In this document: positions 1 through 64,000 of the stretch, in pieces | Layout: each line of letters opens with the position of its first letter | Position numbering within the stretch: position 1 is the stretch's first letter | DNA from: Clostridiales bacterium | GTDB lineage: Bacteria; Bacillota; Clostridia; Christensenellales; Pumilibacteraceae | Length of the DNA: 64,000 nt | Assembly: GCA_022511445.1 (NCBI GenBank) | Contig: JAFLVE010000010.1 | Coordinates: 201,387 to 265,386, forward strand | Direction: 5' to 3' | Position numbers and translations under genes: made by a program | The notes under the pieces: model-generated | What the model saw: the letters and a program-made list of their open reading frames with translations, nothing else | Told to the model about the DNA's origin: nothing | Database searches by the model: none

Positions 1-789
1 GCCGAGATCCTTTCCGAACAGCCCGCCTTTAACGTAAAAATAAAACCCGCCGAAAAACCCGATTGCGCCCAAAAGAATCGGCAGTAAAACAAGTCCGCTC
101 ATGGACGAGCCGCGCCGTTTCTTGCTCTCGTTAAACTCGTACAGACTGCCGCTTACAACGATTTCGTAATGGTATTTGACACCGCTCTTACTAAGCGGCG
201 CCTGTCTCGGCCGGTATGCTTTGTCCGCTTGGTTGGGCGCTTCCATATCGAGATAGTTGCTATTGTATTTTTCGACGGCGGCGTAATATTTTTGACTGGC
301 GGATTCGTCGTACTCTTCCTGCAAGCGGCGCTGATTTTCGAAGTCCTCGGGTGTGGAATAATACTCCGTCCTGCGTCGAAGTTCGAACACAACGTTCTTA
401 AACCCTTCCTCTTTAAGCCGTTTCGCTATATAGCCGTTTAGAAGGGTCCTTTCCGACTCCCTGCCGCTATGGATTTTCTCCTTTTGTTCGTAGTATTCTT
501 GCGTAACTTCATCAGTAAATGAAAACTCTTCGCTTGTGCCGGACAGCTCCGCCTTGATTTTTGCGATATACTTATCGTACAGCTTAATCCACTCCTCGGG
601 CGGATTACCTTTGGCGACGTCGGATTTAAGCTCGTCAAAACGCGCCGCCGCCTCTCTTTCTTCCGCGCCGGCTTCCTGCTTTTCTGTTTCGGCGGGCTTT
701 TGTTGCGGCTTGGCGCTTCTTTTTAACGCCTTTTCTCTGTTTTCTTTTTCCTTGCGCTTTTGTTCTATCAATTCGTCTCGTAACGCCAT
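1..789 (-). CDS. Hypothetical protein with charged coiled-coil-like N-terminus and C-terminal membrane segment (3' end outside window)
   Basis: The ORF track misses this gene because its stop codon lies beyond the left edge. Reading the minus strand from the ATG at 787-789, I checked all 263 codons to base 1 and found no stop. The first 60 or so residues are rich in Lys, Glu, Arg and Gln (begins MALRDELIEQKRKEK) and probably form a coiled coil or linker. A Tyr/Glu-rich middle follows, then a basic SKKRRGSS stretch and a hydrophobic segment (GLVLLPILLGAIGFFGG) that is a likely transmembrane helix near the visible end. I do not recognise the family and assign no function. It is separated from gpmI by a terminator, so it is probably its own transcription unit. 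Confidence 0.75.
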   Translation of the reverse strand, partial: MALRDELIEQKRKEKENREKALKRSAKPQQKPAETEKQEAGAEEREAAARFDELKSDVAKGNPPEEWIKLYDKYIAKIKAELSGTSEEFSFTDEVTQEYYEQKEKIHSGRESERTLLNGYIAKRLKEEGFKNVVFELRRRTEYYSTPEDFENQRRLQEEYDESASQKYYAAVEKYNSNYLDMEAPNQADKAYRPRQAPLSKSGVKYHYEIVVSGSLYEFNESKKRRGSSMSGLVLLPILLGAIGFFGGFYFYVKGGLFGKDLG

Positions 790-828
790 AGTTTTTGCCC
801 TATCCTATATATAAACTCGATAAAAATA

Positions 829-872
829 AAACCGTCTTATCCGTAGTTTCGCTGCGGCATAAGGCGGTTTTC
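829..872 (-). terminator. Rho-independent terminator after gpmI
   Basis: On the minus strand an imperfect hairpin, AAAACCGCCTTATGCC pairing with a GGATAAGACGGTTTT arm, is followed by TTTTATTTTT. It starts four bases after the gpmI stop codon. Confidence 0.8.
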
Positions 873-876
873 GATG

Positions 877-2391
877 TTATTTTTCGATTATGCTCTCGCC
901 GGTCATTTCGGCGGGCTTGTCTACTCCCATAATGTCGAGCAGAGTGGGTGCGACGTCGCAGAGCGCTTTCCCCTGCTTTAGCTTTTTGCCTATATACTTG
1001 TCGCCCGCCACGATAAGCGGAACGAGATTGGTCGTGTGCGAGGTGCACGGCGCGCCGCCCTCGAACTGCATAACCTCGGCGTTGCCGTGGTCTGCGGTAA
1101 CGATTGCCGTGCCGCCCGAACGCCACACCGCTTCGACCACCGTCTTAAGGCAGTTGTCCACCGCCTCGACCGCCTTGACCGCCGCGTGAAGCACGCCGGT
1201 ATGCCCGACCATGTCGCAGTTTGCAAAGTTAAGTATAAGTACGTCTTTTCCGCTGTTAATCTGTTCCACCGCCTTGCTCGCCACTTCGTAAGCGCTCATT
1301 TCGGGCTGAAGGTCGTAGGTGGCTACCTTGGGACTGGGAACGAGCACGCGCTCCTCGCCCTCGTTGGCTTTTTCCACACCGCCGTTAAAGAAGAAGGTAA
1401 CGTGCGCGTATTTTTCCGTTTCGGCAACGCGCGCCTGGGTAAGTCCGAGCGTCGAGAGGTATTCTCCGAGCGTGTTGTCGAGATGGCGCGGCGGGAATGC
1501 CGTTTCTATATTTTCGAGCGTGACGTCGTACTGCGTCATTCCGACGTAACAAACCTTTTTATACCCGCCCATTCTGTCGAACTTGTCAAAGCTCGGCGAA
1601 GTGATTGCGCGGGAAATCTGGCGCGCACGGTCGGCGCGGAAGTTGTAGAATATTACCGAATCACCCGTTTTGACTCCCGGGTAGTCGCCGATAACGACCG
1701 GCTCGATAAACTCGTCGTACGTGCCCGCCGCATAGCTCGAAGCGATTGCGCTGTCCGCCGTCGAGTAGTGCTTGCTCTGAGCCGCGAATACCGCGTTGTA
1801 GCCGCGCGCGACGCGCTCCCAGCGGTTGTCGCGGTCCATATAATAATATCTGCCGCACACCGTGGCGATTTTGCCTACGCCTATCTCGTCGATCTTTTCC
1901 TGAAGCTCGCGCACAAAGCCCCTGCCCGAATCGGGCGGAACGTCCCTGCCGTCCATAAGGCAGTGTACGTACACGGTATTTACGCCGTTCTGTTTGGCAA
2001 GCTTTAACAGCGCGTAAAGGTGGGTGTTCATGCTGTGAACGCCGCCGTTGCTCAAGAGTCCCACGAGGTGAAGGGCGGAATCGTTTGCCTTTACGTTTTC
2101 AATCGCCTTGTTAAACGCCTCGTTGTTAAAGAACGTGCCGTTTTTTATAGCGTCGTCGATAGTGGTTATGTCCTGATACACGACGCGACCGGCGCCGAGG
2201 TTAAGGTGACCGACCTCGCTGTTACCCATCTGTCCCTCGGGAAGTCCTACCGCATAACCGGAGGCGTTTATCAGAGTGTGAGGGTATTTAGCCATAAGCG
2301 AGTCGATAAACGGGGTGTTCGCTTTTTTTACGGCGTTACCGTATTCGTCGGCGTTGTAGCCGAATCCGTCGAGTATGATCAGTGCATTCAT
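877..2391 (-). CDS. gpmI: 2,3-bisphosphoglycerate-independent phosphoglycerate mutase
   Basis: This cytoplasmic enzyme interconverts 3-phosphoglycerate and 2-phosphoglycerate in glycolysis using two metal ions and a phosphoserine intermediate. The 504 residues match the family's usual length of about 510. Residues 1-10 give the first metal-binding Asp (LIILDGFG). GQMGNSEVGH near residue 58 carries the catalytic serine. NANCD-like and TADHGNAEV segments near the C-terminus supply the remaining metal ligands. Family knowledge: the alkaline-phosphatase superfamily fold with an inserted phosphotransferase domain. It lies directly downstream of tpiA, 42 bases apart, as in many Firmicutes glycolytic operons, and ends at a strong terminator. 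Confidence 0.97.
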   Translation of the reverse strand: MNALIILDGFGYNADEYGNAVKKANTPFIDSLMAKYPHTLINASGYAVGLPEGQMGNSEVGHLNLGAGRVVYQDITTIDDAIKNGTFFNNEAFNKAIENVKANDSALHLVGLLSNGGVHSMNTHLYALLKLAKQNGVNTVYVHCLMDGRDVPPDSGRGFVRELQEKIDEIGVGKIATVCGRYYYMDRDNRWERVARGYNAVFAAQSKHYSTADSAIASSYAAGTYDEFIEPVVIGDYPGVKTGDSVIFYNFRADRARQISRAITSPSFDKFDRMGGYKKVCYVGMTQYDVTLENIETAFPPRHLDNTLGEYLSTLGLTQARVAETEKYAHVTFFFNGGVEKANEGEERVLVPSPKVATYDLQPEMSAYEVASKAVEQINSGKDVLILNFANCDMVGHTGVLHAAVKAVEAVDNCLKTVVEAVWRSGGTAIVTADHGNAEVMQFEGGAPCTSHTTNLVPLIVAGDKYIGKKLKQGKALCDVAPTLLDIMGVDKPAEMTGESIIEK

Positions 2392-2433
2392 GGTTAATTC
2401 TCCGAATAATTTTCTTTTGGGCGTATCGAGCTG

Positions 2434-3186
2434 TTATTTTGCTGTGTTGACGATAATCGCAAAGTCGTCGGGCTTGAGGCTCGCGCCGCCGATAAGACCG
2501 CCGTCTATCTCGTTTTGCGCCATAAGCCCCGCAACGTTCTTTGCGTTCATGCTCCCGCCGTACTGGATGCGCATGCCGTCCGCTATTTTTGCGCCGTAAA
2601 GCGATTTTACGACCGAACGGATATAGCCTATTGTCTCGTTGGCCTGCTCGTCGGTTGCCGTCCTTCCCGTGCCGATTGCCCAAACCGGCTCGTACGCGAT
2701 GACGACCTTTGCGGCGGCCTCTGCGGAAATGCCGCTAAACGCACCCTCGACCTGGGTTTTGTTAACGAGCTCGGTCTTACCGCCCTCGCGCTCGTCGAGC
2801 GTTTCGCCCACGCAGACTATCGGCTTTAAGCCGTTTTTAAGCGCCTGAACAAGTCGCATGTTTACCGACTTGTCGGTCTCGCCAAAGTACTGACGGCGCT
2901 CGCTGTGCCCGATAATAACATATTCGGCGCCCGCCTCTTTTAGCATAGCCGCGCTGATTTCGCCCGTAAAAGCGCCGTTATCCGCCCAAGCGACGTTCTG
3001 CGCGCCAACCTTGATATTTGTCTTTTTGCAAAGCTCGGACATGGTCGCGATATCGGTAAAGGGCACGCAAAGCACCACGTCGCACGTTGCGCTCTTTACC
3101 TGCGGAGCGAGCGACGACACAAACTCGGCGCACTCCGACGCGGTTTTGTTCATCTTCCAGTTGCCTGCAATAATAGGTTTTCTCAT
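2434..3186 (-). CDS. tpiA: Triosephosphate isomerase
   Basis: It interconverts dihydroxyacetone phosphate and glyceraldehyde 3-phosphate. The full 250-residue TIM barrel is present: AGNWKMN at the N-terminus with substrate-binding Asn and Lys, VIGHSERR with the electrophilic His near residue 95, AYEPVWAIGTG with the catalytic Glu, and the phosphate-binding IQYGGS and GGLIGGAS loops. An AAGGAGAG-type ribosome binding site precedes the ATG. It sits between rlmB and gpmI on the same strand, so tpiA and gpmI are probably co-transcribed. gap, pgk and eno are not in the window. Confidence 0.98.
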   Translation of the reverse strand: MRKPIIAGNWKMNKTASECAEFVSSLAPQVKSATCDVVLCVPFTDIATMSELCKKTNIKVGAQNVAWADNGAFTGEISAAMLKEAGAEYVIIGHSERRQYFGETDKSVNMRLVQALKNGLKPIVCVGETLDEREGGKTELVNKTQVEGAFSGISAEAAAKVVIAYEPVWAIGTGRTATDEQANETIGYIRSVVKSLYGAKIADGMRIQYGGSMNAKNVAGLMAQNEIDGGLIGGASLKPDDFAIIVNTAK

Positions 3187-3240
3187 GATACTCTCCTTTA
3201 TTCCCTTCGCCGTCGCCTGTCTAAAGCGTGGCGGTTTTAC

Positions 3241-3978
3241 TTACTTTGCTTTTTTGCCGTCGCACTCGAGCTTTGCATATATGCCGAGCGCCGCCGCGAC
3301 GGACGCGTTAAGCGAATTTATCTTGCCGCGCATTGGGAGGGACAGCACGCCGTCGCACAGCTCGCGCGTCAGCCTCGATACGCCCTTACCCTCCGCTCCG
3401 ACCACGAGCGCCGTCGCGCCCGAGATGTCCTCGGAGTAGATGTCGTGCCCGTCCATGTCGAGCGCATACACCCATACGCCGCGCTTTTTAATCTCGCGTA
3501 TTGCGTCGTTTATATTGACTGCGCGGACTACCTTTACGTATTCCGCCGCGCCCTCCGCCACTTTTATGACGGTGTCGTTTACGGGCGTTTGCCTGTTTTT
3601 GCCGATTACCACGCCGTGAACGCCGCCGCACTCGCACGAGCGAAGTATGCTTCCGAAGTTGTGCGGGTCCTCTATTCCGTCGAGGATAACTATAAACGGC
3701 GGAACGGATTGTGCGTTTGCGCGCTCGAATATATCGTCAAGCTCCGCATACTCGAAGTCTACCGCGTAACCGATACAGCCCTGGTGACGAGCGCCTTCCG
3801 CCGAACGGTCGAGCGTTTTCTTGTCGCAAAGCCTTACGTTAACGCCCGATTTTTTCGCACGGTCGAGAATTTCCGTCACTCTGTCGTCGTGCGCGCCGCC
3901 GGACAGCAGCTCTATCTTATTAAAGCCGCCGCCGCTTTTAAGCCGTTCGAGAACGGCGTTTTTGCCGAAGATTTTTAT
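3241..3978 (-). CDS. rlmB: TrmH-family 23S rRNA 2'-O-methyltransferase, apparent AUA start
   Basis: This is a SpoU/SPOUT methyltransferase that uses S-adenosylmethionine to methylate the 2'-OH of a guanosine in 23S rRNA. The C-terminal domain shows the three SPOUT motifs: DPHNFGSILRS, VVGAEGKGVSRL and LPMRGKINSLNASVA. The track starts it at a GTG, MTEILDR, but that start removes the N-terminal substrate-binding domain. Reading upstream in frame gives KIFGKNAVLERLKSGGG, the typical start of the family. The only start-like codon at the right place is ATA (3976-3978), nine bases after AAAGGA and overlapping the thyX stop codon. That gives 245 residues, the normal family length. A sequencing error or a shorter GTG-started product are the alternatives. 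Confidence 0.88.
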   Translation of the reverse strand: MKIFGKNAVLERLKSGGGFNKIELLSGGAHDDRVTEILDRAKKSGVNVRLCDKKTLDRSAEGARHQGCIGYAVDFEYAELDDIFERANAQSVPPFIVILDGIEDPHNFGSILRSCECGGVHGVVIGKNRQTPVNDTVIKVAEGAAEYVKVVRAVNINDAIREIKKRGVWVYALDMDGHDIYSEDISGATALVVGAEGKGVSRLTRELCDGVLSLPMRGKINSLNASVAAALGIYAKLECDGKKAK

Positions 3979-4715
3979 TTTTTAGCGTCCTTTGCTTTTT
4001 TTAAAAGCTCGTTGCGTTTAGATACAACTTCCTTTGCTTTGCCGCACGACTTGGTCTTTTCGGGGCACGCGCCGCGAAGGCACGCGGGACCGCTGTCCTT
4101 AAAGAGATTGGGAGCGACCTTAAGCGCTTCCTCAAACATGAGCCACGCCACGCTCCGTATTTCCCACTGTGCGCGGTTGCAGCAGCGAAGCTCGAAAAAG
4201 TGCATAAGCTCGCGCGCGTTCATGGTTACCACCATTTTTGTCTCGCACGCATTGGGGAGAATGAAACGCGCGTCCTCGTTGGACTTTTCGCCCCTGCCGA
4301 GCGCCGCCTGCCAGTCGCGGTACCAGTCCATAATCGTGTCCATCTGACCCTTAAACCTGGCGACCGCCGCCCCGCCGAGCTCCTCGATTGCGGGGGGAAT
4401 TACGTAATTGAACGAATCCTCGGAAACATAGCGCTGTGAGCGCACCGAGAACGACGCTATTCTGTGCCGCGTGATTTGCGCGAGCAAGCTTCTCGACACA
4501 CCCTCGATTGTAAAAGTAAACGACGCATGCTCGATAGGCGAAAGGTGCCCCATCTCGATAAGCTTACTTATAAACTTAGAGTTGTCCTTAGCGAGAATGT
4601 TGTCGGTAAGCTCGGGCAGCTCCGAATCGGAATAGCACAGCTTTGCCGCGAGCGCGACCGTCGCCTCGGGATCGGTGGTGTAGCGTATAAGCGTTACTTT
4701 GGGTGTGACTTTCAT
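3975..4715 (-). CDS. thyX: FAD-dependent thymidylate synthase
   Basis: It makes dTMP from dUMP with methylene-tetrahydrofolate and reduced FAD, in place of ThyA. The 246 residues include the ThyX signature RHRIASFSVRSQRYV near residue 85 and the dUMP/FAD-binding ELMHFFELRCC region. A Cys-containing, Lys-rich tail (ACLRGACPEKTKSCG) ends the protein. I know this kind of tail from clostridial ThyX proteins but cannot check it here. Its ATG overlaps the mrnC stop codon by one base, and its own stop overlaps the rlmB start, so mrnC-thyX-rlmB look translationally coupled. Confidence 0.96.
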   Translation of the reverse strand: MKVTPKVTLIRYTTDPEATVALAAKLCYSDSELPELTDNILAKDNSKFISKLIEMGHLSPIEHASFTFTIEGVSRSLLAQITRHRIASFSVRSQRYVSEDSFNYVIPPAIEELGGAAVARFKGQMDTIMDWYRDWQAALGRGEKSNEDARFILPNACETKMVVTMNARELMHFFELRCCNRAQWEIRSVAWLMFEEALKVAPNLFKDSGPACLRGACPEKTKSCGKAKEVVSKRNELLKKAKDAKK

Positions 4716-5110
4716 TATTGTTCGTCCTCTTTCCTTTGTTGGGTTTCGTCGAAAACTTTAATTGCGAGAGATAATAGCTCGTCCCGCCGCGCGCCGTTTC
4801 CTGTAAGCTCGTGGTAACCGATAACCGACTCGAACGCCGTCGCCTTGTGGTAATCGGCGGGCGACGCCGCTTTTGCGCGGGAATGAAGGTGCGCGTTTTT
4901 TGCGCGCCGCGCTATTTCGAGCTCGGCGTCGGTAAACACGTTCCGCTCTATCAGCGCGTCGAAAACCGCCGCCTGAGCCTTGGCGTTAACGTACTTGCTC
5001 GTTTTTTGGTGAAGAGTATACTGCCCGTATCCGCACTCCACCGTTTTGCATCGTATATACAATGTATGTACCGCGTCTCCGACAAAGGCAAGCGCCGTCG
5101 GTGCAAGCAT
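4715..5110 (-). CDS. mrnC: Mini-ribonuclease III
   Basis: This is a short RNase III-like nuclease lacking a double-stranded-RNA-binding domain. In Bacillus the enzyme matures 23S rRNA ends. Visible motifs are LAFVGDAVHTLYIR, with the catalytic Asp, then KYVNAKAQA and YHKATAFESVIGYHEL, with the catalytic Glu. The track start at 5131 is a GTG lying only six bases downstream of a promoter -10 box, with no room for a ribosome binding site. The ATG at 5108-5110, preceded by GAGGCGGAC, fits both the promoter and the family N-terminus, giving 131 residues. It is the first gene of the mrnC-thyX-rlmB run. Confidence 0.93.
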   Translation of the reverse strand: MLAPTALAFVGDAVHTLYIRCKTVECGYGQYTLHQKTSKYVNAKAQAAVFDALIERNVFTDAELEIARRAKNAHLHSRAKAASPADYHKATAFESVIGYHELTGNGARRDELLSLAIKVFDETQQRKEDEQ

Positions 5111-5137
5111 GTCCGCCTCGTGTTTTTCCACACTTTA

Positions 5138-5166
5138 ATTATACCCCCCGAAAAAACATAAGTCAA
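5138..5166 (-). promoter_or_regulatory. Sigma-A promoter of mrnC operon
   Basis: TTGACT, a 17-base spacer and TATAAT on the minus strand. The predicted transcription start falls near 5130, which rules out the GTG at 5131 as the mrnC start. Confidence 0.85.
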
Positions 5167-5193
5167 GGAATTAAAGGCGCAACCGCCCAATTG

Positions 5194-5218
5194 AATAAAA
5201 AAAGACGGCATAGCCGCC
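5194..5218 (-). terminator. Rho-independent terminator after nrdG2
   Basis: GGCGGC, loop TAT, GCCGTC, followed by seven T on the minus strand, 46 bases past the nrdG2 stop. It insulates nrdG2 from the mrnC promoter. Confidence 0.85.
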
Positions 5219-5264
5219 CTTACTTATTCACTATTCACTATAACTTTTTCACTCGCCGAAGGCG

Positions 5265-5969
5265 CTACTCTCCTCTAATCTCAACCTTTTTTACAAACTT
5301 ACTCGCTATGTCCTTAAAGCGTTTCATCTGCCCCTCGGTGGGCTTACTCAGCGTTTTGGACGGAACGGTGTCGCGCATTGTAAAATACTGCAAAAAGTAT
5401 TTTTCCGCGCCGAATATAAGCCGCGCCGCGCCCTCTATGCTGTTGTCGTCGAAAAGCTCCGCCGCAACGGTCGTGCGGAACTCGTAGTCTACGCCGGAGT
5501 TCATTATAATTCCAATCGACTTTTCTATCCTCGTTATATCGAAGCCGCTTTCGGGAAGCCCGATGCTCTCGGGATAGCGTGACGGCGAATTTTTAATATC
5601 CATCGCCATGTAGTCGAGGAGGTTTTTTTCGAGCAGTTCCGCAAGCCTTTCGGGATTGTAGCCGTTGGTGTCCAGCTTAATTTTATACCCGAGCGCTTTT
5701 ATATCGGCTATAAACCTGCCGAGGTCGGAGTATATCGTCGGCTCGCCGCCCGTTATGCACACGCCCTCGAGCACGCCCACGCGCCTATTTAAAAACGAAA
5801 AAATCTCTTTCTCGTCGTAAAAATCGACGGATGGAGACAGCAGCTCGCTGTTATGGCAGTACGGACAGCGGAAATTGCACCCGGGCACGAACAGCGTGCA
5901 TGCGGTGTGTTCGGGGTAGTCGAGAAGCGTCAGCTTTTGCAATCCGCTTATTTTTATGTAGTTGTCCAT
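5265..5969 (-). CDS. Radical SAM anaerobic ribonucleotide reductase activating protein (NrdG2 type)
   Basis: A radical S-adenosylmethionine activase, with a 4Fe-4S cluster bound by GCNFRCPYCHN (Cys31, Cys35, Cys38 in the corrected frame) and a GGEPT SAM-binding motif. Family knowledge: such proteins install the glycyl radical in class III ribonucleotide reductase. The track begins ten residues too early, inside the promoter -10 box. The ATG at 5967-5969, after GGAGGCGGAAT, gives 234 residues beginning MDNYIKISGLQKLTLLDYP, a typical start. No nrdD lies in the window, so the reductase target is inferred from family alone; a pyruvate-formate-lyase-type target is possible. Confidence 0.88.
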   Translation of the reverse strand: MDNYIKISGLQKLTLLDYPEHTACTLFVPGCNFRCPYCHNSELLSPSVDFYDEKEIFSFLNRRVGVLEGVCITGGEPTIYSDLGRFIADIKALGYKIKLDTNGYNPERLAELLEKNLLDYMAMDIKNSPSRYPESIGLPESGFDITRIEKSIGIIMNSGVDYEFRTTVAAELFDDNSIEGAARLIFGAEKYFLQYFTMRDTVPSKTLSKPTEGQMKRFKDIASKFVKKVEIRGE

Positions 5970-5997
5970 ATTCCGCCTCCGCAGAGATTTCACGGTC

Positions 5998-6027
5998 ATT
6001 ATACACGCGGGGCGGCGCTTTTGTCAA
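5998..6027 (-). promoter_or_regulatory. Sigma-A promoter of nrdG2
   Basis: TTGACA, an 18-base GC-rich spacer and TATAAT on the minus strand, about 30 bases upstream of the nrdG2 ATG. Its position excludes the longer track start at 5999. Confidence 0.85.
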
Positions 6028-6049
6028 TCGGTGGGCGGGGCTTAACGGC

Positions 6050-7039
6050 TTATCCCTCACGCTTTAACAGCCGCGAGAGCTTGAGCCTTTTAAAAAAGGA
6101 AAAGTCCATTCCCACAAGCGCGTACTCGGCAAGCTTATCCGCCGCGCAAAAGCCTTGCTCGTGTTCGAAAAAATGCGCGCCCGAAAAAAGCGGAAGCTTG
6201 TGCGTGGGCTGTATTTTTTTGATTGTAAAGCCATCTTGCTCCTCGACATCCGTTTTAATCGGCGCATACGCCGCCGCGTCGCCCGCCGTCGGCGGCAGAA
6301 CGCACTCGAAGCTTTCCGCAAGCGCGGCGTAGTTTTTTTGCGCGCGCGACACCGTCGCCTCGAGCGAATCGAAAAGCTCGAGGTTTAGCGCGGCGATATA
6401 ATTGCTCATACCGTAGTCGTAGTTTTCCCCGTCCGAATACCTAAGCCGCGAAAACTCCTCCGCCCGCCCGAGATCGTCGCCGCACACGAGCGCCGCGCCG
6501 CTACCCGGAATCCTCTTGTTAAGCCCGACCACGCCGAGCTCGCAGTTAGCCCCGCACGGCGTGCCTTTGTAACTTCCGCCGAGTGCGTCGCACGCAATCT
6601 CGATTGCGGGAACGCCGAAGCTTGCAAGGAGCGGCAAAAGCGTATCGTAATCCGCGACCGCACCGAACGCGTTGTCGATAATGGCTACGCGCGGCATTTT
6701 TTCCTGCACGCGGCACCACACGAGCGCGGTCTCGAGCGCCGAAACCGACGTGCACCTGTTTATCGGGTCGCTGTCTATAAACACCGGCACCGCGCCAATA
6801 TTCAGCGCCGACCTTATATAAGAATAGTACGTGTACGACGGCACGAGCACATAGTCGCCGCTTGCTACGCCGCAGAGTCTTAGCGCGGTGTGAAGCGCGG
6901 CGTCCGTCGAGCACAGCGGAAGCGTAGCGCGCCCGAAGTGCGCGGTAAGCCTTTCCCCGAGCCGCCCCGCAAAGTCGTCGCCCGACAGCGCATTGCACAG
7001 CGCGCCCGCCGCTCCGCCGTATCTATCAAATAGCACCAT
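6050..7039 (-). CDS. DegT/DnrJ/EryC1/StrS-family PLP-dependent aminotransferase
   Basis: A fold-type I pyridoxal-phosphate enzyme of the sugar aminotransferase family, which usually aminates nucleotide-sugar ketones for surface polysaccharides. Visible features are the cofactor-phosphate region LCSTDAALHTAL near residue 45, VPSYTYYSYIRSAL near 70, ACDALGGSYKG near 150, where the cofactor Asp sits, and LNKRIPGSGAALV, where Lys175 is the likely Schiff-base lysine. At 329 residues it is shorter than the usual 360-400. The C-terminal part is poorly conserved, so the substrate cannot be guessed. No sugar-biosynthesis genes flank it. The ribosome binding site is weak. The final residues end 80 bases upstream of nrdG2. 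Confidence 0.8.
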   Translation of the reverse strand: MVLFDRYGGAAGALCNALSGDDFAGRLGERLTAHFGRATLPLCSTDAALHTALRLCGVASGDYVLVPSYTYYSYIRSALNIGAVPVFIDSDPINRCTSVSALETALVWCRVQEKMPRVAIIDNAFGAVADYDTLLPLLASFGVPAIEIACDALGGSYKGTPCGANCELGVVGLNKRIPGSGAALVCGDDLGRAEEFSRLRYSDGENYDYGMSNYIAALNLELFDSLEATVSRAQKNYAALAESFECVLPPTAGDAAAYAPIKTDVEEQDGFTIKKIQPTHKLPLFSGAHFFEHEQGFCAADKLAEYALVGMDFSFFKRLKLSRLLKREG

Positions 7040-7389
7040 ACGCTTAGTATGCGCCGTAAAAGTTAAGAATAGTAAAAATGCCTAAAATCCACCCGACTTT
7101 CTGTAACAAGGATGAGCTCCTTCGGCAAAGCCTCAGGATGACAAGAAATCAGTATGGTGAAAATTTGTTTACGGTCCCCGCTTTACGGTGGTTCGCCCAA
7201 GGCCCCCTGTGCAAGGGGCGCGACGCGTTTAACAAACAGCGCAGTACGCTGTTTGTAGCCAAAGCGACCAATCTGTTGCGGTAGGCTGTCGAGCATGGCG
7301 AGGCTGAGGGCCCGTCTCTCTTATCTAAAGTATAAGAAAACCCCCTCTATCGTCTCCGAAAGCGGGGGTTGTGTTTGATTATTTAATTA
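7040..7389. other. Intergenic region with two dispersed-repeat fragments and the rplQ terminator
   Basis: About 350 bases without a credible gene. 7098-7143 holds a TCCTGAGG-type repeat (antisense orientation), and 7196-7300 a copy of the CCCCTGTGCAAGGGG structured repeat with its own variable hairpin (AACAGCG/CGCTGTT). The plus ORF at 7078-7284 is made of these repeats. The rplQ terminator closes the region. Confidence 0.7.
7331..7370 (-). terminator. Terminator of the ribosomal protein supercluster
   Basis: On the minus strand AACCCCC and GGGGGTT enclose an 18-base loop and are followed by TTTTCTTAT. It lies 20 bases after the rplQ stop and ends the alpha operon. Confidence 0.85.
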
Positions 7390-7899
7390 TTACACCAACT
7401 CGACGAGGGCTTCCTCTGCGCCGTCGCCACGGCGAGGGCCGAGCTTTAATACACGGGTATAGCCACCCTGCTGATTGGTGTCGTGGTTGCGCTGGGAATA
7501 CTTAATCGCATACACGTTGAAGATTTTCTCGACAAGCGGATGCTGAATATCCTTAGTGCGCTCACGGAATGCCGGCGCGGTCTCGTCGGCCTTTCTTACT
7601 TCGGGCGGATCGTACACAACGGCCATAATCTTACGGCGCGCGGCGAGACGCTTTTCGCCGTCGAGAATGGTCTCGACTTCGATGGGCTTGCCCTTTTTGT
7701 CAACGCCCGACTTAACTGTCTTTTTAACGTCGAGCACCGTATCCACGGCGAGCTGAATGAGCCCGTCGGCAATGCGCTGAACTTCCTTAGCGCGTGCGTA
7801 GGTTGTCGTTATCTTGCCGTTCCACAGAAGAGCGGTCACCTGACTTCTGAGCAGTGCTTTACGCTGATCGGTGGGGAGGGAAAGTTTTCTCTGTTCCAT
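7390..7899 (-). CDS. rplQ: 50S ribosomal protein L17, with internal insertion
   Basis: L17 binds 23S rRNA near the exit tunnel region. The ends are typical: LPTDQRKALLRSQVTALL with RAKEV near the start and QGGYTRVLKLGPRRGD at the end. At 169 residues it is about 45-50 longer than the usual 115-125. The extra stretch lies in the middle (SGVDKKGKPIEVETI and beyond), between the AKEVQRIADGLIQLA helix and the C-terminal core. It is last in the rpoA operon, 18 bases after rpoA. Confidence 0.96.
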   Translation of the reverse strand: MEQRKLSLPTDQRKALLRSQVTALLWNGKITTTYARAKEVQRIADGLIQLAVDTVLDVKKTVKSGVDKKGKPIEVETILDGEKRLAARRKIMAVVYDPPEVRKADETAPAFRERTKDIQHPLVEKIFNVYAIKYSQRNHDTNQQGGYTRVLKLGPRRGDGAEEALVELV

Positions 7900-7917
7900 T
7901 TCGAATTAGTCTCCTTA

Positions 7918-8871
7918 TTAGTCTTCCGACGCCTTGAGGTCGAGCCCGAAAGTGCGAAGCTTTGCGATAACCTCGTCGAGCGATTTTCTGCCGAGGTTGC
8001 GTACCTTGAGCATGTCCTCCTCGGTCTTGCGCGTAAGGTCGGCAACGGTATGGATGCCGGCGCGCTTTAAGCAGTTGTAGCTTCTTACCGAAAGGTCCAT
8101 GTCCTCGATGTTCATTTCGAGCACTTTCTGCTGACGGTCCTCCGAGCGCGAAACGAGTATGTCCATACCCGAAATCGTATCGGACAGCGCAACAAAGAGC
8201 TTAACGTGGTCTTCGAGCGCCTTAGCCGCAAGGGACAGAACGTCCTTAGCGGACAGCGAGCCGTCGGTCTTTACGTTTATCGTAAGTTTGTCGAAGTCCA
8301 TGGACTGACCGACGCGGGTCGGGTCTACGGAATACGACGCGAACTTGACGGGGGTGAAAATTGCGTCGATGGGGATATAGCCGATAGGACGGTTGGGGTC
8401 CTTAAGGTTGTCCGCAACGACGTAGCCTCTGCCCTTGCCTACGAACAGCGTCATGTCGAGCTTGGCGCCGGCGTCGAGCGTGCACAGATAAAGGTCGGGG
8501 TTGAGAATATCGATTTCGGGGTCCACGTCGATATCCGCGGCGGTTACTATGCCTGCGGCGCTCTTGGTGAGGTGGAGCTCCTTAACGAGCGTTTTGTCAG
8601 TATAGTTGGCTTTAAGGTTGAGCGACTTGAGGTTAAGAATAATCTCGGTCACGTCCTCCTTAACGCCTTTTATTGTCGAAAACTCATGGTCGACGCCCTC
8701 GATCATAATACCTATGACCGCCGCGCCGGGGAGATTGGAGAGCAACACGCGACGCAGAGCGTTTCCGAGTGTGTGGCCGTAGCCGCGCTCAAGCGGCTCG
8801 ATAACGAATTTTCCGGTGCGGTAGCTGTCCGTCTCTTCCAGAGTAATTTTCGGCATTTCGATTTCCATCAT
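7918..8871 (-). CDS. rpoA: DNA-directed RNA polymerase subunit alpha
   Basis: The alpha dimer is the scaffold for RNA polymerase assembly and its C-terminal domain contacts UP elements and activators. The 317 residues cover the N-terminal dimerisation domain (PLERGYGHTLGNALRRVLLSNLPGAAV), the beta/beta'-contact domain, and the C-terminal domain beginning near residue 245 with the helix-hairpin-helix signature SVRSYNCLKRAGI and LRNLGRKSLDEV-like sequence (VRNLGRKSLDEVIAKL). It lies between rpsD and rplQ as usual. Confidence 0.99.
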   Translation of the reverse strand: MMEIEMPKITLEETDSYRTGKFVIEPLERGYGHTLGNALRRVLLSNLPGAAVIGIMIEGVDHEFSTIKGVKEDVTEIILNLKSLNLKANYTDKTLVKELHLTKSAAGIVTAADIDVDPEIDILNPDLYLCTLDAGAKLDMTLFVGKGRGYVVADNLKDPNRPIGYIPIDAIFTPVKFASYSVDPTRVGQSMDFDKLTINVKTDGSLSAKDVLSLAAKALEDHVKLFVALSDTISGMDILVSRSEDRQQKVLEMNIEDMDLSVRSYNCLKRAGIHTVADLTRKTEEDMLKVRNLGRKSLDEVIAKLRTFGLDLKASED

Positions 8872-8888
8872 AGGGCGTAATCTCCTTA

Positions 8889-9509
8889 TTATTTAGAGTA
8901 CAACTCAACGATGAGCTGTTCGTTGATATTAAGATCGATATCTTCGCGCTTGGGATTGTCGACAATCTTTCCGACAAATGTTTCGGTGTCGAACGTGAGC
9001 CACTTGGGCATAACTATCTTCGCGCCGCGAAGCTCCTTAAAGAGCGCGTTGTCACGGCTCGTTTCCCTAACGGAAATCTCGTCGCCGAGCTTGACCTCGT
9101 ACGAGGGAATGTCGACGCGCTTGCCGTTTACGAGAATGTGACCGTGGTTGACAATCTGGCGCGACATCTTTCTCGAAGCGCCGATGCCCATGCGGTAAAC
9201 TACGTTGTCGAGACGCTTTTCGAGCATGGCGAGCATGTTCTCGCCGGTAACGCCCTTGCTTGCTTCCGCGCGCTCGTAGTAGTGATGGAACTGCTTTTCG
9301 AGCACGCCGTAAGCGCGCTTAACCTTTTGCTTTTCGCGGAGCTGGGTGTTGTACTCGCTGTTTTTACGGCGCATGTTGGCGTGCGGTCCCGGAGGAACGG
9401 GGCGGCGCTCCATAGCGCACTTTTTGGATGTGCAGCGCTCGCCCTTAAGGAACAGCTTTTGTCCTTCCCTGCGGCACTGCCTGCAATCTGCACAAATATT
9501 TCTTGCCAT
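8889..9509 (-). CDS. rpsD: 30S ribosomal protein S4, zinc-binding form
   Basis: S4 is a primary 16S rRNA-binding and assembly protein. The 206 residues include the S4 RNA-binding domain (LEKRLDNVVYRMGIGASRKMSRQIV). The N-terminus has the cysteine-containing zinc form (CADCRQC with a further ERCTSKKC), which differs from the zinc-free Bacillus-type S4. In alpha operons S4 can be a translational repressor, but I see no obvious target structure here. Confidence 0.98.
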   Translation of the reverse strand: MARNICADCRQCRREGQKLFLKGERCTSKKCAMERRPVPPGPHANMRRKNSEYNTQLREKQKVKRAYGVLEKQFHHYYERAEASKGVTGENMLAMLEKRLDNVVYRMGIGASRKMSRQIVNHGHILVNGKRVDIPSYEVKLGDEISVRETSRDNALFKELRGAKIVMPKWLTFDTETFVGKIVDNPKREDIDLNINEQLIVELYSK

Positions 9510-9528
9510 TGTCCTTGACCTCTCTTAA

Positions 9529-9918
9529 TTATACACGACGACGTTTGGGAGGGCGGCAACCGTTATGCGGGATAGGCGACACGTCGCTTATCTCCGTTAC
9601 CTGAAGCCCCACTACTTCCATAGCGCGGATAGCGGATTCTCTGCCGGAGCCGGGGCCCTTGACAAATACCTTTACCGAGCGCAGACCGTGGTCCATTGCG
9701 CGGCGAGCCGCTTCCTCCGCCGCCATTTGTGCGGCGTACGGCGTGGATTTTCTCGAGCCGCGGAATTTGAGTGCGCCCGCCGAGCACGCCGCAATGGCGT
9801 TGCCCTGCTCGTCCGTCACGGTAACAATCGTGTTGTTGAACGAGGCGTGGATATGAACGCAGCCCTTGTCGATATTTTTGGTAATCTTCTTTCTCGAAGA
9901 ACTTTTCTTGACAGCCAT
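9529..9918 (-). CDS. rpsK: 30S ribosomal protein S11
   Basis: Platform protein near the 3' end of 16S rRNA and the Shine-Dalgarno helix. The 129 residues have the expected [27 protein letters not shown]-like ([17 protein letters not shown]) and [19 protein letters not shown]-terminus. It starts two bases before the rpsM stop is reached, so the pair is tightly coupled. Confidence 0.99.
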
Positions 9919-9920
9919 TA

Positions 9921-10298
9921 TTACCTCTTCTCCTTCTTCTTACGCGACACGGTGCGCTTCGGACCCTTGCGGGTGCGAGCGTTCTGCTTAGTGTTCTGTC
10001 CGCGAACGGGCAGATTTTTACGGTGTCTTACGCCGCGGTAGCAGCCGATGTCCTTAAGACGCTTGATGTTGAGCTCGACCTCGCGATGAAGATCGCCTTC
10101 CACCTTGATGTTTTTGTCGATATAGGTACGAAGAGCGTTCTCCTGTTCGGCAGTGAGGTCTTTTACGCGAATGTCGGGGTTTACGCCCGTCGCTTTCAGA
10201 ATTTTATCCGCCGTGGGACGACCGATGCCGAAAATGTAAGTAAGGGCAATCTCGATTCGTTTTTCCTTGGGCAGATCGATACCTGCAATTCTTGCCAC
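9921..10298 (-). CDS. rpsM: 30S ribosomal protein S13
   Basis: S13 forms inter-subunit bridges and touches the P-site tRNA. The 125 residues start [21 protein letters not shown] and end in the basic tail typical of the family ([17 protein letters not shown] region). It is separated from rpsK by two bases. The 130 bases upstream to rpmJ contain no gene. Confidence 0.99.
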
Positions 10299-10427
10299 TT
10301 TTTTGACTCCTTAAATGATTTTTGTTGTTGGGTTTAGAGTTTATTTTCTCGCCGCGGCTAAGGCGTGTGGAATGTCGCGCCTATACCCGCTGCGTTATTT
10401 TTAACCTTGTTGCCCGGTACGAACAAA

Positions 10428-10544
10428 TTAACCCTGTCTCTGCTTGTGGTTGGGGTTCTTGCTGCAAATGACCATTACCTTGCCGTGACGGCGGATGACC
10501 TTGCATTTGTCGCACATGGGTTTTACCGAAGATCTGACTTTCAT
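10428..10544 (-). CDS. rpmJ: 50S ribosomal protein L36, zinc-binding form (missed by ORF track)
   Basis: Too short for the track but unambiguous. The minus strand from the ATG at 10542-10544 encodes 38 residues, [19 protein letters not shown] onward, ending [10 protein letters not shown]. The four zinc ligands (CDKC, C27 and H33) are present, so this is the C+ form. An AGGAG ribosome binding site precedes it. It sits between infA and rpsM, the standard Firmicutes position. Confidence 0.97.
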
Positions 10545-10597
10545 GATTGTACTCCTTAATTTAAGGTTGTTGTTGTTTGGGTTTTTCGGAACGGGAG

Positions 10598-10819
10598 CTA
10601 ATTTTTGCTCCTGAATGTAATTATGCCTTTAGTAATGTCGTACGGCGATATTGCTACCTTGACGCGGTCTCCGAGCAATACTTTTATATAGTTGACTCGC
10701 ATTTTGCCCGCTATCGTGCAAAGCACTATCGCCCCGTTATCGAGCTTGACCTTGAACTTGGTGCCCGGAAGGCATTCTTCCACAACGCCTTCGGTTTCGA
10801 TATTGTCACTTCTCGGCAT
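10598..10819 (-). CDS. infA: Translation initiation factor IF-1
   Basis: IF-1 is a single OB-fold protein that occupies the ribosomal A site during initiation. The 73 residues include the signature [17 protein letters not shown] and [18 protein letters not shown]. It overlaps the end of the upstream KOW-domain gene by 14 bases, which implies translational coupling. Confidence 0.98.
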
Positions 10820-11075
10820 ACATCCTCCTTTCCGAAATGAATTTTTTAATGCGCTTTCTCAGCGCAGCGTTTGTCGGGTGTTCCTCGCCGCTTTCCGCGA
10901 CAACCCGTAAATGCTTTTTTCGTTTGAGCTTCGGCTTTTCCACCGTGCGGCCCTTGCCGTCCGCAATCAGTACGAAGTCCGCGCTCATTTCTGCGATAAC
11001 GACAAAATATTTGCCCTCGTCGTGACCCGATAGGGATACGACCATATCGCCGATTTTAGGCTCGCTGTGGTGCAT
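10806..11075 (-). CDS. KOW-domain RNA-binding protein
   Basis: An 89-residue basic protein with an N-terminal KOW fold ([21 protein letters not shown]) resembling the start of L14e/L24-type proteins, followed by a Lys/Arg-rich C-terminal half ([13 protein letters not shown] and [14 protein letters not shown]). Small KOW genes between map and infA are a known feature of clostridial spc-alpha clusters; their role is not established, and a ribosome-associated function is inferred from context. It overlaps infA by 14 bases and starts nine bases after map. Confidence 0.85.
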
Positions 11076-11084
11076 GTTACCACC

Positions 11085-11825
11085 TCACAATGTGAGTATC
11101 TCGGGTTCGCCGTCCGTTACGATAATCGTGTTTTCGTAATGCGCGGCGTTGCTCCCGTCGGCGGTTTTTACCGTCCACTTGTCGCGGTCGATATACACCT
11201 TCCAGGTGCCGCGCGTTATCATCGGCTCAACCGCTATGCACAGCCCGTTCTTTAATTCGGGACCTGTTCCGCGCCTGCCGAAGTTGGGAACGTCGGGCGG
11301 CTCGTGCATGTTGTGACCTATGCCGTGCCCGGTCAGCGCCCTTACTACGCCGTAACCGTGAATCGTGCAATACATCTCGACGGCGCTTGAAATGTCGCCG
11401 ATCCTATTGCCCGCTTTTGCGTACTCCATTGCCGCAAAAAACGATTTTTCCGCGGCGTCTATAAGCTTTAAATCCGCCTCGGCGCACTTGCCGACGGCAA
11501 ACGTCCTTGCGGCGTCGCCCTGATATCCTTTTAAAAGTGCGGTTATGTCTACAGACACTATGTCGCCCTCTTTTACGAGTGTCAGCGACGGTATGCCGTG
11601 AACAACGACGTCGTTCACGGAAATACAGCTTGCATTGGGATAGCCCTGAAACCCTTTCGACGACGGGGTTGCGCCCATCTTCCGTATCGTCTCTTCGACG
11701 ACCGAATCTATCTCGAGGGTGGTGACGCCCGGTCTTATAAAGTTCTGCGCCGCGTCGAGCGCCTCCTTGACGACACGGCTTGCATTACGCATGCCAACCC
11801 TGTCGGCTTCGGTTTTGACTATCAT
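11085..11825 (-). CDS. map: Methionine aminopeptidase, type I
   Basis: It removes the initiator methionine from nascent proteins using a dinuclear metal centre. The 246 residues have the pita-bread fold ligands: SVDITALLKGYQGDAARTF (two Asp), TGHGIGHNMHEPP (His and substrate-binding His), an EPM Glu in CIAVEPMITRGT, and HYENTIIVTDGEPEIL at the end with the last Glu. The ATG overlaps the adk stop codon (ATGA). Confidence 0.98.
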   Translation of the reverse strand: MIVKTEADRVGMRNASRVVKEALDAAQNFIRPGVTTLEIDSVVEETIRKMGATPSSKGFQGYPNASCISVNDVVVHGIPSLTLVKEGDIVSVDITALLKGYQGDAARTFAVGKCAEADLKLIDAAEKSFFAAMEYAKAGNRIGDISSAVEMYCTIHGYGVVRALTGHGIGHNMHEPPDVPNFGRRGTGPELKNGLCIAVEPMITRGTWKVYIDRDKWTVKTADGSNAAHYENTIIVTDGEPEILTL

Positions 11826-12439
11826 TTAAGAACTGCCTCTATCTCGGCGTACACCTCGTCGATCGACTTCATTCCGTCAACCGTTTTAAGCACGCCTTGC
11901 TTTTTGTAGTAGTCGATGAGCGGAGCCGTTTTCTCTGCATACACCTTGAGTCTGTCCTCGACTACCTCGCGCTTGTCGTCGTCGCGAATAATGAGCTCCG
12001 CGCCGCACTCCGTGCATTTCCCGTCGGGGACCTTGTCTACGCTCGTCGTAAACCCGCACTTGGGGCAAACCCTGCGGCTTGCCATGCGGTCGGCTATCTT
12101 GTTAATGTCTGTCTCGAGATACAGCGCCACATCGACCTTGACCGACTTAGCGAGCACTTCCGCCTGAGCGAGGTTCCTCGGAAAGCCGTCGAGCAAAAAT
12201 CCGTTCTTGCAATCCTTTTCCGCTATCCTGTTTTCGAGAAGAGCTATCACGAGGTCGTCGGGAACGAACTTGCCTGCGTCCATGTACGACTTGGCTTTCT
12301 TTCCGAGCTCGGTGCCGTCCGCAATGTTCTTGCGAAGCAAATCGCCCGTCGATACGTGCGGAATATTCATATTCTTGCAGATTATCGCCGATTGCGTGCC
12401 CTTGCCCGATCCCGGCGCGCCCATTATAACAATGTTCAT
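11822..12439 (-). CDS. adk: Adenylate kinase, zinc-binding LID form
   Basis: It catalyses ATP + AMP to 2 ADP. The 205 residues show the Walker A loop GAPGSGKGT, the AMP-binding STGDLLR and GFPRNLAQAE motifs, and a four-cysteine LID (CPKCG and CTECG) that binds zinc in many Gram-positives. It is slightly shorter than the usual 215. It lies between secY and map, with an unusual repeat-bearing gap of 231 bases on the secY side. Confidence 0.98.
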   Translation of the reverse strand: MNIVIMGAPGSGKGTQSAIICKNMNIPHVSTGDLLRKNIADGTELGKKAKSYMDAGKFVPDDLVIALLENRIAEKDCKNGFLLDGFPRNLAQAEVLAKSVKVDVALYLETDINKIADRMASRRVCPKCGFTTSVDKVPDGKCTECGAELIIRDDDKREVVEDRLKVYAEKTAPLIDYYKKQGVLKTVDGMKSIDEVYAEIEAVLK

Positions 12440-12454
12440 TTTTTCTCCTTTTCC

Positions 12455-12622
12455 CCTACTTCTTTTGGAAAAGAAGTAGGCAAGAAAACCTTAATGGATG
12501 AGCTTGCGCTGTTTGTTGTTGTCTTGCTTTTGTTAAGCTTCCCTCGCCTATCCGTCAAAGAAGTAGGCAAGAAAACTTTGGTTGGGTGCTTGTGCTGTTT
12601 GTTTTTTTTCTTTTGCTTGCCA
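12455..12622. repeat. Palindrome and paired direct repeats between secY and adk
   Basis: 12455-12480 is a perfect 12-base inverted repeat, CCTACTTCTTTT and its complement around a two-base GG loop. The right arm begins a roughly 64-base segment (12469-12532) that recurs imperfectly at 12556-12619; both contain AAGAAGTAGGCAAGAAAAC and end in a T-rich tract. This splits the otherwise tight secY-adk junction and may be a small mobile or decayed element. Confidence 0.75.
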
Positions 12623-12670
12623 CCGAGCCAAACGTAGCGCGCATCACGCGATGTATACGCACCCGGTTGG

Positions 12671-13993
12671 TTATTTTAAGAAGCCCTTGTACTGTTTCAT
12701 CATAAGCTGGCTTTGCAGCTGCTTGTTAAGCTCGAGTGCGACCGAAACTACGATTAGCATACCTGTTGCCGAAAACGCGTTTACGAGCGTTGCGTCTTGG
12801 AGCACTGCCGCGAAGATAACCGACGGGACGAGCGCTATAAACGCAAGGAATATCGCACCGAAAAGCGTAAGACGCTTGCTTATTCTGCTTAAATACTCGG
12901 TGGTCGGCTTGCCGGGGCGAACGCTCTTTATAACGCCGCCGTACTGCTGAATGTTTCTCGAAATGTCCTCGGGATTAAACTCAATCTGCGCGTAGAAGTA
13001 CGAGAAGAAGAGAATTAAGAGAGCGACGAGAACGGAGTATATCGGCGTACCTGCGCCAAGCCACTTGTTCCACCACTGGGAGAAGTCGGACGCGTTGTTT
13101 ATCATCTGCGCTATCATTTGCGGGAAGGTGATAAGCGCCGTAGCGAAGATTATCGGGAGAACGCCGCTTGCATTAAGCTTGACGGGGATATACGTGCTTT
13201 GACCGCCGTACATCTTTCTGCCCTTTATCTGCTTGGCGTACTGGACCTGGACTCTTCTTTCCGCGGTATCGACAAACACGATAAGCATGAATATCGCGAT
13301 AACGAGGAGGAGGAAGCCGACAAGCTCCCAAGGCGCCGTCTCGCTGCCGCCGAACCATTCCTGGAACTTGGCGATAATGGCAAGACCCGCGGACGAGATA
13401 ATACCTACGAATATGAGAAGGCTTATACCGTTGCCGATGCCGTAGTCGGTGATGCGCTCGCCCAACCACATGGTGAGCATTGCGCCCGTCACCATAAGCA
13501 CCGCGATAAAGAAGCCGATTGCGCCGTCGTTGGTGAGCGGTCCGAACACGTCGGTGTAGAACGCGCCCGCACGGTAGAACGAGACGGAAATTGCTATCGA
13601 CTGTGCAATCGCAAGCACCAAGGTGATAATACGGGTTATAAGGGTTATTTTCTTTTTACCCTCGTCGCCCTGCTTGGAATATTCCTGAAGCTTGGGGATA
13701 GCGACGGTTAGAAGCTGGAGTATAATGGAAGCGTTAATGTACGGCGTAACGCCTATCGCAAACAGCGCGCCGTTTTTAAGTGCGTTACCGGTAACGCCGC
13801 TGAGCAGTCCCAACAGACCGTTTTCCGAGAACACGCCGCCCTCCGAGGTAAACGCGGCGTCGAGCGCGCCGAAGTTCAGTCCCGGAATGGGTATCCAGCA
13901 ACCAAGCCTATAAATAAAGAGGAGTCCGATCGTGATTAGTATCTTGGTACGGACCTCTTTATTCTTAAATGCGTTTTTAAGAGTCTCAAACAT
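12671..13993 (-). CDS. secY: Preprotein translocase subunit SecY
   Basis: SecY is the ten-helix channel of the Sec translocon in the plasma membrane. The 440 residues begin [19 protein letters not shown], with the first helix at about 17-35 ([19 protein letters not shown]). Further hallmarks are [23 protein letters not shown]-type plug region, [22 protein letters not shown], and [23 protein letters not shown] in the loop before helix 9. It overlaps rplO by eight bases. Confidence 0.98.
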
Positions 13994-14438
13994 TGGCGTC
14001 GGCCTCTGCCTTTCCGCCCGCCTTTTCGATCTTTTCCTTGGCGGATTCGGTGTACTTAGCCGCTTTTACGGTAAGCTTTTTGGTGAGTTCGCCGTCGCCC
14101 AAAATCTTGAGGCCGTACGGCTCAACCTTTTTGACTACGCCCGCTTCGACCAAGAGCTTAAGGTCGACTACGGTGCCGTCGTCAAATACGTTAAGGTCGG
14201 ACACGTTGATAACCGTGAATACCTTTTTGAACTTGTTGTTAAAGCCGCGTTTGGGGAGCCTGCGCATAAGCGTAATCTGGCCGCCTTCAAAGCCCGGTCT
14301 TACACCGCCGCCGCTTCGTGCCCACTGACCTTTATGTCCTTTGCCGGATGTCTTGCCAAGCCCCGAGCCAATGCCGCGGCCAAGCCTTTTTGCCTTTGTG
14401 CGCGCGCCGTCGGCGGGCATAAGAGCATGCATCTTCAT
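13986..14438 (-). CDS. rplO: 50S ribosomal protein L15
   Basis: Late-assembly 23S rRNA-binding protein. The 150 residues have the basic glycine-rich start [22 protein letters not shown] and the core [17 protein letters not shown]. The C-terminus ends in a short acidic-Ala/Lys extension ([16 protein letters not shown]). It overlaps the secY start, as in other spc operons. Confidence 0.99.
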
Positions 14439-14487
14439 AAACTAAATCCTCCTGTTTTTTCGTCTCCGCAGTGTGCGGAAAACGGAG

Positions 14488-14694
14488 TTACGCTTCTTCT
14501 ACGGTGACCAAATGCTTAACCGTAAAAACCATACCGCGCGTTGCCGGATTGTCGGGAAGCGTTACCGTCTGACGAATCTTTTTGAGCCCGAGCGCCTCTA
14601 CGGTGCGCTGCTGTTTAACAAGCCTGCCCGCCGTGCTCTTTACGAGCGTTATGCGGAGCATCTTCTGCTCTTCCTTTTTTTCTTTCTTAGCCAT
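14488..14694 (-). CDS. rpmD: 50S ribosomal protein L30
   Basis: A 68-residue protein with the L30 core [40 protein letters not shown] and the C-terminal [10 protein letters not shown] Lys/Glu-rich leader of about nine residues precedes the core. It lies 12 bases after rpsE. Confidence 0.97.
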
Positions 14695-14706
14695 GTGTCA
14701 CCTCGA

Positions 14707-15231
14707 TTAGCCGAGTATTTCCTCGACGGTCTTGCCGCGGAGTGCGGCGACCTGGTCGAGCGTGCGGAGGCTGGTAAGCGCGTTCATCGTCGCCTTTACG
14801 ACGTTGATCGGGTTACGGGAGCCGTAGCACTTGGTTGTGATGTTGTTAATTCCGCAGAGCTCGAGCACCGCACGAACGCTACCGCCGGCTATAACGCCTC
14901 GACCTTCGGGTGCGGGACGGAGAAGAACGGAGCTGCAGGAATACTTGCCGAGCGCCTCGTGCGGAATGGAAGTTCCGTTAAGCGAGATGACCTGCATATT
15001 GCGGCGCGCCGCCTGCTCTGCCTTTTTGATAGCCTCGGGAACCTCGGTGGCCTTGCCCATGCCGATACCGACCTTGCCCTTGCCGTCACCCGCAACGACG
15101 AGTGCGGCGAAGCTGCTGTTTCTGCCGCCCTTAACGACCTTGCAGACGCGGCGCGTAGTAACGAGCTTGGTCTTGATTCCGTCGTCGACGGTGTCTTTTT
15201 CTCTTTTCTTTTTGAAGTCTTCGCGTGCCAT
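14707..15231 (-). CDS. rpsE: 30S ribosomal protein S5
   Basis: S5 acts in decoding accuracy at the mRNA entry channel. The 174 residues carry the double-stranded-RNA-binding N-domain (RRVCKVVKGGRNSSFAALVV, GKVGIGMGKATEVPEAI) and the C-terminal domain (LLRPAPEGRGVIAGGSVRAVLE). A Lys/Arg/Glu-rich leader opens the protein. Ten bases separate it from rplR. Confidence 0.99.
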   Translation of the reverse strand: MAREDFKKKREKDTVDDGIKTKLVTTRRVCKVVKGGRNSSFAALVVAGDGKGKVGIGMGKATEVPEAIKKAEQAARRNMQVISLNGTSIPHEALGKYSCSSVLLRPAPEGRGVIAGGSVRAVLELCGINNITTKCYGSRNPINVVKATMNALTSLRTLDQVAALRGKTVEEILG

Positions 15232-15240
15232 GATCCACCT

Positions 15241-15603
15241 CTAAAATTGGAGTCCCGCAGCTCGTGCCGCGTCGGCGAGGGCCTTAACCCTGCCGGTGTA
15301 AAGGTATCCGCCGCGGTCGAAGACCACTTCCTTTATACCCTTTTTAAGCGCTAACTCTGCGATTTGCTTTCCGACAACCGCCGCCTGTTCCGTCTTTGTC
15401 TTGCCCTTGCCGTCAAAGCCCTTTGCTTTGGTGCCGGCGGAAACGAGGGTGACGCCCTTTACGTCGTCGATTACCTGAACGTAGACGTTGCTCGTGGAGC
15501 GGTAAACCGACAGTCTCGGACGCTCCGCCGTGCCCTTAAGGTAATGACGGAGACGCGCGTGGCGCTTCATACGAATCTTGTTTTTATCAATCTTCTTAAT
15601 CAT
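15241..15603 (-). CDS. rplR: 50S ribosomal protein L18
   Basis: 5S rRNA-binding protein of the central protuberance. The 120 residues include [34 protein letters not shown] and the C-terminal [25 protein letters not shown] (residues quoted in part). It lies between rplF and rpsE with 10-12 base gaps. Confidence 0.99.
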
Positions 15604-15614
15604 GTGCTGCTCTC

Positions 15615-16160
15615 CTACTTCTTGCCTGCGGTCTTAGCCTCTTTGCGGAGGACGACCTCGTCGCTGTAATGCAGCCCGTAGCCGTGGTACGGCTCGACGG
15701 GGCGCTTGGACTTGATTTGTGCGGCAACCTGACCGACGAACGCCTTGTTGATTCCGCTGACTACTATCTGGAGCGGATCGGGGCACGTAACGGTGATGCC
15801 TTCGGGCACCGTATATTCTACCGGCTTGCTGTATCCGATGTTCATAACAAGCTTGTTGCCCGTAACAGCGCATTTGTAACCGACGCCGGCGACGATGAGA
15901 GTCTTTTTGAACGGCTCCGTTACGCCCTTTACCATGTCGGCTATAAGCTGACGGTACAGTCCGTGATACGCGCGAGTCTGCTTAAGTTCGTTTTTGCGCT
16001 CGACGTGAACGACGCTTCCGTCAACCTTAACGTCGATATCGGGGCAGACGATTTCCTGTGTGAGCTCGCCGAGCTTGCCTTTAACCGTAACCACGTGGCC
16101 GTCAAAACTGACCGTGACGCCCGCGGGCAGGTCGATTTGTTTTTTTCCTATACGAGACAT
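15615..16160 (-). CDS. rplF: 50S ribosomal protein L6
   Basis: Two-domain 23S rRNA-binding protein near the factor-binding site. The 181 residues begin [19 protein letters not shown] and show the family C-terminal [21 protein letters not shown] with its Lys-rich end. The gene is nine bases after rpsH. Confidence 0.99.
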
Positions 16161-16169
16161 ACCGCCCTC

Positions 16170-16565
16170 CTACCAAACGTAGGCGAGAACTTCCCCGCCC
16201 ACCTTCAGCTGTCTTGCCTTCTTGTCGGTCATTACACCGCGCGAGGTAGAGATTATTGCAATGCCGTACCCGCCGAGGACCTTGGGAAGATCCTCGCAGC
16301 CGCAGTAAACGCGGAGACCGGGTTTACTGATGCGCTTCAAGCTTGTAATGGCATTCTTGTTGCCGGCATACTTGAGCACGACCTTGATGTTGCTGTGACC
16401 GTTTTCTTCGACAACCTCACCCGAAGTGACGAAGCCTTCCTCGACGAGAATGTCGACAATGGACTTTTTCATCTTGGACGCAGGTATCGATACGGTTTCG
16501 TGACGCGCCGTAACGGCGTTGCGAATTCTTGTGAGCAAATCCGCGATAGGATCTGTTGTAACCAT
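16170..16565 (-). CDS. rpsH: 30S ribosomal protein S8
   Basis: Primary 16S rRNA binder that in some bacteria also represses the spc operon. The 131 residues have the start [15 protein letters not shown] and the C-terminal core [18 protein letters not shown] with [10 protein letters not shown]. It follows rpsN by 14 bases. Confidence 0.99.
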
Positions 16566-16579
16566 AACTTATACCCTCC

Positions 16580-16765
16580 TTACCAACTCGACTTCTTTAC
16601 GCCGGGGATTTCGCCCTTGTACGCAAGATTGCGGAAGCAAATTCTGCATATACCGTACTTTCTTAATACGGAATGCGGTCTGCCGCAGATACTGCAACGC
16701 GTGTAAGCGCGCGTCGTGTACTTGGGCACCCTTTGCTGTTTGTTTATCATCGCTTTTTTAGCCAT
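16580..16765 (-). CDS. rpsN: 30S ribosomal protein S14, type Z (zinc-binding)
   Basis: A 61-residue S14 of the short, zinc-containing type. [22 protein letters not shown] supplies the four Cys ligands, and it ends [13 protein letters not shown] as expected. It lies between rplE and rpsH. With the cysteine forms of S4 and L36, the cluster appears to use zinc-binding paralogues throughout. Confidence 0.98.
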
Positions 16766-16815
16766 GTTTTTTACTCCTGTTAATCCTTGATTGATGAACG
16801 GACCGCCGAAAGCTG

Positions 16816-17439
16816 TCAGTTCTTGAACGGCATGCCGAGCTTTGTCAAAAGGAGTTTTGCCTCCTCGTCCGTCTCGGCGGTCGTGACGATGTCCACGTCA
16901 AAGCCGCGGATCTTTTCTATAAGCTCGTACGAGATTTCGGGGAATATCGTCTGGTCCTTAATGCCGACGGCGTAGTTGCCTCTGCCGTCGAAGGATTTGC
17001 CCGATATGCCGCGGAAGTCGCGGACGCGCGGGAGAGCTACGGACACGAGCCTGTCGATAAACTCGTAAGCGTTTTCGCCGCGAAGCGTAACCTTAATCGC
17101 TATCGACTGTCCTTCACGAAGCTTAAAGTTACTGACCGACTTTTTCGCTTTTACGAGGATGCTCTTTTGTCCCGCAATGGCTTCAAGCTCCGCTTGAGCG
17201 AGCTGGATGCTCTTGCTGTTGTCTTTAATATCGCCGAGGCGCATGTTGAGAACAACTTTTTCGATCTTGGGGACCTGATTGATGTTCTTGTAGCCGCGCT
17301 CCGCCATGAGCTGGGGCACGATCTCCTCGCGATAACGACGGCGGAGACGGTAACGCTCCGGATTCGTCGATTTGACCGGTCTGCCGCTGGGCGCGGCGGT
17401 CTCGGTCGCCTTTTTGGTTTTGGTCGATTTGTCTGCCAT
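16816..17439 (-). CDS. rplE: 50S ribosomal protein L5, with N-terminal extension
   Basis: L5 binds 5S rRNA and touches the P-site tRNA. The core ([51 protein letters not shown]) is intact. At 207 residues it is about 27 longer than usual because of a Lys/Thr-rich N-terminus ([18 protein letters not shown]). The ATG at 17439 has a good AGGAG site, so the extension is probably translated. Confidence 0.97.
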
Positions 17440-17452
17440 TACCGATTACTCC

Positions 17453-17911
17453 TTATTCTGTTTTACCGTCGTCACTTTCTGCGACGGGAACTTTTTTCGT
17501 CGACTTCTTGGGCTTTTCGGACTTTTCGGGCGCTTCCGCCTTTTCGTCCTTAGCCTTTTTGTCAGACTTTTTCTTGGTCTTATCCGCCTTTACCGCCGGC
17601 TCCAAGCTCGCGCCGCACTTAGCGCACACGCGCGCGTTTTTGCCGTTTATCTCTTGATGACGGACTCTTACGCTCTTGCCGCACGCGGGGCAGATTATCT
17701 GCACGTTGCTCACGTCGATAGGAGCTTCGACCTGTACCTTTGCCGACTGCTCGCTCGCGGAACGCGCCTTGCGGTGATGCGTAGCCTTATTGACACCCTC
17801 GACGAGAACCTTTCCGGTCTTGGGATCGGTTGCCAAAACTTTTCCGGTTTTGCCCTTGTCTTTGCCGGTCAAAACCTTTACATTGTCGCCCTTTCTCACA
17901 TTAAGATTCAT
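17453..17911 (-). CDS. rplX: 50S ribosomal protein L24, with charged C-terminal extension
   Basis: L24 starts 50S assembly near the exit tunnel. The KOW core (VRKGDNVKVLTGKDKGKTGKV) is followed by a two-CxxC module (ICPACGK and CAKCG) often seen in Firmicutes L24. The 152 residues exceed the usual 103-110: the last 50 or so are almost all Lys, Glu, Asp, Ser and Pro. The tail is probably disordered. Confidence 0.97.
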   Translation of the reverse strand: MNLNVRKGDNVKVLTGKDKGKTGKVLATDPKTGKVLVEGVNKATHHRKARSASEQSAKVQVEAPIDVSNVQIICPACGKSVRVRHQEINGKNARVCAKCGASLEPAVKADKTKKKSDKKAKDEKAEAPEKSEKPKKSTKKVPVAESDDGKTE

Positions 17912-17926
17912 TTTGTCTTATCTCCG

Positions 17927-18295
17927 TTAGATTACTTCGGGTGCCAAAGATATGATCTTTGTAAAGTCGCGGTCGCGAAGCTCGCGCGCAATCGGTCCGA
18001 AAATACGGGTGCCGCGCGGCTGCTTCTGGTTGTCTATAATAACGGCGGCATTGTCGTCGAAACGGATATGCGATCCGTCGGGACGGCCTACGCCTTGATG
18101 CGTGCGGACAATAACAGCCTTGACGACGTCGCCCTTTTTGACGGTGCCGCCCGGCTGCGCGGATTTGACCGACGCCGTGATGATGTCGCCGATATTCCCG
18201 CTCTTACGGAGCGAGCCGCCCATTACCTGTATGCACATAATCTCTTTTGCGCCGGTGTTGTCGGCAACCTTGAGATACGATTGAGCCTGTATCAT
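17927..18295 (-). CDS. rplN: 50S ribosomal protein L14
   Basis: Inter-subunit bridge protein. The 122 residues begin [19 protein letters not shown] and include [39 protein letters not shown] and the final [13 protein letters not shown] gap of 102 bases separates it from rpsQ. The gap contains a GGGCGG/CCGCCC hairpin on the minus strand but no gene. Confidence 0.99.
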
Positions 18296-18397
18296 GATTT
18301 ACTCCTGTTTGGGCGGAGCTACTCGCCGCCCCGATTCGTGATTGTGGTGTCCTGTTTTATGCCTAATCAGGCAGTGCGCTTTTGCACACAAGGAACG

Positions 18398-18658
18398 TTA
18401 TTTAGCCTTTTCCACAATGCGGTTTACTCGCCAGCACTTATCCTTGCTGATAGGTCGGGTCTCGATAATCTCCACCCTGTCGCCGATACCGCACTCGTTG
18501 TTTTCGTCGTGTGCCTTATAGCGCTTTCTGCGCGTGACCGTCTTTTTGTAAAGCGGGTGCTTGTACTTTTCGACGATCGACACGACGACCGTTTTGTCCA
18601 TCTTATCGGATACGACAAGTCCTTCGCGGACCTTTCTGTCGTTACGAACCTCTTCCAT
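18398..18658 (-). CDS. rpsQ: 30S ribosomal protein S17
   Basis: OB-fold 16S rRNA-binding protein. The 86 residues contain the diagnostic [19 protein letters not shown] and [20 protein letters not shown]. Its ATG overlaps the rpmC stop by one base. Confidence 0.98.
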
Positions 18659-18864
18659 TACTTGACCTCCTTGTTCGCGCGGAGCTCACGCTCTCTCATA
18701 ACCGTTTTAACGCGCGCGATGTCGCGGCGAACATTCTGAATCTGCAAGGGGTTGCTTAACTGGCCCGTTGCGTGCGAGAATCTGAGGTTGAACAGCTCCG
18801 CCTTGAGCGACGCAAGCTTTTCGACGAGATCCGCGTCTGTTAATTCATGAACTTTCTCTTTCAT
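18658..18864 (-). CDS. rpmC: 50S ribosomal protein L29
   Basis: Exit-tunnel protein that helps recruit trigger factor and SRP. The 68 residues form the typical two-helix protein: [24 protein letters not shown] and [15 protein letters not shown]. It is coupled on both sides by one-base overlaps with rplP and rpsQ. Confidence 0.98.
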
Positions 18865-19337
18865 TATTCGCCCTCCTTAACTTCTACGGTCGGTGCGGGC
18901 GCTTCCTTTTCCGCCTGCGCCGCCTCGAGCTCTGCGCGCGAGACTATCTTGCAACGGACGGGAAGCTTGTACGACGCGAGCCTTAACGCTTCGCGCGCAA
19001 TCGGTTCCGCAACGCCCGCCATCTCAAACATTATGGTGCCGGGCTTTACTACCGCCGCCCAGTACTCGGGTGCGCCCTTACCGGAACCCATTCGGGTGTC
19101 GGCGGGTTTTTTGGAGTACGGCTTGTGCGGGAAAATGCAAATCCAAACCTGACCGCCGCGCTTTGTGTAACGAGTCATCGCAACACGCGCCGCCTCTATC
19201 TGGTTGGAGGTTATCCTGCCCGGGTCCTGGCTGACAATCGCGTATTCGCCGTAAGCGAAGGTGTTGCCGCGGGTCGCCTTGCCCTTCATTCTGCCGCGCT
19301 GAACTCTGCGGTGTTTTACTTTATTGGGAGCTAACAT
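18864..19337 (-). CDS. rplP: 50S ribosomal protein L16
   Basis: A-site region 23S rRNA-binding protein. The core is intact: [40 protein letters not shown], and [18 protein letters not shown]. The 157 residues are some 13 longer than usual; the extra C-terminal residues are Ala/Glu-rich. It overlaps rpsC and rpmC by one base. Confidence 0.98.
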
Positions 19338-20011
19338 TATTCGCCCTCCTTATCGGCGGCCGCCGCGGGGACCGTGGTCTTACCGAGGACGTCGCCTTTG
19401 TAAATCCATACTTTTACGCCGAGCACGCCGAACGTAGTCTTTGCGATGCAGAAGCCGTAGTCGATATCGGCGCGGAGCGTTTGCAGAGGAATACTTCCCT
19501 CTTGATAGTGCTCGGCACGAGCGATTTCCGCTCCGTCGAGACGTCCGCCTACCTGCACCTTAACGCCCTTGGCGCCCGCATGCATAGCCTTGCTCATCGC
19601 CTGCTTCATGGTGCGGCGGAAGAACGCGCGCTTTTCGAGCTGTGCCGCAATGCTTTCCGCAAGAAGCTTGGCGTTGAGGTCGGGGTGCTTGACCTCGTTG
19701 ATGTTGACGTAAATCTTCTTTCCGCCGGTGAGCTTTTCGAGATGCTTTCTGAGCTCGTCCACGCCCGCATGCTTCTGACCGATAATCTTGCCGGGGAACT
19801 GCGTGTGAATGTAGACAAGTACCTTGCCCTGCGGACGCTCGATAACAACCTTGCTTATTCCGCACGACTTGTATTTCTGCTCGATAAACTCGCGGATTTT
19901 ATGATCTTCGAGTACGAATGCGGCAAACTCCTTTTTGCTCGCAAACCACTGCGAATTCCACTTTTCAATGACGCCGACGCGCAAACCGTGGGGATTGACT
20001 TTCTGACCCAT
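19337..20011 (-). CDS. rpsC: 30S ribosomal protein S3
   Basis: mRNA-entry-site protein with helicase activity in the 30S subunit. The 224 residues start [20 protein letters not shown]. The KH domain contains [20 protein letters not shown]. The C-terminal domain has [21 protein letters not shown] with [18 protein letters not shown]. It begins two bases after rplV. Confidence 0.99.
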
Positions 20012-20013
20012 GA

Positions 20014-20406
20014 TTACTGCTCCTCCTTGGTGTCGAGTATGACGGTAATGTGGCTGGTGCGCTTTAAGATGTGATGCGCCCTGCCCTTGCTTACCGGCTG
20101 GTAACGCTTAAGCGTCGGACCCTGATCCGCATAGGCTTCCGCAACGTAAAGATCGGATATGGATAAATCCTGATTGTGCTCTGCGTTTGCCGCCGCGGAG
20201 TTAAGAACCTTAAATACGGCTTCGCTCGCCGCCTTGGGCGTAGCTTGGAGTATCGCCATCGCCTCGTTAACCGACTTGCCGCGAATAAGCGCAAGTACGA
20301 TACGCACTTTGTCGGGTGCGATACGGACGTGTTTGGCGGTCGCATGAGGGCGCTTTTCGCGCAGCTCTTTGACTCTTTCCGTTTTTAACTTCATTCTTGT
20401 AGCCAT
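20014..20406 (-). CDS. rplV: 50S ribosomal protein L22
   Basis: Exit-tunnel protein. The 130 residues include [30 protein letters not shown] and the C-terminal [21 protein letters not shown] with SHITVIL. A basic leader of about 18 residues precedes the core. Confidence 0.98.
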
Positions 20407-20415
20407 AGCTTCTCC

Positions 20416-20694
20416 TTATTTGCCCTTCGTCGTCTTTTCGCCGGCGTGGCCGAGGAATGTTCTCGTAGGAGCAAACTCGCCCAGCTTGTGTCCGACCATG
20501 TCGGTAGTCACGTACACGGGGATAAACTTTTTGCCGTTATGCACCGCAAAAGTAAGCCCGACGAACTGCGGGAATATGGTGGACGCGCGCGACCAGGTTT
20601 TAATGGGTCGCTTGTCCGCCGTTTCTGCCATCGCCTCCGCCTTTTTCATCAGCTTGGCGTCAACATAGTATCCTTTTTTTGTCGATCTTGACAT
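20416..20694 (-). CDS. rpsS: 30S ribosomal protein S19
   Basis: 30S head protein next to S13. The 92 residues start [18 protein letters not shown], with [25 protein letters not shown] in the core and [18 protein letters not shown] at the end. Confidence 0.99.
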
Positions 20695-20707
20695 ATCTTA
20701 AAGCTCC

Positions 20708-21535
20708 TTAATTTATGCGCTTGACAATGAACTTGTCGGACGCCTTGTGCTTTGCTCTTGTCTTCTTACCGAGCGCCGGCTTGCCCCAAGGGGATACCGG
20801 GGTCGGTCTGCCTATCGGGCTCTTGCCTTCGCCGCCGCCGTGAGGGTGATCGCAAGGGTTCATAACCACGCCGCGGACGGTCGGCTTAACGCCCATGTGG
20901 CGCTTTCTGCCCGCTTTGCCGAGCGACACAAGCTCGTGGTCGAGGTTTCCGACCTGGCCTATCGTCGCTTTGCAGGACTGAAGCACCATACGCATTTCGC
21001 CGGAGGGAAGCCTAAGCGTCGCATACTTGCCTTCCTTAGCCATAAGCTGTGCCGCGGCGCCCGCCGTCCTCGCTATCTGACCGCCCCTGCCGGGGAGCAT
21101 CTCGATGTTGTGAACAAGCGTACCTACGGGAATGGAGGAAAGCGGAAGCGCGTTGCCCGCCTTGATGTCCGCGTCCGGTCCCGAAATTACGGTGTCGCCC
21201 TTTTGGAGCCCGAGCGGAGCGAGGATGTACCTCTTTTCGCCGTCGGCGTAGTTGAGAAGAGCGATAAACGCGGTGCGGTTGGGATCGTATTCTACCGTGG
21301 CGACCTTAGCGGGGATTCCGTCCTTGTTGCGGCGGAAATCGATTACGCGGTACTTTTGACGGTTGCCGCCGCCGATGTGGCGAACGGTTATCTTGCCCGA
21401 AAAGTTTCTGCCGCCCGACTTTTTCTGCTCTTTTAAGAGCGGCTTGTACGGCTTGTCGCCTGTCAATTCGCTCGCGGCAATCGTGGTTTTGAACCGCGTG
21501 CCGGGCGTTATCGGTTTATATCTTTTAATAGCCAT
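20708..21535 (-). CDS. rplB: 50S ribosomal protein L2
   Basis: Core protein of the peptidyl transferase region and of subunit association. The 275 residues show [33 protein letters not shown], and the highly conserved [20 protein letters not shown] near the C-terminus with the invariant His. Confidence 0.99.
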
Positions 21536-21544
21536 GATTACTCC

Positions 21545-21835
21545 TTAGGACAGCGTCTCGAAGAACGGAATCGCCTTCGAAGCTTCGGTGAGGGTCACGT
21601 ACGCCTTTTTGCGCTTTGCCGTATAGCCCTGAGTCCTGCCTTGCCTTTTGAGCTTGCCGCGAACGTTTACTACGTTGACCGTTTCGACCTCTACGCCGAA
21701 CTGCTGTTCGACGGCCGCTTTAATCTGCTTCTTGCCGGCGCGGACGTCGACGTAAAACGCGTAGCGCTTAGCGGCTATGCCGTCGCTCGATTTTTCGGTC
21801 AGCACGGGGCTGATGATGATATCTTCCGCTAACAT
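21545..21835 (-). CDS. rplW: 50S ribosomal protein L23
   Basis: Exit-site docking protein for trigger factor and SRP. The track begins 38 residues too early, inside rplD and in a different frame from it. The ATG at 21833-21835, MLAEDIIISPVLTEKS, is the family start, overlaps the rplD stop by one base and gives 96 residues. The core VETVNVVNVRGKLKRQGRTQ is present. Confidence 0.96.
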   Translation of the reverse strand: MLAEDIIISPVLTEKSSDGIAAKRYAFYVDVRAGKKQIKAAVEQQFGVEVETVNVVNVRGKLKRQGRTQGYTAKRKKAYVTLTEASKAIPFFETLS

Positions 21836-22476
21836 TATTGTGCCGCGACCTCCTTTGCCGTGTATTTTGCTTCGAGCGCCTTTATGGCGTCGACGGTTGT
21901 GAGCATTACCGCGTTGGCAACCACGTCGTATACGCCCAGCGTTTCGCACGCCGCGGTGCGTATACTCTGAATGTTGCCCGATGCGCGGAGCGCGTTGCCG
22001 TTACCCTCGGGAAGAACCAAAAGCACTCTGCTCTCTATCTTGAGCGCCTTGAGCACCGCAGCCATCTGCTTGGTCTTGGGCTCGATGTCGAGCTTGTCGA
22101 GAACTATAAGGTTTCCGTCGGACAGCTTCGCGGAGAGCGCGCTCGTTATCGCGTTGATCTTGACGAGCTTGTTAACCTTTTGACGGAACGAGCGGGGCTT
22201 GGGCGCAAATACTACGCCGCCGCCTTTCCACTGCGGTGCGCGAATGGAGCCTTGCCTCGCGTTACCCGTGCCCTTTTGGCGCCACGGCTTTTTGCCGCCG
22301 CCTCTTACCTCGGTGCGGGTGAGCGTGCTCTTCGTGCCCTGTCTTGCGTTTGCCATTTGGGCAACCACAACCTGGTGAATGAGCGGCTCGTTATATTCTA
22401 CTCCGAAGACGCTTTCGTCGAGGTCCATCGTTCCGGCCTCGGTGCCGTCCTGCTTATATATTTTAATAGTAGGCAT
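21835..22476 (-). CDS. rplD: 50S ribosomal protein L4
   Basis: Exit-tunnel protein; in enterobacteria it also represses the S10 operon through the leader RNA. The 213 residues contain the extended-loop RQGTKSTLTRTEVRGGGKKP and WRQKGTGNARQGSIRAPQW, plus GGVVFAPKPRSFRQKVNK. It lies between rplC and rplW. Confidence 0.99.
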   Translation of the reverse strand: MPTIKIYKQDGTEAGTMDLDESVFGVEYNEPLIHQVVVAQMANARQGTKSTLTRTEVRGGGKKPWRQKGTGNARQGSIRAPQWKGGGVVFAPKPRSFRQKVNKLVKINAITSALSAKLSDGNLIVLDKLDIEPKTKQMAAVLKALKIESRVLLVLPEGNGNALRASGNIQSIRTAACETLGVYDVVANAVMLTTVDAIKALEAKYTAKEVAAQ

Positions 22477-22493
22477 TTTTCTCTCCTTCTCGA

Positions 22494-23123
22494 TTACTTC
22501 ACGGTCTCGCGGACTGTAACGAGCCCGCCCTTGGGACCGGGGACGGCGCCGCGAATGAGAAGTACATTGCGCGCCTTGTCGACTTTGACAACCTTGAGGT
22601 TAAGAATCGTGACCTTCTCGTGTCCGTACTGTCCGGGCATCTTGAGGTTTTTGATCCTGCGCGAAGGGTTGGAGTTCGCGCCCGTAGAACCGACCTCCCT
22701 GTGAACGGGGCCGGTACCGTGCGTCATTTTGAGACGGTGGTGGTTCCAGCGCTTGATAACGCCGCTGAAGCCTCTGCCTTTTGTCGTGCCCGAAACGTCG
22801 ACCATGTCGCCCGCCTCGAACATCGTGCAGTCGAGAACTTTGCCGACCTCGAGCGAGTCTGCGTCGTCGTAACGGAATTCGCGGAGATAACGGCAAGGCT
22901 TAAGCTTGGTCTTTTTGTAAAGACCCGCCTCCGGCTTGTTGAGTTTGCCCTCTTTAATCTCCTCGAAAGCACATACAGCCGCACTGTAACCGTTCTTTTC
23001 GACAGTGCGCTTATCTACTACGGTCATGGGACCGCAAAGCACGACGGTAACGGGAACGGAAATATCGTTCTCGTCGAAAATGCGCGTCATGCCCAATTTT
23101 TTGCCCATCATAGCCTTTTTCAT
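22494..23123 (-). CDS. rplC: 50S ribosomal protein L3
   Basis: Early 23S rRNA-binding protein near the peptidyl transferase centre. The track extends 20 residues upstream into the rpsJ gap. The ATG at 23121-23123, after GAAAGGAGCATACC, gives 209 residues starting MKKAMMGKKLGMTRIFDEN. GTTKGRGFSGVIKRWNHH and GPVHREVGSTGANSNPSR are diagnostic. Confidence 0.98.
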   Translation of the reverse strand: MKKAMMGKKLGMTRIFDENDISVPVTVVLCGPMTVVDKRTVEKNGYSAAVCAFEEIKEGKLNKPEAGLYKKTKLKPCRYLREFRYDDADSLEVGKVLDCTMFEAGDMVDVSGTTKGRGFSGVIKRWNHHRLKMTHGTGPVHREVGSTGANSNPSRRIKNLKMPGQYGHEKVTILNLKVVKVDKARNVLLIRGAVPGPKGGLVTVRETVK

Positions 23124-23142
23124 GGTATGCTCCTTTCGCGTT

Positions 23143-23451
23143 TTACAGCTTAATCTTAATGTCGACGCCGGCGGGCAGATCAAGCTTCATAAGCGAGTCT
23201 ACCGTCTTGGCGCCCGGACTGTAAATATCGATAAGACGAGAGTAAGTACGAATTTCGAACTGCTCCCTCGAATCTTTGTGTTTATGAACAGAACGCAAAA
23301 TAGTCACCACTTCCTTCTTTGTGGGCAGAGGAATGGGACCGCAAACCTTGGAACCGGTCTGCTTTGCGGCGTCGACAATCCTTTGAGCGGACGAATCGAC
23401 AAGCTCATGGTCGTAAGCTCTAAGCTTAATGCTGATTTTTTGACTGGCCAT
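23143..23451 (-). CDS. rpsJ: 30S ribosomal protein S10
   Basis: 30S head protein, also the NusE partner of NusB in antitermination. The 102 residues contain [20 protein letters not shown] and the loop [17 protein letters not shown] with [14 protein letters not shown]. It is the first gene of the supercluster and has a perfect sigma-A promoter about 130 bases upstream. Confidence 0.99.
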
Positions 23452-23515
23452 AGTCTTCTCCTTGTTGCCTGCTGTGAGGCTTTCACGCGCTCGGGTGTGC
23501 CGCGTTGTCTTTTAC

Positions 23516-23538
23516 TCGCGAAGACGGCGTCCTCGCGA
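23516..23538 (-). promoter_or_regulatory. Leader hairpin of the S10 operon
   Basis: In the minus-strand transcript TCGCGAGGAC and GTCTTCGCGA pair perfectly apart from one G-U, around a three-base GCC loop. It lies between the promoter and rpsJ. A regulatory role is inferred from position only. Confidence 0.5.
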
Positions 23539-23579
23539 TTTTGGACAAAAAAACAGCCACAGAGCGTTGTAGCTAAATT

Positions 23580-23608
23580 ATTTTACACCACGGTAAGGGC
23601 ATTGTCAA
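23580..23608 (-). promoter_or_regulatory. Sigma-A promoter of the S10-spc-alpha cluster
   Basis: TTGACA, exactly 17 bases, TAAAAT on the minus strand. The predicted leader is about 120 bases. Confidence 0.9.
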
Positions 23609-24002
23609 ACGATTTTACGCCCTTTTTCAATATTTTTTAATAAATTTTTATATCGTTTCACGCACTCGGGCGTGCCGCGGACTATATATTGTGTACGAGC
23701 CCGATTTTAGGCACAAGAGGGGTGTTGCGACGGGGTGGATTGGTTTGGGCTTAGTCGCTCCCCCCCCTGCCGCCCCACATCATTTCGACCGGAGCCGCAG
23801 CCCCTCAGTCACTCGTGCCCCGTGACAGACCCTGGGCGCAATTACAAATTGCGCCTCGCTTTGGCTAAAAACAGTCCGCCGGACTGTTTTCTTGAGCTCT
23901 GTCGCGCCCCTTACACAGGGGAGCCTAAGGCTTAGCCGCACTCTCTTTTTGTTATTCTGAGGCTCTGCCGAAGAATCTCAACTTTAACGCCGCGACGGCG
24001 GA

Positions 24003-24036
24003 CAAACAAAAAAGACCTCGCTTTACGCAAGGTCTT
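24003..24036 (-). terminator. Terminator of the LRR membrane protein gene
   Basis: AAGACCTTGC and GCGAGGTCTT pair around TAAA-type loop sequence on the minus strand and are followed by TTTTTTTG. It begins about 24 bases after the stop codon. Confidence 0.9.
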
Positions 24037-24059
24037 GATTTGTTCGACTGATTTTTTTC

Positions 24060-25655
24060 TTACGGTTTCGGCCAGACGGTAGGAACGCCCTCTACCATAT
24101 GCCAGTATAGGTTGCGATCGTCGGGATTGTCCTCGTAGGGGTTATCCTTGCTGTAATAATAAATTTTTTCGGTGAATATATTTGCCTTCTCTAATTCATC
24201 CCATTGAGCTTTTGTCCCCATGTAGAAAACCGTACCCCAAATGTCGTAAACGGTAGTTAGGCTGGCGGGAAGAACGAAGATTGCATCCGATTGTCTCGAA
24301 GAGTAATTATAGTATGTAACCGAGGTAAGCTTTGGACAAGCCGAGAAAGCGCTGTATTGCAGTTCAGTTACATCACCTAAGATTACGGCGGTGAGGCTGT
24401 CGCAATCGTAGAAAGCTTGGCTGCCGACAACTCGGACTGATTTCCCCAAATCGACAGTCGTCAATTTATCACAATTCGTAAATGCGTAGTCGCCTATTGT
24501 GCGTACTTTTGTAAAGGTAAGACTTGTAAATCCCGCATTTTCAAATGCGTGTTCCCCAATAGTAGTAAGAGACGGCGCAAATGTGAAGCTTTCGAGACTT
24601 ACACAGTTTTTAAAGGCGGACCAACCTATCGTTTTGACGTTATTGCAAAAAACTTCCTTTAGCTTTGCACAGCCGCTGAAAGCACTTTCACCTATTTCGA
24701 CAGCGCTTGTGGCAAAGGTTTCAAGACTCATACAACCCGAAAAAGCAGAATTCTCAATAACACTTACCGGCGCAACAACCTTTTCGAGGTTGGGACAGTC
24801 TTCAAAGGCATTTTGCCCGATTTTGTAAATCGACCCCGGCAAAAGAATCTCTTTACAAGGCGCGTCGGCAAAAGCCCGCTCTCCGATTTCCACGACTCGC
24901 AATCCGTTTATATTATTGGGAATGACAAGGGTTTCGTCCGTAATATTTTGTGTGGTGACGGCAATATAACCCACCTCGCCGCTACCCCCGTAGCCTGAAT
25001 ATCCTTGTTGATAAACAACCCCGTCTTTAACGATTTCCAAATCCCTATCGTATTTCAGGCCGACAACCAGCCCGACAGACATCACGGACATAGCGGCAGC
25101 CGAGACAATAGCAATCAGCATAGATATTTTACTCTTTTTTGAATGCGCCGCGCCTTCCCCTTCCGTATAATCGGCACAGTGACGTTTAAAGCCTATATAC
25201 AAAAATCCGACGACAACGGAATAAACCCAGTTAAGCGGAACAATAAACTGATGATGAACGATTGCGATAATCATATCCACAAGAGCAACAACCGCATACG
25301 ACAGCGATAAAATCAGTCCGCCAAAGTTCAGTTTTTTGTAAACGGCTACCTGATTGTCGTCGTTTTTAACAAACGCAGATAAGCAGATTAAAACCGAGAC
25401 TAACCCGAATACGAGCACAGGCCAGCCGACTATTACCATGCAAATCATATAATCTTTTTCCAAGAAGGCTGTATGATTGATATCCATAAGCATATTGAAT
25501 ATGCCTATATCCACTTTGCCGGGAACGACGTCCTGCCACCAAGTCGTACTGCCTATACCGTAGAACAGCGGCAAAAATACGGAAACCGCCGTGATTAGCG
25601 AGATAATTATCGTGTACACGAATAATTTTCTCTTTTCGTTGTTTGTATTTTCCAT
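24060..25655 (-). CDS. Membrane-anchored BspA-type leucine-rich-repeat protein
   Basis: A 531-residue protein of unknown function. The first 200 residues contain about five hydrophobic segments (for example FVYTIIISLITAVSVFLPL near residue 12, MICMVIVGWPVLVFGLVSVL near 70, and a last one near 185). The rest is a run of LRR_5-type repeats with the unit IGxxAFxxCxxL, at least eight copies (IGERAFADAPC, IGESAFSGCAKL, VGSQAFYDCDSL), likely outside the cell. The C-terminal 50 residues are Tyr/Asp/Pro-rich. BspA-like repeats are common in host-associated Firmicutes and often bind surfaces or proteins, but the multi-helix membrane domain is atypical. Base composition is visibly more AT-rich than in the neighbouring genes, which fits horizontal acquisition. 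The ribosome binding site is CGGAGGGTTTT. Confidence 0.85.
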   Translation of the reverse strand: MENTNNEKRKLFVYTIIISLITAVSVFLPLFYGIGSTTWWQDVVPGKVDIGIFNMLMDINHTAFLEKDYMICMVIVGWPVLVFGLVSVLICLSAFVKNDDNQVAVYKKLNFGGLILSLSYAVVALVDMIIAIVHHQFIVPLNWVYSVVVGFLYIGFKRHCADYTEGEGAAHSKKSKISMLIAIVSAAAMSVMSVGLVVGLKYDRDLEIVKDGVVYQQGYSGYGGSGEVGYIAVTTQNITDETLVIPNNINGLRVVEIGERAFADAPCKEILLPGSIYKIGQNAFEDCPNLEKVVAPVSVIENSAFSGCMSLETFATSAVEIGESAFSGCAKLKEVFCNNVKTIGWSAFKNCVSLESFTFAPSLTTIGEHAFENAGFTSLTFTKVRTIGDYAFTNCDKLTTVDLGKSVRVVGSQAFYDCDSLTAVILGDVTELQYSAFSACPKLTSVTYYNYSSRQSDAIFVLPASLTTVYDIWGTVFYMGTKAQWDELEKANIFTEKIYYYSKDNPYEDNPDDRNLYWHMVEGVPTVWPKP

Positions 25656-25674
25656 AAAACCCTCCGATAAATAG

Positions 25675-25703
25675 ACTATATATAATACAATTTAAAACTA
25701 CAA
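25675..25703 (-). promoter_or_regulatory. Probable promoter of the LRR gene
   Basis: TTGTAG, 17 bases, TATAGT on the minus strand, about 20 bases upstream of the ATG. Weaker match than the others in the window. Confidence 0.6.
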
Positions 25704-25877
25704 AAGTGGACATTATTTTTAAAAAAATTTAACGCACGAAAATTGTTATAATTATGTGGGGAGTCCTCGCTATGTTCGAAATGAGAAAAAGGCGCTTTCG
25801 CTCACGACTTCGTTTTTCATTCTCCATAAGTCAACGCCGTTTTCATTCCTTAATCCCGCCGCAGACGGCGAAAAGAT

Positions 25878-25906
25878 TTGCTTTTTTCCCATATATATAT
25901 TATAAT
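25878..25906 (+). promoter_or_regulatory. Promoter of the M18 aminopeptidase gene
   Basis: TTGCTT, 17 bases, TATAAT, followed 14 bases later by the ACGGAGG ribosome binding site. The rest of this 270-base divergent gap shows no gene. Confidence 0.75.
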
Positions 25907-25926
25907 GATAGAAACGGAGGCCAAAA

Positions 25927-27288
25927 ATGGAATTGACTTATAAAAGAAAGAACGTGTTTGCGGAAGCCGACGACGCCGAGTTAAAGCGGATATTCGACTA
26001 CTGCGAAGAGTACAAAAAATACCTCGATTGCGCAAAGACCGAGCGCGAAGCGGTAACTTATGCAATCTCGCTTATCGAAAAGCACGGATACAAGCCGTAC
26101 ACGCTCGGCGACAAGATTAATAAAGGCGACAAGCTGTATCTTAACAACCGCGGCAAGGGGCTTTTTATCCTGCGCGCGGGCAAAAAGGATATAGCCAAGC
26201 ACGGCGTTCGCATACTCGTGGCGCATACCGACAGCCCGAGACTCGACCTTAAGCAGGTGCCGCTTTACGAAAAGTCGGACGCCGCGTACTTTAAGACCCA
26301 CTACTACGGCGGAATAAAAAAGTACCATTGGCTGACCATTCCGCTCGCGCTCCACGGCGTTATCGCGCTCAAGTCGGGCAAGACCGTCGATATTAAAATC
26401 GGCGAGGATGACGCCGATCCCGTATTTTATATAACCGACCTTCTCCCCCACCTCTCGCAGGAGATAAACAGCAAGTCCATAGGCGACGGGTTCAAGGCGG
26501 AAAATCTTAATATCGTCGTGGGCGGAATCCCCGTAGGCAAGGACGCCGACGCGGTTAAAGCGGGCGTACTTAAAATCCTAAACGACAAGTACGGCGTGAC
26601 GGAAGAGGATTTCCTCTCCGCCGAGATAGAGGCGGTGCCCGCGGTCAAGGCGCGTGACGTCGGCTTCGACCGCGCGTTCCTCGCGGCATACGGTCACGAT
26701 GACAGCGTTTGCGCCTATCCCGAGATAACGGCGACCCTCGAAGCAAAGACCGACGAGACGGTGCTCACCATTCTCGCCGACAAAGAGGAAATCGGCTCGG
26801 AGGGCAACACCGGCATGCAATGCGTGCTTATAACCGATATATTAAACGAAATAGCCAAGGCGTACGGCGCCAATCCCGCCGTCGTCCGCGCCGCGTCGCG
26901 CTGCATCTCGGCAGACGTAACCGCCGCGTACGATCCCGACTACGCCTCGGCGTTCGAGGAGAACAACGTCGGACAGATAAGCCACGGCGTGTGCATGAAT
27001 AAATTCACCGGCGCGCGCGGCAAGTCCGGCTCCAACGACGCTTCCGCCGAATATATCGCCTCGCTCCGCGCCGCATTCGAAAAGGACGGCGTGGTGTGGC
27101 AGACCGGCGAGCTCGGCAGGGTCGACCTCGGCGGCGGCGGCACGGTCGCTAAGTACATTGCGAACATAAATATCGACACGGTTGATATGGGCGTACCCGT
27201 GCTTTCCATGCACGCTCCCTACGAGCTTGTCAGTAAAGCGGACGTCTACTCCGCCCACAAAGCGTTCTGCGCGTTTATAAAAAATTAA
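25927..27288 (+). CDS. M18-family metalloaminopeptidase
   Basis: A cytoplasmic dinuclear-zinc aminopeptidase of the aspartyl/leucyl M18 family, which trims acidic or neutral residues from peptides. The 453 residues have the family motifs in order: LVAHTDSPRLDLK near residue 98 (zinc His and Asp), YGHDDSVCAY, ADKEEIGSEGNTGMQ near 280 (catalytic Glu pair), GKSGSNDASAEYI near 360, and VLSMHAPYELVSKADVY near 425 (last zinc His). It is monocistronic with its own promoter and a strong terminator. Confidence 0.93.
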   Translation: MELTYKRKNVFAEADDAELKRIFDYCEEYKKYLDCAKTEREAVTYAISLIEKHGYKPYTLGDKINKGDKLYLNNRGKGLFILRAGKKDIAKHGVRILVAHTDSPRLDLKQVPLYEKSDAAYFKTHYYGGIKKYHWLTIPLALHGVIALKSGKTVDIKIGEDDADPVFYITDLLPHLSQEINSKSIGDGFKAENLNIVVGGIPVGKDADAVKAGVLKILNDKYGVTEEDFLSAEIEAVPAVKARDVGFDRAFLAAYGHDDSVCAYPEITATLEAKTDETVLTILADKEEIGSEGNTGMQCVLITDILNEIAKAYGANPAVVRAASRCISADVTAAYDPDYASAFEENNVGQISHGVCMNKFTGARGKSGSNDASAEYIASLRAAFEKDGVVWQTGELGRVDLGGGGTVAKYIANINIDTVDMGVPVLSMHAPYELVSKADVYSAHKAFCAFIKN

Positions 27289-27330
27289 TTCTGCCGCACG
27301 AAGCGAAGCAAACGAATAATCGTAAAAGAA

Positions 27331-27360
27331 AAGAACTTCCGTAAAGGAAGTTCTTTTTTG
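27331..27360. terminator. Bidirectional terminator between the M18 and GT2 genes
   Basis: AAGAACTTCC, loop GTAAA, GGAAGTTCTT, with T-runs on the plus strand and A-rich flank giving T on the minus strand. It serves the two convergent genes. Confidence 0.9.
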
Positions 27361-27372
27361 TGTGATTTTTCC

Positions 27373-28887
27373 CTATTCCGCTTTTACTTCCGAGCTCTCG
27401 GTTACCAAAGCGGGTTTTACACCCTTTCCCGTAATATCGCTAAGCGACATTGCTCTGTCGTGAATGGTCGGGCGCCAGGTAAGCTTGGGCGTGAGTATTC
27501 CGATTGCGAGCGCGACGGCGACGAGCAAATTGTACCAAGGGTAAAGAATAATCATCGTCAGAGCGCGGTACCACTTGGTATAGTTGACGCGCTTGTTTTC
27601 GACAATAAGCAGAACTATGTTTTGAAGTGTGATAAGCCCGATAACGTAGACGATTATCTGATACCCGATACTCCACAGAATATAGAACCAGCCGGTGTGA
27701 TTGCCTGTCAAATTCCAAATGAACTTTTCCACCGTGTCTATATTGTCCGCCATGACGTACAATCCGTCTTTAAGCATGGACACGGGTCCTATGCCGTAAA
27801 GCGCGTTTATCTCGAAGATATTTGTCGTGCCGAACGCGTTCATGCACGACGCGGGGTCGACCGCCATAAACGCGAGCACGCCCTTGAAAATGTAATATGC
27901 GGGAAACCAGAACGTGGCAAGCAGGGCGACGAACGGATACAGCAGATACAGGAACATATCTATATACGCAAGCCAAAACCGCGTAAAAAACCTAAACAGC
28001 ATTTTCGGTCCGTACCGCCACAAAAGCAGAAAAACGCCTTTGCCGAGGCGGGTTTGCCTAACGAGCGAATACTTGAGCCCGTGCGGCTGTTCGTCGAAAA
28101 ACTCCGCTTTGGGCACGTAGTGCACGCGGTGCTTTTTGTCGATTAGCTGAAGCGTATACTCGAAGTCCTCGACGAGGTTAAACGCGTTCCAGCCGCCCAT
28201 GTCAGCGGCTATCTCGCGGCGAATGAAAAATCCCGTGCCCGCAAGCGGAACTGTGGAATGAAGCCTTGTTCTGCCGTGACCGTTAGCTCTGCAATCGCGC
28301 AAAAAAGTCATTCCGTTGGAGCCGGCAATGCAGTTGTCGTCGTAGTTTTTGGAGTTGCGGTAGCCTGTCCCTACCTTGACGCCTGCGTCGAAAGCCTTGT
28401 TCATCTCTTTGACAAAATCGACGTTCATAAGGTTGTCGGCGTCCATAACCATTATTCCCTCGTACTCGGGGTGGTTGTCGAGAATCTCTCTGAACGCGAG
28501 CTGAAGCGCGTACCCCTTGCGCCCGTGCTTGGGATCGGGGTCGTTAAGCTCCAAAACGTAGTCCGCGCCCGCCTTTCGTGCGACCTCCGCCGTGTCGTCC
28601 TTGCAGTTATGCGCGACGACGAGAATGTCGAGTAGCTCGCGCGGATAGTTTTGCGCGCGAATGGAATCGATAAGGTGTCCTATGACGTTTCGCTCGTTGC
28701 GCGCGCACGTCACGACGATAAACCTATGGTTGACCCGCGCCTCGGGATATTTCTTTTGCGGGATAATCATAAGCACCCAATATATCATGGGCAGCGCCAT
28801 ACACGCACCGGCAATGGTGACGACAACCCAGTTGATATTATCGAGCACTTTGACAAGCACCGCGGGTATTACTGATAAAAGTTGCAT
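27373..28887 (-). CDS. Family 2 glycosyltransferase, membrane-bound
   Basis: A processive-type inverting glycosyltransferase, likely making or modifying a surface polysaccharide from a nucleotide sugar. The track starts 20 residues early; the ATG at 28885-28887 after AGGGAAGAAGT gives 504 residues. An N-terminal helix (VVTIAGACMALPMIYWVLMI) precedes the GT-A domain: VVTCARNERNVIGHL, VMDADN (DxD motif), GTGFFIRRE, and LVEDFEYTLQL with the ED motif. QTRLGKG replaces the QxxRW motif of cellulose and hyaluronan synthases. Four or more helices follow from about residue 290. The gene stands alone, so the sugar is unknown. Confidence 0.88.
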   Translation of the reverse strand: MQLLSVIPAVLVKVLDNINWVVVTIAGACMALPMIYWVLMIIPQKKYPEARVNHRFIVVTCARNERNVIGHLIDSIRAQNYPRELLDILVVAHNCKDDTAEVARKAGADYVLELNDPDPKHGRKGYALQLAFREILDNHPEYEGIMVMDADNLMNVDFVKEMNKAFDAGVKVGTGYRNSKNYDDNCIAGSNGMTFLRDCRANGHGRTRLHSTVPLAGTGFFIRREIAADMGGWNAFNLVEDFEYTLQLIDKKHRVHYVPKAEFFDEQPHGLKYSLVRQTRLGKGVFLLLWRYGPKMLFRFFTRFWLAYIDMFLYLLYPFVALLATFWFPAYYIFKGVLAFMAVDPASCMNAFGTTNIFEINALYGIGPVSMLKDGLYVMADNIDTVEKFIWNLTGNHTGWFYILWSIGYQIIVYVIGLITLQNIVLLIVENKRVNYTKWYRALTMIILYPWYNLLVAVALAIGILTPKLTWRPTIHDRAMSLSDITGKGVKPALVTESSEVKAE

Positions 28888-28925
28888 ACTTCTTCCCTTT
28901 TTCGGCGATTTGTTGCAATAAGTAC

Positions 28926-28954
28926 AGTATATACCCCGCCGCACCATAAGTCAA
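28926..28954 (-). promoter_or_regulatory. Promoter of the GT2 gene
   Basis: TTGACT, 17 bases, TATACT on the minus strand, about 40 bases upstream of the corrected ATG. It lies inside the longer track ORF and supports the later start. Confidence 0.8.
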
Positions 28955-29014
28955 TAATTTTTTTCCGTCAAAGCGCGCAAACGGTCGCCAATGAGGATTG
29001 CGCTTATCCTCTCG

Positions 29015-29647
29015 TTAAAAGCCTACGCCGAGCACGCCTGTCACGCAAATCTCTATACCTATTATAATAAGAATGATACCGCCGAGAATGACCGCCTTGT
29101 AGCCGAGCTTGTCGCCGAATTTTTGTCCGATAAACACGGCGATCATGCACAGCGCGAAGGTTATTGCCGAAATAATCGCCGCCGCAATCATCGCCTCGTA
29201 AATCTCGTAGTCGGATATGGACAGTCCCACGCTTAAAGCGTCGATAGACGTTGCAAGCGCCTGCACAAGAAGCGTTTTTACGCCGAGCTTGGGTTTAACC
29301 GCTTCCGCCTCGGCATTTTCTGCCCCGCCGCCCTCGATTGCGCTTTCGTCCGCCTTTTTTCGCCGTTCCTTAATTCCGTCGCGAATCATCTTGCCGCCGA
29401 GAAACAGTAGCAGCACGAGCGCTATCCAGGGGATATACGGACCGATCTTGTCGATAAGCGCATGACCCGCGAAATACCCCGCGATTGGCATTGCCGCCTG
29501 AAAAATCGCATACGTCGCCGCCATGAGTATTTTTTTGCCGATTGACATTTTCGGCTCGTTCAGGCCGTTGGACATGGACACGGCGGACGCGTCCATAGCA
29601 AGTCCTGCGCCGAGCCCTATGTTTTGAAGGAAAAATCCTGCCGTCAT
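29015..29647 (-). CDS. mntP: MntP-family manganese efflux pump
   Basis: A six-helix membrane protein of 210 residues (MntP/YtaF type) that exports Mn(II). The two repeats each carry an Asp-containing helix: GLAMDASAVSMSNGL near residue 15 and ALATSIDALSVGLSIS near 130, the signature metal-binding residues. A charged Glu/Lys loop of about 30 residues (ERRKKADESAIEGG) joins the halves and is longer than in E. coli MntP. It is the third gene of the rarA-HAD-mntP run. No yybP-ykoY manganese riboswitch is visible. Confidence 0.88.
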   Translation of the reverse strand: MTAGFFLQNIGLGAGLAMDASAVSMSNGLNEPKMSIGKKILMAATYAIFQAAMPIAGYFAGHALIDKIGPYIPWIALVLLLFLGGKMIRDGIKERRKKADESAIEGGGAENAEAEAVKPKLGVKTLLVQALATSIDALSVGLSISDYEIYEAMIAAAIISAITFALCMIAVFIGQKFGDKLGYKAVILGGIILIIIGIEICVTGVLGVGF

Positions 29648-29658
29648 ATCCTCTTCCT

Positions 29659-30384
29659 CTATTTACTCGCAGATTTAAATTTACTTTCAATATATAAAAT
29701 GAGGTCGGAAAAAGTTCCATGTCGGCACGTAGAAATATCCGCACCGTCCGGATTTAACAGACATTCGGGCAACAGGAAGGTGTCGATTCCCGCCTTTTGC
29801 GCGGTAACGATATCCTCGCGGAAGTCGTTGCCCACCATAAGGCAGTTTTCGGGCTTTGTGCCGAGAATGTTCAGTATTTCGGTGTAGTATAGCGGATTGG
29901 GCTTGCAGTAATGAAACTGCTCGAATGCGGTGATTAAACAAAAATCGTCTTTGGATAACCCCGTCCAATCAAGCCGCTTTAACTGCGCGGTCATGGGGAA
30001 AACGGGATTTGTCGCAAGCACCGTTTTTATTCCCAAGCCGTTTATATGCCGCACCGCGTCCGCCGCGCCCGTAATCTCTCCGCTCGTCGAGCGCAGGCCG
30101 TCGAAAATGTTTTCGTAGAAATAATCGAAATGCGCCCTGTCCTCGTCGAGCTTGTCCGGAAAGCAAGATTTATAGTAATCCCAAAAAACATCGAAGTTTG
30201 TGCGCTTGCCGTCGCCCGACACCATGGCGCCGGTGCCTTTTAATATTACCTCGGCAAGTCTTTTGGGCTCGTGACCGTATTTATACATATGCTCGCCGAT
30301 TGCGCCGAGGTATGCTTTTACAAAAACGAGCGGGTCCAAGTTGTGAAGCGTGCCGTCAAGATCGAATAAAACGTATTCTAACAT
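29659..30384 (-). CDS. HAD-superfamily hydrolase
   Basis: A haloacid-dehalogenase-type phosphatase of 241 residues. Motif I is VLFDLDGTL with the nucleophile Asp, motif II is VLATNP, and motif IV is MVGNDFREDIVTAQKAGI. A helical cap domain occupies roughly residues 15-100. HAD enzymes of this type dephosphorylate small sugars or nucleotides, or remove phosphoglycolate; the substrate cannot be read from sequence. It lies 13 bases after rarA and 11 before mntP. Confidence 0.88.
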   Translation of the reverse strand: MLEYVLFDLDGTLHNLDPLVFVKAYLGAIGEHMYKYGHEPKRLAEVILKGTGAMVSGDGKRTNFDVFWDYYKSCFPDKLDEDRAHFDYFYENIFDGLRSTSGEITGAADAVRHINGLGIKTVLATNPVFPMTAQLKRLDWTGLSKDDFCLITAFEQFHYCKPNPLYYTEILNILGTKPENCLMVGNDFREDIVTAQKAGIDTFLLPECLLNPDGADISTCRHGTFSDLILYIESKFKSASK

Positions 30385-30397
30385 TTTGTCTTTTCCT

Positions 30398-31741
30398 TTA
30401 CTTATCCTTTTTATTACTATCCTTTTTGTGCTTGGCTTTCCATTCCTTAATCTGCTTGAGTCGTTCCTTAAACCGAGTTTCGAGCCCCTCCTCGGTCGGG
30501 CGGTAGTATTCCCTGCCGATTAAGTCGTCGGGCAGGCATTGCATTGTCGTAAGCTTGTCCGCCGTATCGTGCGCGTACTCGTAACCCTTGCCGTAGTTAA
30601 GCTCCTTCATAAGCCTTGTCGGCGCGTTTCTTATTACGAGCGGCACCGGCTCGGCAAGCCGAGTGAGCGCGTCGGACTTGGCGGAGTTGTACGCGATGTC
30701 CATGGCGTTGGACTTGGGCGCGAGCGACATGTATATAACCGCCTGCGTAAGGTGAACGGCGCACTCGGGCATTCCTATAAAATGGCAGGCGTGGTACGCC
30801 GCGACGGATATTTCTATCGCGCGCGGATCGGCAAGCCCTACGTCCTCGCTTGCAAACCGTGTTACCCGCCGCGCAATGTACAGCGGGTCCTCGCCCGCTT
30901 CCAGCATTCGCGCCAACCAGTAGACCGCCGCGTCGGGGTCGGAGTTTCGCATAGATTTATGCAACGCGGAGATAAGATTGTAATGCTCCTCGCCGCCCTT
31001 GTCGTAGAGCAGCGATTTTTTGGAAGTGCAGTTTTCCACAGTCTCTTTGGTGACGGTTATGCCGTCCTCGGAAATGTCGCCGTTAAGGACGACCATTTCG
31101 AGCGTGGAAAGCGCGCTTCTCGCGTCGCCGTTTGCAAAGGTCGCAATCGCCTCGACAAGCTCGGGGTCGATTTTCACCCTTTCGTCGCCGAAACCGCGTT
31201 TATCGGTCAAAGCGCGGTTTAAAAGCACGACAAGGTCCTCGGTCGAAAGCGACTGAAGCACAAACACCTTGCAGCGAGATAAAAGCGCGCCGTTAACCTC
31301 GAACGACGGGTTTTCGGTCGTCGCGCCGATAAGAATAATGCTGCCCTTTTCCACAAACGGCAAAAACGCGTCCTGCTGCGCCTTGTTAAAGCGGTGAATC
31401 TCGTCGACGAAAAGAATGGTGCGCTCGCCGAAACGGCGGTTGTTTTCCGCCTCCGCCATTACCTGCTTGATTTCCTTGATTCCGCTCGTTACCGCCGAAA
31501 AGTCGATAAACTTCGATTTCGTGGTGTGCGCGATTATGCGCGCAAGCGTGGTTTTGCCCACGCCGGGCGGACCCCAGAAAATCATGGAGCCGATATTGTC
31601 GCCCTCTATCAGTTTTCGCAAAATCTTGCCCGGACCGATTAAATGCTTTTGTCCGCAAAACTCGTCGAGGCTTTTCGGTCTGAGCCTTGCCGCGAGCGGT
31701 TGGGAATATTCACTTTCGAAAAACGTCGGTTGGTTTTCCAT
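30398..31741 (-). CDS. rarA: Replication-associated recombination protein A (AAA+ ATPase)
   Basis: RarA/MgsA acts at stalled replication forks. The track starts 46 residues too early, running through the promoter; the ATG at 31739-31741 gives 447 residues beginning [20 protein letters not shown], the family start. Visible are [16 protein letters not shown], Walker [10 protein letters not shown] near residue 56, Walker [18 protein letters not shown], the sensor [12 protein letters not shown], and the C-terminal tetramerisation domain ([23 protein letters not shown]). It heads an operon with a HAD phosphatase and mntP. Confidence 0.95.
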
Positions 31742-31787
31742 TTTTATTCGAGCGGCTCCAAAAGATAAAGTTTTTTGCCTTAGCGTC

Positions 31788-31816
31788 ATTATACCACTCG
31801 CGGCCCGATAAATCAA
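31788..31816 (-). promoter_or_regulatory. Promoter of rarA-HAD-mntP
   Basis: TTGATT, 17 bases, TATAAT on the minus strand, about 45 bases upstream of the corrected rarA ATG. Confidence 0.85.
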
Positions 31817-31876
31817 GAATACAGCCGCCATATCGCGATTTTTGATTTTTTCAATACCTTCTCGACAAAAAACGCA

Positions 31877-31920
31877 CAAAAAAACGACCTTGTGTTACCT
31901 AAAGCAATACGGTCGTCTTT
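31877..31920 (-). terminator. Terminator of the downstream membrane-protein gene
   Basis: ACGACC and GGTCGT pair across a 21-base loop with T-runs on both sides. It begins 12 bases after the stop codon of the gene ending at 31932. Confidence 0.8.
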
Positions 31921-31931
31921 TTTTCATTTAT

Positions 31932-32786
31932 TTAGTGATCGTCGTTAGTTAGGTACATCAGATACAAAACCAGCGTGGTTACCAAAACGAAGGTCATTAT
32001 GCCCGCGACCGGAATTATCAAAAACGCCCACGGCAGAACGGAAAAGGATAAAACCGTAAAAATAATTAGGCTTATCTGCCCTTGCGCAAACATCCATACC
32101 CCGTCCAAAAAGCTTGCAAACGCATTATCGAGATTGAAATTCGGCTCGAGGTTGGCGAGTATGTTTATCGAAAGGGCGCCCACCGCGGCGACAATCGTCG
32201 AGACGCGCAGCCACAATATTCCGTATAAATCTTTGTTCGTATCGCCCAACAGCGCTTTGTATTCCGGCTGACCCGAGATATAAAAGAACAGCACGATAAG
32301 CCCCGCCATGCCGAGCACGCCTATTATCCAAAACAGCACCCTTAACCCAGTCGTCATATTTATCGGCGCTTTGTTGGCAACGAGAATAAAAATCGACGGA
32401 ATAAGAACGAGTATCATATACCCGTAAAGCCGCGAAAACGCCTGCGCCGATTCTTCGGTAAACGAGTCCGATTGGCTAAACAGCCCAGATATTATATCGG
32501 TAGTAAGGGAGAGCACGCAAATAACCGCGGCGGCGGCGTAAAGGAGCGCAATGATTACAGCAACGGGAATACTTACGGGGTCGTTCGGCTCACCTCTTAC
32601 CGCCCTTGCTTTGGAGCTTTTGGGTTTTTCCGTGTTTTCGGGCTTAGCGTCTTTTTTCTCCGCCGACGGCGAAAAAGCTTTCGTAAGATTATTCGAATCG
32701 TCCTTGAGCGGCGAGTCGATAGTCTCGGCGTTCTTACCGAAATTAAATTTGTTGTCTTTATAATTAAAAGAGTTGTTTTCTTCCAT
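31932..32786 (-). CDS. Hypothetical multi-pass membrane protein
   Basis: Not recognised. The ATG at 32786 is preferred over the one five codons upstream because GGAGAACAAT precedes it properly. The 284 residues begin with a polar Asn/Lys/Glu-rich region of about 70 (probably cytoplasmic) and continue with about six hydrophobic segments, such as VAVIIALLYAAAAVICVLSL, LILVPS-like helix, VLFWIIGVLGMAGLIVLFF, and a C-terminal FLIIPVAGIMTFVLVTTLVL. No catalytic motif is visible. Its neighbour upstream is another unknown membrane protein on the same strand. Confidence 0.75.
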   Translation of the reverse strand: MEENNSFNYKDNKFNFGKNAETIDSPLKDDSNNLTKAFSPSAEKKDAKPENTEKPKSSKARAVRGEPNDPVSIPVAVIIALLYAAAAVICVLSLTTDIISGLFSQSDSFTEESAQAFSRLYGYMILVLIPSIFILVANKAPINMTTGLRVLFWIIGVLGMAGLIVLFFYISGQPEYKALLGDTNKDLYGILWLRVSTIVAAVGALSINILANLEPNFNLDNAFASFLDGVWMFAQGQISLIIFTVLSFSVLPWAFLIIPVAGIMTFVLVTTLVLYLMYLTNDDH

Positions 32787-32901
32787 ATTGTTCTCCGACA
32801 ATACTATAAGGATGGGATTGCAAAAACGCGAACTTTAATTCTAAACTTAAGACGAAGCCACGCCTTGCTTTTCCCCTTTTCACACAAAGCGTGTAAAAGG
32901 G

Positions 32902-33807
32902 TTAATCATTTCCGCTTTGCGGCGGATCGTCGGCGGCTACTGTATGCTCCGCGGCAGGCTCTGCGGCGGTCGAAGCGTTTTCGGTAGCGGCGGCTGTCGC
33001 CGTAAGATCGACGGGTCTGAATCTTTTAAATAGCGGGATTTCGTTAAGCTCCGCCATGCGCCCGAAAAACGTCTTATTGTTGGGTTTTAGGTTTTCGGTA
33101 AGCTTGGCAGTGATCGCTACGTAAATAATGTACGAAGTGACCGAGCCGAGGTTTGTTTCGAGCAGTGAGTTTACGACGAGGGTCATAAGTTTATCCGAGA
33201 ACGATCCGACTATCTCCGCGCTCCTTATTCCTCCGACCAGAAGCATAAACTCCCAGCCGAACTGCACCGCAACGCCCGTAAAGAACAGCCACCCGAGCGG
33301 CAGATGTTTTTTCTTGTCCTTAACCACTATATTAAATACGATTGCGGCGGCAAACCAGGTAAACAGTATGAGCGCCATGTAACCGTGATAAGCGCCCGTT
33401 TCGCGCCAAATGTGGACTACCGGGCTGTTTTGTCCGAAGGTTTCGGCAAGCATCGGGCAGCAGAACCACCAAAGAACAATGAGCGCCGTCCAGGCAAATT
33501 TATGCTTGTCGCGGGAATACCACAACCAAATCCATACGAAGTTGGTAAAGCCGTAGCTCATGGACATCCACCACAGCACCGCAGCCATGTCGCCGCCCTC
33601 TATGTGTCTCGAGCCGGTTGCGAGATGAAAAATGCCGTAGTCGACGACAAAGTACAACAGCCCTCCGAACACGCCGAATATTGCCGTCAGATACTTTTTG
33701 CGTACTATCAAAAACACGAGTAGCGCGACAAGAAAGGCGGAATCGAGATACATGTAAACATAGTTAAACATTCTTTCCGCAATGACGCCTTCCGCACTTA
33801 AAAACAC
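32902..33807 (-). CDS. Hypothetical multi-pass membrane protein
   Basis: Not recognised. It starts at GTG, eight bases after AAGGAGG, and is 301 residues long. About seven hydrophobic segments are visible (AFLVALLVFLIV, IFGVFGGLLYFVVDYGIFHL, ALIVLWWFCCPMLAE, ALILFTWFAAAIVFNIVV, LPLGWLFFTGVAVQFGWEF), many rich in Trp and Phe. The last 40 residues are an Ala/Glu/Pro-rich polar tail. A hairpin without a T-run follows the stop codon. No function can be given. Confidence 0.75.
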   Translation of the reverse strand: MFLSAEGVIAERMFNYVYMYLDSAFLVALLVFLIVRKKYLTAIFGVFGGLLYFVVDYGIFHLATGSRHIEGGDMAAVLWWMSMSYGFTNFVWIWLWYSRDKHKFAWTALIVLWWFCCPMLAETFGQNSPVVHIWRETGAYHGYMALILFTWFAAAIVFNIVVKDKKKHLPLGWLFFTGVAVQFGWEFMLLVGGIRSAEIVGSFSDKLMTLVVNSLLETNLGSVTSYIIYVAITAKLTENLKPNNKTFFGRMAELNEIPLFKRFRPVDLTATAAATENASTAAEPAAEHTVAADDPPQSGND

Positions 33808-33843
33808 TTTTTCTTCCTCCTTGGTTTTGTTTTTGCCTTTTTG

Positions 33844-36609
33844 CTAATATTCTATCCGACTTCCCGTCGTGTCGGTTGCGGCGATAACCTCCACGCGCGA
33901 CGGCATTCTGTCAATTAGCGCTTCGGCGTGCGTAATCACGCCTACAAGACAATCGCGGGAGAGCGATTCGAGCGCGCCGTACACCGTATCGATAAGCTCG
34001 TCGTCGAGAGTTCCGAAACCCTCGTCGAGGAAAAAGAACGCGTTGTTTCCCCTGCCCACCGCGCGCGCAATCGCTATTGCGACGCACAGCGAAGTTAAAA
34101 ACAGCTCGCCGCCCGACAGAGTGTCCGTCTTGCGCGGCTTGCCGTCGTTAAGAAAATCGGAAATCGTAAAGCCGCTTTCCGCGTCGTAGTACATAGTGTA
34201 CTTGCCGTGCGAAAGCTCGCCGAGGATATCGCTCGCTATCGCGGTAAACTGCTCGATATACTCGGTGGCTACGTAATTGAGCATCGATTTGCCCTTTGTC
34301 ATCTCCGCTATCGTGGCGTAGCGGTCGGCGCGCTTATTGTACTCCGCCTTAACCGTCTCGTACTCTTTTAGCTTTTCGGCAATATCGGACAAAGCTCCGA
34401 GCTTAACCTCCAGCGCGGCGATATTCGATTTTTGCTCGGACTGTTTTTCTATAAGCGCTTTCCACCTGTCGGTTTGCGCGTTGTAATATTCCTCGTCGAA
34501 TTCGGGCATATCCACGGGGCAAGCCTTTTGCGCCTCTTCGAGTCCTTTTTTGAGCGTTTCCACCGACGAGAGCGCCGCGTTTTGCGATTTGGTAAGCTCG
34601 CCGTGTTTCTTTTCCTCGTCCGCAGTCTTTTTCTCGAGCGCGTCGCACTCCTCGCGAACGTCCTTTATTATCCCCTCGGTTTTGCCGAGGCTGTCGCCCA
34701 ATTTGGCTTTAAGCGCCTCTATCCTTTTGTTTATCTCGTCGAGCGTGTTTTGCGCCGCTTCGCACTCCGCGCTTACCGCGGCAAAGTTCGGCTCCGCCGC
34801 AGTCAGCTTCTCGTCGAGCGCTTTGTATTTATCGGCGGCGGATTTGGCTTTTCCCATAGCCGCTGACATTTCCGCATACACTTCCGGCTCGACGTCCGTT
34901 TTCTCCGCTTTTTCGGATAATTCCTTTATTTTTTCCTCGACCGCGTTTTTATCCTTGTCCGCACGGTCGTAATCGCCCTTTACGCCGTCGAGAATTTTCG
35001 CCGTGTCGTTAAGCTCTGCGGTCAGCCTTTTCACCTTTTCGACCGCCGCCGCGTGAACAAGCTTGCACGCTTCCACGTCGCCCGCATTCTCGCCGCCGTG
35101 ACCCTCGTAAACGCCGCCGCACACGGGGCACTTGTCGCCCGAGTGAAGCTCGGCACGGACCGCCGCCGCGTGGGAATGAAGGGTCGCCTCGTCGAGCGCC
35201 TTTTTTGCGGCGGACTCTTCCTTTTCCGCGCTATCTTTTTTAGATTCGAGCTCGGTAACTTCGGAAGCGAATTTTTCTATTTTTTTGAGTGAAATCTCGC
35301 GCTCGCGGTTTAGCTCCGCGGCTTTGTTTTCTGCTTCCTTAACTTCGCCGATTATCCCGTCAAATGCCGTTTTTTCGTCTTTTAAAGCGTGAATTATCTC
35401 AAAAACGGCATTTATTCGCATTTTTTCGTTTTCGACGCCCAGCTCGGCGACTGCATTTTTCGCCGCCGCGGACGGATTTTTAAGCGTGCCCACCGCCGCG
35501 ATAAATTGTTTTGCCGCGCCGTCGAATTCGTTATAACATTCTTTTATACTTTGTTTTATTTGTTCGATTTTCTCCGCCGCGGTTTCCTTTGCATTAAGCT
35601 TATCGGAAAGCGCCGCGCTCTTTTGCCCGCGCTCCTTTTCCGCCGCGGCGTGCTCCTTGTCGATTGCGTTAAGCTCGGACAGCGCAATAAGCTTTTCCCT
35701 TAGCGCCTTTAGCTTGTCCGCGGCCTCCCTGTCTCGTTTTTCCTCGAAGTCGTTTAGCGCACTCGTCGCGCCATCGAGTAACAGCTTTGCTTCCTCGAGC
35801 CGCTCCGCCTGCTGTTTTACCGCCTTGGACTTTTCGATTGCGGAGATATATATATCGCGCGCCTTGCTCAGTCCGTCGAGCTCTGCGCGAACGCCGTCTA
35901 TTTCCTTTGTCGTATTGGTAAGCGCAGTGCGCTCAGCGGCGAGATCGCTTTTTACCTTTTTTATATCGCCGTCCGCGCTGTCCTTGTATGCGCCCATTGC
36001 CGCTTCCGCCTTTTCCGCTTCCGCTCTTGCTTCCTTTTCCTTTTCTTTCGCGCGCTTATACACCTCCCCGAAGCGCATAAGCGAAAATATCTTTCCCACC
36101 GTCTCCGATTGTTTTGCGGGCGACTTTTTAAGAAATTCGGCGTACTCGCCCTGTTCGAGCAGGTACACGTTTTTAAATTCGCCCATGTCGATACCTATTA
36201 CCGAATCGACAAGCGCGGCGACCTCGTCGCCCGTTGTGGCTACGGGGGTGCCGTCCTTGTACAAAACGACTTCAGTGCCGCTGTACAGGCGCTTGTCCGT
36301 TTTTTTGCCGTAGCTGTCCTTTTCGAACTTGCATTTTATGGTGCGGTCTATCCTGTAAACCACTCCGCGCTCCTCGAATTCGAAGGACACGGAGGCGGTC
36401 ATTCTCGAAAGATTGACTATGTCCGCAATATTGCCGCGACCGCTTTTTCCGTACAACGCAAAGAGTATCGAATCGAATATAGTCGTTTTCCCCGCGCCGG
36501 TTTTACCGCAGATGCAGAACAGATTGGTGCGCCCCACCGCCTCGAAGTCGAGCGTTTGCGGCGAGTCGAACGAGTTTATTCCTTCTATAACAAGTTTAAT
36601 CGGCCTCAC
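33844..36609 (-). CDS. sbcC: Exonuclease SbcC, SMC-like ATPase subunit
   Basis: With SbcD it forms the bacterial Mre11-Rad50 complex that cleaves DNA hairpins and blocked ends. The 921 residues show an N-terminal ATPase half (CGKTGAGKTTIFDSI, Walker A near 36), YLLEQGEYAEFLKKSP (Q-loop area), two long Ala/Glu/Lys coiled coils, a zinc hook CPVC near residue 500, and the C-terminal half with DTLSGGELFLTSL (signature) and FFFLDEGFGTLD (Walker B). Its ATG lies 14 bases inside the end of sbcD, so the two are co-translated. Confidence 0.97.
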   Translation of the reverse strand: MRPIKLVIEGINSFDSPQTLDFEAVGRTNLFCICGKTGAGKTTIFDSILFALYGKSGRGNIADIVNLSRMTASVSFEFEERGVVYRIDRTIKCKFEKDSYGKKTDKRLYSGTEVVLYKDGTPVATTGDEVAALVDSVIGIDMGEFKNVYLLEQGEYAEFLKKSPAKQSETVGKIFSLMRFGEVYKRAKEKEKEARAEAEKAEAAMGAYKDSADGDIKKVKSDLAAERTALTNTTKEIDGVRAELDGLSKARDIYISAIEKSKAVKQQAERLEEAKLLLDGATSALNDFEEKRDREAADKLKALREKLIALSELNAIDKEHAAAEKERGQKSAALSDKLNAKETAAEKIEQIKQSIKECYNEFDGAAKQFIAAVGTLKNPSAAAKNAVAELGVENEKMRINAVFEIIHALKDEKTAFDGIIGEVKEAENKAAELNREREISLKKIEKFASEVTELESKKDSAEKEESAAKKALDEATLHSHAAAVRAELHSGDKCPVCGGVYEGHGGENAGDVEACKLVHAAAVEKVKRLTAELNDTAKILDGVKGDYDRADKDKNAVEEKIKELSEKAEKTDVEPEVYAEMSAAMGKAKSAADKYKALDEKLTAAEPNFAAVSAECEAAQNTLDEINKRIEALKAKLGDSLGKTEGIIKDVREECDALEKKTADEEKKHGELTKSQNAALSSVETLKKGLEEAQKACPVDMPEFDEEYYNAQTDRWKALIEKQSEQKSNIAALEVKLGALSDIAEKLKEYETVKAEYNKRADRYATIAEMTKGKSMLNYVATEYIEQFTAIASDILGELSHGKYTMYYDAESGFTISDFLNDGKPRKTDTLSGGELFLTSLCVAIAIARAVGRGNNAFFFLDEGFGTLDDELIDTVYGALESLSRDCLVGVITHAEALIDRMPSRVEVIAATDTTGSRIEY

Positions 36610-37804
36610 TTTTCAGCTCCTCCATCAGTTCGACAAACGCCGCCTTAAGCTCCGCGGTCGGGTCGGCGCCGTACCGCGCCTTGTAGTACATATCGAAAAT
36701 CTCGCCGTCGGATAGGTGCGCGCGGTTTTCCTTTTTAAGCTTTTCGTGCGACGAAGCTTTGATTACAAGGTCGTTAAACGCGGGGTGATCCTTTATTTCG
36801 AGAGTCTGTTCCTTGCCGAGCGGCTCGCCGCCGTAGCGGATTCTGACGTAATCCTTTTTGTAGAAGTCCAGCTTTTGCATGCACTCGTCGAAGTTGTCCG
36901 CGTCCGTTTCGGTAAGCTTTCTGCCGCAGGAAAGCGGGACGGGCGATACTTGACCCGTCTTTGTGTCTATGAGCGTTACCGACTTATCGCGCGTTTCGTC
37001 GTACGCATACTGAAGGGGCGCGCCCGGATACACGGCAAGCGGCTTTTTTGTTACGGTATAGCGCTTATGCACATGCCCGAGCGCCACATAATCGGCTTTT
37101 TCGGGCAGAACGGAAAAAGGCAGTGCGAGAAGTCCGCCCAGCGTTTCCCCCTCCGATTTAGTCAAAAACAGGTGCGTGCATAAAATATTGTAGTTATCGT
37201 CGAAAAACGCGCACGCTTTATTTATAGTGTCCTTTACCCGTTCGGGGTACAGAACGTTGTAGTCTATTTCCTCAAACCACCGCGACAGCCGCGCTTCCGA
37301 CGGATACGGTACGAGCGCGATATTAACCCTTTCGCCCTCTTTTTCCACCGTTATCCCGCCGAATCTGCCGTAAACCTTGCACCGCTGTTTTTGCAGATAG
37401 TCCGCAGCGGAAGCGACGTCGAGAAGAGAAGCGGGCGGAACGGGCTCGGAATACGTTTTTTCGCCCAGCTCGCTGTAATCGATTTCTCCTGCGAGCACTA
37501 TGCCCTGGAGCATTGCAAGAGGCTTGGCGGCGCACAAACGTTTTTCGTCGTCGTGGTTTCCCGCAAGAGCTACGACCGCTCTGCCGCGCTCGGAAAAGGT
37601 GTTAAGCGCACAGTAAAAGACGCGCTCCGCCTCGGCTGCGGGGACAGACGCGTCAAAAATATCGCCGGCGATAAGTATTACGTCCACTTCGCGCTCGTCG
37701 GCTATTTTCGCTATTTCCCTAATCGCCTGTTCCTGCTCCTCCAGTCTCGACACCCTGCCGAGCTTTTTGCCGAGATGCAGATCTGCGGTATGTAGAATTA
37801 TCAT
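36596..37804 (-). CDS. sbcD: Exonuclease SbcD, metallophosphoesterase nuclease subunit
   Basis: The nuclease partner of SbcC. The track begins 38 residues too early; the ATG at 37802-37804 after GAGGGGAG gives 402 residues. All Mre11-type metal motifs are present: LHTADLHLGK, LIAGDIFD, LAGNHDD, TLFCTH-like CTHLFLTKSEG, and VALGHVHKR. The C-terminal capping domain is less conserved and ends in Glu/Leu-rich sequence. It is divergent from the dnaD-like gene, with both promoters in the 130-base gap. Confidence 0.96.
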   Translation of the reverse strand: MIILHTADLHLGKKLGRVSRLEEQEQAIREIAKIADEREVDVILIAGDIFDASVPAAEAERVFYCALNTFSERGRAVVALAGNHDDEKRLCAAKPLAMLQGIVLAGEIDYSELGEKTYSEPVPPASLLDVASAADYLQKQRCKVYGRFGGITVEKEGERVNIALVPYPSEARLSRWFEEIDYNVLYPERVKDTINKACAFFDDNYNILCTHLFLTKSEGETLGGLLALPFSVLPEKADYVALGHVHKRYTVTKKPLAVYPGAPLQYAYDETRDKSVTLIDTKTGQVSPVPLSCGRKLTETDADNFDECMQKLDFYKKDYVRIRYGGEPLGKEQTLEIKDHPAFNDLVIKASSHEKLKKENRAHLSDGEIFDMYYKARYGADPTAELKAAFVELMEELKSEAD

Positions 37805-37865
37805 GCGGCTTCGCTCCCCTCGAAAAACTTGTTCCTTTTTTCTTTCGCTATGTCCGATTAAACTA

Positions 37866-37894
37866 TTGATTATTTCTTTCTTTTTTGCTATTAT
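37866..37894 (+). promoter_or_regulatory. Promoter of the dnaD-dnaC-like genes
   Basis: TTGATT, 17 bases, TATTAT, 41 bases before the dnaD-like ATG. The longer ORF-track start at 37885 lies inside this promoter. Confidence 0.8.
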
Positions 37895-37935
37895 ATTACA
37901 ACCTGCTTCGATTTTCAAGCAAAAAGGGGTATATA

Positions 37936-39348
37936 ATGTTTAAACTCTCGTCGGAAGCGAGTTTAGACGGATCTATCACCGTCGAAAACAAATTTATTGT
38001 CGAATACCTGCCGTATGCGGACGGCGATTACGTAAAGGTCTATCTTTACGGGCTTTCGCTTGCCGGCAGAAAAAGCGATTCCGACGACACTGTCGATAGG
38101 CTTTGCCGCAGACTCGACCTCGACCGCGCGACCGTCGACGCCGCTATAGATTATTGGTGCGAGGCGGGGCTTATGTCGAGACTGGGCGACGATATTACAT
38201 ATCTCTCCCTACGTACCGCTCGCGCAAAAATCAAAAAATACGACGTCGACCTTTACCGCGAGTTTAACAGACAGGCGCAGCTCTACATCTCGGCACGGCA
38301 GATTGCTCCTAACGAGTTTAACGAATATTACGCGTTAATGGAAAAGCTTAAAATCGAATGGCAGGCAATGACCCTCGTCGTCAAATACTGCGTCGACCTT
38401 AAGGGTGACAATGTTTCGTCGAGCTATATTCTCGCCGTGGCGCGAGGTCTTGCCCAGGACGGTTACCGCACCTACGACGAGGTGGAATCCCGTCTCGAGG
38501 AGTACGGCGTTTATTATAACGAGCTTAAACAGCTTCTTTCTGTTTTGGGCGGAAAAAAACCCGACCACGAAGCGTTCGAGCTTTATAAAAAATGGCTGAA
38601 AACGTATAAATTCAGTCGTGACACTATTCTCCATGCCGCTTCTTACGTAAAAAAGGGCGGGATTGCCGTTCTCGACGCAAAGCTGACTTCTTACACGGAG
38701 CTTGGGCTCACTACGCCTACCGCAATCGATTCCTACGAAGCCGACCGCGCCGAAATGTACAAGTTTGCCCGCGCGGTAAATAAAGAGCTCGGCGTTTACT
38801 ACGAAAACAGCGATCCCGAGATTAACAGCTTTTTGCGGCCGTGGCTCGACCTCGGCTTTGAAAAAAAGGCGATTATCGCGCTTGCAAAGCATTGCTTTAT
38901 GCTCGGGCTTAAAACCCTGCCCGACCTCGACGCCGTCGTAAGGACTTACCTTGCCGAAAACATTCTCACCGCAAAGGGCGTTGAAGAAAAGCTCAATAAA
39001 GAAAAACGCCACGATTCCGCGATAGAGGATATTATGAAAACGATCGGACTTAGCGGCGCAGTAAAGGCGGCGTACCGCGCGTTCTATCAAAACTGGTCGG
39101 GCGTTTGGGGTTTTTCGGACGAGGTTATTTCGTATGCGGCGACGCTTTCGGTCGGCAAAACCTTTGCGTATATAAACGGCGTACTTGCCGCCTGGAAAAA
39201 CTGCGGTGTAAAATCCGTCGACGAGGCAAAGGCGGCGGGAGCAAAAACCGAAGCTAACAATTCCGACGGCGGCAACGTTACCGAACGCATTTCCGCCGAT
39301 ACTCTCAATTCTCTGTTTACGCAAATTTCTGGAGACGATAATGAATAG
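37936..39348 (+). CDS. DnaD-domain replication protein
   Basis: DnaD/DnaB-type proteins of low-GC Gram-positives load the replicative helicase at origins and restart sites. Start at the ATG after AAGGGGTATATA gives 470 residues. The N-terminal 100 residues look like a winged helix (EYLPYADGDYVKVYLYGLSL, DRATVDAAIDYWCEAGL). Two helical repeats follow (ILAVARGLAQDGYRTYDEVE and later IIALAKHCFMLGLKTL). The final DnaB_2-type domain has WGFSDEVISYAATLSV and YINGVLAAWKNCGVKSVDEA, the characteristic motif. It overlaps the dnaC-like gene by eight bases. Confidence 0.88.
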   Translation: MFKLSSEASLDGSITVENKFIVEYLPYADGDYVKVYLYGLSLAGRKSDSDDTVDRLCRRLDLDRATVDAAIDYWCEAGLMSRLGDDITYLSLRTARAKIKKYDVDLYREFNRQAQLYISARQIAPNEFNEYYALMEKLKIEWQAMTLVVKYCVDLKGDNVSSSYILAVARGLAQDGYRTYDEVESRLEEYGVYYNELKQLLSVLGGKKPDHEAFELYKKWLKTYKFSRDTILHAASYVKKGGIAVLDAKLTSYTELGLTTPTAIDSYEADRAEMYKFARAVNKELGVYYENSDPEINSFLRPWLDLGFEKKAIIALAKHCFMLGLKTLPDLDAVVRTYLAENILTAKGVEEKLNKEKRHDSAIEDIMKTIGLSGAVKAAYRAFYQNWSGVWGFSDEVISYAATLSVGKTFAYINGVLAAWKNCGVKSVDEAKAAGAKTEANNSDGGNVTERISADTLNSLFTQISGDDNE

Positions 39349-40225
39349 TTACGACAAAGCAGTTCGCGAGATTGTAAATCGCAGAAGAGAAGATCTCGAC
39401 GCGGCGACTATTTTGTGGAACGACGCGCTCCGCGCCGACGAACGCTTACGCGCCGCGTTTTCCGATTATCAGGCGGAAATGATAAAAAACGCTATGGGCG
39501 AGCCCGATACTCTAAAAAAATCGCAGGAAAAGCTCGTTTCGGAAATTGCTCGACTCGGTATAGATAAATCCGTTTTCAGCCCTCCGCCCCATTGCAAGGC
39601 TTGTAACGACACAGGCTACGTTAAAGGTAAATATTGTAAGTGCGTTATCCGCGAAGCAATAAAAAAAGATAAAAATAATCTCACTTTACCTATTATCGAC
39701 TTCGCTAAATATTCAAAAACCGCCCCGTCCGCCATAAAAAAACTTTACGCCGAAGCGAAGAAGTTTATCGATTCTTACCCGAACGGGGAAAAGGTTTTCT
39801 TTAATATTATCGGCAATCCGGGTACGGGAAAATCTATTCTCGCCGCGGCGATTGCCTCGTCCTTTATCTCCAAAGGCGCTTCCGCCGTTACAGTCACCGC
39901 CTTCGATTTTGTAAGGCGCGCACTCGACTACCACACTCAATTTAAGATTGACGATTATATCGACAGGTTTACTCCCATGCTCGACTGCGAGCTTCTCGTT
40001 ATCGACGATCTTGGAAAAGAGAGCATGTTTAAAAACGTTACTCTCGAATATCTGTATGCCGTTATCGACGCCAGATGGCGCGCAAAAAAATACACGGTTA
40101 TTACTTCAAATCTTACGCCCGACGGTATTATTTCCCGCTACGGCGAGGCAATCACCTCTCGACTCTTAGACAAGAGCGTCGCGCTCAACTTTACAGTTTT
40201 CGCCAAAAACAGCCGAATTTCTTGA
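39341..40225 (+). CDS. DnaC/DnaI-like helicase-loading AAA+ ATPase
   Basis: Helicase loaders place the DnaB-family hexamer on DNA. The 294 residues have an N-terminal helical region (about 1-75), a zinc-ribbon-like CKACNDTGYVKGKYCKC, then the AAA+ domain: Walker A IGNPGTGKS near 165, a Walker B LLVIDDLGKES near 230, sensor I VITSNL, and the arginine-finger region SRYGEAITSRLLD. The ATG sits eight bases inside the dnaD-like gene with GGAG before it, so expression is coupled. The replicative helicase dnaB is 19 kb to the right. Confidence 0.92.
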   Translation: MNSYDKAVREIVNRRREDLDAATILWNDALRADERLRAAFSDYQAEMIKNAMGEPDTLKKSQEKLVSEIARLGIDKSVFSPPPHCKACNDTGYVKGKYCKCVIREAIKKDKNNLTLPIIDFAKYSKTAPSAIKKLYAEAKKFIDSYPNGEKVFFNIIGNPGTGKSILAAAIASSFISKGASAVTVTAFDFVRRALDYHTQFKIDDYIDRFTPMLDCELLVIDDLGKESMFKNVTLEYLYAVIDARWRAKKYTVITSNLTPDGIISRYGEAITSRLLDKSVALNFTVFAKNSRIS

Positions 40226-40271
40226 TTTTTGTTTTCTATAATCAAAAAAACCGCTAATTTTCGAGATTTTT

Positions 40272-40832
40272 ATGATTGATAATCTTCAGGTAGAAGATAT
40301 AGATGCGCTAATAAAACACGGTCAGGTTTGCACAGGTAAATTTTGGCGAAACGTTTTTATCGGATTTTATATTGCGGCAAGTTTGTTTTTTGTCGTTGTT
40401 ATCGGGTTTTTAATCGGCGTCCCTTTAACCCTTGGCGAGTTTACTTCCGACCTCATAATCACGATTATATGTTTAAGCGGCGGCGGGCTTTTTGTTTTCT
40501 TAGTTACTACCCTTGTTCTCTTACATTGCCGATCGATTGTGAAAAAAGCGGAACTCTTTCTTAAGGATGCCGTTCTGCTCGAGGCCGATACAAAATCCTT
40601 GAAAAACTATTTTAATCGCCGCAACGTTCTCCATAATAATTCGGCAATAGAAGTGTCCTTTATTTATAACGACGTCAAGCTGTGTCGTCGTAGCGAATAC
40701 AAGGGCGCAACAATCTACCTATCCGTTTTTAATAAATACGTTGACAAGTCAATTCATATTGCTTATTCTCCCGCTTACGATGAAGTAATGTTTATAAAGC
40801 CCGAAAGCATAAAAAAGCTTAAAATCGAATAA
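40272..40832 (+). CDS. Hypothetical membrane protein downstream of dnaC-like gene
   Basis: Not recognised. The 186 residues contain two transmembrane segments (VFIGFYIAASLFFVVVIGFLIG near 28-50 and LIITIICLSGGGLFVFLVTTLV near 60-82, shown in part) and a soluble C-terminal half with mixed charge. The ribosome binding site is poor. It is 46 bases after the dnaC-like gene and before a terminator, so probably in the same operon, but no role in replication is implied. Confidence 0.7.
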   Translation: MIDNLQVEDIDALIKHGQVCTGKFWRNVFIGFYIAASLFFVVVIGFLIGVPLTLGEFTSDLIITIICLSGGGLFVFLVTTLVLLHCRSIVKKAELFLKDAVLLEADTKSLKNYFNRRNVLHNNSAIEVSFIYNDVKLCRRSEYKGATIYLSVFNKYVDKSIHIAYSPAYDEVMFIKPESIKKLKIE

Positions 40833-40865
40833 GCGTTTTTATCATTTTTGGATTTTGCTGTTTTT

Positions 40866-40888
40866 CCCCGCTACTGCGGGGTTTTTTG
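40866..40888 (+). terminator. Terminator of the dnaD-dnaC-like operon
   Basis: CCCCGC, loop TACT, GCGGGG, then TTTTTTG on the plus strand, 34 bases past the last stop. Confidence 0.93.
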
Positions 40889-41030
40889 TTCTTTACCGAT
40901 ATTGTAGTTGTTACTTTATCTTAACTGCAATTTAACTAATTCTTGTCAAAGATTATTCTATGTTTTATACGCAAACACAACCCGCCGCATGGTGGTAACT
41001 GTTAGTCAATTAATCAATTGTGCGGCTTTG

Positions 41031-41365
41031 TCTTAGGCTCCCCTGTGTAAGGGCAGCTCCGCCGTTAAGCGATGGGAGGTTGTACGCTCCGTCCGCAACC
41101 TTCTTCGGTCGAAGTGATGTGCGTCGCGTAAAAAGCCTCCCCTGTGCAAGGGGCGCGACAGAGCTCAAGAAAACAGTCCGGTGGACTGGTTTTAGCCAAA
41201 GCGAGGCGCAATTTGTAATTGCGTCCGGGGTCTGTCACGAGGCACGAGTGACTGAGGGGTTATACACACCGCTCCGCAAATTTTTCGATCGAAATGGTCG
41301 TCGCGAAAACGGCTCCCCTGTGTAAGGGGGCTCCGCCGTTAGGCGGTGAGGGGATGTAGGCTTCG
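41031..41365 (+). repeat. Three tandem copies of the CCCCTGTG structured repeat
   Basis: Copies at about 41034-41120, 41134-41300 and 41311-41365. Each starts CTCCCCTGTGTAAGGG or the GCAAGGGG variant and ends with a GGGG-containing arm. The middle copy has a variable hairpin (AACAGTCCGGTGGACTG), GCGCAATTTGTAATTGCG and GTCACGAGGCACGAGTGAC. Related copies occur at 7.2, 23.8, 52.1, 53.4 and 55.7 kb. Confidence 0.8.
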
Positions 41366-41633
41366 GACGAAATGATGAGTTGGGAGGAAGTATTTTCGGT
41401 AATTCTTAATTCAAGCGCTATTACGTTTTCGCGCCGCTCATCACCCCGAGCTTGTCGGGGAATCTAGGCGCCCCCTACATAGTCGCAAAGCTAATAATTT
41501 TTTTCGTCGGCTATCTCGTTCTTCCCATTTTCTTTGCACTCCCCTTTTCGTCAGGCTTGTAATCACTTCTGTACAATTTAACATTAAATTCCTGTCCGCT
41601 GCGCGTACCGCCGATTTTTTATTTTTTATCGCA

Positions 41634-42368
41634 CCTTAAAAATTCCTGATTTGCTAAACCGTCGGTTTGTTTATACGGTAGGGTATACGCAAAAACTTGT
41701 CCTTGTTGTTTTTTCTGTCTCACAGCGCGACTTTTTTTCGGCGCCTATACTTCATTTATTCGCCCCCCCCCCGATTATAATCCGCTTCTGCATATTCGAT
41801 ATTCTCTTGTCTATACTTTTTTTATCCGTAGTATTTTCATTGCGTTTTTCCTGTTGCTTTCCCTTTTCGATGTTTTCGTGCGAAACGACAGAAAATCGGT
41901 CGTTTTTTCTTGACTCGATTTTTCAGCGCCGCTGTGCTTATTTTAAAAAATCCGTATTTACTAAACCGACGGTTTAGTTACACGGTGGGGTATACGCTAT
42001 TATTCCTCTTGCATGTATTTTTCTGTCTCACGCCGCCCGTATTTTTGGGTAGTTTTTAGTTCCAATCTTATTATACCCTTTCCTCGATTCGTTTTTTGTT
42101 GCACTATAACTATCTCGGCTATTACTGCAAAGAAAATCGAGTTTATTTACTAAGCCCGCAATCTGTTTAACTTCGTTTTTCTCGATCCGATTTTTACCCG
42201 CAATTTCTCTCATAATACGCGCTCCTTTTACTTCGCTCAAATTTTACTCGCTCTGCGTAAATTTAAAAAATTCCTGATTTACTAAACCGTCAGTTTAGCT
42301 ATACGGTAGGGTATCCGGATATATTACTCCTACATGTATTTTTCTGTATCAGAACGCCGTTTTTTGGC
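41634..42368 (-). repeat. Three copies of the CTAAACCG-palindrome unit
   Basis: Palindromes at 41654-41670, 41961-41977 (perfect CTAAACCGACGGTTTAG) and 42282-42298. Each is preceded by TTAAAAAATTCCTGATTT-type sequence, followed by TACGGTAGGGTATACGC and, about 35 bases on, by TTTTTCTGTCTCAC. A fourth copy lies inverted near 50.7 kb and a lone TTTTTCTGCGTCAGACCG segment at 42715-42732. Confidence 0.8.
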
Positions 42369-42372
42369 AAGC

Positions 42373-42393
42373 AAAAACGCACCTTTCGGTGCG
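42373..42393 (-). terminator. Terminator of the mnmE-smpB operon
   Basis: CGCACC, loop GAAA, GGTGCG, then TTTTTGC on the minus strand, about 20 bases after the stop of the 86-residue membrane protein. Confidence 0.9.
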
Positions 42394-42412
42394 CCTGCCT
42401 ATTTGTTTAGTA

Positions 42413-42673
42413 TTATTCAAGTTTGTTATGTTCGCTGTCGGGATCGTCGTGCATAGCGTCGGTAACGTTCGAGCTCTCTTTTGTACTCTCGCTGTTTTCG
42501 CCGCTTTCGGTTAAACCGCCCTCATCCTTTTCCTTCTTTTTCTTTTCGAGGTGTTTGGATATAAGTAGGTATGCGGCGAGGAGTCCCACGATTAGCAACA
42601 GGAATAGCACTCCGACTATATAATACACCGGGCTGTCCGGATTATTGAACGCGTCAGACGAAATATATATCAT
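42413..42673 (-). CDS. Small single-pass membrane protein
   Basis: An 86-residue protein of unknown function. A hydrophobic helix (VYYIVGVLFLLLIVGLLAAYLLI, residues 16-38, shown for position) is followed by KHLEKKKKEKDEGG and an acidic/polar tail ending DSEHNKLE, so the tail is probably cytoplasmic. A good ribosome binding site (AAAAAAGGAGAACAA) supports it. It follows smpB by 73 bases and ends at a strong terminator. Confidence 0.75.
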   Translation of the reverse strand: MIYISSDAFNNPDSPVYYIVGVLFLLLIVGLLAAYLLISKHLEKKKKEKDEGGLTESGENSESTKESSNVTDAMHDDPDSEHNKLE

Positions 42674-42746
42674 TTGTTCTCCTTTTTTGCGGGGGATTTC
42701 TCCCGATTATTATTATTTTTCTGCGTCAGACCGTCAGGGCGGTCTT

Positions 42747-43247
42747 TTATCTGCTGTTGTAGCTGTTGATTTCCCTTTCGGCGGCGCGGTTTAGGTCGCG
42801 TTCCTTTTTAACCTGCTTCTTTTCGTAATTCTTTTTGCCTCTTGCAAGGGCTATTTCCACTTTGACAAACCGTCCTTTAAGGTACATTTTGACCGGCACG
42901 ATGGTGTAACCCTTTTCCGCCGCCTTGCCGCAAAGCCTTTCGATTTGAGTTTTGTGCAGCAAAAGCCTCCTCGACCGCGTCGGGTCGGGAGGAAAGGCGC
43001 CCACCTTTGCGTACGGTGTAATATGGCAGTTTTTAAGCTCGAGATTGCCGTTTTCGACGTGACAAAAGCTGTCGCGCATGGACACGTCACCCTTTTTGAC
43101 AGACTTGACCTCCGAGCCCTCGAGCGCGATACCCGCTTCGAACGTCTCTTCAAAGTAATAATCGAATACCGCCTTTTTGTTGACCGCTACCACTTTGTTC
43201 TCGACTTTTTTTACTTTATTATTCTTTCTTTCCGTTTTGCTCTTCAT
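42747..43247 (-). CDS. smpB: SsrA-binding protein SmpB
   Basis: SmpB binds tmRNA and brings it to stalled ribosomes for trans-translation. The 166 residues include NKKAVFDYYFEETFEAGIAL, GSEVKSVKKGDVSMRDSFCHV, and the C-terminal ARGKKNYEKKQVKKERD that reaches the decoding centre. An N-terminal Lys/Asn-rich leader of about 20 is extra. tmRNA itself was not found in the window. It starts six bases after mnmE. Confidence 0.97.
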   Translation of the reverse strand: MKSKTERKNNKVKKVENKVVAVNKKAVFDYYFEETFEAGIALEGSEVKSVKKGDVSMRDSFCHVENGNLELKNCHITPYAKVGAFPPDPTRSRRLLLHKTQIERLCGKAAEKGYTIVPVKMYLKGRFVKVEIALARGKKNYEKKQVKKERDLNRAAEREINSYNSR

Positions 43248-43253
43248 ATATAC

Positions 43254-44585
43254 CTACTTTCCCACGCAAAACCGTTCGAAAACAGAGGAAATAACCTTTT
43301 CGTCCGCCGCCTCGCCGAAAAGCTCCGTTATCGCCGAATACCCTTCGTAAAGCGCCGCGGCGACAAGCTCCAGCCCGTCTGCCTTTTTACTCTCCGCTTT
43401 TGCCGAGTTCACCGCGTCAAGGCACCGTCTTACGCAATCGAACTGCCTGTGATTGCAGATTCCGCTAACCTCTTTCGGGCAAAGATCGTAAATTCTCTCC
43501 TTTAGCGCCGTTATATTTATTTTGTACTTGGCGCTGACCTTAAGCTTTCCGTCCTCGGTCGCCGTTTGATAGTCCGTATCGGCGTCCTTCACCCCGTCGC
43601 TTTTATTGAGGACTGTTATAATCGGCTTGCCGAAATCTGGTATAATGTCCGTTTTGACGCTCTCAGTCACAAAAATTACCGCGTCCGCTTCTTTTGCCGC
43701 CGTTTTTGTGCGCTCGATTCCTATTTTTTCCACCTCATCGTGTGTGGAATCGTTTAATCCGGCTGTATCCGTAACCGTGAACTTGCGGTGTTTATATACG
43801 TAACTGCCGTCAATCGTGTCTCGAGTCGTGCCGGCAACGTCGGTCACTATCGCTCTGTCCTCGCCGAGTAGAGCGTTAAGCAGCGTGGATTTTCCCACGT
43901 TCGGCTTACCGACAAGTGCAACCTTAAATCCGTCCTTTATGATTTTTCCGCCCGCATACCCTTTTATCTCGGTTTCGAGCCGAGCCGTTATTTCATCAAG
44001 CGCACCGTAAACGTCGCCGAGCAACCTCTCGTCCGTTTCGCCGTCTTCCAATTCGTCGCTGTAATGAATTACCGCCTCGATTGTGCTTAGTGCCCTGTTA
44101 AGAAATAGTTCGACGTCTTTTAAGCTGTTTATTCCGTTATACCGAGCGTTTCCGTAGTTAAGCTGTTCGGGCGTTTCGGCGTCTATTATGTCGGCAAGGG
44201 CCTCGCACTCCGTAAGATCGAGCTTTCCGCTTTTAAACGCGCGTTCGGTAAACTCTCCGCGCTCAGCCGCTCTCGCTCCGCCGCCGATAAGCGCTTTTAT
44301 TATCGAATCTATTATAAGAGTATTCCCGTGCGGATACAACTCGACTATATCTTCTCCCGTGTACGTTTTCGGCGCTTTGAAGTACGCCGCCATCAAATTT
44401 TCGGTAAAGTCACCCGAAGTGAACACGTTGTACTTGATTTTTCCCGCCTTCAGCTTGTTCTTTAGAAACCTTTCCGCCAAGGCTTTACTGTCTTTTCCGC
44501 TCATTCTGATAACGGCAATCGCCGATTTACCGTACGGCGTCGCCAAAGCAACAATTATTCCGTTTTTTGAACATGCGGTGTTCAT
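43254..44585 (-). CDS. mnmE: tRNA uridine-5-carboxymethylaminomethyl modification GTPase MnmE
   Basis: With MnmG it modifies the wobble uridine of certain tRNAs. The 443 residues include the N-terminal folate-binding domain ([52 protein letters not shown] in part), the G domain from about 215 ([39 protein letters not shown]) and the terminal FCVGK whose Cys is essential. mnmG, its usual neighbour, is absent here. It heads the mnmE-smpB-small-protein set. Confidence 0.98.
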
Positions 44586-44893
44586 AAATTTTCTACCTTT
44601 TGTATATATATCGCCCGATTTTTGGTTTTACGGAAACTTTTTTCTTAAAAAGCTACTTTACTTTTTTCCTTATCAAATATGTAATGTTTATACCTTTCGG
44701 TTATTTACAATTGTTTGAACACGGTTTATATACTTTACGCACATGGATAATTTTATAACTATTTTTACCTTTTGTGCTTTTAGTTGCGGTAAACTACCGT
44801 ATTTTGTTGTCCTCGCCTGTTATACACATTTATACACCGTCTATTATATATTGCTTTTATCATATAAAATATATAATATAACACAATAAGAAG
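44586..44893. other. AT-rich intergenic region with DnaA-box-like 9-mers (candidate origin element)
   Basis: A 308-base AT-rich gap between mnmE and rsmG. It contains TTATACACA (44820-44828), a perfect DnaA box, and TTATACACC (44830-44838), one base apart and in the same orientation, then a run of nearly pure A/T (44840-44885). Further single-mismatch forms such as TTATTTACA (44701) occur. DnaA boxes next to an AT-rich unwinding element are the usual bacterial origin plan. dnaA is not adjacent, so it remains a candidate. The mnmE promoter must also lie here but I see no clean one. Confidence 0.4.
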
Positions 44894-45544
44894 CTATTTT
44901 GCGTATACCAGTATCCTTCTTTTTATATCCGTCTCCGGAAGAACGTAGTCTAATTGCTTAATTAGCTTTGTTTCAGTTTTTTGCATAGTTTGTGATTTTG
45001 CCGGGTTGTCGTTTTGAGTTCGGTATAAAATAACCAAACCGCCTTTTTTTGCAAGCGGCGCGCACAGAGTAAGAGCCTTGTCGACGTCGGCGAGTGCGCG
45101 GGCGCAAACGGTGTTGTAAGATTTGTGAAGCTTGACGAGTTCCTCGGACCGCGCGTATTCCGCTTTTACGTTTTTCATGCCGAGCTCGGTTATGCAGCGT
45201 TGAATGAGAAGCAGTTTTTTTCCTACACTGTCCAGTCCCGTTATGTTAAGTTCGGTCGTGAGGGCGAGAGGTAAAGTGGGAAAACCACCGCCGCATCCCA
45301 CGTCGCAAACCGTACCTTTGAATAGATCGTACGGATAAATGCTGTCGAGGTAGTGCTTAATGTAAATGTCGTCGATCGTTTTAAGCGCCGAGATGTTTAC
45401 TACGGAATTAACCTGAAAGTATAAATCCGTAATTTTGTCGAAGTCGTCTATCAGTTCGGGTTTTCTTACTTTATCGGTCAAGAAGTTAAGTAGGATTTTT
45501 CGGCCGCGCGACGATTCTATTTGGTTTTTGAGCTGTTCGTCCAT
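44894..45544 (-). CDS. rsmG: 16S rRNA guanine-N7 methyltransferase
   Basis: It methylates G527 of 16S rRNA with SAM. The 216 residues have the family segments VNISALKTIDDIYIKHYLDS, the SAM-binding VCDVGCGGGFPTLPLAL and ITGLDSVGKKLLLIQRCI, and RALADVDKALTLCAPL with the catalytic-region Arg. AAGGTGAAAG precedes the ATG. In most Firmicutes it sits between mnmG and parA/parB next to the origin; here it follows lepB by eight bases and parB is 2.6 kb away. Confidence 0.96.
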   Translation of the reverse strand: MDEQLKNQIESSRGRKILLNFLTDKVRKPELIDDFDKITDLYFQVNSVVNISALKTIDDIYIKHYLDSIYPYDLFKGTVCDVGCGGGFPTLPLALTTELNITGLDSVGKKLLLIQRCITELGMKNVKAEYARSEELVKLHKSYNTVCARALADVDKALTLCAPLAKKGGLVILYRTQNDNPAKSQTMQKTETKLIKQLDYVLPETDIKRRILVYAK

Positions 45545-45552
45545 CTTTCACC

Positions 45553-46320
45553 TTAGGTTGACTCGTAGTTGTTAAACATAAATCTCAGAATTCTTTCCGC
45601 GGCGCTGCCTTGATCTATTATTTTAATGACTTTTCCTATTATTTTGTTTTTCGGCCGCGTTCCGTAATTTCGTGAGTCGCTCGAGTAGTTTCTGTTGTCA
45701 CCGAGAAAAAAGATTTCTTCTTTGGGAACGGTAGTGCAGTTTTTAGCTATTTCGGTCTGTAATGCCGCCTTGTCCGAGTCGGAGTAAGCCTCGTTCATAT
45801 CGATTTCGGTTATTCTCTGTTCGGATTTGTAGGTTATTACCGATATTTTTTTGCGTAGTGAGGAATCGGGATCTTCCACCCACTTCATTTTTTCTAAGAT
45901 GTACGGCTCGTTCATCAGCTTGAACTTCGATTGTCCGACTTCGCATATATACATATCCACATATTGTCCGTATTGGCTTTTTACAAACAGAATTTTGTCG
46001 CCTTCGAGCCCAATTACGCGTTTTATGAGGATATGTGCCTCTTCCTCTTTGTCGTCATCGTCGTCGGTCGGAACGTCTATCGTTATTATGTCGCCGCGGT
46101 TGAGCGTGTAGTACCGCCTCTGAAGTAGCACGCACTGTCCCGATTCGATTGTGTTAAGCATGCTGTTACCCTTAATGGGCGAAAAGGAATACATGTAATA
46201 GAAAAAGACGAGTCCCGAAAATAATAAAACAAACCCCAAAAGTACGATATCAAACACAATCGGGGTTTTGTTTTTTTGTCTATCGAGGAGAGCGTCGCCG
46301 TCTTCTATTCCTACGTTCAT
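45553..46320 (-). CDS. lepB: Type I signal peptidase
   Basis: A membrane-bound serine/lysine protease that removes signal peptides from exported proteins. The 255 residues have one N-terminal transmembrane helix (IVFDIVLLGFVLLFSGLVFFY, near 20-41 in part), the catalytic serine in IKGNSMLNT, RGDIITIDVP, the catalytic lysine in ILIKRVIGLEGD, and FFLGDNRNYSSDSRNYG. A Glu/Asp-rich insert (DDDDDKEEEAH) and a longer loop near 135-175 are unusual. It follows the hydrolase-like gene with one base between. Confidence 0.95.
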   Translation of the reverse strand: MNVGIEDGDALLDRQKNKTPIVFDIVLLGFVLLFSGLVFFYYMYSFSPIKGNSMLNTIESGQCVLLQRRYYTLNRGDIITIDVPTDDDDDKEEEAHILIKRVIGLEGDKILFVKSQYGQYVDMYICEVGQSKFKLMNEPYILEKMKWVEDPDSSLRKKISVITYKSEQRITEIDMNEAYSDSDKAALQTEIAKNCTTVPKEEIFFLGDNRNYSSDSRNYGTRPKNKIIGKVIKIIDQGSAAERILRFMFNNYEST

Positions 46321-46321
46321 G

Positions 46322-47974
46322 CTACACCCACAGCATGGAGCTTATTATAAATTCTTTTTCCGAAGTAAATTTAATAAATACCGCTTTGGAGAAGTTTTGC
46401 AAAATACTGCCGTTAACGCTCTTGAAATCGGTATTGGAAAGTGTAAATTTATGCCAGTCGTTGGAGTTTGTTATTGTAACGTTTGTTTTATATGTTTCTT
46501 TTCCGTCGCTTAAAACAATCGTTACAGCCTGCGGTTCGCCGCATGCGATAATTTGTAGGAGCGAGTCGTTATTTGCCGTATAAAGCAAATCTCCCAGCTT
46601 AAACGATATAAGCGTTTTGGAATCGCTCGAAACTCCCTGTATTTCGTACGGTCCCGTCTTAATTGATATGTTTCCGCCGTCCGAGCTTGTCCAAACGTCT
46701 TTGCCCGAATTTCCGTCGAAAATAAGCTTTTGCTTGAGCATCGGCGACGCCGTTATGTTCAGCGATTTGGGAACGACCGTTATCATGGCGCTCGAGGACA
46801 CGACGCCGTTTTTGTCGGTCAGATTGACGAAAGCGTACGTAGGCCGCGTGTCTTGGATAACGCTTACCCTTGCCATGTACTCCCCTCCGCCGAGGCTTAT
46901 AAGTGGAACGCCAGTCCAGTTTCTGTACCTGGAATCGTCTATACCGTATGCCGCAAACAGCTCAACCTTGCCGCCGTCGCCGGAATTGTCCGCTTTTTCG
47001 TTAGAAACGATATTAAAATATAACGAATTTTCGGAGTTGGTTGCCTTTACTTGCGGTCTCGGAACGTCAACGTTGCCTTTGGCGCTATCGTGGAAATACG
47101 TCGAAACCTGATCGTATGTCGCTTTTATTCCGCTTTTAAATGAGCGCTCGCATATTCTTAAGCATTTAAGCGAGGCCGTGAGCGTCGCAAGCTCGGACAT
47201 GTCGTCAAACGAACGATCCTCGTCGTTGGTCGAGACGCACATAAGCAGAGGAACTTTTGTCGCGGCTGCGTACGAATGGTTGTCGAGCGCGGCGCGGTAG
47301 TTGATTAATGGATTGCCGGTACCGCTCACCTTGGGCAGTACGTTTAGCGACGTGGCGGCGGCTTTAAGCCCGTCGTCGAACGCGCACATTTTATATACGG
47401 TGCTTCCGCCCAATCCAATGCCCCAGGCGAATATATTCTTTTCGGCGTACTTATCCTTAAGAAGCTTTACGGCGCGTCTTGCCATACACGCCCAGGCAAA
47501 CCAACGGCTGTTTAGCGTGTCGTCGGGCGCCACAAACTCTGTCGCCCCGATGCAGTTGCACTCTTCGAGCGATTTGGGATATATCGTATAGCGCGAGTCG
47601 TCCTTGTTTTTTCCGCTGTAATCGAGCACCGCAACGGTAAAGCCGCGCTCGTACAATTTAAGTGCAGGCTCCTCGTTCCCGTCGGTATCGGGCAAAAATA
47701 GGACAATTCCGTCCGATTTTTCATTTTCGTATATCTTGAGATAGGTACGAACCTTGCCGTCTAAGGTAGTATACCCGTCGAAATAGTACTCGCGTACTTT
47801 CTTTCCGTCTATTTGTTTTTCCGACAGCGCGTAAGGATTGAGCGGTAATGCCGTAACCTCATAATCCTTCCATAAGCTGTTAATTCCCGTAATTTCCAAG
47901 CTGACGCCCCTGTTTACCGAATTTTCCCAATTATATACCTTATTTTTGTATTTGTCAAGCATTGCATAACCCAT
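46322..47974 (-). CDS. Alpha/beta-hydrolase-like protein lacking the nucleophile serine, with C-terminal beta domain
   Basis: A 550-residue protein. Residues about 90-300 look like an acyl-hydrolase/esterase fold: DGIVLFLPDTDGNEEPALKL, GFTVAVLDYSGKN, and a nucleophile-elbow position WGIGLGGSTVYKM. The elbow consensus GxSxG here reads G-I-G-L-G, so the serine is replaced by Gly; a Ser lies three residues further. LLMCVSTNDEDRSF is where the acid would be. The remaining 250 residues look like beta-sandwich modules (ASPMLKQKLIFDGNSGKDVW). No signal peptide is evident. Either an inactive homologue or an enzyme using another residue. It is the first gene of an apparent lepB-rsmG operon. Confidence 0.7.
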   Translation of the reverse strand: MGYAMLDKYKNKVYNWENSVNRGVSLEITGINSLWKDYEVTALPLNPYALSEKQIDGKKVREYYFDGYTTLDGKVRTYLKIYENEKSDGIVLFLPDTDGNEEPALKLYERGFTVAVLDYSGKNKDDSRYTIYPKSLEECNCIGATEFVAPDDTLNSRWFAWACMARRAVKLLKDKYAEKNIFAWGIGLGGSTVYKMCAFDDGLKAAATSLNVLPKVSGTGNPLINYRAALDNHSYAAATKVPLLMCVSTNDEDRSFDDMSELATLTASLKCLRICERSFKSGIKATYDQVSTYFHDSAKGNVDVPRPQVKATNSENSLYFNIVSNEKADNSGDGGKVELFAAYGIDDSRYRNWTGVPLISLGGGEYMARVSVIQDTRPTYAFVNLTDKNGVVSSSAMITVVPKSLNITASPMLKQKLIFDGNSGKDVWTSSDGGNISIKTGPYEIQGVSSDSKTLISFKLGDLLYTANNDSLLQIIACGEPQAVTIVLSDGKETYKTNVTITNSNDWHKFTLSNTDFKSVNGSILQNFSKAVFIKFTSEKEFIISSMLWV

Positions 47975-48047
47975 TGAATTTTAACCGTTTTTCGGCGAAT
48001 TATATCACCGGAGTTCGGTTTTTTGCTTTAGCGCAGTATTTTTTTAC

Positions 48048-48076
48048 TTGACAACGTCTTTGCGCTTCTGTATAAT
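48048..48076 (+). promoter_or_regulatory. Consensus sigma-A promoter of parB
   Basis: TTGACA, exactly 17 bases, TATAAT, 62 bases before the parB ATG. Confidence 0.9.
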
Positions 48077-48138
48077 AACTTTATCTTAACTTCTGTTGCG
48101 CTCCGACGCGCAAACGGTTTTTATAACGGAGGATAATT

Positions 48139-49026
48139 ATGTCGGCTGTAAGAAAAGGTGGATTGGGTAAAGGGCTCGGCGCTCTTCTCAGCGATATCGA
48201 AAACGAATCGTCCTACGGAGCGAGCGGCGACGGCGCGGTAAACGAGCTTGCTGTTTCGGATATAGATCCCAATATAGATCAGCCTCGAAAGGAGTTTGAC
48301 GACGACGCGCTTTCCGCCCTCATTGAGAGTATTAAAACGCACGGCGTAATTACCCCGCTTGTCGTTACACCCAAGCCGGACGGCAGATATTTGATTATCG
48401 CCGGAGAACGCCGCTACCGCGCCGCGAAAGCTGCCGGACTTACTACTGTGCCTGTATGTGTACGCGACTGCACCCCCGTTCAAATAGACGAGCTCTCTTT
48501 GATAGAAAACATTCAGCGCGAGGACCTCAACCCTATGGAAGTAGCGCAGGCGATTAAAAAGCTTATGGACGACTACGGTTATACGCAGGAGCGCGCCGCA
48601 GAACGTATCGGTAAGGCTCGCCCCACCGTCGCCAACCTTTTAAGGCTTTTGGAGCTTGACGAGTCCGTACAAAAGCTTGTTTCCTCCGGCAGACTTTCCG
48701 CAGGACACGCGCGTTGCCTTGTCGTTATATCCGATTCCGCCAAACAGCTTGAGCTTGCCGAAAAGGGCTGCGACGACAAAATGAGCGTGCGCGAGTTTGA
48801 AAAGCTTGTTAAAAACACCAAAAATCCCCAAAAACAGAAGCCCGCTCCGCAAATAGGGCTTGAGCTAAAGGACATGATTGTCCGCATGCAGCGCACCTTC
48901 GGAACTAAGGTCAGCTTGCTCGGCAACGACAATAAAGGTCGCATTTTTATCGATTATTACAACCCCGACGACCTCGCCCGCATAGAAAGCATGCTCTCCT
49001 TCCTTGAAAACAACTACAACAAATAA
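48139..49026 (+). CDS. parB: Chromosome-partitioning protein ParB (Spo0J type)
   Basis: ParB binds parS, spreads as a CTP-dependent clamp and recruits SMC. The 295 residues contain LGKGLGALLSD at the N-terminus, IDPNIDQPRKEFDDDAL, the CTP-binding GERRYRAAKAAGL near residue 90, ENIQREDLNPMEVA, a helix-turn-helix near 150 (YTQERAAERIGKARPTVAN) and SGRLSAGHARCLV. The ribosome binding site is ACGGAGGATAATT. The adjacent 5' neighbour is a divergent hydrolase-like gene; parA is not found in the window. Confidence 0.97.
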   Translation: MSAVRKGGLGKGLGALLSDIENESSYGASGDGAVNELAVSDIDPNIDQPRKEFDDDALSALIESIKTHGVITPLVVTPKPDGRYLIIAGERRYRAAKAAGLTTVPVCVRDCTPVQIDELSLIENIQREDLNPMEVAQAIKKLMDDYGYTQERAAERIGKARPTVANLLRLLELDESVQKLVSSGRLSAGHARCLVVISDSAKQLELAEKGCDDKMSVREFEKLVKNTKNPQKQKPAPQIGLELKDMIVRMQRTFGTKVSLLGNDNKGRIFIDYYNPDDLARIESMLSFLENNYNK

Positions 49027-49028
49027 AT

Positions 49029-49044
49029 TGTTCCACATGGAACA
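49029..49044 (+). other. parS site 1
   Basis: TGTTCCACATGGAACA begins three bases after the parB stop codon. The Bacillus parS consensus, TGTTNCACGTGAAACA, differs at two positions (CA for CG in the centre, G for A). Confidence 0.85.
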
Positions 49045-49076
49045 TTTCTAATATCAATATACCGTGTAAATATCAA

Positions 49077-49115
49077 AGAGGCTCGCCCAATAACGTGGAT
49101 GAGCCTCTATTTTTG
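49077..49115 (+). terminator. Terminator of parB
   Basis: AGAGGCTC and GAGCCTCT pair around a 16-base loop, followed by ATTTTTG. Confidence 0.88.
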
Positions 49116-49148
49116 CCTTAATTCGAGCGGCGCACAGCAGAATTAAAT

Positions 49149-49164
49149 TGTTCCACATGAAACA
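49149..49164 (+). other. parS site 2
   Basis: TGTTCCACATGAAACA, 120 bases after site 1, one difference from the Bacillus consensus (A for G in the centre). Confidence 0.85.
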
Positions 49165-49251
49165 TTTTGCAGTTTACATATGCACAAGTATTCCTATGAA
49201 TAGCTGTAAACCGTAACAAATGCTCATAGCGCAAAGGTAAAAGATATAAAA

Positions 49252-50505
49252 TTACTTCTTTCGCCCTATGTCTATATTGTCCTCTTTGCGGTTGCGGAGC
49301 GCTTTTACGGGATGCTCGGAAACGGTATAGCGGTAGTCCTCGCCGAACTCGGAAATATAAGAGTCAATCACCTTATGGCTTGCGACGGAAGACGGGTTTT
49401 TGTTAACCGCGTTGTTATATCTGAAATACTCGTAATTGTCGGGCACGTTTGTAATATCGGTGTACTCTTCCAAAACAGCGGTGTTTGTAATGGTATTTTT
49501 AAGAATGTTGCGGATATAGTTTTTGTTCTTTTCGTAGTTGTCGTTAAATGTTAAGAGCTTGGGGAATTCTCCGTCGGGGATAACCTGAGCCCACTCTTTC
49601 TTCTCGTACTTTTGGAGAAGCTCTACGGCGTAGTGCAAGTGTGACAGCTCCTGCTCGAAATGGTCGGTCCAAATCTTTTTAGCGACGTCGTTTGTTTCCT
49701 CGGTCATTGCGGAGTAGTAAAGATAACACTCGGCGTACTCGTGCATGAGCAAGCATTCGAGCGGGGTTGTCGTCGCGTCCATAAGCGACTCGTATTGGGT
49801 AACGTGCTGTTCCTCGATCATTCCTACTTCGAGGAAGAGCTTTCTTCCTATATCGGACGACGGATAGAAAGTGCCGAGATTCATATAAAAGTTCATTGTT
49901 TGCTGTTCGGCGGCTGTGATTATCATTGTGTTAAGCTTGGTGGAAAGAGGCGAGCTTGGCGGGATTGCGCGACGAACGTCGTCAAACGGATGACGGTGTT
50001 CGGCAATCGTCGGTCTGCCCGGCATAATCTCGGTGTAGGAGCCGACGAGCTTTTCGCCCGCAACACCCTGCTCCATTTCGAGAAGATCGCTGAAGCGGTA
50101 CAGGTGGTCGAAGTCCTCGAGGAGAGCAAAGTCGAGGGCGGCCTTGACGTACTTATTCTTTTCGTTCTGGGCGAGAATGGCGGTAAGGTCGACGGCAAGC
50201 TGCTCGTAGGAGATAGTTGTTTCGAGCATAGACTCGTCTTTAGGCTTAAAGAACGAAATGCGTTTTTGTTGTTGCTGTTCCATTCGGCGTAGAAGTCCGA
50301 CGTCGCGCCGCAGGTCGTTGTTGGTTGTGTTTCGAACGAGATTATGCATAAACCAACATTGCTCAAACTCGGTGCCGTTAAGGAGAATGGTACGGACCTT
50401 TGTATAAGCGTCCGTGTCGTGTTTGTGGTAAGCGGTCGGGTAAAGCTTCTTCCAATCGGAAGTACACCTTTCGATAGAGTACGATTTTTCTTTGAACGGA
50501 TTCAT
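49252..50505 (-). CDS. Ferritin-like di-iron protein of unknown function
   Basis: A 417-residue protein that I do not recognise as a named family. The second half has the ligand spacing of a four-helix di-iron bundle: Glu in TAAEQQTMNFYMNLG, ExxH in GMIEEQHVTQYESL, Glu in HEYAECYLYYSAM, and ExxH in EQELSHLHYAVELL. An N-terminal helical half (SYEQLAVDLTAILAQNEKN, ALLEDFDHLYRFSDLLEME) may be a second or degenerate bundle. The C-terminal 90 residues are Asn/Asp/Tyr-rich. Possible roles are iron or oxidant handling; a true ferritin is encoded 2 kb away. The ATG at 50503-50505 follows GGAGGTGAAC and is preferred over the in-frame GTG two codons upstream. The gene is convergent with parB. Confidence 0.75.
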   Translation of the reverse strand: MNPFKEKSYSIERCTSDWKKLYPTAYHKHDTDAYTKVRTILLNGTEFEQCWFMHNLVRNTTNNDLRRDVGLLRRMEQQQQKRISFFKPKDESMLETTISYEQLAVDLTAILAQNEKNKYVKAALDFALLEDFDHLYRFSDLLEMEQGVAGEKLVGSYTEIMPGRPTIAEHRHPFDDVRRAIPPSSPLSTKLNTMIITAAEQQTMNFYMNLGTFYPSSDIGRKLFLEVGMIEEQHVTQYESLMDATTTPLECLLMHEYAECYLYYSAMTEETNDVAKKIWTDHFEQELSHLHYAVELLQKYEKKEWAQVIPDGEFPKLLTFNDNYEKNKNYIRNILKNTITNTAVLEEYTDITNVPDNYEYFRYNNAVNKNPSSVASHKVIDSYISEFGEDYRYTVSEHPVKALRNRKEDNIDIGRKK

Positions 50506-50980
50506 GTTCACCTCCGTAACAGATTATTTCCAAGACGAAATAAATTAAACATCCAACCGCAACGAATAAAGTTATAAAACAATAATATTATATTATAATA
50601 GTTATTTAAGAATAACGAATAAAAAACATGGAGGATTGGAGCGGCTGAAAACATTTTTTTGGGGGAAAAGTGAGACGTTGTGAGACAGAATTTTTTTGAA
50701 ATCGCAAAATTTTTCGGGCGCCCGACGTCACGCTAAACCGACGGTTTAGAAAATCAAGATTTGAGCCACCCAAACGCAGAATGAACGAAGGGGTTGCGGC
50801 GCGGCGTGAAACAGAATATTATGTAAAACCGCATAAAAACGAGAGGAAAAAAATACAAAGGGGTATAGAGGGAAATAAATAAGCAAAAGCTATAATCAAC
50901 AAACACAAAGCCGATTTTGAAAGCGATAACGAAGTAGCAAAAATGAGGCGGAGGTTTGAATAAAGAGGGAGGTGAAAAAA
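50506..50980. other. Purine-rich intergenic region with inverted copies of the palindrome unit
   Basis: No gene up to the small peptide at 50981. The first part (50560-50630) is very AT-rich. The rest is strongly purine-rich on the plus strand and contains the inverted palindrome unit (50668-50765) and a partial second GTGAAACAGAATATT unit (50800-50820). Confidence 0.65.
50668..50765 (+). repeat. Inverted copy of the CTAAACCG-palindrome unit
   Basis: GTGAGACAGAATTTTTTTG, then the perfect palindrome CTAAACCGACGGTTTAG at 50733-50749 and AAAATCAAGAT. Read on the minus strand it has the same order of blocks as the three copies at 41.6-42.4 kb; the 40 bases between the palindrome and GTGAGACAG differ from them. 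Confidence 0.75.
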
Positions 50981-51082
50981 ATGGTTAAGAATACCAAGAC
51001 GTCCAAGTCCGGCAACAGCCCTAAGCAGACTGCAAGCGGAACGAAGTCGAAGAAGACTACTACCACTAAAAATTGCAAATAA
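50981..51082 (+). CDS. Small basic Lys/Thr/Ser-rich peptide
   Basis: A 33-residue ORF too short for the track. The start is strongly supported by GAGGGAGGTGAAAAAA before the ATG, and a clear terminator follows the TAA. The sequence starts MVKNTKTSKSGNSPKQ and continues with Lys, Thr and Ser repeats (KSKKTTTT), ending KNCK with one cysteine. Eleven Lys and no acidic residue make it strongly basic, so it could bind nucleic acid or be secreted, but nothing in the sequence proves either. It lacks a hydrophobic helix. No family recognised. Confidence 0.75.
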   Translation: MVKNTKTSKSGNSPKQTASGTKSKKTTTTKNCK

Positions 51083-51092
51083 CCTACATTAA

Positions 51093-51134
51093 AAAATACC
51101 CGAGGAATCCAATAGGAAAGCTCGGGTATTTTAG
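51093..51134 (+). terminator. Terminator of the small peptide gene
   Basis: AATACCCGAG and CTCGGGTATT pair across a 16-base loop, followed by TTAG. Confidence 0.85.
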
Positions 51135-51201
51135 TTGCAAAAGAAAAATAAAAGGTTTAGAATATGCAGAAAAATAAAAATAATAGGATCGGGGAAGAAA
51201 A

Positions 51202-51918
51202 ATGGGTAGGACGGTCGAGAAACACGACAGCGATATTGACATAGTAAATGCAATTCTAAACGTATTATATAACGGCCGGAGAGAAGAGCTTGCCGAAAGA
51301 CTACTGAAAAGATTCGGATCTTTTCACGGAATTTTCCGTGCGTCTCGGGAGGATTTGCTAAAAGTAAAGGGCATGACCGAAACGTCGGCGGCGTTCTTTT
51401 CCGCCGCAGTCCCCGAATTTAGGCGAGCGCTAAGGGGTGCGATTAAGGATATAAAGCCGACGAGCGAGTTTGATTTGGTGTACCTGGCAATCGCGCTGGA
51501 CTCCGAAACCGCCGAAAAACATAGATTATTTATATACACGGACACCAACGACAAAATTATAAAATGCGAAAAAGTGACGACGGAAAGCGTTAAAAAGACG
51601 GTCGGAACGGCATGCGGAATAAACGCCGCAAAAATAGCAATAGTGGAGTACGGCAGAAGGGAAAGGAAAAGCCCGCCGGGACTTCCCGCGCTTAAATACA
51701 TAACCGAAATCGTAAAACCGCTTAACGCTGTCGGAATAGAGTTTATAGACTATATTGACTACATAGGACATAAATTCAGTAGCCTGCGCAGGGTGTTTGG
51801 CGGGGAAACGGGATATAAGGAAATCAAAGACGCAAGCAAGGAAAAATACGAAAAGCAAGCGGATTTGCTCGAAAAAACGGAAAAACTCGTCTCGGAACGC
51901 GAAACTGAAAGAAAATAA
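51202..51918 (+). CDS. RadC-like protein without the JAMM metal motif
   Basis: A 238-residue protein with RadC architecture. The N-terminal part resembles the RadC helix-hairpin-helix region (YNGRREELAERLLKRFGSFHG, ASREDLLKVKGMTETSAAFF), and the C-terminal part follows the JAB-fold layout (VYLAIALDSETAEKHRLFIY, ESVKKTVGTACGINAAKIAIV, LNAVGIEFIDYIDYIG). The HxHP...D zinc motif of active JAMM proteins is absent: the equivalent segment reads EYGRRERKSPPGLPALK. Residues after about 200 are a Lys/Glu-rich helix. It probably does not act as a metalloprotease. A GGGGAAG ribosome binding site is present. It follows the small peptide gene by 120 bases. Confidence 0.75.
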   Translation: MGRTVEKHDSDIDIVNAILNVLYNGRREELAERLLKRFGSFHGIFRASREDLLKVKGMTETSAAFFSAAVPEFRRALRGAIKDIKPTSEFDLVYLAIALDSETAEKHRLFIYTDTNDKIIKCEKVTTESVKKTVGTACGINAAKIAIVEYGRRERKSPPGLPALKYITEIVKPLNAVGIEFIDYIDYIGHKFSSLRRVFGGETGYKEIKDASKEKYEKQADLLEKTEKLVSERETERK

Positions 51919-51995
51919 GGCGATTGCGATAGTAGCGATTAACCCCTTTCGACGGATCACACCTCGCCGCTACTTTCCTCCGCGAGCGTTAATAT

Positions 51996-52017
51996 AAATG
52001 TCCTGTGGACATTTTTT
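51996..52017 (+). terminator. Terminator after the RadC-like gene
   Basis: AAATGTCC, loop TGT, GGACATTT, then TTTAG on the plus strand, about 75 bases after the stop. Confidence 0.75.
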
Positions 52018-52110
52018 AGTGAGCGCCGAGCTAGGGATCGAGCGGTGCTCAAGCGTAGGCGAGAGAAACGCTTTGCGTGAAAAGCGGACGGCAAGTGCGG
52101 CTTCGCCTTA

Positions 52111-52312
52111 GGCTCCCATGTGTAAGGGGTGCGACGCGTAAAGCAAAGACTGTCTGTAGCTAAAACGACCAAGCTGTACTTGCGACACGGAGCTGTCACG
52201 AGGCACGAGTGACGGAGGGGCTGTAAGCTACGCGCTAACGCGTTTCGGTTAAAATGATGATCGGGGCGAAATTAATTTCGGCAATGCTTTGATTAAACGT
52301 TAATGCTTATAT
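52111..52312 (+). repeat. Structured dispersed repeat copy with trailing shared segment
   Basis: GGCTCCCATGTGTAAGGGG, a diverged variable arm, TGTCACGAGGCACGAGTGAC, then CGCGCTAACGCG and AAATTAATTTCGGCAATGCT. The trailing part matches 53300-53385 closely. Confidence 0.75.
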
Positions 52313-52481
52313 AACATTACCCCGAGCGTTTTATGCCCACACGAGGTGTGCGGTCGATCCGCCGCAAGATAGAAACCGCTTTTCATTCATCGTAAGCTGT
52401 CCTTTGTAGGCGTTAGCAAAAAAGTCACGCTTGATTTGACTTGCGTGAAATAATCTACATTGTAAAACCTAATAAAAACGG

Positions 52482-52510
52482 TTGCAAAAAAACGAAGTAA
52501 AGGCTACAAT
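52482..52510 (+). promoter_or_regulatory. Promoter of ferritin
   Basis: TTGCAA, 17 bases, TACAAT, 26 bases before the ATG, followed by ACGGAGGTG. Confidence 0.75.
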
Positions 52511-52536
52511 AGGTAAAAAAACACGGAGGTGTAAAA

Positions 52537-53055
52537 ATGCTTAACGAAAAAATTGCAAAGCTCGTAAACGAGCAGGTAAACAAGGAGCTGTACTCGGCGT
52601 ATCTGTATTTGGATTTTGCTGGTTACTACGAGGACGCCGGGCTCGACGGCTTTGCTCACTGGTACCAGATTCAAGCCAAAGAGGAGCTCGACCACGGAAT
52701 GATGATGCGCAGATACTTAATCGACAACGGACTGTCGGTTAAGCTCGACGCGATTGCAAAACCCGACAAAAAGTTTTCGGACGTCGTCGCGCCGCTCAAA
52801 GCGGGACTCGAGCACGAAAAATACGTCACGAGCCTTATCAACAATATTTACTCGGAAGCGTTCGCGCTCAAAGATTTTAAGACGATGCAGTTCCTCGATT
52901 GGTTTATAAAGGAGCAGGGCGAGGAGGAAAAGAACGCCGAAGAATTACTCAAGAAAATGGAAGTGTTCGGCGGAGATTCAAAAGGACTTTACGCATTGAA
53001 CAAAGATCTCGCCGCTCGCACTTACACCCCGTCCAAAACGGGACCCGAAATGTAA
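52537..53055 (+). CDS. ftnA: Non-haem ferritin
   Basis: A 24-mer iron-storage protein that oxidises Fe(II) at a di-iron centre. The 172 residues have the expected ligands: Glu17 (NKELYSAY), Glu50 and His53 (KEELDHG), Glu near 94 (EHEKYVTSL), and Gln-Glu-Glu (KEQGEEEKNAEE) near 127-131. Length and motifs are those of the FtnA type, not bacterioferritin, which would have a haem Met. It is monocistronic. Confidence 0.96.
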   Translation: MLNEKIAKLVNEQVNKELYSAYLYLDFAGYYEDAGLDGFAHWYQIQAKEELDHGMMMRRYLIDNGLSVKLDAIAKPDKKFSDVVAPLKAGLEHEKYVTSLINNIYSEAFALKDFKTMQFLDWFIKEQGEEEKNAEELLKKMEVFGGDSKGLYALNKDLAARTYTPSKTGPEM

Positions 53056-53299
53056 AAACACTCAAAAAAACCCCATTTTTTACGCGTCGAGACCGCCTCG
53101 GCGCGTATTTTTTGCAAAAAATCGGTAATTTCGATTTTGCCGCTGAATTCGACAAATAAAAAAAGCGAGTTTTTTTGCAATCAAAAAAAGCACAAAAAAC
53201 GCAAATTTCTACAATAAAAAAATAAAAATGCGAGCTATGTTTTTAATAATAAATACAGCTTGTTTCCGGTAAAAAAGTGCGACCTCGTCCGGATTTCTC

Positions 53300-53490
53300 C
53301 GCTACGCGCTAACGCGCTTCGGTCGAAATGATGATTGGGGTGAAATTAATTTCGGCGATGCTTTGATTATGCGTTAACGCTTACATCGGTATAAAGGCTC
53401 CCCTGTGTAAGGGGAGTTGTCACGAGGCGCGAGTGACTGAGGGGCTGTAAGCTATGCGCCGCAAATTTTTCGGTCGAAATGATGTGCGGG
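53300..53490 (+). repeat. Structured dispersed repeat and shared segment, second copy
   Basis: ACGCGCTAACGCGCTTCGGT and AAATTAATTTCGGCGATGCT, then GGCTCCCCTGTGTAAGGGG with the GTCACGAGGCGCGAGTGAC hairpin and TGAGGGGCTGTAAGCT. Confidence 0.8.
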
Positions 53491-53599
53491 GCAAAAAAAC
53501 GCGGGAATGAACCTCGATTTTACGGAATAAGAAAGCGGGAGACGAAAAAATTTGTTGCTTCAAAAAAGCATAAAACTATATTAAAATTTAAAAACAGTA

Positions 53600-53628
53600 T
53601 TGACAAGAAATCGGCGCAGGTGTAAAAT
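53600..53628 (+). promoter_or_regulatory. Promoter of the Ig-domain lipoprotein
   Basis: TTGACA, exactly 17 bases, TAAAAT; ACATGGAGGTAAAAG follows before the ATG. Confidence 0.88.
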
Positions 53629-53685
53629 GATAAGTGACACAGGAAAAAGCGGAAAGCGTTTCCTATATTTACATGGAGGTAAAAG

Positions 53686-55554
53686 ATGAAGAAAAGACAC
53701 GTAGCTTTGGCAGTAGGCCTTGCTATCACTATGGGCGCATGCGGCATGGGACTTGCGGCTTGCGACACAACCGAAACTCCCGCCGGCCCCAGCCCGTTCG
53801 AGGATGACGCCAAGTTCGAAGCGGTACCCGTTACCGAAACGACGCACTTCCTCGCAGGTAACTTTGCCGTATACGGCGATCAGTGGAGTCCCGCAGGCGA
53901 TAAGCCGGTTAACGAAGAGCTTCGCTTTAAGCAGCACGCCGAAAAGGAAAATCTCTACAAGATAAGCATTGCTTTGTACGAGAAGGACGAGTTTAAGATT
54001 CGCTACGAAGGCGTAGGCTGGGGATCAGGCACCCACAAGGGCAGCATTCCCGCCGACTACCTCGTCGCCTCGCAGAAAGACAACCCGGACGGCGATATTA
54101 TCGGCGACGGCGGCTTGGGCGGCAAAAACTTCTCGGTCAAAAAAGACGGTACATACGAGATTTGGCTGACGATGAACGCCGACCAGGACATGCCCGTATC
54201 CGTTCAATACGTTCGCAAGGGCGACGCGCCCAAGCTTTCGATAGGCGTTTCGAGCGTTACGCTCGACACGGCGAAGGCGCTTCTCGAAGTCGGCGCGACG
54301 AAGAAGCTTAAGGCAACAGTACTTCCCGACAACGCCGACGATGACAAAAAGGTAGTAACCTGGTCGTCGAGCGACGAGGAGGTCGCGACGGTAGAGCAAG
54401 ACGGAACCGTAACGGCGGTTAAGAAAGGCACCGCTACCATTACCGCTACCGCAGACGGAAAGAGCGCGCAATGCGAAATCACCGTTTTGAACCCCGGCGA
54501 GGGCATTCCCGTCGAGACGATTATGCTCAAGGGCGAAAACGGCGCGGTACTCACCAAAAAATCGGGTATGCACGCCGGCGAATCCTTCACGGTAGAAGCG
54601 ACTATCGCACCGGCGGAGGCGACCATTAAAGAAGTAACCTGGTCGGTAGTGCTTAAAGAAGAGGGAACTCCGGCGACCGGCGTTACCGTTACGCCCGACG
54701 CGGAAAATGCCAATAAAGTAACCGTTAAGTGCGTTAAACCGGGCGACTACCTCGTTAAGGCTACCGCCGACGAAGTAACCTCGGAAATCGAGGTTAACGT
54801 CGTAACCGACTTCTATTTTATCGGCACTTCCGCCAACCCCGGCTTGCCCGGCTGGAGTACGCAAAATGACATTAATAATATTCCCGAGGCGCTTCGTTTT
54901 GTCGAAACCGCAGGCGTTTACAAAGCGACCGGCGTAAATCTCTATGAAGGCGACAATATCAAAGTTGCTATGCTTGCTTTAGAATGGGACGGCGCTTTAG
55001 GATTCTCGGATTTGGCGGAAGCAACGGAAACAGTTAACCTTGCAACGCAGGTTGGCGACGCTCATGACAGCAACAACATTGCAGTTTTGGCAAGCGGCAA
55101 ATATGACGTTACTGTTTCCCTTGTAGAAGATTCTTACAAAGTCTCGTTTGTGCGCACGGGTGATGCAGAAGAGGCCGCTTGGGAATACGATGTCTATGCA
55201 AAAGGCGGTTGGGGTGCCGGCGATTGGGGTGCTGCCGATTTCATAAAAGTTGGCACCGCTACGCTTAGCAAAGACAACTTAACAATTACAGCTGACATTA
55301 CAATAACGCTTACTGACGAAACGCCGGTAGAGTTTGGCTTCCAGCTTTCTCCGAAGGGACAGACGAGCGATAAGGGTTGGGGCGGCTCTTCGTTAACAAC
55401 CGATTTCAGCAATGTTGAAGGAAAGGTTGAAGCGAGTGGCGGAAACTACAAATGCCTTGCTTCGGGCACGTATAATATCACTGTAACCGTTAACGAAAAC
55501 GGTCAGTTTGTAAGCATTACGTTTAACAGCTACACCGCACCTGCGGCAGAGTAA
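53686..55554 (+). CDS. Secreted lipoprotein with Big_2 Ig-like domains and carbohydrate-binding-like modules
   Basis: A 622-residue lipoprotein. The signal peptide (KKRHVALAVGLAITMGACG) ends in a LAAC lipobox with Cys26. Then: a beta-sandwich module (HFLAGNFAVYGDQWSP, FKIRYEGVGWGSGTHKG; about 50-180) resembling SusE/F- or CBM-type folds; a Big_2 domain (TVLPDNADDDKKVVTWSSSD with EEVATVEQDGTVTAV, about 190-275), a second diverged one (VTWSVVLKEEG), and two further sandwich modules (DFYFIGTSANPGLPGW and YDVYAKGGWGAGDWG). The layout suggests a surface glycan-binding or adhesion protein; the ligand is unknown. Codon use and GC change visibly in the last third. Confidence 0.82.
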   Translation: MKKRHVALAVGLAITMGACGMGLAACDTTETPAGPSPFEDDAKFEAVPVTETTHFLAGNFAVYGDQWSPAGDKPVNEELRFKQHAEKENLYKISIALYEKDEFKIRYEGVGWGSGTHKGSIPADYLVASQKDNPDGDIIGDGGLGGKNFSVKKDGTYEIWLTMNADQDMPVSVQYVRKGDAPKLSIGVSSVTLDTAKALLEVGATKKLKATVLPDNADDDKKVVTWSSSDEEVATVEQDGTVTAVKKGTATITATADGKSAQCEITVLNPGEGIPVETIMLKGENGAVLTKKSGMHAGESFTVEATIAPAEATIKEVTWSVVLKEEGTPATGVTVTPDAENANKVTVKCVKPGDYLVKATADEVTSEIEVNVVTDFYFIGTSANPGLPGWSTQNDINNIPEALRFVETAGVYKATGVNLYEGDNIKVAMLALEWDGALGFSDLAEATETVNLATQVGDAHDSNNIAVLASGKYDVTVSLVEDSYKVSFVRTGDAEEAAWEYDVYAKGGWGAGDWGAADFIKVGTATLSKDNLTITADITITLTDETPVEFGFQLSPKGQTSDKGWGGSSLTTDFSNVEGKVEASGGNYKCLASGTYNITVTVNENGQFVSITFNSYTAPAAE

Positions 55555-55593
55555 TTTTACCCGATTAACAAATTAACCAAAAACAGACTTTTT

Positions 55594-55626
55594 GCCCGAC
55601 GGACTCCGTCGGGCTTTGTCGTTTTT
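55594..55626 (+). terminator. Terminator of the Ig-domain lipoprotein
   Basis: GCCCGACGG, loop ACT, CCGTCGGGC, then TTTGTCGTTTTT on the plus strand. Confidence 0.9.
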
Positions 55627-55745
55627 GGGATAAATGCGGCTTCTCTTAAATAAAACGTAACCGCATATACCACATCATTCCGAGCTTGTCGAGGAATCGA
55701 TCCACCGCAAAGCGGTAACCTCAAACAAATAATACGGCTTCGCTT

Positions 55746-55838
55746 TAGGCTCCCCTGTGTAAGGGGAGCTCCGCCGTTAGGCGGTGAGGGGCTGTAAGCT
55801 CCGCTCGCTATTCATTTGTGCAGTCGAAACGATGCGGG
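55746..55838 (+). repeat. Structured dispersed repeat copy
   Basis: GGCTCCCCTGTGTAAGGGGA, CTCCGCCGTTAGGCGGTGAG, GGGCTGTAAGCT. It is the cleanest short form, with both hairpins intact. Confidence 0.85.
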
Positions 55839-56048
55839 TATGCGGTAGTAATTGCGGCTACGCTTAAATTAAACGTAAATGTTTTTCCGCATCCCCCCAA
55901 GCGTTTTCCGGCTAGGCAATCCGCCGCAAAGCTATAACTATTAACCGTTTTCGACGGCTCGTACCGTGCCGCGACTTTATAAAGCAACATATAATTAATC
56001 GACAGCGTCGACAGTTTGGCAAACATTCGGTTTGTCGGCGTAATGGGG

Positions 56049-56077
56049 TTGCAATTATTCGGAATGTTTGGTATAAT
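56049..56077 (+). promoter_or_regulatory. Promoter of pepF
   Basis: TTGCAA, 17 bases, TATAAT, about 73 bases before the corrected ATG. Confidence 0.8.
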
Positions 56078-56150
56078 AGTAATCGGGAGAAAATCCTTTA
56101 GTCCGCTCAAAGTGCGGGGAGCAATTAAAATAAACTCAAACGAGGTAAAT

Positions 56151-57920
56151 ATGAAAAGATCGGAAATCGAAGAAAAATACAAGTGGCATTTAACCGACCT
56201 TGTGGAAAGCGACGAGGCGTTCGAAAAAGCCTTTGTCGAGGTGCTGTCGCTTCTTGACGGATTCAAGCAGTACGAGGGCAAGCTCGGCGAGAAGGAAAGC
56301 GCGCTTGCCTGTCTTAAGCTCGGCACAAAGGTGGACAGTCTTGTAGAAACGCTGTACGTGTACGCGCACATGCGTATGCACGGCGACATGTCGGAGAGCG
56401 TTGCCGTGGGGTTTGCAAACCGCACCGAGGCGCTCGCCGCAAAGGTGATGACCGCCGAGTCGTTTATTTCGAGCGAGCTTGGCGGGCTGAGCGAGAAAAC
56501 TATCGACGAATACATCGCCGACCCCGAATTTTCCGATTATTCGTTCTCTCTTTCTGAGATAAAACGCCAAAAGGCGCACATTCTGTCCGAAAAGGAGGAG
56601 CGGCTTCTTGCAATGAGCGCCGAGGCGCTGTCCGCAACCGACAACATTTCGAGCATGCTTATGAATGCCGATCTTAAATTCAAGCCGGTTAAAAAGGACG
56701 GGAAAAAGGTCGAGCTTACCAACGAGACCTACGGGGCGCTTGTTTCCGACGAGGACAGAAAGGTAAGAAAGGCGGCGTTTAACAATCTTTACGACGGTTA
56801 TATAGCGCATATCAACACACTTACCGCTTCCTATGCGGGCAACGTCAAGTCGGACAACTTCCACGCGCTTGCTCGCGGCTACGGCAACTGCCTCGAAATG
56901 GCGATGGACAGCGAGGGCGTTCCTACCGCGGTTTACGAAAACCTTATAAGCGCGGTCGAGCGCAATCTCGAGCCGCTCCACAGATATATCGCGCTCCGCA
57001 AAAAAATGCTCGGGCTTAAGGAGCTGCACATGTACGATTTGCACGTTCCCGTCGTCGAGAACGCGCAAATGAAGCTTCCGTACGAGGAGGCGTGCGACAT
57101 AGTCAAAAAGGCGCTCGCGCCCATGGGCAAGGAGTACGTCGGGCTTCTCGATAAAGCAATGACGGAAGGGTGGATAGACGTTATGCCCAATGACGGCAAG
57201 CGCGGCGGCGCGTACAGCTGGGGCGCGTACGGAACACACCCGTACGTTCTGCTTAACTACACGCCGACGACAAGCGACATCTTTACCATAGCGCACGAGC
57301 TGGGACACTGCCTGCACACCCACTATTCCAATTCGGCACAGCCGTTTGACAAGGCGGGATACAGAATTTTCGTCGCCGAGGTCGCCTCCACCTGCAACGA
57401 GACCCTGCTCGAAAAATATCTCATGGACACGGTCAAGGACAAGAACATTCAAAGATACTTATTAAGTTACAGGCTCGACAGATTCAGAACGACGCTGTTC
57501 CGCCAGGCAATGTTTGCCGAATTCGAGTACGAAGCGCACAAAATGGACCTCGAGGGTAAGCCGCTCACCGTCGACTCGCTTAACGGTCTGTACTTCGACC
57601 TTAACAAAAAATACTACGGTCCGTCCGTCGTGTCGGACGACAAGATAGCGTACGAATGGTCGAGGATTCCGCACTTTTACAACGCGTTCTACGTGTATAA
57701 ATACTCGACCGGCATAACCGCCGCAACAAGCATTGCGCACAACATTCTTACGCGCGGCGACTACGTAGATATCTATAAAAACAAGTTCCTCTGCGCGGGC
57801 GGAAGCAAAAAACCGTACGAAATCCTTTGCGACGCCGAGGTCGACCTTGCAACGGATAAGCCGTACGACGACGCGTTTGCGTTCTTCGCGGAGGCGCTCG
57901 ATAAGCTCGAGAGCATTTAA
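56151..57920 (+). CDS. pepF: Oligoendopeptidase F, M3 family
   Basis: A cytoplasmic zinc metallopeptidase that cleaves short peptides. The ORF track starts 45 residues too early, through the promoter. The ATG after ACGAGGTAAAT gives 589 residues beginning MKRSEIEEKYKWHLTDLVES, the family start. The active site is FTIAHELGHCLHTHYS (HExxH) with the third ligand in EVASTCNETLL. Additional conserved segments are RGYGNCLEMAMDSEGVPTAV and GPSVVSDDKIAYEWSRIPHF. The lipoprotein gene follows in close coupling (five bases). Confidence 0.96.
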   Translation: MKRSEIEEKYKWHLTDLVESDEAFEKAFVEVLSLLDGFKQYEGKLGEKESALACLKLGTKVDSLVETLYVYAHMRMHGDMSESVAVGFANRTEALAAKVMTAESFISSELGGLSEKTIDEYIADPEFSDYSFSLSEIKRQKAHILSEKEERLLAMSAEALSATDNISSMLMNADLKFKPVKKDGKKVELTNETYGALVSDEDRKVRKAAFNNLYDGYIAHINTLTASYAGNVKSDNFHALARGYGNCLEMAMDSEGVPTAVYENLISAVERNLEPLHRYIALRKKMLGLKELHMYDLHVPVVENAQMKLPYEEACDIVKKALAPMGKEYVGLLDKAMTEGWIDVMPNDGKRGGAYSWGAYGTHPYVLLNYTPTTSDIFTIAHELGHCLHTHYSNSAQPFDKAGYRIFVAEVASTCNETLLEKYLMDTVKDKNIQRYLLSYRLDRFRTTLFRQAMFAEFEYEAHKMDLEGKPLTVDSLNGLYFDLNKKYYGPSVVSDDKIAYEWSRIPHFYNAFYVYKYSTGITAATSIAHNILTRGDYVDIYKNKFLCAGGSKKPYEILCDAEVDLATDKPYDDAFAFFAEALDKLESI

Positions 57921-57925
57921 CGACC

Positions 57926-58852
57926 GTGAGTATAAATAAAAACTTCCTCAAAACAATTAAAAAGACAGCGCTTGTCGCGGCGGTCATGCTTGTTTGCGTT
58001 ATGCTTACCGGCTGCGGCGCGAGCCTTACGGTTTACGACTACACCGAGAACGGGCGGCGGGTCAACGAGTACGAGCTGAATATAGAAGCAAAGCTCGTCG
58101 AAAACATGGAGCGCTCGGCAATAACCGATTCGAACGGCAAAAAATACACCGTACCCGACTACTTCTACTCGCTGTTTAATAGGATAGGCTACTCGCTCGA
58201 GGACGCGAGCATGACAAGCGAAGGATACTACGCGCGGTTTAAAAAAACGTTTGCGGAGGGTACGACGCCAGAGCTTTTCGCGGTGGGGAGCACGGTGGAA
58301 TATTCGCTCGACTACAAGAGCAATCCGTTTACAAGGCGGTACAGCAGAGTGTCCGAAAACCCGTTTAACGGCGTTCGCGCCGCGTACGACGAGGTCCGAC
58401 CCGGGCAGTCGGGACAGATAATCCAACAGCTTAAAAACGGAATAGTCGCCGTCAACGAGTACGGCGAGACGGAAGTGCTTTTCCCGTCGGTGACGGACGC
58501 CTTCCCGTATCTCAACGGGATAGATACGGACGGACTTCTGTTAAATTACGCAACGGTGGGATCGTCGAGAATGGACTCGTCGGGGCGCAAGATAGAGGGC
58601 GATTCGAAAAACGCATTGTACGTGTTTTCGCGGTACTTCGACAACACCGACACAACGATAGAATTCGAATTTAACAGACCCGTGCCGTACGGCTGGTATC
58701 TTGTCGCGCTCGCCGCGGGCGGAATAGTTGTCGCAGTTTTTGTGCTAGTCACGCGCGAAAAAAAGCAAAAACCCACGCTTCTCGACAGATTTCCGTACAA
58801 CCCCGAGGAGTATCGGGACTACGAATCGCACTTGCCGACCAAGATAAGATAA
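57926..58852 (+). CDS. Hypothetical lipoprotein with C-terminal transmembrane helix
   Basis: A 308-residue protein of unknown function. The GTG start is five bases after the pepF stop, with only a weak GAGAG site, so it depends on coupling. The signal region (KKTALVAAVMLVCVMLTGCG) has a lipobox LTGC with Cys30. The exported domain (about 31-245) has no recognised motif. A hydrophobic helix near 250-272 (LVALAAGGIVVAVFVLV) and a basic end (TREKKQKP) put the C-terminus in the cytoplasm. This topology, with a lipid anchor and a helix, is seen in some Firmicutes membrane-complex proteins. dnaB starts 20 bases later. Confidence 0.75.
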   Translation: MSINKNFLKTIKKTALVAAVMLVCVMLTGCGASLTVYDYTENGRRVNEYELNIEAKLVENMERSAITDSNGKKYTVPDYFYSLFNRIGYSLEDASMTSEGYYARFKKTFAEGTTPELFAVGSTVEYSLDYKSNPFTRRYSRVSENPFNGVRAAYDEVRPGQSGQIIQQLKNGIVAVNEYGETEVLFPSVTDAFPYLNGIDTDGLLLNYATVGSSRMDSSGRKIEGDSKNALYVFSRYFDNTDTTIEFEFNRPVPYGWYLVALAAGGIVVAVFVLVTREKKQKPTLLDRFPYNPEEYRDYESHLPTKIR

Positions 58853-58872
58853 AATAAGATAGGGAGCAAAAT

Positions 58873-60438
58873 ATGCCTGTAAAAGACGAAAGAGAAGAAA
58901 AAATAAAAAAGCATCCTAACGTTATCGCCAAGGAAACGCCCAACAGCTACGAGGCGGAAACCGCGGTGCTCGGCGGCATGCTTATAGACGCGAACACGGC
59001 GGTAAAATACCTGCCTCAGCTCGACGAGGACGATTTCTACACGCCCGGGCATAAGTATCTTTTTAACGCCATGATCGAGGTTTTTGCGGCGTCGCAGCCC
59101 GTCGACTTCGTAACGGTTACGAACAAGCTTGACGACAACGGAACGCTCGCAAAGGCGGGCGGCGTGGAATACATATCGGGGCTTGTAAACGCTATCCCGT
59201 CGGTTGCGAACGTCGAGCACTACTTTACCATTCTGAAAAAGCACGCAAAGCTTCGCGCCATGATTAAAATTGCGCAAAAAATGGCGGATGCCGCGTACGC
59301 ACTCGACCCCGAGGATAAGGCTCTGCCGCTTGCCGAAGCCGAACTGTTCGCGCTCGCCGAGCAGGGCAGGGGCGGCGCACGGCTCGAACTGATTAACAGC
59401 GCGCTCGAGGAAGCGCTTCAGGATTTGAAAAACCGTCAGCTCAATCCCGACGCGTTCAGGGGTGTGCCGAGCGGCTTCAAGTACCTCGACACCATACTCG
59501 GCGGCGGTTTCCAAAAGAGCGACCTCATAATTCTCGCCGCGCGCCCCGGTCAGGGTAAAACGAGCTTTGCAATGAACTGCGCCGTCAACGCCGCGCTTGC
59601 AAGCCGCCCCGACACAAGAAAGCCGTACACGGTAGCCGTGTTCGAGCTGGAAATGGGTAAATTACAGCTCGCAAAAAGAATGCTGTGCTCGGTCGGCGGA
59701 TTTAGTATGAGCGACGCAAACCGCGCGGCTATAAAGAACGACGGGTGGGCGAAGCTGTTTTCCGCGCAAAAACGCTTTGCGGACACAAAGCTTTTCGTCC
59801 TCGAATCGGGCAATGTCACCCCGCCCGAAATATTGAGCATGTGCCGCGCGCTCAAACAAACGCACGGGCTCGATTTTATAATGATCGACTATTTGCAGCT
59901 TATGAAGAGCGGCGTAAAAACGGATAACTACGTTCGCGAGATTGCAGAAATTACCCGTTCGCTCAAGCTCGCCGCAAAAGAGCTTAACGTGCCCATTCTG
60001 TTGCTTTCACAGATGTCGCGCGACATAGAAAAGCGCAAGGGCGACCCTGTCCCGCAGTTAAGCGACCTTCGCGATTCGGGCGCTATCGAGCAGGACGCGG
60101 ATATTGTTCTGTTCCTCGACCGCTCGGCAAAAAAAGACGATACCTCGGCGGACGACGCAGATACGCCGTCGGGCGGGAATATAGTGTATCTTAATATCGC
60201 CAAGCACCGTAACGGCGAAACCGGCTCGGTCAAGCTCGTGTGGGATCCTGCGACGGTCACATTCCGCTGCGTAGACAAAAACCCGAACGGCATGCAAGCC
60301 CCCGCGGGAAGAGGCGGTAACGCATACTTCGACGTCGGCGAAAAGTACGCCCCGGACGAAAGTCAGGCACCCGCTCCCGCCGGCGGAGACGAGTACGACA
60401 CTTCGGACGAATATATCGACGAGGATATAGGGCTTTAG
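58873..60438 (+). CDS. dnaB: Replicative DNA helicase DnaB (DnaC of Bacillus nomenclature)
   Basis: Hexameric 5'-3' helicase of the replisome. The 521 residues have the N-terminal collar domain (NSYEAETAVLGGMLIDANTA), a linker helix near 170, and the RecA-like domain: PSGFKYLDTILGGGFQKSDL, Walker A ARPGQGKTSFAMN near 226, ELEMGKLQLAKRML, IMIDYLQLMKSG, and the arginine-finger region LSQMSRDIEKRKGDPVPQLS. An acidic, Gly/Ala-rich tail of about 60 residues follows and is longer than usual. GATAGGGAGCAAAAT precedes the ATG. It is 20 bases after the lipoprotein gene. Confidence 0.97.
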   Translation: MPVKDEREEKIKKHPNVIAKETPNSYEAETAVLGGMLIDANTAVKYLPQLDEDDFYTPGHKYLFNAMIEVFAASQPVDFVTVTNKLDDNGTLAKAGGVEYISGLVNAIPSVANVEHYFTILKKHAKLRAMIKIAQKMADAAYALDPEDKALPLAEAELFALAEQGRGGARLELINSALEEALQDLKNRQLNPDAFRGVPSGFKYLDTILGGGFQKSDLIILAARPGQGKTSFAMNCAVNAALASRPDTRKPYTVAVFELEMGKLQLAKRMLCSVGGFSMSDANRAAIKNDGWAKLFSAQKRFADTKLFVLESGNVTPPEILSMCRALKQTHGLDFIMIDYLQLMKSGVKTDNYVREIAEITRSLKLAAKELNVPILLLSQMSRDIEKRKGDPVPQLSDLRDSGAIEQDADIVLFLDRSAKKDDTSADDADTPSGGNIVYLNIAKHRNGETGSVKLVWDPATVTFRCVDKNPNGMQAPAGRGGNAYFDVGEKYAPDESQAPAPAGGDEYDTSDEYIDEDIGL

Positions 60439-60541
60439 AAAATAGCTTAACAAAAAGCCCGATACCGATAGCCTAAAAGCGAACAACAAGATCGTAAAAG
60501 TCGGCTGTTTCCGACAGGGCTAATAAATTCTGTTCGCAAAG

Positions 60542-60567
60542 GAGAGCAACGCGTTTGCTCTCTTTTT
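60542..60567 (+). terminator. Terminator after dnaB
   Basis: GAGAGCAA, loop CGCGT, TTGCTCTC, then TTTTTG on the plus strand, about 100 bases after the dnaB stop. Confidence 0.85.
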
Positions 60568-60619
60568 GTTTTTGCGTTTTTCCTGCGGAGACGATAAAAA
60601 TAAAACTGCCGCAAAAAGA

Positions 60620-60648
60620 TTGACATGTTAAACTCAATAATGTATAAT
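60620..60648 (+). promoter_or_regulatory. Consensus promoter of tRNA-Thr
   Basis: TTGACA, exactly 17 bases, TATAAT. The transcript would run about 175 bases before the tRNA 5' end. Confidence 0.85.
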
Positions 60649-60756
60649 GACTACTGCGTGGGGTTACGCGAGTTCCTATCGGCTTAGTTGCAGGATTCCA
60701 AAGCATAACTCATTTTTGAAGAACGCCTCACGGCAAAAAAGACAAATAAAAAATAT

Positions 60757-60810
60757 ATGCTGTTATGGCTCAGTCGGACCACCATCTTCGGTAGGTTCGC
60801 AACAAGCGAA
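60757..60810 (+). pseudogene. Truncated duplicate of tRNA-Thr 5' half
   Basis: TGCTGTTATGGCTCAGTCGG repeats the first 19 bases of the tRNA gene, including the acceptor strand and D-arm start, and then diverges (ACCACCATCTTCGGTAGG). The upstream AAAAAAGACAAATAAAAAAT also matches the DNA before the real tRNA, so the duplication covers about 45 bases. It cannot fold as a tRNA. Confidence 0.7.
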
Positions 60811-60830
60811 AAAAGACAAAAAAAATACAT

Positions 60831-60906
60831 GCTGTTATGGCTCAGTCGGTAGAGCACCACCTTGGTAAGGTGGAGGTCCCGGGTTCGAATCCCGGTAACA
60901 GCTCCA
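60831..60906 (+). tRNA. tRNA-Thr (anticodon GGT)
   Basis: The acceptor stem GCTGTTA/TAACAGC is perfect. The D-arm GCTC...GAGC is present. The anticodon stem CCACC/GGTGG encloses TTGGTAA, so the anticodon is GGT, reading ACC and ACU threonine codons. The T-arm is CCGGG/CCCGG around TTCGAAT. The discriminator base T and an encoded CCA end the gene. Confidence 0.97.
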
Positions 60907-60910
60907 CAAA

Positions 60911-60938
60911 AAAGGCACCTCTTGCGGGTGCCTTTTTT
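60911..60938 (+). terminator. Terminator of tRNA-Thr
   Basis: GGCACC, loop TCTTGCG, GGTGCC, then TTTTTT. The inverted repeat extends as AAAAAA...TTTTTT, so it could also act on the minus strand. Confidence 0.9.
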
Positions 60939-61171
60939 GTGGAGCTGATGACGATTCGAGCGCGCCAAGGAAGTGATTGTAAACACAGAACACGATAAAG
61001 AACAGTCGAGTATATATACATCGATAATTAATTATCTGTTTTGCTTTGAAAAAAGTAGTGATGGCTAACCCTTCGTCGGAAATAACTAACTAATAGTTTT
61101 GAAATTATTCGGGTGTAACCTCAAACAAATACGTGCAGATTACACACGACATAAATCCAAGCTGCGCTTGG

Positions 61172-62431
61172 TTATCTTATTTCCACTAGCATTTTAATTG
61201 TTTTTTCGAGCGGGAGGAGGTGTGCGGGCACGGCGTACAAGCGCGCTATTGTTCGGTACGCCTGTTCCTGGGTTTTTCCGTCGAGTATGCGGTCGGCGTA
61301 GTAGCGTATGTAATCGGCAAAGTCGTCATTGTCCGAGCCGCGCTCGAGCGAAAACAGGATATGGAAGAAGGTGTTCAGGTAGAAATCGGAATTGATATTC
61401 GACAAAAACACGTCGGAAACTTCCTTATGCGCGGAAGTCGGCGGCTTGATATCGAGCGGCTCGCCGATAGGGATAGTGCCGTAGTCGAGCGTGCGCATCC
61501 AGCTTAACAGGCTGATTAAAAGCCCGCTGTAATTGTTATTGCCAGTGCCGACGGGCGCCGAATGGCGGAGCGACGACTCAATCAGTTCTTTCATTCCCAC
61601 GCCGGACATTTCCTCGACGTAGGTCGAGCCTTTAAGGAGGTAGTAAACGATCGCCTCGGAGTAGTCCGTAATGGAAATGTCTATTCCGAGTTTCGCGCGC
61701 AGGACCGCCGAGTACACGTCGTTCAGCCCGAGCGTAAGCATACTCTCGAGCGCCGCTTCCTGATTTTCGACGGAATTGCCGTTCAGCCTGTCGAATATAA
61801 GGTTTAGCTGGTGGTCTACGCTCGAAAGCTCTTCGTGAATGGAGTTTAACAGCTCTTTCATGAACGCGTCGGCGGGCGAGTAGCGAATGTTCTTATAAAT
61901 CAGCTTGTGCTCGATTTCCGACCAGAACGTATTAACGAGCGACTTTATTTGCAGCTCGAACTTGTACACCTCGCCGGCGTAGGTGACCGCGCCGTCTATT
62001 CGGTAGATATCGAATCCGTTTTTCTGGCGTTCGGGCTGCGGCGTGTCGAGCTTGAGCCTGACCGCCTTTTTGCCGGTCGGGGAAAAGAATCCTTCGCCGA
62101 CGTCCAGGCAGAACACCTCGCGTATCTTGTCGTACAAATACCGCTCGTCGCGGAAAAACCTGCACTCGAGCCGCACGCCGATTATATCGTGCATTTCGAA
62201 CACAATGCGGTCGGCGGGGTGGTCCTTGTACAGCGAGTTGCGCAGGATTTTTTCTTTAAGGCTGTCGCGCGACTTGATTCTTGAGGTAATTGCGACCGTC
62301 GCGTCGAGCACGCCGAACGTGGTTTGAAGATACTCGGTCAGTCTGTCCGCGGCGTGCGAAAACCCGACCGAATGTTCGTCGAGCACGTTGCAAGCGGTGT
62401 CTATATAATCGAATACGCTTATCTTTTCCAT
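61172..62431 (-). CDS. RelA/SpoT-domain protein (alarmone-synthetase-like) with long C-terminal region
   Basis: A 419-residue protein. Residues about 45-190 have the layout of the ppGpp synthetase domain: SRIKSRDSLKEKILRNS, the HDIIGVRLECRFFRD segment with the metal Asp, FELQIKSLVNTFWSEIEHKLIYKN with the catalytic Glu. Between them, the usual guanine-stacking GYRSLH segment is replaced by NGFDIYRIDGA. No hydrolase (HD) domain precedes it. The remaining 220 residues are helical with no recognised motif. It may make an alarmone-like product, make a different nucleotide, or be inactive. The start is set at ATG 62429-62431, with GGGTG before it, rather than the in-frame GTG two codons upstream. 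It lies 54 bases after the GH3 gene on the same strand. Confidence 0.75.
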   Translation of the reverse strand: MEKISVFDYIDTACNVLDEHSVGFSHAADRLTEYLQTTFGVLDATVAITSRIKSRDSLKEKILRNSLYKDHPADRIVFEMHDIIGVRLECRFFRDERYLYDKIREVFCLDVGEGFFSPTGKKAVRLKLDTPQPERQKNGFDIYRIDGAVTYAGEVYKFELQIKSLVNTFWSEIEHKLIYKNIRYSPADAFMKELLNSIHEELSSVDHQLNLIFDRLNGNSVENQEAALESMLTLGLNDVYSAVLRAKLGIDISITDYSEAIVYYLLKGSTYVEEMSGVGMKELIESSLRHSAPVGTGNNNYSGLLISLLSWMRTLDYGTIPIGEPLDIKPPTSAHKEVSDVFLSNINSDFYLNTFFHILFSLERGSDNDDFADYIRYYADRILDGKTQEQAYRTIARLYAVPAHLLPLEKTIKMLVEIR

Positions 62432-62485
62432 TTTCACCCGTAAAAGTTTGGATATTGAATATAAATCGGCATAAAGCCGAACGAA

Positions 62486-64000
62486 TTAACGGTTGGGTTT
62501 GTCCTTTTTAAGCATGGTTTTCAGCCCGCGGAAAAAATGCCCGTTTGCCATTTGAACAAGCCCGAGCGCCAATTGTGGCATCACCGCGCCGCCCGACATT
62601 GACGCGACGGACGAAAGCGGAGTGTACAAAGCGTTATTTACAAACGCCTCGTAATCCACAGAGCCCTTTTTGCCTGCGGACTTAGCCATGCGTTTTACCG
62701 TGCTTGCCATTATTCTGCCGACAAGGCAGCCTTTTACGTCGTTCACGCAACTGTCAAGCGTATGCTCGCCCTTAACGGGCCGCGGGGTTTCGGGCGGAAC
62801 GGGCGCGCCGTAAAGCACGGCGAAATCCTCGTCCGTCAGCTTGGCGCGAACGGGCACCTTGTACGCTTCGGGATAGGCGATACGAGACGTAAAGTCGCCG
62901 TCTATCTTGACCGACATTTCCTTTTTGATATCTGCGGCGGACGCCCCGACGAGTATTCTGTACTCGCCGTCGCACAGCGAGAACGCGTGTTTTTCCTCGT
63001 TCCAGAACTCGAACGCAGATTTATCCAGCTTAATCTCGACGACGACGGTGGACTTGCCTTCGATAAACACTTTTTTATAGCCTTCGAGCTGCTTTTCGGG
63101 CCGAAGCACGCGCCCCGTTCTGTCGCTGACGTAGACCTGTACGGTTTCGTACGCGTCGCGCACGGAATTGTTTGTAAGGGTAACCTCGACGTTAAACTCG
63201 TTATTCCCGAGCCGCTTAATATGCAGCTCGTCGTAGGAAATATCCGAAAACGACAGTCCGTGCCCGAACGGGAAGAGAACGCGCCGACTAATCGCGTCGT
63301 AATACTTGTAGCCAACGAACAGGCTTTCGCGGTACACCGTGCGGAGCCCGCCGAAATCTTCGCCGAGCTCGGCGTCGTCGACGGGGAATGTTTCCGCCAG
63401 CCTGCCGCGCGGATTGACCCTGCCGAAAATAATATCGGTTGCGGCAAGCGCGCCGACCTGACCGCAAAGCCCCTGATACAGTATCGCTTTTACGCGCTTT
63501 GTCCAGGGCATTTTAACGGGTCCCGCGCCCGTAAGCACGACAACCACGCGGTGCCCCGCGCCCGAGAGCGCGTTTATAAGCTCGTCTTGCGCGGCGGGGA
63601 GGTCGAGCGAGAATCGGTCTATCCCTTCGGCAGGTGCGGGCTGACCGACGTATACTATCACCGCGTCCGCGCCCTTTGCCGCCGACATAACCTCGTCAAA
63701 GAGCTTGCGGTTTTCCTTTTCGTTGTCGGAATAGCCGCGGCAGTACGAAACCTCGATACCGCGTTCGGCAAGCGCGTCAAGCGGCGACACCGCCTTAAAC
63801 GGCGTTACGTGCGAGCTTCCTCCGCCCTGAATGGGCGCGGCCTCGGCGAGTTCGCCGACGACGGTAATCTTCATATTTTTGGTGAGCGGCAAAAAGCCGT
63901 TGTCGTTTCTTAACAGAACGATACTGTCCACCGCCGCGGCGTAGCACAGCTTGTCGTGCGCGTCGGCGTCAAAATCGCCGCAAGGCTCGAGATACACGTT
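62486..64000 (-). CDS. Family 3 glycoside hydrolase, C-terminal part (5' end outside window)
   Basis: A beta-glucosidase-type enzyme; the N-terminal TIM barrel with the nucleophile Asp lies beyond the right edge. The visible 504 codons begin inside the second domain: SIVLLRNDNGFLPL, KITVVGELA, VIVYVGQPAPAEG, RFSLDLPAAQDELINAL (usual C-domain motif) and FPFGHGLSFSDISYDEL. A fibronectin-III-like domain follows (VEVTLTNNSVRDAYETVQVY, RPEKQLEGYKKV). A 130-residue tail ends MSGGAVMPQLALGLVQMANG with FFRGLKTMLKK, a form I know from clostridial family 3 enzymes. Substrates cannot be assigned from this part. No signal peptide can be judged. The gene precedes the RelA/SpoT-domain gene. Confidence 0.9.
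   Translation of the reverse strand, partial: NVYLEPCGDFDADAHDKLCYAAAVDSIVLLRNDNGFLPLTKNMKITVVGELAEAAPIQGGGSSHVTPFKAVSPLDALAERGIEVSYCRGYSDNEKENRKLFDEVMSAAKGADAVIVYVGQPAPAEGIDRFSLDLPAAQDELINALSGAGHRVVVVLTGAGPVKMPWTKRVKAILYQGLCGQVGALAATDIIFGRVNPRGRLAETFPVDDAELGEDFGGLRTVYRESLFVGYKYYDAISRRVLFPFGHGLSFSDISYDELHIKRLGNNEFNVEVTLTNNSVRDAYETVQVYVSDRTGRVLRPEKQLEGYKKVFIEGKSTVVVEIKLDKSAFEFWNEEKHAFSLCDGEYRILVGASAADIKKEMSVKIDGDFTSRIAYPEAYKVPVRAKLTDEDFAVLYGAPVPPETPRPVKGEHTLDSCVNDVKGCLVGRIMASTVKRMAKSAGKKGSVDYEAFVNNALYTPLSSVASMSGGAVMPQLALGLVQMANGHFFRGLKTMLKKDKPNR

Follow-up and report, generated by a model that had tools for sequence, protein, structure and literature searches.

What is the function of a palindromic repeat that occurs in three copies on one side of a presumed bacterial replication origin and in a single, inverted copy on the other? 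The question arises from a 64,000-nucleotide stretch of the genome of a Clostridiales bacterium of the family Pumilibacteraceae (hereafter the window, meaning the whole stretch analysed). An earlier note, made from the letters alone, had described three palindromic units at a spacing of about 310 bases in a non-coding region at 40,889-42,372, together with an inverted fourth and a partial fifth copy at 50.7-50.8 kb, and had read them as binding sites for an origin-associated protein or as a small repeated element. Here we define the element as a unit of ~95-115 bp, of which the palindrome CTAAACCGNCGGTTTAG is the core and which carries ordered blocks on both sides. Full units were placed with R1, a covariance model built from 58 units, and those of the window are as follows:

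41620-41733, minus strand: origin-bracket unit, outermost of the left cluster; palindrome 41654-41670 with 2 mismatches, CTAAACCGTCGGTTTGT; R1 74.5 bits
41927-42041, minus strand: origin-bracket unit, middle of the left cluster; palindrome 41961-41977, perfect; R1 93.2 bits
42248-42362, minus strand: origin-bracket unit, innermost of the left cluster; palindrome 42282-42298 with 1 mismatch; R1 103.3 bits
50670-50783, plus strand: origin-bracket unit, single copy on the right side; palindrome 50733-50749, perfect; R1 72.6 bits

The left cluster is a family of three 105-nt direct repeats spaced at 307 and 321, which bears out the coordinates, block order and spacing first reported, and the inverted fourth copy is a full unit with a perfect palindrome, the ordered blocks being alignable over all four. 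The window holds these four palindromes at up to 3 mismatches against 0.42 expected (none of 100 shuffles gave four), and at up to 2 mismatches they are the only ones in the entire 1.86-Mb assembly. The supposed partial fifth copy near 50.8 kb has to be dropped, being merely a GTGAAACAG-like stretch with no R1 match even with filters off, and the interval initially assigned to the repeats was too wide, its first half (40.89-41.6 kb) holding unrelated short repeats and no unit. Short repeats at 41030-41372, with CTCCCCTGTGTAAGGGG and GCTCCGCCGTTA..GCGGTG, are unlike the units and resemble a dispersed intergenic repeat. Just beyond the right unit, at 50972-51082 on the plus strand, a 36-aa ORF (MKKMVKNTKTSKSGNSPKQTASGTKSKKTTTTKNCK) with a ribosome-binding site shows conservation at the DNA level in G018.

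Between the left cluster and the right unit lie the following features:

42413-42673: small membrane-protein ORF, nearest to the left cluster
42747-43247, minus strand: smpB (Pfam SmpB, 7.5e-54), the block gene nearest the left cluster apart from the small membrane-protein ORF
43254-44585, minus strand: mnmE (trmE; Pfam TrmE_N, MnmE_helical)
44586-44896, no strand: rsmG-mnmE gap, the probable oriC, with an AT-rich stretch and DnaA box TTATACACA (44820)
44894-45544, minus strand: rsmG (gidB; Pfam GidB, 6.7e-26)
45553-46320, minus strand: signal peptidase-like gene (Pfam Peptidase_S26)
46322-47974, minus strand: 550-aa protein with no Pfam or NCBIfam match, hydrolase-like by eye
48139-49026, plus strand: parB (Pfam HTH_ParB, 2e-36; ParB_N, 3e-30), the single ParB-HTH gene found in the genome
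49029-49044, no strand: parS-like site TGTTCCACATGGAACA
49149-49164, no strand: parS-like site TGTTCCACATGAAACA
49252-50511, minus strand: 419-aa protein with no Pfam or NCBIfam match, the right-hand gene of the block

Across 19 genomes of the genus, the block comprises smpB, mnmE, rsmG, the signal peptidase-like gene, parB and the genes of the 550-aa and 419-aa proteins, and in some genomes also a ~483-aa gene (phospholipase D-like by eye) and the small membrane-protein gene. Standard DnaA boxes (TTATCCACA) form no cluster near the units or near dnaA; it was the degenerate motif TTRTNCACA that located the origin, with 27 occurrences in 5.7 kb of rsmG-mnmE gap against 12 in 194 kb of remaining block (4.71 and 0.06 per kb, respectively; ~76-fold enrichment, p=6e-33, 19 genomes). 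This gap, ~290-350 bp long, carries conserved TTATRCACA/TTGTRCACA boxes followed by an AT-rich stretch and, as judged from its sequence, is the probable oriC. The units themselves are not a DnaA-box cluster, TTRTNCACA being concentrated in the gap and absent from their consensus. Two to three parS-like sites lie between parB and the gene of the 419-aa protein in every one of the 19 genomes, and in both contigs examined the minimum of cumulative GC skew coincides with this parS array, ~4.4 kb from the presumed oriC (window 49284, contig C1 250670, and the corresponding place in G001, C1 62017); fourfold sites, as a means of placing the skew switch, are confounded by codon bias. The mirrored flanking of the origin that had been proposed thus holds, in that the units have between them a DnaA-box-rich oriC (44586-44896) together with a parS array (49029-49164). 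Towards smpB they lie 2.1-4.7 kb from oriC and on the opposite flank 6.0-9.1 kb, and because these distances are uneven, a simple symmetric device at oriC is unlikely.

The 419-aa protein beside the parS array appears to be under unusually strong constraint, with identities of 79-84% to most genus members and 96% in the closest; the corresponding value for MnmE is ~60%. In 20 of 20 genus genomes dnaA lies on a different contig from oriC, and in the window's own genome, G000, a ParA homologue is likewise on another contig. A DnaD-domain gene and a DnaC/DnaI-like helicase-loader gene adjoin the left cluster (window 37885-40225, plus strand), and this pair is also found near the block, on either side, in several genus members. 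Elsewhere, an island of 34.6% GC in a contig of ~51% GC is likely to be foreign DNA (L049 1-10000 or nearby; G000 C1 80001-90000).

The genus to which the window's genome belongs was sampled with 20 genomes, including that of Anaerocaecibacter muris CLA-AA-M11 (family Pumilibacteraceae in NCBI), nearly all genomes used here being draft or metagenome assemblies. Fifty-eight full units were found, spread over all 19 genus genomes that hold the parB region, at one to three per flank and two to four per genome; in the assembly of the twentieth (76% complete) parB was unmatched. Similarly, the palindrome with at most one mismatch occurs in two to four copies in 19 of the 20 genus genomes and in none of 41 genomes of other genera. 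Searching 74 genomes of the family with R1 gave 59 strong matches, every one of them in an origin flank of the 19 genus members and none elsewhere in those genomes, as well as two weak ones (E 0.002 and 0.03) that correspond to a degenerate copy beside the G005 units and to the reverse strand of a known G016 unit. In 20 genomes of other genera R1 gave no match better than E=1.1 over the parB regions, and the unit was not recovered. Among 396 genomes of the order, the 15-bp core was present in eight genus members and in one of the 388 others, there as a bare core, and the palindrome without the remainder of the unit turned up on one viral contig (L168) and in one distant genome (L169). In the literature searched, no publications on origin elements in this family were found.

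The earlier note had proposed that genome copies be counted and oriented, and had held that an even scatter in random orientation, or a match to a known transposable element, would refute its reading. Copies were instead confined to the surroundings of the origin and all directed away from it, with no match in plasmid, phage or Rfam collections. A mobile-element origin of the unit was rejected on the plasmid and phage searches, and a dispersed repeat or MITE on the placement of every copy within the origin flanks. Another palindrome, GGGCGATTCGTGAATCGCCC, is frequent near parB in two sister genera (L157, L161, L195-L202) and was considered as an analogue; since G030 carries it on other contigs too, it resembles a dispersed repeat and was rejected. 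As the element is confined to one genus, any function that it serves would be lineage-specific.

Aligned over the 58 units, the element reads from its inner to its outer end roughly as GRCG-N8-CGRAAT-TTTACATG-(A/G-rich)-TTTTCG-ATACCC-N3-CGT-NNNN-CTAAACCGNCGGTTTAG-YAAATCAAGATTTTT, with a nearly gap-free internal spacing. In the dyad no unit departs from AAAC or GGTTTAG, the centre base varies freely, and most columns, like those of a neighbouring AAAT, show little or no variation. Units of G000 have 77-79% identity to those of G018, its closest relative in the set, compared with 53-61% for the surrounding DNA (gaps counted as differences); left and right units of one genome are only ~64% alike outside the dyad. 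None of the eight dyad pairs has changed on both sides in the 58 sequences, and the sole consensus fold is a small dyad hairpin of -3.1 kcal/mol. No Rfam family matched the six loci holding units at gathering score, and no tRNA was found in the loci scanned. A structured RNA was rejected on the absence of compensatory change in the stem and of an Rfam match. Conservation at the level of single bases, with no covariation, is what a protein-binding dyad in DNA would show, for which reason we take the unit to be a DNA site rather than an RNA.

All units bracket one shared block of 8-13 kb. With orientation set by the AAATC-AA-GATTT side of the unit, each of the 58 full units in the 19 genomes points outward, away from the block. 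This count overstates the number of independent events because genomes of one genus are not independent, and recurrent inversions of the block are a better argument for selected polarity. Its orientation relative to the outer flanks, known for about half of the genomes, was derived from reciprocal best hits, which for most genome pairs are uniform, being either same-sided or opposite throughout, with G018 mixed. By this measure the block in G002 and G010 is opposite to that in G004, G005, G007, G014, G015, G016 and G019, every flank gene common to such a pair (4-18 per pair) lying on opposite sides; G002 and G016 are sisters on the block-protein tree. Between species the block therefore occurs in both orientations relative to its flanks, as an invertible element does. 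Counting G000/G018, the whole block has probably flipped at least three times against its outer neighbours (parsimony by eye, with the outer flanks assumed fixed), and through these inversions the units stayed at the block edges with their outward polarity. Where the small membrane-protein gene lies with respect to the units is consistent with breakpoints at the inner unit, at a resolution coarser than single bases. Compared with all other members of the genus, G017 has parB alone inverted inside the block and flanked by longer gaps at either end (L038 7124-7912).

Together these features suggest that the unit is probably a docking site for a dedicated origin-handling protein, because it brackets the origin/centromere block, always points outward and is found nowhere else in the genome. 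The interpretation first offered is supported in part: origin-only location, outward polarity and base-level conservation fit binding sites, and protein binding itself is what we infer from them. The reading towards which we lean is that a dedicated protein acts at these sites on the origin/centromere domain through boundary formation, bridging or anchoring. The units would then be cis-acting DNA sites dedicated to the origin domain of the chromosome, each a composite protein-binding site. Its 17-bp dyad (CTAAACCG-N-CGGTTTAG, with a free centre base) would be bound by a dimeric protein of helix-turn-helix type, while the asymmetric blocks, GRCG...CGRAAT and ATACCC..CGT on one side and AAATC-AA-GATTT on the other, would bind partner subunits and confer polarity; the conservation of these blocks does suggest partner proteins and would explain the polarity. 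Bound proteins would define or bridge both edges of the oriC/parB/parS block, as a boundary, a loop anchor or a cell-anchor of newly replicated origins, with the outcome that origin and centromere behave as one unit. A boundary or bridging function is preferred here over a direct role in initiation. Against this reading, the search gave no binding protein: ParB, which is provided with parS sites of its own, is the one block protein with a DNA-binding look. A more far-reaching and decidedly tentative proposal is that the units belong to a new origin-domain system, in which a protein complex on polar composite sites would mark, and insulate or anchor, a movable and invertible oriC-parS cassette. 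Since Anaerocaecibacter muris CLA-AA-M11 is a named isolate, direct isolation of the binding protein is possible.

The inversions themselves raise an alternative, that the units are recombination sites and that the oriC-parS block is flipped by crossing over between left and right copies, either through a site-specific recombinase or because these short inverted repeats recombine homologously. The inversion of the block against both outer flanks in some species would be expected on this account, as would the location of tm86 (the small membrane-protein gene) inside, between or outside the units, which fits breakpoints at the inner unit, and crossing over at the dyad would preserve polarity. 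We nevertheless consider it unlikely. A dedicated recombinase is weakened as a candidate because, of the tyrosine recombinases, a single one looks conserved across the genus (G000 and G017 have one in total), and this enzyme is most simply the chromosome-dimer recombinase, a finding that bears neither on homologous recombination nor on a serine recombinase; a dif-like site was not supported, as no tyrosine recombinase beyond the dimer-resolution enzyme looks conserved. Serine recombinases make a 2-bp staggered cut, to which a dyad with an odd, free centre base is ill suited, and a likeness of ~64% between left and right units outside the dyad is poor for homologous recombination. Furthermore, inversions centred on the origin are frequent in bacteria that lack elements of this kind (PMC9584773). 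As a separate observation, several genus genomes have a single tyrosine recombinase (an open frame of ~362-380 aa), a hint of a single-recombinase Xer system.

Fixed polarity on both sides and origin-only location would also be expected if the units were Ter-like polar barriers to replication forks near the origin, for instance a brake after initiation, and a dyad within an asymmetric site is somewhat like ter of B. subtilis. This we think improbable: the terminus region is where known Ter sites are located, the unit has ~3 times the length of a ter site, and no homologue of RTP (PF02334) was matched in the window's own genome, the B. subtilis control being matched, so that an RTP-Ter terminator was not supported. 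Slighter still are the prospects of a promoter or small-RNA element that drives or encodes a short transcript. Its weak promoter-like words (TTTACA, TATACC), the T-run after the palindrome and the fixed internal spacing would suit such an element, but no conserved gene lies downstream of all units, the spacing does not match sigma-70 or sigma-B promoters (by eye), and the lack of covariation, the small hairpin and the absence of an Rfam match speak against an RNA product. A small non-functional repeat of MITE or REP-like type, spread locally, is strongly disfavoured, since the variable copy number (two to four per genome) and the other repeats in adjacent DNA are outweighed by constant polarity, base-level conservation at genus depth, the lack of copies elsewhere in 19 genomes and of plasmid or phage matches, and the occurrence away from the origin of those sister-genus palindromes that do resemble dispersed repeats.

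With dedicated protein-binding sites at the edges of the origin domain as the preferred reading, several known systems invite comparison. The Noc-binding sites (NBS) and RacA sites of B. subtilis are palindromic and organise the nucleoid or the origin region. They number tens of copies dispersed over large regions and differ in sequence, whereas the units number two to four and lie at block edges only. An identity with NBS was rejected because no second ParB/Noc was found in the genome: its one HTH_ParB gene encodes a ParB that scores 213 against TIGR04285 (Noc), below the cut-off of 315. Like parS, the units are palindromes clustered near the origin, and the span that they bracket is similar to the ~10 kb occupied by ParB in Caulobacter (PMC5815017). 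However, the even, 16-bp palindrome of parS occurs in the same block at sites of its own (TGTTYCACRTGRAACA), and the unit has a 17-bp dyad of unrelated sequence with large conserved flanks. The palindrome was rejected as parS because the dyad CTAAACCGNCGGTTTAG does not match parS (TGTTTCACGTGAAACA) and parS-like sites lie between parB and the gene of the 419-aa protein.

Polar protein-DNA sites in opposed groups are also the arrangement of Tus-Ter and RTP-Ter (PMC13220808), protein binding by the units being our inference. The ter site of B. subtilis spans 32 bp, and its two imperfect inverted repeats bind two RTP dimers (PMC13220808); the units are longer composite elements, located at the origin rather than the terminus and with no RTP homologue in the genome. 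Inverted segments that contain the origin are likewise known from RASR (PMC9584773), compared with which the segment inverted here is short and has edges coinciding with clusters of a dedicated conserved element.

The layout resembles that of archaeal origin recognition boxes (ORBs), the sites of Orc1/Cdc6, in which an inverted repeat sits in an asymmetrically bound element and mirrored copies flank the origin (PMC6742236), and in both cases the element sets polarity. Unlike the units, ORBs are adjacent to the DNA-unwinding element and oriented towards each other for MCM loading; the units point outward, 2-9 kb from a bacterial oriC with DnaA boxes, and this distance from the oriC gap led us to reject an ORB in the strict sense. 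It is the resemblance of the ~10-kb span to the range of ParB, and of the layout to ORBs, that leads us to favour a role in forming a boundary, in bridging or in anchoring. To the DnaA boxes, unwinding elements and parS for which bacterial origins are known, a conserved and strictly polar bracket element that keeps its polarity through inversion of the whole block would add a further level at which the origin is handled, be it a boundary, a bridge or a form of fork control.
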